A stretch of 21,886 nucleotides of DNA from positions 1 through 21,886 of IMG/VR virus record IMGVR_UViG_3300035680_000102, one strand, 5' to 3'. The DNA comes from a virus. Made by a program: the position numbers and the translations under genes. Under the pieces are notes generated by a model. The model saw nothing but the letters and a program-made list of their open reading frames with translations, was not told the origin of the DNA and searched no databases. Below, in pieces: positions 1 to 21,886 of this stretch; the stretch's first letter is position 1; every line of letters starts with the position of its first letter.

Positions 1-2
1 AC

Positions 3-53
3 GCACAAATTAACGCATTGAAGCAAGCCGTTTTAGCAATACTGGAGGCTTAA
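3..53 (+). CDS. 3' end of an upstream gene (partial)
   Basis: An open frame enters from the left edge, encodes AQINALKQAVLAILEA and stops at TAA 51-53, directly against the portal ATG at 54. The short tail is helical and alanine/leucine-rich, like the end of a coiled coil, but too little is visible to name it. It contains the portal Shine-Dalgarno GGAGG (44-48), so the two genes are probably on one transcript. Confidence 0.6.
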   Translation, partial: AQINALKQAVLAILEA

Positions 54-2069
54 ATGGAACTCATTAGCAACGCACCCACAACGCAAGATTTAGAACTCAC
101 AGAAGACCAACGCAAAGAGCTGGTGTCTTACATTGCAACACAGTGGGACAAGGGCAAGAAGGAAAGAGAACCCTACAAGGAAAAGTGGGACTTGGCTAAA
201 GATGCCTACAAAGCCAAAGTCAAAGACGAGGAAAACCGCCGTAAAGTGTTTCGCTCCTCTGTTGCCTTGCCTTGGACGTACACCGCCATTGAGTCGTGGA
301 AGTCTTTCCTTATCTCCCAAATGTGGGCGTATGACATCGAACGCTTTAATTTAAAGCCAGTGTCAGACGACGACACCAAAGGATGCGATGCAATGCAGAC
401 CTTCCTCAATGTGAAGGTAGAACAAGCTGATATTTACTTTGCATTAACCCAAGCGATTCACGATCTCGGTTTTGGTCATTGCGTCTTAAAGGTGTCTTGG
501 TTAAAAGACGAAAGCACAAACAACGTCCACTATGAAAATATCAACATGGACGATTTTCTGTTTTACCCGATAGTGGGAGACGTCAACAAAAGCACACGCA
601 TCCAGCGGTTGTGGATGTTCTATGAAGACTTAATCGCCACGCATGAACAACTAGGGGAAGATAGCCCTTACATCAACCTTGACAAGCTAGAGCCTAAAGA
701 CAATGACAGCCACGCTACGCCGATCGACTGGTCGAGCAAGGACTGCCACAAGCATCGTGAAGGCATCGAGATAAAAGAGGCGTGGATTCATCATGTACGC
801 CTTAAGGCAGACGGCGGAAAGACGCTTAGAAACATCGTCGCCACGGTTGCGAAAGAAAAGCACCTTATCCGCATCGGAGCCAACACCTACCCCCAAGGCA
901 AAGCTCCCTTTATTCAAACGTGCCTTATTCAGGACGGACACAACAATCTTGGCTGGGGCTTAACGTCTATGGCTCAAAAGGTGCAGTCCACCGCCAACGA
1001 ACTCATCAGCATGAGGCTTGATAACGTCAAGAAGACGCAGAACGCCATGTTTAAGTATGTGGACGATCAAATCTTTGATGCCAACAAGTTCATTTCGAGA
1101 CCGGGTGCGTTGATTGAGGTCGCCACGCTCGACAACCTTCAACCCATTGACTCTAATCCGCAAGTTTTGCAGAACTTGATTCAAGAAGTGGAAAGCCTTA
1201 AAAATGAGTTTGAAGAAGCCACGATGCCTAGAAGTATCCGAGGGCAACTTGACCAAATCCAACGCACGGCGACGGAATCAAACAACCTACAGCAAAACGC
1301 TTCCACCAGCATCACCCAACACGCCAAGCGAATCAACGAGAAGATTCTAAAGCCCTTGATTGAGTGGACGTATCTTTTGACGACCACACGCCTTGAGCAA
1401 GACCCCGAGCTACAGCTTCAAATGGCACGCATCACACAGGACACCCGAACGCCAGTAAGCGACAAGCAGGGGATGCCTGTTATGGATCCCAACAACCCTA
1501 AAGAGCTTTTGATGTACGAGAAGAAGCCCGAAGAGCTAATCGCCGAGCTTCCCAAGTTTTTGCCCTTGTCTGAATTGGATGTTAAAATCATTGGCTATGA
1601 AAACCAACAGCAACGAGACAAAAAGGCGTTTGCATTCCAAAACTTCATGCCTTTGTTCTTGCAATCACCTGGTGCGAAGTATGCCAACATCGACAATATG
1701 GCAGAAGAAAGCCTTGTCGCTATGGGGCTTGACCCCAAGACCTTGCTTGTAGACGACGAGAAACGCCGACAAGCCGACCAAGTCGAACAGGCGACCGCCC
1801 AAGCCCAGCAAGACACACAGAATCAAATCGCCATGTTGAACATCGACATTCAGAAGAAGGCGTTAGAGATCCAGCAGATGCAAGTTCAGATGAAGAATCA
1901 AACGGATACTCAAAAACTACAGAATGACTTTGCCGTGAACCTGTTAAAGATTGAGTTAGAAGAACAAAAGGCACAAGTGGACGTGAACCTTCAGCCACAA
2001 CAAGCCCAATTACAAGGAATGATGAGCAATGCCAGCACCCCTCCAACAGCTCCAATTAACCAAGCGTGA
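54..2069 (+). CDS. Portal protein
   Basis: Probable portal: the dodecameric ring at the capsid vertex through which DNA is packaged and ejected, and to which the tail attaches. It is 671 aa, within the usual range for podovirus portals. Residues about 20-60 are charged and helical. The segment around 395-440 contains a TATES motif (about 405-409) in a helical region, typical of T7/SU10-type portals. From about 575 to 645 the protein is a glutamine-rich coiled coil, followed by a Pro/Ala/Thr tail. It starts with GGAGG five bases before ATG. Its position directly before scaffold and capsid genes supports the call. The last 41 bases overlap the next ORF in another frame. The family call is from motif and synteny, not a search. 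Confidence 0.85.
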   Translation: MELISNAPTTQDLELTEDQRKELVSYIATQWDKGKKEREPYKEKWDLAKDAYKAKVKDEENRRKVFRSSVALPWTYTAIESWKSFLISQMWAYDIERFNLKPVSDDDTKGCDAMQTFLNVKVEQADIYFALTQAIHDLGFGHCVLKVSWLKDESTNNVHYENINMDDFLFYPIVGDVNKSTRIQRLWMFYEDLIATHEQLGEDSPYINLDKLEPKDNDSHATPIDWSSKDCHKHREGIEIKEAWIHHVRLKADGGKTLRNIVATVAKEKHLIRIGANTYPQGKAPFIQTCLIQDGHNNLGWGLTSMAQKVQSTANELISMRLDNVKKTQNAMFKYVDDQIFDANKFISRPGALIEVATLDNLQPIDSNPQVLQNLIQEVESLKNEFEEATMPRSIRGQLDQIQRTATESNNLQQNASTSITQHAKRINEKILKPLIEWTYLLTTTRLEQDPELQLQMARITQDTRTPVSDKQGMPVMDPNNPKELLMYEKKPEELIAELPKFLPLSELDVKIIGYENQQQRDKKAFAFQNFMPLFLQSPGAKYANIDNMAEESLVAMGLDPKTLLVDDEKRRQADQVEQATAQAQQDTQNQIAMLNIDIQKKALEIQQMQVQMKNQTDTQKLQNDFAVNLLKIELEEQKAQVDVNLQPQQAQLQGMMSNASTPPTAPINQA

Positions 2070-2307
2070 ACTTGAAAAGTTGATTGACTTAAAAAATCAC
2101 CCTGATTGGAAGAGTTTCGAAACGTTTCTTGAAAACAGAATCGAAGCATCACTCCCTACTGGTAACGCTATTTGTAGCCAAGACCACGCCTTACAATTCG
2201 CCTCACAATCTTTGTACGCTAAAGCCTTGCGTGACACCCTAAAGGACTTAAACGCCCTAGATGCTAAGTTAAATACAATCAATCAAGAGATTGACATGTT
2301 ACTTTAA
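2029..2307 (+). CDS. Small hypothetical protein overlapping the portal gene
   Basis: A 92-aa acidic/helical protein of unknown function lies between portal and scaffold. Its ATG lies inside the portal gene, giving a 41-bp out-of-frame overlap. AAGGAA at 2014-2019 lies about nine bases upstream and can serve as ribosome site. The first 25 residues are a Leu/Lys/Glu-rich helix, and residues about 60-92 form a second helix with heptad-like Leu/Ile spacing. Beyond the overlap the frame stays open through sequence not covered by another gene, so it is likely real. Small proteins at this place in phages can be head-assembly helpers, but nothing here proves that. Confidence 0.65.
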   Translation: MPAPLQQLQLTKRELEKLIDLKNHPDWKSFETFLENRIEASLPTGNAICSQDHALQFASQSLYAKALRDTLKDLNALDAKLNTINQEIDMLL

Positions 2308-2330
2308 ACAGATTTTAAGGAAGTTGCTAA

Positions 2331-3191
2331 ATGAGCCTTGAAAACGACACCCCTTTCGACCTTGAAGCGTATCTATCGGAAGAAACGCCAGCAGAAACGC
2401 CAAAGGACGAAGCCCCACCTAGTGCAAGCCCAGCAGAAGAAGGAAGTGAAAGCACCGAACCCAAAAGCGACGATGCCAAGCCCCCGATTTCTGATGAACC
2501 TATTGACCCTGAAAAGCTAATGGAAGAGTTGAGTTTAAACGACCCAGCCATTCGTGAGCTTTTACGTCAACAGCAACAGCCAGCACAGCCCTATCCCCAA
2601 CAGCAATACGCCCCCCAAGCGTATGCTCCACCAGTTCCGCAGTATGTTCCACAAGCTCCTCCCCAAAGTGATAATGAAGGGGAATACTTTGATTTTACGG
2701 ATCCTGTCGCAGTTGATCAGCGGATTGAGGCAAGAGTTCAACAGATTCTAGCCCCTATCAACGAAAAAATGAAACAGCAAGAGGCACTTATTCAGCAACA
2801 AGCTTTCGAAGCCCAAGCAAGTGCTTTGGAAGAAACCGTATTTTTAAATGTGGAACAGCTTAATCCTGAACTTGGTAAGCTAATTCGAGACACCAAAGAC
2901 CCCAAAGCACAAGCCCTAGGGGAGTTTGGAGCGAAAGCTTACTTGGCAGAGATTGAGAGATACAAGCCTGAACTTCGAAATGACCCAAGGGTTATTCAGA
3001 ATGTGACAAAAGCCATGTTGAAAGACCCAGTCGTGAAAGCCTTGGTTGATGCGTTCATCGCACAGCCCAAACCTAAACAAGTGGCTCCGACGCAAGGTTA
3101 TGGCGGAACGGCTCCGAAAGGAATGGGTGGGGGTGATTTTTCATCGTACAAATCAACTGGACGCCTCGAAGATTTCGCAGACGCCCTATAG
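2331..3191 (+). CDS. Probable capsid scaffolding protein
   Basis: A 286-aa protein between portal and major capsid genes, the usual place for the scaffold that guides procapsid assembly and then leaves. The composition fits: residues 1-75 are very acidic with Glu/Asp/Pro/Ser, residues 78-115 are Gln/Pro/Tyr-rich and probably disordered, residues 125-165 form a glutamine-rich coiled coil, and the C-terminal part contains a basic Lys/Pro stretch (about 243-252) and a Gly-rich tail. Scaffolds commonly bind capsid protein through a basic C-terminal helix; here the last residues are mixed, so that point is unproven. AAGGAAG precedes the ATG at normal spacing. No protease motif is seen. The call rests on synteny and composition. 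Confidence 0.7.
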   Translation: MSLENDTPFDLEAYLSEETPAETPKDEAPPSASPAEEGSESTEPKSDDAKPPISDEPIDPEKLMEELSLNDPAIRELLRQQQQPAQPYPQQQYAPQAYAPPVPQYVPQAPPQSDNEGEYFDFTDPVAVDQRIEARVQQILAPINEKMKQQEALIQQQAFEAQASALEETVFLNVEQLNPELGKLIRDTKDPKAQALGEFGAKAYLAEIERYKPELRNDPRVIQNVTKAMLKDPVVKALVDAFIAQPKPKQVAPTQGYGGTAPKGMGGGDFSSYKSTGRLEDFADAL

Positions 3192-3212
3192 CAACAATAA
3201 AGGACACTTAAA

Positions 3213-4409
3213 ATGCCTACTTCAGGAACGACCGCAGACGTTAACGTCATTTTGCAGACCCTAAACCAAAACTTAAAGGTTTTAGGCGATATTGAAGCCC
3301 CCTTGTACTCTCGTTATGCTGGCGGATCTGCTTTAAACACCAGCACGGACGGCAAGTTTGAATGGTTATCTAAAACCCTTAAAGGGCAAAAGGACACCGT
3401 GAATACCGCCATTACCAGTGCTGGCACCACGACGCTTGTTGTGAACTCTGGTACAAGCAGCGGCTTAAAGCAGTATATTACCGACACCGAAGCGAAGACT
3501 TACATCATCGTGCGTAACGTTGGTACTGGTGCTGAAGAAATCATGAAGGTTACTGCCAACACGCCAAGCACAAACACCAGCTCACTAACTGTAGTTCGTG
3601 GAGCCTTGGGAACGACGGCATTGTCTGCTATTCCTGCAAACAGCGAAGTCCGCCTCTTGCCAGCGACTGTCGGCGAAGCATCGGACATCACAGGTAATCA
3701 TGCCGAGTACTCAAGCAAACTGTACAACTACATTCAAGATTTTCATGCGTCGATCATCTTGTCTGAACGTATGCAGAACGCCAACTCCGTTGCACAAGAA
3801 ACCACCTTGAAGCGTCAACTTGCGGAAAGAAGTGCCGTCATCTTGAAGCAAGTTCAAACGGCGTTTATTGGCGGACAACGTTTTTCAGGTACTGGTGAAG
3901 CCTCCAAGCCTTTAACCCTTTCGGGGGGCTTAAAGTGGTGGGCGAACGACCAAGGCAACTCAACCTTTAAAGGTAACAGTGCTTTGACCTTCAAAGACCT
4001 TGACACAATCGCAATTCAAATGATGAACAACGGTGTTATGAACTCTAACTTGGACTTGATTCTCTCACCAGCCCAAGCCCAGCGTTTGTACGCCTTGAAG
4101 GAAGCTCGTATTGTTGGGGGAGGCGTCCAGCAGTCCAACAACACCATGACAAACTACATGGGACGTTACGAATTCACGCCTGATTATGGCTTCAACTTGA
4201 TGATGAGTACGGATTTATTTGATGATGAGTTAATCATCTTAGACAAATCACGAGTCATGATTAGCCAGCAAAAAGCAGGTGAGTTCCTTAAGGCGGATCC
4301 TTTAGCCAAATCTGGCAACTACGACCAAACCTTTATTCGTGGTGCCCTTGGCTTTAAGGTACAAAGCCCTAAAGAGACCTTGTTCCACCTTAAAGGCTTG
4401 GCAGTCTAA
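3213..4409 (+). CDS. Major capsid protein, SU10/DUF5309-like HK97 fold
   Basis: The main shell protein, 398 aa. The N-terminal segment and the block around residues 172-191 (NYIQDF followed by SERMQNAN) match the pattern of the SU10-type major head protein family, in which a conserved N-Y-x-Q-x-F block begins the long helix. Residues about 66-150 look like an inserted beta domain: a TTTLVV start, a GAEEIMKVTA strand and an LTVVRGALGT turn, a motif seen as a surface insertion in this family. The C-terminal half has alternating helix and strand, ending with a hydrophobic strand. AAAGGA lies upstream of ATG. The scaffold gene precedes it and a decoration-like gene and terminator follow. The family call comes from remembered motif patterns. 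Confidence 0.85.
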   Translation: MPTSGTTADVNVILQTLNQNLKVLGDIEAPLYSRYAGGSALNTSTDGKFEWLSKTLKGQKDTVNTAITSAGTTTLVVNSGTSSGLKQYITDTEAKTYIIVRNVGTGAEEIMKVTANTPSTNTSSLTVVRGALGTTALSAIPANSEVRLLPATVGEASDITGNHAEYSSKLYNYIQDFHASIILSERMQNANSVAQETTLKRQLAERSAVILKQVQTAFIGGQRFSGTGEASKPLTLSGGLKWWANDQGNSTFKGNSALTFKDLDTIAIQMMNNGVMNSNLDLILSPAQAQRLYALKEARIVGGGVQQSNNTMTNYMGRYEFTPDYGFNLMMSTDLFDDELIILDKSRVMISQQKAGEFLKADPLAKSGNYDQTFIRGALGFKVQSPKETLFHLKGLAV

Positions 4410-4451
4410 ACGCCTTAGTACACCATAACATTTAATTTAGGAGTTAATTCC

Positions 4452-4910
4452 ATGACCTCATTACGAAACTTGCGAGAGGGCGAACTACTCGCCACCGCAA
4501 CGTATACCGCCTTAACGGCTGATACGATGTTGACGTTTTTAAGCACAAACACCAATGACAAACAAGTCATCGACCTAGGTGACTTTGATCTTGATTCTAT
4601 TGTTATTGAAAACGATTTGACGGCACTAGCAGGGACATCCACCCCGACTGTTAATATTACAGCCGTCACCTCAAATGCTCCAGTATTGACCATTAATAGT
4701 GCAGGTGTATTGCAGGGTGATGCGTCTACCGCATTCGCCACGGCAAACCAAACCGCCACAGGTGTTGTGATGCGTGGACTTGCCAAGCAAGCCTCAACAG
4801 GGGCAACCGCCAATAACTTAGGTAAATATTTCGGTGTTTACTTTAACGCAGTTTCAGGCACAAACACTACAGGCACAGGTACAGTCCGAGTTTACATCAA
4901 GGGCAAGTAG
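4452..4910 (+). CDS. Probable head decoration or capsid-associated protein
   Basis: A 152-aa protein rich in Thr, Ala, Asn and Val with a strongly beta character and no cysteine. It follows the capsid gene after 42 bases, with TAGGAG eight bases before ATG. The segment 40-75 alternates hydrophobic and polar residues (DLDSIVIENDLTAL, then TVNITAV), suggesting a beta-sandwich. It ends in a strand with a basic tail (RVYIKGK). A strong terminator follows, so it is the last gene of the high-expression head unit, which fits a protein needed in many copies. No specific family was recognised; a head fibre or another minor capsid protein are alternatives. Confidence 0.6.
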   Translation: MTSLRNLREGELLATATYTALTADTMLTFLSTNTNDKQVIDLGDFDLDSIVIENDLTALAGTSTPTVNITAVTSNAPVLTINSAGVLQGDASTAFATANQTATGVVMRGLAKQASTGATANNLGKYFGVYFNAVSGTNTTGTGTVRVYIKGK

Positions 4911-4935
4911 CCCTAAGTCCCCCTTTCCTCTAATA

Positions 4936-4970
4936 GCCTCCCTTCCCTACAGGGGGGAGGCTTCTTTTTA
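4936..4970 (+). terminator. Intrinsic terminator after the capsid genes
   Basis: GCCTCCC (4936-4942) pairs with GGGAGGC (4955-4961), with an inner CCC/GGG pairing around TACA. The tail TTCTTTTT follows. It lies in the only sizeable gap of the virion block and probably lowers transcription from capsid to tail genes; partial read-through must occur unless another promoter is present. Confidence 0.9.
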
Positions 4971-4981
4971 AAGGTGACACC

Positions 4982-5665
4982 ATGAACTTTTTAACCCTTG
5001 TCAAAAATGTAGGAACCATGACAGATGTTCCGACAGACAGCCTAGTCACACTCACAAATCCAAACAGGCAAATTTCACGTCTTAAAATCCACGTCAACAA
5101 CGCCTATAATTACGTGTGGCTTGCCTTATTCCCTAAGAATGAAGACGCCGAAGCTTCCACCACAGTTTCAACGGTTGCCAATCAAGACTATGTAGAGATT
5201 CCTTATCCGCAGGTCAATATGGTTGCGAATGGAAACAACGCCCCCTACCGCATCCTGCCTTGGCTTGAGTTCGAGGTGAACTACAAGCGAAACGGACTTG
5301 TAAACCAAACCCCAGTGCTTTACGGCGAGCCGAACGTTTGTAGCATTTATCAGAAACGGCTTTATTTATACCCTACACCTGATAACAGCTACACCCTTAC
5401 AGTGCGTGGCAACTTGGATTTTGTCGAGCTTTCAGCAGACGCCGACACCCCTTTATTGCAAGACCAGTTTCACCTTGTGATTCAGATGTTCGCTATTGCC
5501 GAAGCCTTAAAATACCAAAACGACCCTGTGTTTCAGACCGCACAAGCCGACGCACAAGCCATGCTAGGCATGGTTAGAAAGAACATGAGAGGACATCAAG
5601 GAATGCCCCCTTGCATTATGACAGAAGAAGATTACGAGCTTGCAACGTTCAGGACTTACTACTAA
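4982..5665 (+). CDS. Head-tail adaptor protein (SU10 adaptor / T7 gp11-like)
   Basis: A 227-aa connector that would sit below the portal and join it to the nozzle. The segment about 125-185 shows the familiar adaptor pattern: a strand with KRLYLYPTPDN, a second strand TLTVRGNLDFVEL, an acidic D-A-D-T-P-L-L turn, then a helix beginning QFHLVIQMFAIAEAL and another ending in MVRKNM. This is typical of phage adaptor families in which P-x-P and D-x-P marks precede the last helices. AAAGGTGA lies just before ATG. Its stop TAA overlaps the next gene's ATG by one base, showing tight translational coupling. The gene order supports the call. Confidence 0.75.
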   Translation: MNFLTLVKNVGTMTDVPTDSLVTLTNPNRQISRLKIHVNNAYNYVWLALFPKNEDAEASTTVSTVANQDYVEIPYPQVNMVANGNNAPYRILPWLEFEVNYKRNGLVNQTPVLYGEPNVCSIYQKRLYLYPTPDNSYTLTVRGNLDFVELSADADTPLLQDQFHLVIQMFAIAEALKYQNDPVFQTAQADAQAMLGMVRKNMRGHQGMPPCIMTEEDYELATFRTYY

Positions 5666-7185
5666 TGCCTACAGCAACATACACCAATTTTGGCGGAGGG
5701 ATCAACCGCAAAACGATCGGCTCCTACCTTGTCCCTAAAGGTGAAGACGACTCCTTTATGTATGCTGAAAACATCAACAATATGAGAGTGGACTTGGGGA
5801 GTATTACCAAAGTCAACGGCTTTACAGCAGTTGCCAACCCCACCGCTGGAGCAAATGCAGGGCAGGGGATTTTTAGCTTTAAGGGTGAGTTAATCTCGTG
5901 CTTCAACGGCAAGATTTATAAGGGCATCACCACGCCGACCCAAGTCAAAACAGGAGCCAGCACCACCGCCAAATGGACGGCGAGCGAATGGTTAAGCTCT
6001 CTCGTTATGTGTAATGGTGTAGACAAGCCTGTGGTATGGAACGGCACCTCTGCTTCTGATATTACCATAAGCGACCCTAGCTCAATATGGAACGATGCAC
6101 GCCCGAAGGGATCCGCCGTATTTAGAAACCGCATCTTTTACTGGGGCGACCCATCCAACCCCGACACAATCTATACCCCACGCCCTGAAACAATCGGCAA
6201 CTTTGACAATACCACAAGCACCGTCGATTTCTTCACTGTGATGAGTGGATACGGCGGAGCCATTAAAGCCGTTGTGCCTTTGACGGATGATATGCTTGTC
6301 ATCTACAAAGAGCGGTGTATCTACTATCTACAAGGAAACGCCCCCTTCGGCTCCACAGGTGGAGAACCTTTTGCAATCAAGCCCATTACCCAAGAAGTGG
6401 GATGCGTCATCGACAACGGCGTTGTGAGTATCGGAAACGAGCATTACTTCTTTTCGCAAGAAGGTTTACGCAAATTAACGGTAACGCAGAACTTCGGCAA
6501 AGTCGCCGTCGAACAGCCTAATTATGTGATTCAAGACATCATCAACACGGTGAACTTCAACACGCAAACCGCCTTAGACAAAGCGACCTTAGTGTACGTT
6601 CCGAAAGACAACAATATCATCATCGGACTACCCACAGGCACAAGCACCGAAAACGACCTTGTCTTGACCTACGACATCACCACAGGAGCCAATGCACGGC
6701 GTACAGGGTGGAAACCCACGGCGATGTGTATTCATAAGCGTGACTTGTACCACACCGACGCACTAGGAAACATCTACCAGCATCAAAGCACGGTGTTCAA
6801 CAACAATGGCACGGCCTACAATGCCGAGTTTGAATCTAAGTGGATCGCACACGAAGGCTTGATGAAACTTAAGCGATACAAACAACTTTTTATCGGTGTC
6901 GACCCGGGATTTCGAGCCACCTTAAATGTCCGCTGGTACGTCTTGGTTGACGCACAACCCACCGCCACGCTTGAGTCTATCGTTTTAAATGGTGGTGCCT
7001 TATGGGATTCCGCCAAGTGGGATGAGGCGACGTGGGACGACGGCGGAGCCAGCCTTACACCGATTACAAATCTAGGCAAAGGAAAGGCGATTAAAATCAT
7101 CCTATCGTGCAACAATGCCAACGAGCCTATCGTGATTCGCTCCATTGATATTGAATACGAGGCATTAAGCAATAAAAGGGGCTAA
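5665..7185 (+). CDS. Tail nozzle protein (T7 gp12 / P22 gp10-like)
   Basis: A 506-aa probable tail nozzle that extends the adaptor ring and closes the DNA channel. The ATG at 5665 overlaps the previous stop (TAATG); a longer in-frame extension to 5611 exists but lies fully inside the adaptor gene and has a poor start. The N-terminus (about residues 9-80) has G-G-G-I-N followed by AENINNMRVD, a pattern common in nozzle/stabilisation proteins. The middle is rich in repeated beta strands with Trp, Gly and Asp turns, as in a beta-propeller. Near 447-462 a W-D-x-A-x-W-D repeat occurs, also common in these proteins. The position between adaptor and GNAT-fold gene matches T7 order. It was not confirmed by search. 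Confidence 0.75.
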   Translation: MPTATYTNFGGGINRKTIGSYLVPKGEDDSFMYAENINNMRVDLGSITKVNGFTAVANPTAGANAGQGIFSFKGELISCFNGKIYKGITTPTQVKTGASTTAKWTASEWLSSLVMCNGVDKPVVWNGTSASDITISDPSSIWNDARPKGSAVFRNRIFYWGDPSNPDTIYTPRPETIGNFDNTTSTVDFFTVMSGYGGAIKAVVPLTDDMLVIYKERCIYYLQGNAPFGSTGGEPFAIKPITQEVGCVIDNGVVSIGNEHYFFSQEGLRKLTVTQNFGKVAVEQPNYVIQDIINTVNFNTQTALDKATLVYVPKDNNIIIGLPTGTSTENDLVLTYDITTGANARRTGWKPTAMCIHKRDLYHTDALGNIYQHQSTVFNNNGTAYNAEFESKWIAHEGLMKLKRYKQLFIGVDPGFRATLNVRWYVLVDAQPTATLESIVLNGGALWDSAKWDEATWDDGGASLTPITNLGKGKAIKIILSCNNANEPIVIRSIDIEYEALSNKRG

Positions 7186-7186
7186 C

Positions 7187-7732
7187 ATGGAACAGCTTAA
7201 ACTGGTGCCAATTAACTTTAATCAAGACGCTAATTTTGTGAACCAGTGCCTAAAGGCGTGCATTGAACACCTTGAACGCCACACGACGGACAACACCGTA
7301 TTGAGTGTGCTTTTCTTGGAAGAGCAAGCCCAAAAAGGCAACATCCAAATATTCAAGGGCTTAGTCGATGATGCCCCAGTGGGGATGATGATTCTAAACC
7401 TATTCCCTAATAGTATCGCTGAAGTGCAAGCCGTCTTACTGCCCCAGCAACGCAAGGGATTCCGTGCCTTGACCTTCCTTCACATGATGAGCGATTACGT
7501 CTTTAGAGACCTAAACCTTTACAAGCTTAAAGCCCTTGTGCGACGCATGAAGAAGAACCCAGCAGAAGTCATTGCCCGACGTGTCGGATTCAAAAAGGAA
7601 GGCATCCTAAAAGGCGAGTGGAACGGCTACACCGAGCGAGGCGATGTCTTGATACTGGCTTATCTCAAGTCAGACTACGAAAAAGACAACGCCCCAAGCG
7701 GTATGATTACAGAAGAAATCAAGGAGTCCTAA
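7187..7732 (+). CDS. GNAT-fold protein in the virion gene cluster (T7 gp13 position)
   Basis: A 181-aa protein with the GNAT acetyltransferase layout: strand 4 (PVGMMILNL, about 64-72), the hydrophobic strand AEVQAVLL, then a Q-Q-R-K-G-F-R-A loop resembling the acetyl-CoA-binding Q/R-x-x-G-x-G/A motif (the second glycine is absent), a helix, and a late segment with Leu-Lys-Ala-Leu-Val and A-R-R-V-G-F-K-K-E-G, the usual GNAT motif B. In T7-like phages the gene after the nozzle (gp13) also has this fold and is an internal virion protein, so a virion or assembly role is as likely as acetylation. AAAAGGGG precedes ATG. Whether it binds CoA is unknown. Confidence 0.75.
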   Translation: MEQLKLVPINFNQDANFVNQCLKACIEHLERHTTDNTVLSVLFLEEQAQKGNIQIFKGLVDDAPVGMMILNLFPNSIAEVQAVLLPQQRKGFRALTFLHMMSDYVFRDLNLYKLKALVRRMKKNPAEVIARRVGFKKEGILKGEWNGYTERGDVLILAYLKSDYEKDNAPSGMITEEIKES

Positions 7733-7734
7733 TC

Positions 7735-8448
7735 ATGGCATCAAAAGGTGGGAGACAACAAGCCCCAGTACAACAACAAGCCCAAGACCCAGCAGGGGAA
7801 ATTTTGCGTCAAGACGGCAAGACGCAAGTCCAACGCATTTATGACCCCAGCAAAAGACAATTTACAACAGACATCACAAGCGACCCTCAAGACCTCCAAG
7901 TGCAAGGTATCGCACGGCAAGGGATGCTTAACACCGCCAACACCGCAGGCACGTTTGACACTTCACAAGCAGGGCTTCAAGCCTATCAAAACGCTTTAGC
8001 AGACCCCCAGCGTCGAGCCGTCAACAGTGCCTACGACCAAGCCGAAGGCAACGCCATGTTAAACGCCAGCGGTAACGGCATGAGTCAATCTGCAGGCTTT
8101 GCTAACTATTTCGCCAAGCAACTCGCAGGGCAACGAGCCAAAGATTTAGCAGATGTGGAAAGTAGTGCATTCTTAAATCGTGGTCAAGCACTAAGTGCCG
8201 ATATGGCTCCAAACATCGACCTTTCCAACTATTACACCGCTATGTCACAAGGGCAACAAGCCCAGCAACAAGGCTTAAATAGCCAAAACATTGCAGGGGC
8301 AGGCGTAGGCATTAACCAGTTACGCACCATGCAAGACTTGGAAAATTCAAGGTTTAGCAATGCTATGAATACCTATAACGCCCGATCCGCAAAGCCTAAA
8401 AGCTTTGGTCAGAAATTGCTAGGATTCTCAACAGGCGGAATGTTTTAA
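7735..8448 (+). CDS. Internal virion/ejection protein (T7 gp14 position)
   Basis: A 237-aa Gln/Ala/Asn-rich protein of unknown detailed function. AAGGAG (7721-7726) eight bases before this ATG fixes the start; the frame is open further upstream but only within the GNAT gene. Residues 1-45 are Gln-rich and likely flexible. Residues 60-175 form repeated Ala/Gln helices with regular small residues, and the C-terminus ends in a basic KPKSFGQKLLGF segment. Composition, and position after the GNAT gene, match small ejection proteins such as T7 gp14, which enter the cell envelope with the DNA. There is no signal peptide. The call is synteny-based. Confidence 0.6.
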   Translation: MASKGGRQQAPVQQQAQDPAGEILRQDGKTQVQRIYDPSKRQFTTDITSDPQDLQVQGIARQGMLNTANTAGTFDTSQAGLQAYQNALADPQRRAVNSAYDQAEGNAMLNASGNGMSQSAGFANYFAKQLAGQRAKDLADVESSAFLNRGQALSADMAPNIDLSNYYTAMSQGQQAQQQGLNSQNIAGAGVGINQLRTMQDLENSRFSNAMNTYNARSAKPKSFGQKLLGFSTGGMF

Positions 8449-8463
8449 CAAGGAGCTTTTAAA

Positions 8464-8856
8464 ATGGCGATAGATCCCCAAACAGCTATGATGATTGCAC
8501 AACAGCTTCAAAAGATGAAGGATAAAGTAAACGAGCCTAGCGAGCCAGCAGGTTCAGGAGTCATGATGCCAACGCAAGTATTGGGCGGTGTGCCAAGCCC
8601 TAATGTTCAAACAGCACAACAGCCGATGTCCCCTATGCGACAGGCAGGCATGGGAGCTTTACAAGGTTTTGGAAGAGGCGGTTTAGCTGGTGCTTTAATT
8701 GGTGGAGCCGTCCCCCTAGTCCAAAACTACATGAATAACCGCAACGAGCAACGCTTACAACAGCAAGCCCCCCCTATGTATTACAAGCCCACCGCCGAAG
8801 ATGACAGCCCTTTTCGTCGTGCGATGATGCAACAGCTCCAAGCACAAGGAAAATAA
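8464..8856 (+). CDS. Small glycine-rich probable ejection protein
   Basis: A 130-aa protein with AAGGAG (8450-8455) eight bases before ATG. It begins with a Met/Gln-rich helix (residues 1-22), continues with a Pro/Ser/Gly linker, and has a glycine-zipper-like hydrophobic stretch at about 62-85 (GMGALQGFGRGGLAGALIGG) that could insert in a membrane. It ends in a polar Gln/Tyr/Arg tail. Its place among ejection proteins suggests a part in membrane passage or channel formation. No family was recognised. Confidence 0.5.
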   Translation: MAIDPQTAMMIAQQLQKMKDKVNEPSEPAGSGVMMPTQVLGGVPSPNVQTAQQPMSPMRQAGMGALQGFGRGGLAGALIGGAVPLVQNYMNNRNEQRLQQQAPPMYYKPTAEDDSPFRRAMMQQLQAQGK

Positions 8857-8860
8857 AACC

Positions 8861-10690
8861 ATGGGTGCGAATCAAAACCAGCAAAACCAAGTTTATCAGA
8901 TTGTGGCAGGGAACGGATTGCAGACCGCCCCTTTTGGCTTGCCTATTGGAGCAAGTTACGACCCCACTAAAAAAGCCACGTTCGGACAAAAGCTCATGCA
9001 GGGCATGGGTTATGTGGGTGACTTTATGGGAGCGGTGAATCAAACCCCCGAAGGAACGCCAGCCATTTTGTCAGGATTGGGGGCGTTAGGGAATCGCTAC
9101 AACCTCCAACAGTACAACCAAGCCCAGCTCAAACAACAGCAGGACGCTATGGAGCGAGCAAGACAGGCGGAACTCCAACAGCAGGCAGAAAACTTGATGC
9201 TTGCCAATGAAGCACGAATCGCACAAGGCTTGCAACCTTACGACCTTACAGAAGGCACAGGGGGCATAAGAACAAGCCCCGAAGACGTGAGGGCAAACCT
9301 TGCCTATGTGGGTAGTGCGTTAGGTAATCAAGCCATGGTAAACGAAACGCAAGGCAAAGGCTTCAACCCTCAAGAAGGGGCATTGCTTAGCGAGCAGTAC
9401 GTTCAAAACCGCCTAAACAAACAAAGCGACAATCTTTCTAAAATGGCAACCCTTGGCAAGACATCGGAAGCCTTTTCGGCAGGAGCCCAAGCAGGGGGTA
9501 ACGTCAATACAGCAGGCGTGCCACAAAGTGCCATTACCCCAGCAGGCAAAGGCGACCCATTCAGACAAGCCCTTGGCTTTGTTCGCAAGGCAGAAGGGGG
9601 CTATTCTAACAACCCAGCCGACAAGGGGGGAGCCACAAACCTAGGCATCACCCAAGGTACTTACAATTCATGGAGAAAGTCGAACAAACTCCCCTCTAAA
9701 GACGTTAAGGACATCACAGAAGGCGAAGCGACCGCCATTTACAAGAAGAACTATTGGGACGCAAGCGGAGCAGGCAAGCTAGCCAAGACAAACCCAGCCC
9801 TTGCACAGGTACATTTTGATACCGCAGTTAATATGGGTGTCGGCAGAGCGTCACAACTCCTTAAGATGAGCGGACAAGATCCGAACAAGTACCTTGCCAT
9901 TCGCCAACAGAAATACAACGAGTTTGCTCAAAACCCCTCACAAAAGCAGTTCTTAGAAGGCTGGACGAATCGCAACGAGAACTTGAGGAAGTCTATTGCA
10001 GGCTTGCAACCACAAGGTAAGGCTCCTAAATCCACCGTGGCACAGGGCAACCCCCAAGCCCAAGGGCAGATTATGGGAAGCTTAAATGCGTACAACAACA
10101 GCCCACAGCTTCGACGTGATGCGATACAAAACCCTTATCAAGTGGCAATCGCAGACCCCGACGCTTTGATGCGTGGGTTTGGTGCAGGAGCCGACACGCA
10201 AAACGCCGTCAACACCACAAACTTGAACTACAGACAGCAGAACATCCAGCAAGAGCAAAACAAGGTGTCTACTGCTTTAAACTATGCTCAACTTGCAGAG
10301 TCTAAGCGTCAGAATGATATTCAAGCACAGCAAGCCAAGACCAATGCGGAAGCCGTCGCCATGCAGAAAGCTCAAGAAGCCGAAGCAAAACGAGTAGGTC
10401 AGCTTGAGGCACAAAACACCAAACTTACAGAAATCTTATCCAAGAAAGACACCCCTCCTAAACAGAGAGAGGCTATTCAGGCACAGATCGACAAGAACAC
10501 CGCAACCCTTGGCACGATTCAAACAGGCTTACCGTTTAACCAAAACGGACAGATTGACTTTTCAGGAGGCTGGGCTTCTCAACCGCAACCACAAGCCAAG
10601 GCTACCCCCAAACAGCAGGCTCCCAAGAGAGAGCAAGCCCCAGCACGAGTAAATCAAAAGTGGAATCCAAACACTAGAAAGTTTGAATAA
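8861..10690 (+). CDS. Virion-associated lysozyme domain protein (GH108-like ejection protein)
   Basis: A 609-aa protein carrying a peptidoglycan-cleaving domain in its middle. Residues about 236-380 begin AEGGYSNNPADKGGATNLGIT, matching the glycoside hydrolase 108 signature (E-G-G-Y-x-x-x-P-x-D-x-G-G-x-T-x-x-G-I-T); Glu245 is the expected catalytic acid. The following helix-rich part, with HFDTAVNMGVGRASQLL, matches the family's peptidoglycan-binding half. N- and C-terminal flanks (about 84-125 and 460-550) are Gln/Ala coiled coils, unlike a free endolysin, and the neighbours are ejection genes. The role is therefore probably local cell-wall opening at infection, as for T7 gp16 (a different fold). 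AAGGA precedes ATG. It ends with TAATG overlap to the next gene. Confidence 0.8.
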   Translation: MGANQNQQNQVYQIVAGNGLQTAPFGLPIGASYDPTKKATFGQKLMQGMGYVGDFMGAVNQTPEGTPAILSGLGALGNRYNLQQYNQAQLKQQQDAMERARQAELQQQAENLMLANEARIAQGLQPYDLTEGTGGIRTSPEDVRANLAYVGSALGNQAMVNETQGKGFNPQEGALLSEQYVQNRLNKQSDNLSKMATLGKTSEAFSAGAQAGGNVNTAGVPQSAITPAGKGDPFRQALGFVRKAEGGYSNNPADKGGATNLGITQGTYNSWRKSNKLPSKDVKDITEGEATAIYKKNYWDASGAGKLAKTNPALAQVHFDTAVNMGVGRASQLLKMSGQDPNKYLAIRQQKYNEFAQNPSQKQFLEGWTNRNENLRKSIAGLQPQGKAPKSTVAQGNPQAQGQIMGSLNAYNNSPQLRRDAIQNPYQVAIADPDALMRGFGAGADTQNAVNTTNLNYRQQNIQQEQNKVSTALNYAQLAESKRQNDIQAQQAKTNAEAVAMQKAQEAEAKRVGQLEAQNTKLTEILSKKDTPPKQREAIQAQIDKNTATLGTIQTGLPFNQNGQIDFSGGWASQPQPQAKATPKQQAPKREQAPARVNQKWNPNTRKFE

Positions 10691-13600
10691 TGGTTTTATC
10701 ATGGGAAGAATACACCAAAACCGACGGATTTCAAAACCTAAGCGTCGAACATAAGAAGCTTGCAAGCGACCAGTATTTTCAACAAGTCGTCATGCCTAAA
10801 CTTGGCAAGCAATACGACATCAAAAACCCAAATGTGTTAGCAGGGGCTTATTCACAGTTTCAGCAAGAAGCCGTAAAGCCGACGCTCATAGATCCCCCAA
10901 ACCAATTCCTCAAATCCCTTGGCAACAAATACGCCGAGCAGGCGACAGGCGGAATCATCGACACACAAGAAGGCACGGACTGGCTAGGCTCAACAGCAGG
11001 GGCATTGTTAGGCGGTGCAACCAATGTAGGGGCTGGAATGGCTATAGGCGGTGCAATCGGCTCCGTGGTACCAGTTCTAGGAACCGCCGTGGGGGCTGGA
11101 ATCGGTGGAACCCTAGGGGCAGTGGCAGGCGGATTCGGTCAAAGTTTACGAGAACGCCAAAATGAAGGCAAAACCTTCGACCAACTCGACGCAGGCGATT
11201 ATGGACGAGCCATTTTAGAAGGCGGTATTAACGCCGTCCCAGTTGTGGGAATCGGAGCCAAGCCAATCACCAAACTAGCAACAGGTGCTTTATTTGATGC
11301 AACCTTAAACGCAGGAGCCAACGCCCTAGGGCAACAGCTACAAAAGGGCGAAATCGACGGCATGGAAGTGCTTCAACAAGGAGCGTTCGGTGCAGGCGGA
11401 CATTTGGCAGGGGGCATTATTAACAAGTTCTTTCAAAAGCGAGCCTTGAAAGCCGAGGCACAAGCCCAAGCTCAAGAAGCCTTACAAGGTGTCGATGCGT
11501 CACAAGTGGGTTTCTTGCCACAGGACGGCACCCCTAACGTCCGAACCGATTTAACCGACGTATTCCCTTATCAAGAAGACGCTCCCTTTGATGTTGACGG
11601 CTTCAATCAAGACCGCACGGCACAGATTCAAACCGATTTACAAGCCAAGATTCAAGAAGCCGTCGCACTCAAAGCACAGGGAAGCCACAACGAGGCGAAG
11701 CTTATTCGTAATAGCCTTTCAAAGCAAATGAACACCCTAGCCAAGAATGAAGACCCCCTAGCCCGAGACTATGCCAAAGCCCTAGACCAAATCGACACCC
11801 AAGCAAAAGCCTTAAAGCAGGGCAAGCCCACGCAAGACATGCAAACGCAAGAGTCTTTCGACCCCAACACGGCAGAAATAGGCGAAACACGCATCGACCC
11901 CAACACAGGCGAAACCGTCTATTATGGCGGTGAAATCACTAACAACCCCGACGCTCCAGACCTCCCCGACCCCTTCTTTACAGAAGAGCTTCAACGCCGT
12001 GAAAAAGTGAATACCCTTGACCCCATAGGAACACCAGTCAAGCCCAAGATTCTTAAAGGCGACTTTGAAAAGGTGACGCTTAAAGACATTGAAGACGTGC
12101 TAGGCGATCAACTGGCACCGTCTTCTAACGTGGGGCAGTCTTACGCCGTGGATACTCTTAAATCGCTAGGCTACAAAGTCGACAAGCTCAAAGCGTCCGC
12201 TAAAGGCGTTGATTCACGAGCAGGTGAAAACTATCGTGTGAAAGTGGCAGGGAAGAACATCATCTTTAAGGGGCAAGACCCATTCGCCACCGTCACCAAT
12301 CGACTAAACAAAGAACACGGCATCAACATCGCAAGCAGTATCGCTAGACGTATGGCAAAGGACAAGAATTTCGACACCTTGAACGAGCTTGTCTTGATGA
12401 ACGACGACAACCTAGACCCCCAGTATTCCGAAGGGCAAGGCACGGCAAGCCAAGCTTTCCAAGCCTTCCAAGAAAAGCTTTCAGGCAATCAAGGGGCGGA
12501 GCGTGACTTTCAAAGCAACAAGTCCTTTGCTATTCAGGAAGCCAAGACGCAGGAACTACTGAACGACCTAGACAAGGCACACACGCCCCAACACCTAGCC
12601 GAGATTGAACAGCGTTATCAAGACGTGCTGAATAATAGCATCTACCCCGAGTACACGCAGGAAATCATCACCCCCAAGCTTGAAGAAGCCCAAGTGCTTG
12701 TCGAAGGGTTTACCCCCTTAAACAAGGGCAAGCAGGAGCAGTTGAGGGCAAGGCTTGAGCGTGACTTGAACCAAGCCCAAACCCCCGAAGACATTGCCCG
12801 AGTGGCAGACGAGCTTTATAGCGACAGCACCGCTAAAGCCCTAGTTGATGAAACCAGCTTTTATGAGCCACTAGGGGCAAAGCTACAAGAAGCCGAGACA
12901 CGAGTTAACGATCCGAACAGGGCAACCAGTGCAGAGGATGTACAAGTTCGCTCCAAAACAGAACCAACTGAACCTATCCCCCTTGAAAAGGGAGGCACAG
13001 CCACATCACAAAGCGGTGCAGGCTCTCCACAGGCACGACTCGATGGCAAGGCTCAAGAGCTAGGCTATCAAAACATCAAGCATTTGATGCAGGGCTACAA
13101 GGCGATTGGCGGAGATCTCACACCAGCCAAACTTAAAGCCGTGCTTGAAGCCAAGCCCGAACTCCAAGCCGTAGCGGGTTCATTCAAGCCATTGACAGGC
13201 AAGACCCACCCCGACGGAACACCTAAGTCTCCCGAAGAGATTGAGTTTCAAGAAGCCATGCGAGAAATCGCCCGAACACCTGAAAAAGCCCTTGACTATG
13301 AAAGCGGTACAGGCAGACAGCAGAGCGTGAGAGAACTTGCCAAGAAAGCCCCTCAAGACTGGAACACTATCGAGCAAGTGAAGAAAGACCCAGCCTTTGA
13401 CTTGGCAAGCAACGCAACAAAGAAGCGTGTCGAACTCATAGACCGCCTGATGAAGCAACACAAAACCATGGATGTGGAAATCGCCACCGAAGGCGGAATA
13501 AGCGGACAAGGTGGAGCCACCAACGCCATAGACGCTAAGAAACGGCAGAACATCACACCGCTATCGTTTGCTATTCACAATGACCAAATAGCAGTCAATG

Positions 13601-14127
13601 CCTACAATGCCGACGGACACTTTGCCAAGTATTACATCGACCTTGACCCACGCCTTGTAAAGGAAGGGAAAGAGGCAAGCCGATTCTTAAGCGACCCTGT
13701 TGAGTCCACCGCCCCCGAGTTCGTGGGAACCTACCCCAACGTGTACCGTGACGCAATCCCCTTCCTACTGGAAGACGTGCTGAACCGAAAGCCACGAGAA
13801 GAAGGCATCCTCACAAGCCAAGCCCGAGACGTGCTAGACACAGCGAGAGCGTTCAAGTCCAAGCTTGACAAGGAGAAACAGCTTCTCATCAAATACGGTG
13901 CGAACGTGGCAGACCTAAAACAAATAGGGCATGAATTGCGAAAGCTAGGCACACCTGAAAATGTGGTAAAATTGACGGATGCCGTGCTAAACAAGGCAGG
14001 CAACAAGAAGAAGCTCACAGCAAACGACATCATCGCCATTAAGAAAACGCTTGAGAAAGAGCCGACACTGAAGGCACTTAAAGGGATGTGCGACCTGTTC
14101 AAGCTTTCCACCGCAAACCTAAAGTAA
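10690..14127 (+). CDS. Large internal virion / ejection protein
   Basis: A 1145-aa protein, the largest in the window. The N-terminus (F-Q-N-L near 14-17 and a Y-F-x-x-V-V-M-P-K-L segment near 29-38) resembles the opening of many phage ejection proteins. Residues about 100-150 form a long Gly/Ala/Val glycine-zipper region, and 178-214 another hydrophobic Gly/Ala stretch; both may insert into the host membrane. The remainder is mostly charged helices with a repeated DPNT-x-E-x-G-E-T motif near 395-410. Around 925-995 is a compact alpha/beta segment with a faint WYL-domain resemblance (see findings). Start and previous stop overlap (TAATG). It is probably co-ejected with DNA to build a trans-envelope channel. 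No enzymatic motif was identified. Confidence 0.65.
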   Translation: MVLSWEEYTKTDGFQNLSVEHKKLASDQYFQQVVMPKLGKQYDIKNPNVLAGAYSQFQQEAVKPTLIDPPNQFLKSLGNKYAEQATGGIIDTQEGTDWLGSTAGALLGGATNVGAGMAIGGAIGSVVPVLGTAVGAGIGGTLGAVAGGFGQSLRERQNEGKTFDQLDAGDYGRAILEGGINAVPVVGIGAKPITKLATGALFDATLNAGANALGQQLQKGEIDGMEVLQQGAFGAGGHLAGGIINKFFQKRALKAEAQAQAQEALQGVDASQVGFLPQDGTPNVRTDLTDVFPYQEDAPFDVDGFNQDRTAQIQTDLQAKIQEAVALKAQGSHNEAKLIRNSLSKQMNTLAKNEDPLARDYAKALDQIDTQAKALKQGKPTQDMQTQESFDPNTAEIGETRIDPNTGETVYYGGEITNNPDAPDLPDPFFTEELQRREKVNTLDPIGTPVKPKILKGDFEKVTLKDIEDVLGDQLAPSSNVGQSYAVDTLKSLGYKVDKLKASAKGVDSRAGENYRVKVAGKNIIFKGQDPFATVTNRLNKEHGINIASSIARRMAKDKNFDTLNELVLMNDDNLDPQYSEGQGTASQAFQAFQEKLSGNQGAERDFQSNKSFAIQEAKTQELLNDLDKAHTPQHLAEIEQRYQDVLNNSIYPEYTQEIITPKLEEAQVLVEGFTPLNKGKQEQLRARLERDLNQAQTPEDIARVADELYSDSTAKALVDETSFYEPLGAKLQEAETRVNDPNRATSAEDVQVRSKTEPTEPIPLEKGGTATSQSGAGSPQARLDGKAQELGYQNIKHLMQGYKAIGGDLTPAKLKAVLEAKPELQAVAGSFKPLTGKTHPDGTPKSPEEIEFQEAMREIARTPEKALDYESGTGRQQSVRELAKKAPQDWNTIEQVKKDPAFDLASNATKKRVELIDRLMKQHKTMDVEIATEGGISGQGGATNAIDAKKRQNITPLSFAIHNDQIAVNAYNADGHFAKYYIDLDPRLVKEGKEASRFLSDPVESTAPEFVGTYPNVYRDAIPFLLEDVLNRKPREEGILTSQARDVLDTARAFKSKLDKEKQLLIKYGANVADLKQIGHELRKLGTPENVVKLTDAVLNKAGNKKKLTANDIIAIKKTLEKEPTLKALKGMCDLFKLSTANLK

Positions 14128-14137
14128 GGATACCCCC

Positions 14138-15748
14138 ATGACTGAATGTAGCCCCGAGTCCATTACAGGAGCCTTGACCGCCACGCTTGAAGCCGTGGGT
14201 GTTGATACCATGGAAGCCAAGCTAAGCATGAGCAAGGCACAAAAGCAGGGCTACACCGCCAAAATTGATGATCTGTTTGATGATGCCTTCCACGACGGAA
14301 GCCGACTAAGAGAAGGCGACGACAAGATTATTGACTGGATCGCAGGAAGCCGTGATACTTTTGATAAACCCTCCACAACAGCAGGGGCAGTAATTAACGC
14401 CACCAAATCGCTCATGTATCAAGAAAGAAACGCTTCACAATCCCTAGGTGAAGATGTGATACAGGCGTTTCAGCCGATTATGGAAAAGGTAAACAGCAAA
14501 TACAAAGACGACCCCAACGGCAAGGCGATTTACAAGGGTTTAATCAAGGATAAAATCAAAGAGCTTGAAGCATCACGTCCTGAACTTGCAGACTCCCCAG
14601 CGTGGGAGAAATACAGCAGTTGGCTAGAAAAAGGGGGCAGACTATACCCTCCCAAGCCTGATGAAGGATTGGGGTTTAAAGGGTTAGGGATTAAAGCGGT
14701 GAATAACGTGGTGTCGAATGTCATTACAGGTAACTTTAACGTGTTTGGTGGTAACATCGTCGAGATGATGAAAGTGTCGACAATGTACCCCGACACAGCC
14801 CTTGGCACCATTCAGCACGCCTTCAACTTCACCAAACGAGACGACCTCATCAAAGCAGGCGTTTTTGATGACCCCTCTCGAACATTTGAGAAGTGGACAG
14901 AAAAAGCCGATGACCCACAATGGCTAAAAAGCTTAATCAAAGCCAATGCTAAAGGGACACAAGCCTTGCAGGATTTGACGTTTCTATTCGATACCCCGAT
15001 GAAGACGTGGGCATATGAAGCAGGCAAAGCCAAAGGTGGACACGAAGAAGGGATGCGAGCCGTCCAAAAAATCACCTTTAGCAACCGCCTTGCAGACCCC
15101 ACCTTTGCAGAGATGAACGGCAGTAACCGTATCGTCACCCAGTTGATGCACTACAGCATGGGAACCGCCCGATTTTACGGTAGCTTATGGGGCGAACTTG
15201 CCAACCATAAAGAAAACCCTAAGCGTGCCAAGCAGGCTATCGCAGGCTTAATACAGTATCACGTAGGCATGGGGCTAGTGGCAGGAACCTTGAACGCCCT
15301 AGAGGGAAAGGACTTCAACGAGGCGTTTATTATTGGAGCGTCACAAGTGCCAGTGCTTTACGGAGTTGCGGAGGGCTTGTTTCCTGAACTCAAAGAGATG
15401 AACGAACGTAACAAGGGAGCAGGGACTCAACTTACTAAAGCAGGAAGCTTGAACAGCTTGTTTATTGGTGTTGATATTGCCAAGGGTGTATACAGAAAAA
15501 CAACATCATCGCTTGAGAAAGCCAAAGAAGCCATGCTAAATGGGGATGCTAAAACCGCCACACTAGAAGGGGGGAGAGCCTCTATTGAATTATCAAGCGT
15601 TTTACCAGTCATTACAGGCACAAAGGCAGGTAAAAACGTGAGTGACTGGCTCCTTGACTGGTGGGAAGGTGACTTTGAAGCCGACGAAGCAGGCAAGCAA
15701 CTCTTAGGACGCACGACGCCGTTTTACAAGGATGAAGTCCAGCCCTAG
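14138..15748 (+). CDS. Last virion-cluster protein, probable ejection/internal protein
   Basis: A 536-aa protein with TAAGGA before ATG. The N-terminal 170 residues are charged helices. Hydrophobic or amphipathic stretches appear near 366-390 (AIAGLIQYHVGMGLVAG) and 396-417, and the C-terminus has a Trp-rich turn (WLLDWWEGDF, near 503). It follows the large ejection protein after ten bases and ends the plus-strand virion block, so a role in the ejected complex is likely. The stop TAG shares its bases with the stop of the convergent terminase gene. No family was recognised. Confidence 0.6.
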   Translation: MTECSPESITGALTATLEAVGVDTMEAKLSMSKAQKQGYTAKIDDLFDDAFHDGSRLREGDDKIIDWIAGSRDTFDKPSTTAGAVINATKSLMYQERNASQSLGEDVIQAFQPIMEKVNSKYKDDPNGKAIYKGLIKDKIKELEASRPELADSPAWEKYSSWLEKGGRLYPPKPDEGLGFKGLGIKAVNNVVSNVITGNFNVFGGNIVEMMKVSTMYPDTALGTIQHAFNFTKRDDLIKAGVFDDPSRTFEKWTEKADDPQWLKSLIKANAKGTQALQDLTFLFDTPMKTWAYEAGKAKGGHEEGMRAVQKITFSNRLADPTFAEMNGSNRIVTQLMHYSMGTARFYGSLWGELANHKENPKRAKQAIAGLIQYHVGMGLVAGTLNALEGKDFNEAFIIGASQVPVLYGVAEGLFPELKEMNERNKGAGTQLTKAGSLNSLFIGVDIAKGVYRKTTSSLEKAKEAMLNGDAKTATLEGGRASIELSSVLPVITGTKAGKNVSDWLLDWWEGDFEADEAGKQLLGRTTPFYKDEVQP

Positions 15749-17196
15749 ATGCTGAAATACAGCTCCTTTTGTTCAAAGGCTTTCTTTTTGATGACATCAA
15801 TCTTCAATGGTTCGTAGTAATCCACCATACAGCTTAAGGCATCAAAGGCGTGATCCGAAAACCACTTTTGAGAAGGATCTCTTGCAATTTGAGCAGGTGA
15901 AGGTAAGTCGTAGTCGTTGCACCCTTCTTTATAGCGTAGATTCTGAATACACTTAATCGTCTGCTTACAGCGTGGGTCAAGGTACACATACATTTCACCG
16001 TTCGCATTGCACACCTTGGCTTTGAAGGACTCAATACGGCGACTAATGGCAGGGTTCCCCTTGTTTGTGGCGACTCTAACATTGTCGTGTCCATATTCAC
16101 GACGCAATAGGTTGAGCATCTTGGTATAGAGCGAATTGCGTTCATCCTTTGCCTTGTCTTCCACCGTAACGCCGACGTGGTTAAAGCCAGCCGACGCATC
16201 CCCATTGATGATGATGCCATGCTTGATTTTATCCTTGGGGAACTTCTCAATCAAGGCACGGCACATTTCGTCCACGTCTGTTTTTTCAAGGCACAGCTCA
16301 TCAAAGGCGTGAAATTCGCCATTCACACGTTGCACAAAGACCCAACAGCAGGGGTCAAAGTTAAAATCGCAGGTGACATGAAGGGGCAACTCCTCCCGAT
16401 GCTTCAATTCCCTGATGTTATTTTCGGTAAAGTTATTCACAACCAGCCCCCTTGTTAGGTTACAGTCCTCGCCAAGCACGAAGACCCTGAACATATCTTC
16501 ATCCATAGATTGACGCAGTGTTTCAATGAACGAATACCCGATATGTGGGTTTTCAATGGTAGACGCCCGACGCTTTCTAAAGCAGACTTGCACTTTTTCG
16601 CCGTTGCGTGGATCGGTAACGGATGTAATCTTAAACGGCGTGTCAAAGAGTTCTGCCATCCACCCACGCCGAGCCTCGGGGTTTGACGTAATGAAGATAC
16701 GATGCACAGGTAAGTTCCCTTGTCTCACACGCCCGATGACTTCAAGCAGGTGTCCCCTTGTCTTGAGTAGAGAACCTTCATCAACGTGTGCGAACGAGGC
16801 GTTGATTGAGCGAATCGATTGCGGATTATCCAATGAGCGAAACAACAGTATCGCCCCATTCCAGCACTTGAACGTCATCCTCATGTTGGAACGATTAAAC
16901 GTGTAGTCGATGCCTTCCACAAGCCCGAAGTCGTTTAAAAGCTTTTGATATGTGGGAATCGTGGCATCTCGTAGCATGGAATAGGAAGGGGCACAGACAA
17001 GTCCAGTGACAGCATCCACCTTGTCGCACAATTCTTGACAAAGCAGAAGACAGCCAAAAGCACCGGGCAAAGTTTTTCCGCTACCATACCCACCTTGCAA
17101 AAAGGCGACATCATGCCCTCCAGTGAAGCCAGTAGGCAGTTCAAGCATCCACTTTTGAGCAGGCAACAGGGTAAACTCAAAGACATCCTCATTCAT
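15745..17196 (-). CDS. terL: Terminase large subunit (TerL)
   Basis: The packaging motor: an ATPase that drives DNA into the procapsid and a nuclease that cuts the concatemer. The 483-aa product shows Walker A GGYGSGKT (35-42), Walker B with HVDE (137-140; Glu140 catalytic), and a coupling motif TSNPE (170-174). The nuclease domain has acidic residues of an RNase H-like site: Asp277 (TCDFNFD), Asp333 (INGDASAG) and Asp448/Asp452 (SDHAFDAL). The ATG at 17196 is preferred over an upstream TTG at 17217 because GGGGAGG sits nine bases before it. Its start overlaps the end of the small subunit by eight bases (ATGAATGA). It is coded opposite to the virion genes, and its TAG shares CTAG with the last virion gene. 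Confidence 0.95.
   Translation of the reverse strand: MNEDVFEFTLLPAQKWMLELPTGFTGGHDVAFLQGGYGSGKTLPGAFGCLLLCQELCDKVDAVTGLVCAPSYSMLRDATIPTYQKLLNDFGLVEGIDYTFNRSNMRMTFKCWNGAILLFRSLDNPQSIRSINASFAHVDEGSLLKTRGHLLEVIGRVRQGNLPVHRIFITSNPEARRGWMAELFDTPFKITSVTDPRNGEKVQVCFRKRRASTIENPHIGYSFIETLRQSMDEDMFRVFVLGEDCNLTRGLVVNNFTENNIRELKHREELPLHVTCDFNFDPCCWVFVQRVNGEFHAFDELCLEKTDVDEMCRALIEKFPKDKIKHGIIINGDASAGFNHVGVTVEDKAKDERNSLYTKMLNLLRREYGHDNVRVATNKGNPAISRRIESFKAKVCNANGEMYVYLDPRCKQTIKCIQNLRYKEGCNDYDLPSPAQIARDPSQKWFSDHAFDALSCMVDYYEPLKIDVIKKKAFEQKELYFSI
15765..15789 (+). terminator. Weak candidate terminator for the virion operon, inside the terminase gene
   Basis: CCTTT (15765-15769) and AAAGG (15775-15779) form a 5-bp stem with loop TGTTC, followed by CTTTCTTTTT. 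It lies 17 bases beyond the virion stop codon but within the 3' coding end of the opposite gene. The stem is short and A/T-rich, so strength is doubtful. Confidence 0.3.
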
Positions 17197-17650
17197 CAAG
17201 CGTCGCCTCCCCTTCAAATTCGAGAGGAACCGACGCCACGTTTGATATGTTCAAATTATTGCAAATGACTTTCCTTGAGAGTGTTTCTTCAACGCCTATT
17301 TCAAGTTTATCTTTCCAACCGCACAGGTTTTTCATCTTGAAAATCCATACGACGGTATTAAAGTTCTCAATCGCCCCATTCATTGCGTCGTTGGCAAGGT
17401 TTTCTAGGTAGTATTGAATGCAGGCGTCGCCTATCGCCTTGGCTTCCCTGAACTCGTCGTACATCTTCATCCAGTTGTAGATTGTTTGCTTGCTTACACG
17501 AATCTTGCCAGCAAATGCCTCTACTGAAAGCCCTTGTGCCATGTGATTAATAAGCATATCACAGTATTTGACATCGTAACTTGTCGCCCTTGGTTGCTTG
17601 GATCCGACAGGTTGAAAAACAATCTCTGTTTCATACTTTTGAGGCTCCAT
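17189..17650 (-). CDS. terS: Terminase small subunit (TerS)
   Basis: A 153-aa DNA-recognition subunit that selects the packaging site and delivers DNA to TerL. Residues about 24-62 form a helix-turn-helix with GLSVEAFAGKIRVSKQTIYN, the typical shape of TerS N-terminal DNA-binding domains. The central helices (70-105) would form the oligomer core. FKMKNLCGWKDK near 115 matches the frequent small-terminase F-x-(M/L)-K-N-x-x-G-W-x-D ending. The C-terminal tail is acidic and probably contacts TerL. GAAGG precedes ATG. It overlaps terL by eight bases and follows the upstream gene after 16 bases, giving a clear three-gene operon. Confidence 0.88.
   Translation of the reverse strand: MEPQKYETEIVFQPVGSKQPRATSYDVKYCDMLINHMAQGLSVEAFAGKIRVSKQTIYNWMKMYDEFREAKAIGDACIQYYLENLANDAMNGAIENFNTVVWIFKMKNLCGWKDKLEIGVEETLSRKVICNNLNISNVASVPLEFEGEATLDE
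17206..17212 (-). promoter_or_regulatory. Ribosome binding site that fixes the terL start
   Basis: On the minus strand GGGGAGG precedes ATG 17196-17194 by nine bases. It lies within the small-terminase coding end, consistent with translational coupling, and argues against starting at the TTG at 17217. Confidence 0.75.
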
Positions 17651-17666
17651 TTAATACCTTCACTTT

Positions 17667-18533
17667 TCAATCGGCATTTAAACAGTAAGCAGGCATCCAT
17701 TCCCCTACCCACTTTTGCGGATTCAGTTCAAGGGCTTTAAGGTAAAAGACTTGTGCCTTCTTGTAATCGCCTGTTAGATTGCTTACAAGCTTAAGGATAG
17801 TATACGCTTCAGGGCGTTCAGGATTGAGCTTGCAGGCTTTTAACGCCCAGTATTTAGCACAATATGTAGCTTCAATCGTATTTTCAGAAAGGAAGGCAAG
17901 GCAGGCGTGCAGGTATTGAGCATAGGCGACGTGTGTTTTTGATTCGTGGAATTGAGCCTTGGCAAGGTGCATCAACGGCGAACGCTTAGGCGGTTCTAGG
18001 GATTGAATAGCGAGCGAGCAAGGGCGAGGGTTTGGCGGTTTCAATAGCCGCTTACCCCAGTTGTTTTGAATTAAGCCATGTTCCCCCCACTGGTGACACC
18101 GTGCTTGATAAAGCCGTAGTTCAGGCTTGGAAGAGACTCCTTGCTTGACTTGACAGACCCCCGACGTGGCTTCTATGGCGTTCAACTCCTGTACCGCTTG
18201 CCTAAGTGCGACGCTATCAAAGAGAGGCGTTTCACCTTGTTTGAGGTGCAAGACCCAACGGCAGGACAATTGAGAGATGCCAAGACTCAACAGAGCATTT
18301 TCACTTAAAGCCTTGCGACGCTCAAACAGCAAATCCGCCCCAATATCACAAAGGGCGGATGATTCTTGCTTGCTTAAGGGCTTATTATGGATCACAACGA
18401 GCTGATGAACAGCGTTTAAAACATCAAGGGATTCAAGCCAATTCAAAAGCCCCTTATGCCATACTAGAACAAGACCAATACGCTTAAGGTTCCTTGCATC
18501 CATACACGCCTTGGGGTTCAGGTTCAGTGCCAT
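17667..18533 (-). CDS. Degenerate GT2-glycosyltransferase-like protein with C-terminal TPR
   Basis: A 288-aa protein, first gene of the terminase operon. The order of segments matches TPR-linked family-2 glycosyltransferases: an opening beta strand IGLVLVWHKGLLNWLESL (about 19-36), a second strand LVVIHN, then SENALLSL followed by WVLHLKQGE at 93-101, where active enzymes have W-x-L-x-L-D-x-D-E, then a late ELRLYQ segment like the family's R-L-F. The metal-binding D-x-D is missing, so catalysis is unlikely. Residues about 184-275 form helical repeats; the last (AYTILKLVSNLTGDYKKA, then ALELNP) is a clear TPR. The start could also be Met11 (18503), with AAGG upstream. A scaffold, binding or decoy role is possible; function is unknown. 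Confidence 0.55.
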   Translation of the reverse strand: MALNLNPKACMDARNLKRIGLVLVWHKGLLNWLESLDVLNAVHQLVVIHNKPLSKQESSALCDIGADLLFERRKALSENALLSLGISQLSCRWVLHLKQGETPLFDSVALRQAVQELNAIEATSGVCQVKQGVSSKPELRLYQARCHQWGEHGLIQNNWGKRLLKPPNPRPCSLAIQSLEPPKRSPLMHLAKAQFHESKTHVAYAQYLHACLAFLSENTIEATYCAKYWALKACKLNPERPEAYTILKLVSNLTGDYKKAQVFYLKALELNPQKWVGEWMPAYCLNAD

Positions 18534-18572
18534 ATTTTATTTTTCCCTCTACTTTAAAACAATCCCAAAAAG

Positions 18573-18601
18573 ATTATACGATACCTTTTTTATAGCGTCA
18601 A
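18573..18601 (-). promoter_or_regulatory. Sigma70-type promoter for the terminase operon
   Basis: On the minus strand TTGACG (18601-18596), a 17-base spacer and TATAAT (18578-18573) form a near-consensus promoter. Transcription would begin near 18566, about 33 bases before the first ATG. It is the best promoter in the window and implies that packaging genes can be read by unmodified host RNA polymerase. Confidence 0.85.
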
Positions 18602-18644
18602 GCTAGTTTAGCAAATTGTAAAATACTACAGATGCTTACGTCAA

Positions 18645-18684
18645 TAGGTAACACAAAAGCCCTCGATGATGAGTCGAGGGCTTT
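18645..18684 (-). terminator. Intrinsic terminator after the signal-peptide gene
   Basis: A perfect 11-bp inverted repeat, AAAGCCCTCGA (18656-18666) and TCGAGGGCTTT (18674-18684), has a 7-base loop. On the minus strand it is followed by a T-rich tail (TTTTGTGTT), so it should end the transcript of the gene at 18749-19291 before the terminase promoter. The plus-strand tail is weaker. Confidence 0.8.
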
Positions 18685-18748
18685 GTTGATAAAGAAAGGA
18701 TAAACGATGAAACCACTGTATCGTATCAGTTTTTCAAGGTGTTGTCAA

Positions 18749-19291
18749 CTAGCGTGACACCATAAAAGTTTCTTTTGTAACCTCATCTTGCAAGGTTAAT
18801 TTTAATTGTGGTTTAGTGCCAAGCCGTGCGAGCGTTTTCACTTCAAGAGAATCACCATTATTCAGAGTGCCTAAATCAACGATATTCGTGTAAGGCATGG
18901 ACTCAATACGAGCCTTCTTGTTGCGGTTTTTATCAACCACGATATAAACAGGCGTTCCCAGCAAGCCAACTAGCCAAGCCGTACCAAACGTAAAAAAGCC
19001 AGCAGGTCCACAAATCGCCCACCAAATCCCGACACCACTCCCATTATCAACGGACGAATAAGCAGCCGATCCATCTACACCATTTTTGACTTGAGCATTC
19101 AGTAGACTGACTGGCTTTGGTGAGTTGTTTTGAACAGTGAAAGAATACCCTTCAAACTCCTTGCGAAGCTTTACACTCTTAAGGGGGACTTGTTCAAGAT
19201 CAATCTCAACAAGGGGATTATCCGCCATAGCCAAACACGGCGTGACAAGTAAAGCAAAAGCCAAGTAAAGGCTCATCAATCGTTTATTCAT
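18749..19291 (-). CDS. Secreted or membrane-anchored protein with Sec signal peptide
   Basis: A 180-aa protein of unknown function. The ATG at 19291 is chosen over an upstream in-frame start because AAAGGA lies about eight bases before it and a textbook signal peptide begins there: MNKR, a hydrophobic core (SLYLAFALLV) and cleavage after AMA near residue 23. There is no lipobox (Pro before Cys). The mature part has a beta-rich domain (residues 26-80), then a hydrophobic Trp/Gly segment at about 85-119 that may span or dip into a membrane, followed by the basic KNRNKKAR and a second beta-rich region. Its own promoter and terminator make it look like a moron. Superinfection exclusion or host-envelope change is possible, but no family was recognised. 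Confidence 0.75.
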   Translation of the reverse strand: MNKRLMSLYLAFALLVTPCLAMADNPLVEIDLEQVPLKSVKLRKEFEGYSFTVQNNSPKPVSLLNAQVKNGVDGSAAYSSVDNGSGVGIWWAICGPAGFFTFGTAWLVGLLGTPVYIVVDKNRNKKARIESMPYTNIVDLGTLNNGDSLEVKTLARLGTKPQLKLTLQDEVTKETFMVSR

Positions 19292-19333
19292 GGTTTCATC
19301 CTTTCCTATCGCTCGGCACATCCAAGCCTCCCC

Positions 19334-19362
19334 ATTATAACCGAAGCCGTCCATTTTCGCAA
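19334..19362 (-). promoter_or_regulatory. Promoter for the signal-peptide gene
   Basis: On the minus strand TTGCGA (19362-19357), 17 bases and TATAAT (19339-19334): exact -10, four of six -35 matches. The start would be near 19327, 36 bases before the ATG. The -35 overlaps a 9-bp direct-repeat set, which could be an operator. Confidence 0.7.
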
Positions 19363-19385
19363 CTTTCGCAGGTTTCGCAATCGCA
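19355..19385. repeat. 9-bp direct repeats TTTCGCA over a promoter
   Basis: TTTCGCA occurs at 19355-19361, 19364-19370 and 19373-19379, spaced exactly nine bases, followed by TCGCA at 19381. The first copy covers the -35 of the minus-strand promoter. Regular spacing suggests cooperative protein binding (operator), which is inference. Confidence 0.6.
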
Positions 19386-19402
19386 ACGGATGCAAAACCA
19401 GT

Positions 19403-19418
19403 TTACTGATGTCAGTAA
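19403..19418. promoter_or_regulatory. Operator-like 16-bp palindrome
   Basis: TTACTGA-TG-TCAGTAA has two perfect 7-base arms around TG. It lies about 40 bases upstream of the -35 of the signal-peptide gene. Size and symmetry fit a dimeric helix-turn-helix regulator site; no such regulator is visible in this window. Confidence 0.5.
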
Positions 19419-19663
19419 CGTGGTAGTGTTACCTACACACCATTTCGTTGACGTCACCGATATGATACTGTTATTTGTTGCTTGTTGAACCGTTCGGAAA
19501 TCCCGTACAGTTGCATTGTTAATATGTACGCCTCTCTAAGCTCTAAAAACACACTTCCCCTTGCCTTTATTCATAAATCGCATTTACGCATCGTGTGATT
19601 GATGCCAGTTGTTGCAAAACGCATTATTTAACTATTGCTCGACTGATTAAAAATTCACAACGC

Positions 19664-19720
19664 TTTTTTAACTTTTTTAAAAGACTGCTATATATATTTA
19701 TTTATAAATATATTTTATAA
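19664..19720. other. A+T-rich segment with inverted repeat, possible DNA-unwinding element
   Basis: Only five of 57 bases are G or C. It includes an inverted repeat, ATATATTTA (19692-19700) and TAAATATAT (19705-19713), around TTTA. It directly abuts the tandem arrays on its right, an arrangement typical of iteron-type replication origins. No good DnaA box was found. Confidence 0.45.
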
Positions 19721-19725
19721 CTTTT

Positions 19726-19770
19726 ACCATTACCATAACCATAACCATAACTATTACTATTACTATTACT
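19726..19770. repeat. Hexamer tandem array
   Basis: Seven consecutive six-base units plus three bases: ACCATT, three ACCATA, three ACTATT, then ACT. The units change in blocks, consistent with stepwise duplication. A reverse-complement match (TTATGGTTA, 19934-19942 approximately) lies in the RNA promoter further right. Function is unknown; an initiator-binding array is possible. Confidence 0.85.
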
Positions 19771-19771
19771 G

Positions 19772-19870
19772 CTAGATTTGCTAAGTTTTGCTAGAGTTTG
19801 CTAGAGTTTGCTAGAGTTTGCTAGAGTTTGCTTAGCAAAGCTAGCAAGTGCTAGCATTTGCTAGAAAAGC
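19772..19870. repeat. 10-bp-periodic CTAG array (iteron-like)
   Basis: Ten units, all but the first (nine bases) ten bases long, each begin CT(T)AG or CTAA. Four are identical CTAGAGTTTG (19791-19830). The flanks are variants: CTAGATTTG, CTAAGTTTTG on the left; CTTAGCAAAG, CTAGCAAGTG, CTAGCATTTG, CTAGAAAAGC on the right. TTTGC-TTA-GCAAA (19827-19839) forms an inverted centre. A 10-base period places each unit on nearly the same DNA face, as expected for cooperative binding of an initiator or for intrinsic curvature. Identity as an origin is inference. Confidence 0.85.
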
Positions 19871-19928
19871 TGAAACTCCTCCAAATGATGTATTCCACAA
19901 ATAAATGCTTCCCTTTTATAAACAAGTT

Positions 19929-19937
19929 TGTTATTAT
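19929..19937 (+). promoter_or_regulatory. Extended -10 promoter for the structured RNA
   Basis: TG-T-TATTAT matches the extended -10 form TGnTATAAT with one mismatch. The -35 area (TTCCCT, 19909-19914) is poor, as is common with extended -10 promoters. The expected start is near 19944, three bases before the first hairpin. Confidence 0.5.
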
Positions 19938-19943
19938 GGTTAC

Positions 19944-20067
19944 ATCGGTTGAAACAAGTCAACCCAATATATTTCCTCAAAACAATTTTGAAACACTTTG
20001 ACCCGAAAGGGTTAGAGGGAATATATTAAATCACCTCTCTACCCAAAGTTCAGAGGTGACTTTTTTT
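19944..20067 (+). ncRNA. Candidate structured small RNA, about 124 nt
   Basis: Three helices follow each other without gaps. Helix 1: GGTTGA (19947-19952) with TCAACC (19959-19964). Helix 2: 13 pairs, one G-U, between 19966-19978 and 20015-20027; inside it ACCC-GAAA-GGGT (20001-20012) makes a hairpin with a GNRA tetraloop, extended by G-U and U-A pairs, and AAAA-CAA-TTTT makes a weak second arm, giving a three-way junction. Helix 3: an 8-bp terminator stem with T7. A promoter fits upstream. No known RNA family was recognised. It could act as a free small RNA, an origin-linked RNA or primer, or a leader attenuator. Expression is not shown by sequence. Confidence 0.6.
20031..20067 (+). terminator. 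Intrinsic terminator of the structured RNA
   Basis: TCACCTCT (20031-20038) and AGAGGTGA (20052-20059) pair perfectly with a 13-base loop, followed by C and seven T (20061-20067). No gene precedes it on this strand for over a kilobase, which implies a short non-coding transcript. Confidence 0.9.
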
Positions 20068-20119
20068 GTTCTTTGATTCGTGAATAGAATACTTCCAGTT
20101 GATTTTAGCAAAAAGTGTA

Positions 20120-20285
20120 CTTAAAGCCTTGGGGTTCTACGTTTGAATCGGGGGCTTAAAGGAGAGATATTGCATTTGGAAGGGCTTGACGTGACAAGCT
20201 AAATCTAACGGAAGAGTAGAAGTGGAGCATCCCTTGTTTATGAGGCATGGGGTGCGATGCTTTAAGCCTTCTCTACCCCTTTTTT
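20120..20285 (+). promoter_or_regulatory. Structured leader with mutually exclusive helices (attenuator-like)
   Basis: GGCTTAAAG (20153-20161) can pair with CTTAAAGCC (20120-20128, one mismatch) or perfectly with CTTTAAGCC (20260-20268). Inside the larger helix lie hairpins GCTTG/CAAGC (20184-20188, 20195-20199) and GCATCCC/GGGGTGC (20227-20233, 20249-20255, one G-U). The latter competes with AGCATC/GATGCT. The segment ends in ACCCC and six T (20280-20285), and another stem AGCAGG/CCTGCT (20286-20291, 20315-20320) follows. This layout resembles a switch upstream of an early gene; the ligand or signal is unknown. Confidence 0.45.
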
Positions 20286-20364
20286 AGCAGGTGTTCATTA
20301 TAGTGACGTACCACCCTGCTATTGAAGGGGGTAAAGAAGATTTTAGTTACAATAAAGAAAATCG

Positions 20365-20387
20365 ATGCGAAAGTATCGCATGGAGGG
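20365..20387 (+). promoter_or_regulatory. Hairpin beside the ribosome site of the first early gene
   Basis: ATGCGA (20365-20370) pairs with TCGCAT (20376-20381) around AAGTA, ending immediately before GGAGGG (20382-20387), the ribosome site seven bases before ATG 20395. It may protect the mRNA end or position ribosomes; it could also be a DNA operator. Confidence 0.4.
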
Positions 20388-20394
20388 ATGAATT

Positions 20395-20616
20395 ATGAAC
20401 TTTGATCAAACAAAAGCACTGCAAGCCGAACATGGCAAGTTAAAAGAATACGCAGACTGGCTGAGGATTGGAAACAAGTGCAAGGATGAACTAAATTATG
20501 AGCTACACAAAAAAGTAGAAGCCCTTGAAAGTCGACTTACGGTTGCGAATGAAAGAAACAATCAATTACTTATAGAAATTGCCGAGTTAGAAAAACGCAT
20601 TGAAGAGCTTGAGTAG
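20395..20616 (+). CDS. Small coiled-coil protein
   Basis: A 73-aa highly charged helical protein of unknown function. Residues about 37-73 show Leu/Ile heptads (VEALESRL, then LLIEIAELEKRIEEL), a clear coiled coil; the first 35 residues form another helix. GGAGGG lies seven bases before ATG. A terminator follows its stop, so it appears to be a single-gene transcript after the structured control region. Small coiled-coil proteins among early phage genes often bind host proteins, but that is only a possibility here. Confidence 0.7.
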   Translation: MNFDQTKALQAEHGKLKEYADWLRIGNKCKDELNYELHKKVEALESRLTVANERNNQLLIEIAELEKRIEELE

Positions 20617-20650
20617 CATCCTTCAGAGTATTCTCCAACAATAAAACACA

Positions 20651-20674
20651 GGGGCTACGAAGCCCCTTTTCTCT
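20651..20674 (+). terminator. Intrinsic terminator after the coiled-coil gene
   Basis: GGGGCT (20651-20656), loop ACGA, AGCCCC (20661-20666), then TTTTCTCTT. It lies 34 bases after the stop codon. Confidence 0.9.
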
Positions 20675-20675
20675 T

Positions 20676-20718
20676 CGCCTTAGTGCTTGAATGCCTTAAG
20701 GCGAGTAGAAAATACTCG
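20676..20718 (+). other. Two overlapping hairpins between twin terminators
   Basis: CGCCTTA (20676-20682) pairs with TAAGGCG (20697-20703), and CGAGTA (20702-20707) with TACTCG (20713-20718) around GAAAA; they share two bases, so only one can be complete at a time. No real coding frame is present. From 20770 to 20945 the stretch holds a two-codon ORF behind a ribosome site (20787-20795), a TTGACA without a good -10 (20869-20874), and otherwise nothing recognised. Confidence 0.5.
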
Positions 20719-20738
20719 ATTGTCAATGTTTAACAGAC

Positions 20739-20769
20739 GCAGGGGTACTCAACACCCCTGCTTTTCTTT
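20739..20769 (+). terminator. Second intrinsic terminator before the next early genes
   Basis: GCAGGGGT (20739-20746) and ACCCCTGC (20754-20761) form a perfect 8-bp stem with loop ACTCAAC, followed by TTTTCTTT. Only 70 bases separate it from the previous terminator, with no gene in between. Confidence 0.92.
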
Positions 20770-20945
20770 GAAAGGAAACTTACATCATGCCCTAACCGTT
20801 AAGGCGTCTAAGGAACTGCCCTACGCCGTTACAACCACCCTACGAAACAATCTTTGGCTGTGCTTGCCTTGACAAAAAGCATCACGTCCTAAGCATGACG
20901 GAAGAGATAAACTGCTTGTTTTTACCAAACCTAAAGGAAATAATC

Positions 20946-21317
20946 ATGAAATCTTTACTAGACACCATTTTGCTTGTGAAAGAAAATCCATCTTTCGTCG
21001 ATAACAGACGAGAACGCAGGCTAGTTGACTTTACCCCTATCGATAAGTTTGAGTTGCTTAGCCTTGAGTTGGCTGAAGGGGCTGATGCGTCCCAACACTC
21101 ACCAATAGAGTGGAATGAAGAAAATGTCCTTGAGCAGTTGAAAAGTGATTTAGACTTTGCGATCGAAAAAGCAGAAGGTCAAAGAGGTATTTCTGTTGCT
21201 TTAATGAAAGAAGTTGTTGATATGTGGCTTTTTGCTTTAGAAATTACCGCCGAAAAACCTCAACAAGGCGACGCTTATTACCTGAATTACTTTGAAGCAA
21301 TTAAGAAGTCTATTTAA
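20946..21317 (+). CDS. Hypothetical early protein
   Basis: A 123-aa acidic helical protein of unknown function. The start at 20946 is chosen because AAAGGA (20933-20938) lies seven bases before it; an in-frame ATG at 20895 has no ribosome site. The protein starts with MKSLLDTILLVKENPS, continues with the charged NRRERRLVD, and has several acidic helices, including IEWNEENVLEQLKSDLDFAI. It contains no signal peptide, transmembrane segment or known motif. It begins a tight three-gene run. Confidence 0.75.
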   Translation: MKSLLDTILLVKENPSFVDNRRERRLVDFTPIDKFELLSLELAEGADASQHSPIEWNEENVLEQLKSDLDFAIEKAEGQRGISVALMKEVVDMWLFALEITAEKPQQGDAYYLNYFEAIKKSI

Positions 21318-21334
21318 ACTGAAAGGAACCCCCT

Positions 21335-21583
21335 ATGTCCAGTATTAATACCCGAGTCGATAGAATGCCTTTTGACCCGATCAAGGCTCCCCCAGTCCAC
21401 ACACAACGACGGATTGAAAGCTTGCCACCAGCATTGCAGAAAACAATCGTTGAAAACTACACGCTTAATGTTAAAGCGAATAGCCGTGACGAGTACATCC
21501 AAGCGTTAGATGAAGCACAAGCTCAAGCCCTTATCAATCTAGGACGTGATGAAGCTTTTGAACAAGGAGGTTATAGTGTTTAG
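21335..21583 (+). CDS. Small hypothetical early protein
   Basis: An 82-aa protein of unknown function, 17 bases after the previous stop, with AAAGGA about nine bases before ATG. The N-terminal 30 residues are Pro/Arg-rich and probably extended; the remainder is helical (EYIQALDEAQAQALINL). It ends FEQGGYSV. The last eight bases overlap the next gene, whose ribosome site AAGGAGG is inside this gene. Confidence 0.75.
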   Translation: MSSINTRVDRMPFDPIKAPPVHTQRRIESLPPALQKTIVENYTLNVKANSRDEYIQALDEAQAQALINLGRDEAFEQGGYSV

Positions 21584-21886
21584 TTTTTTCAAACCCAAAA
21601 AACAGCCCTTGACTTTTAAGCAAGGTTTTAAGCATTGCCAGCTGGCTATTGATTACTGGCAGGGGCAGGGCAAAAGCTTAATTGAAGCCGTCGCTTTGCT
21701 TCAAGAGGCGTTAAGGTGTGATCCGCCTGAATCGCCCGAATATCAAAAAGGCTACGAAGCTTACCTTGAACAGTGCATCAAAGTTGTAATGACTCAACAG
21801 GAACAAATCCCAGTGAACACACCACCCGATTTAGCGTGTGACCTGCTTGAGTTCTTAGACGACCCAGTGGTGGAGCCATACGACAA
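21576..21886 (+). CDS. Hypothetical early protein, cut by the window end
   Basis: A GTG start at 21576 has AAGGAGG (21564-21570) five bases upstream and opens a frame that runs to the window end (103 codons visible). The protein starts MFSFFKPKKQPLTFKQG, then continues with a helical segment with AIDYWQGQGKSLIEAVALLQEAL that resembles a single TPR-like helix pair, and a Pro/Asp-rich stretch. It overlaps the previous gene by eight bases, indicating coupling. The C-terminus is not seen and no function can be given. Confidence 0.7.
   Translation, partial: MFSFFKPKKQPLTFKQGFKHCQLAIDYWQGQGKSLIEAVALLQEALRCDPPESPEYQKGYEAYLEQCIKVVMTQQEQIPVNTPPDLACDLLEFLDDPVVEPYD

Follow-up and report, generated by a model that had tools for sequence, protein, structure and literature searches.

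A conserved, terminated structured RNA in the control region of a group of uncultured phages, with a possible partner in the divergent late-operon leader

Between an extended −10 and a run of seven T, the window (the whole 21,886-nucleotide stretch of the virus record analyzed here, called G000 among its relatives) holds a segment over which neither strand carries an ORF of at least 50 aa. Does this segment encode an RNA and, if it does, what might that RNA act on? An earlier note on the same DNA had read it as a stand-alone structured RNA and named replication priming, host control and packaging as candidate roles. Its parts are as follows.

19944..20067, + strand: structured RNA, about 124 nt (138 nt in G001, 142 nt in G002)
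19947..19964, + strand: P1, the 5' hairpin with loop AACAAG, nearly invariant
19966..20027, + strand: P2, a long helix almost wholly diverged in sequence that pairs in every lineage
19979..19998, + strand: one-sided bulge of about 20 nt, partly conserved (ACAA.UUU....CUUUG)
19997..20016, + strand: P3, a hairpin in which two pairs show compensatory change; the loop is GAAA in the window and UUAG in G001 and G002
20031..20067, + strand: P4, an intrinsic terminator with T7 and one C-G to G-C compensatory pair

The + strand of 19944-20067 folds with a minimum free energy (MFE) of −39.7 kcal/mol, compared with −21.6 ± 3.1 kcal/mol for dinucleotide shuffles (n = 200); the resulting z score of −5.8, with 0 of 200 shuffles as good, upholds the earlier view that the arrangement is beyond chance. 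The 6-bp hairpin described in that note is present as P1 (stem 19947-19952/19959-19964) and is separated by a single nucleotide from P2, in which 19966-19976 pair with 20017-20027. The latter helix had been put at 13 bp; the MFE structure contains 11, and a small local hairpin competes with the last two. It does close over P3, as claimed, but is better read as a long helix with a one-sided bulge of about 20 nt than as a junction. Similarly, P3 (19997-20004/20009-20016) carries the GAAA cap in the window, whereas the UUAG loops of two lineages show that a GNRA cap is not conserved; nor is a small TCAAAA/TTTTGA hairpin in the junction/bulge. An AACAAN motif occurs twice, in the P1 loop and in the bulge. 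The P4 stem (20031-20038/20052-20059) is followed by T7, an arrangement that all five RNA-bearing phages retain, in line with the terminator originally described. P4 is missing from the output of a simple terminator scan, probably because its loop exceeds the length that the scan allows.

Three features lie immediately upstream.

19929..19937, + strand: extended −10 promoter TGTTATTAT of the RNA (a consensus match only)
19921..19932, no strand assigned: palindrome AACAAGYTTGTT between −35 and −10, perfect in G001
19875..19910, + strand: conserved block just 5' of the RNA promoter, kept in three lineages

The extended −10 reported earlier is thus found, accompanied by a weak −35 (TTCCCT), and its spacing predicts a start at about 19944. 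By consensus, the promoter is conserved in all five RNA-bearing phages (5/5); together with the conserved terminator and the lack of an overlapping ORF of at least 50 aa, this agrees with the description as a stand-alone RNA. From its sequence, the palindrome is a possible repressor operator, and the block at 19875..19910 is probable regulatory DNA; in G002 this block overlaps the 3' end of a 94-codon ORF.

Searches with terminase and DNA patterns located the RNA in four other viral contigs.

G001: 36,436 bases, with identical 127-base ends; carries the RNA
G002: 40,971 bases; carries the RNA
G004: 32,576 bases; carries the RNA
G005: 26,123 bases; carries the RNA

All contigs are possibly incomplete, and those of G000 and G005 do not extend far enough for RecT to be visible. 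The RNA sequences form three lineages: G000/G004/G005 (nearly identical), G001 and G002. Further searches for homologues (RecT, integrase, the block downstream of the RNA, relaxed 15-mers) returned no additional phage with the RNA, the remaining relaxed 15-mer matches being unrelated sequences. Among GenBank phages, the region gave only a weak match to a Vibrio phage (12% of the query) and the repeat array upstream only short matches, mostly to Staphylococcus phage. In bacterial genomes, no homologue was found with the exact P1 pattern and nothing with the integrase alignment. Rfam returned 0 matches for the window at the gathering threshold and, for the window and the G002 region under permissive filters, only sub-threshold, chance-like matches, consistent with the earlier statement that no known family fits. 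The RNA is a new family, probably of a known kind, the phage regulatory RNA.

Two side observations concern other elements. The terminase large subunit of G002 (36160-38067; also L004) is interrupted in frame by about 143 aa that match Pfam Intein_splicing (PF14890, E 6e-10). Separately, a strongly conserved element of about 160 nt, with the sequence AAGCC..GGTGGGCGAAT..AGAGCCGGGCGGTTGAAACAAGTCTGGG...CACGGTAAGGC..., occurs in about 30 marine-looking viral contigs (L029-L090; e.g. L085:240-420, alignment A6). It has five two-sided compensatory pairs, no match in Rfam and only a 15-mer in common with the window RNA, and is itself a candidate new structured RNA.

The homologues fold on the same plan, with z scores of −7.0 (G001), −5.7 (G002) and −5.5 (G004). 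The clearest comparison is provided by P2: the native arms of the three lineages pair at −13.7, −17.4 and −16.6 kcal/mol, and arms swapped between lineages at only −4.2 to −4.9 kcal/mol, with one exception at −11.6. In the alignable helices, 84 of 84 cells are paired (100%, against 94.4% in shuffles), and sliding the partners by one base lowers pairing to about 42-44%. The compensatory changes that the earlier note had asked for in homologues are present as three two-sided pairs, two in P3 and one in P4. The covariation score is equalled by 7 of 500 shuffles and the count of three two-sided pairs by 91 of 500; with four distinct rows from three sequence lineages, covariation is limited and statistically modest, and the divergence of P2 with pairing retained adds strongly to it. 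P1 behaves differently from P2. Its single change, A to G in G004/G005, keeps the pair as U-G in the + strand RNA, and since P1 is nearly invariant although P2 has diverged, it must be constrained in sequence. As the part fixed in sequence, P1 probably contacts something.

The same data bear on whether the element might act as DNA, with no RNA gene at all: as a folded single strand, as protein-binding inverted repeats, or as a barrier to convergent integrase transcription. The minus-strand fold is nearly as stable (−37.1 versus −39.7 kcal/mol on the + strand), and in G001 and G002 an integrase gene converges on the element. However, T7 follows the stem on the + strand only, G-U wobbles lie on the + strand in each lineage, the P1 change is a U-G wobble on the + strand and an A-C mismatch on the other, the promoter is conserved, and the element is kept in phages without an adjacent integrase. 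An element of this type is improbable, and a conserved, + strand structured RNA is very probably real.

To the left of the RNA lies a leftward operon with genes of the TerS and TerL families, the leader of which is a predicted partner of P1.

19311..19343, − strand: promoter CGGTTATAATGG and leader hairpin GCTTGGANGTGCCGAGC of the divergent late/terminase operon

In G001, the two promoters are placed back to back, that of the late operon about 110 bases from that of the RNA. They are separated by small ORFs in G002 and, in G000, G004 and G005, by an AT-rich stretch and tandem arrays; in the window this interval (19689-19864) contains TTACCA-type repeats and GCTAGAGTTT repeats. To the right of the RNA, G001 and G002 have a tyrosine integrase (Pfam PF00589) convergent on it, and none was seen at the corresponding place in G000, G004 or G005. 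The array type of 19689-19864 follows the opposite distribution, present in the three phages without adjacent integrase but not next to the RNA in G001 or G002; perhaps it is a plasmid-like origin in place of integration. Beyond the integrase, the 3' halves of tRNA genes were recognized by eye, Val TAC in G001 (L017:13980-14030) and Arg ACG in G002 (L020:3660-3610), both upstream of the integrase and without an encoded CCA. Such halves are the usual mark of attP, and these are likely attP sites that give a handle on the host; the block downstream of the RNA had been considered as attP and was dropped once the half-tRNAs appeared on the other side of the integrase gene. With integrase and half-tRNAs, G001 and G002 look temperate; a temperate reading of the group draws in addition on a Cro/CI-type HTH protein.

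Several smaller elements also lie 3' of the RNA. A second conserved block (window 20084-20210; G001 31211-31333; G002 32922-32818) is about 80-84% identical and is also kept in phages without an adjacent integrase; its hairpin shows a two-sided change (CATTC..GAATG versus GATTC..GAATC in G004/G005), with G-U in the window. In the integrase-bearing phages, extra hairpins stand between the RNA terminator and this block (G001 L017:12580-12690, G002 L020:5066-4960), one of which has arms that differ between the two phages and are still complementary. A hairpin with core GCGAAAGTATCGC at window 20364-20380, ahead of the rightward early operon, is kept in G001 and G002.

The virion genes do not share the history of this region. 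G000, G001 and G002 have one gene set in common and G004/G005 an unrelated one, yet the control region is 96% identical between G000 and G004 and the RNA nearly identical between G000 and G004/G005: one control region on two unrelated virion sets is module exchange. The siphovirus-type terminase relatives G006 and G007, which have the second virion set, show no RNA, no RecT and no exonuclease, and the RNA co-occurs with RecT/exonuclease genes in the three of three contigs long enough to show them. As the RNA is shared across virion sets and missing from G006/G007, it follows the control/replication region rather than the packaging genes. This contradicts the packaging role suggested earlier. 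In its size, in standing alone and in lying near terminase genes, the RNA recalls the phi29 pRNA, but the terminase/portal modules found with it are of two unrelated types, one of which also occurs in phages that lack the RNA; the window terminase is of the ordinary TerS/TerL kind, and Rfam gives no match. A packaging role like that of the pRNA is extremely unlikely.

The downstream neighborhood argues similarly against a nascent RNA that acts in cis on RNA polymerase and is read on into downstream genes. Two stem-loops one nucleotide apart, right at the promoter, recall HK022 putL, which lies just downstream of its own promoter and forms two stem-loops (PMC9378689). Here, however, a strong, conserved terminator follows directly, the downstream gene in G001 and G002 is the convergent integrase, and the RNA is about 124 nt rather than 70, so that a put-like function is very improbable.

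A link to replication finds more in its favor. Transcription of the RNA, or the RNA itself, might control or prime replication, as for pO/OOP beside the lambda origin: the minimum of the cumulative GC skew lies within the RNA for G000 (20004) and G004 (15974) and no more than about 2 kb away for G001, and the AT-rich stretch and tandem arrays lie upstream in G000/G004/G005. The origin-like array of the earlier note accompanies the RNA in these three phages, but not in G001 or G002, which weakens the proposed priming role even with the RNA at or near the skew minimum. Moreover, the skew minimum also coincides with the divergence of the operons, and the predicted transcription of the RNA points away from the array and ends at the terminator. 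Overall, an origin-linked RNA is unlikely.

Control of phage or host is favored instead, and the RNA is probably a regulatory RNA of some sort. Among translation-start regions, the late-operon leader is the first or second partner of P1 in G000, G001 and G004, with a predicted duplex of UCGGU/GCCGA and CAAGU(C)/(G)GCUUG. Net energies, which allow both molecules to fold, show gains of −7.3 (G000), −6.8 (G001), −4.9 (G002), −10.4 (G004) and −2.0 kcal/mol (G005); 0%, 1%, 3.7%, 1.3% and 27%, respectively, of random 60-mers from the same genome are equally good. The pairing thus beats 96-100% of random 60-mers in four of the five phages, G005 being the exception, for a leader chosen as target after inspection of many start regions. 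The pairing is not significant when all start regions are considered: 12.5% (G000) and 80% (G001) of shuffled queries have an equally good best target somewhere. In G005, a leader change from CCGAG to CCAAA weakens the pairing and has no matching change in P1. Every phage with the RNA has a single copy of the promoter with this leader, whereas the others examined (G006/G007) have none, a distribution that linkage alone could explain. As conservation and linkage apply to P1 and the leader alike, the lineages do not test the pairing independently, and because the leader forms its own hairpin, its conservation can be explained without the RNA. The bulge and the 3' linker, used as seeds, gave no significant target. 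A complement of the P1 loop before the window gene at 20946 was set aside, as it is not kept in G001. The specific mechanism, in which P1 would pair with the late-operon leader, is thus a tentative proposal.

P1 might instead be directed at the host. A phage RNA acting in trans, as sponge, decoy or hijacker, on host mRNAs or a host RNA-binding protein through binding sites in the P1 loop and the bulge would be in keeping with the stand-alone promoter, the terminator with seven U, the invariant P1, the AACAAN motif repeated in loop and bulge, and the lack of a significant phage target over all start regions; against it, the exact P1 pattern has no homologue in bacterial genomes. We regard a host target as possible but doubtful. 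The idea of an anti-CRISPR RNA (a solitary CRISPR repeat) finds only a GTTGAAAC-like resemblance.

Our best explanation as a whole, a terminated phage regulatory RNA with P1 acting on the late-operon leader, has a probability of roughly 0.35. According to this model, a phage gene within the control region of the group, two members of which have an integrase and appear temperate, would give a short, independently transcribed and intrinsically terminated regulatory RNA. Transcription would start near 19944 from the extended −10 and stop at 20067, with a putative repressor bound at the palindrome AACAAGYTTGTT in the promoter. P2 and the terminator would serve as scaffold and stabilizer, and the invariant 5' hairpin P1 as the working end, predicted to base-pair in trans with the leader hairpin of the operon that diverges leftward and comprises the terminase genes or the late genes in full. 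This pairing may shift late-gene expression relative to the early/replication side. More tentatively still, the new family may, through pairing of hairpin and leader, link the control region on the early/replication side to the divergent late operon, and stay as a module through exchange of virion sets and gain or loss of the adjacent integrase. Comparative evidence for a conserved fold is available for few phage RNAs, and this one, from uncultured phages, is among them. It is a clear case of staying with the control region while neighboring structural genes swap, and offers a concrete, testable prediction, the pairing of P1 with the late-operon leader.

Finally, the RNA can be set beside known phage RNAs. 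The phi29 pRNA and the window RNA are alike as stand-alone structured phage RNAs in the range of about 120-170 nt; unlike the pRNA, the window RNA is tied to no single type of packaging motor. Lambda OOP is 77 nt long and antisense to cII, whereas the window RNA is antisense to no ORF of at least 50 aa, larger and more structured. OOP also is short and ends at a terminator, and it has a promoter of its own near the origin and regulatory genes (PMC12197685); the window RNA resembles it in being short, terminated and located in a control region behind its own (consensus) promoter; as for adjacency to an origin, the GC-skew minimum is near the RNA but the array is not conserved. HK022 putL forms two stem-loops just after its promoter (PMC9378689), as the window RNA is predicted to do at its 5' end; compared by description, the latter is larger and is terminated at once. 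P22 sar, of 68/69 nt, pairs with the ant mRNA (PMC12197685); compared by description and through Rfam (0 matches), the window RNA would, by the favored model, share with sar and other small phage RNAs a phage mRNA target. Like trans-acting phage RNAs generally, it combines a promoter (by consensus), a conserved fold and an intrinsic terminator.
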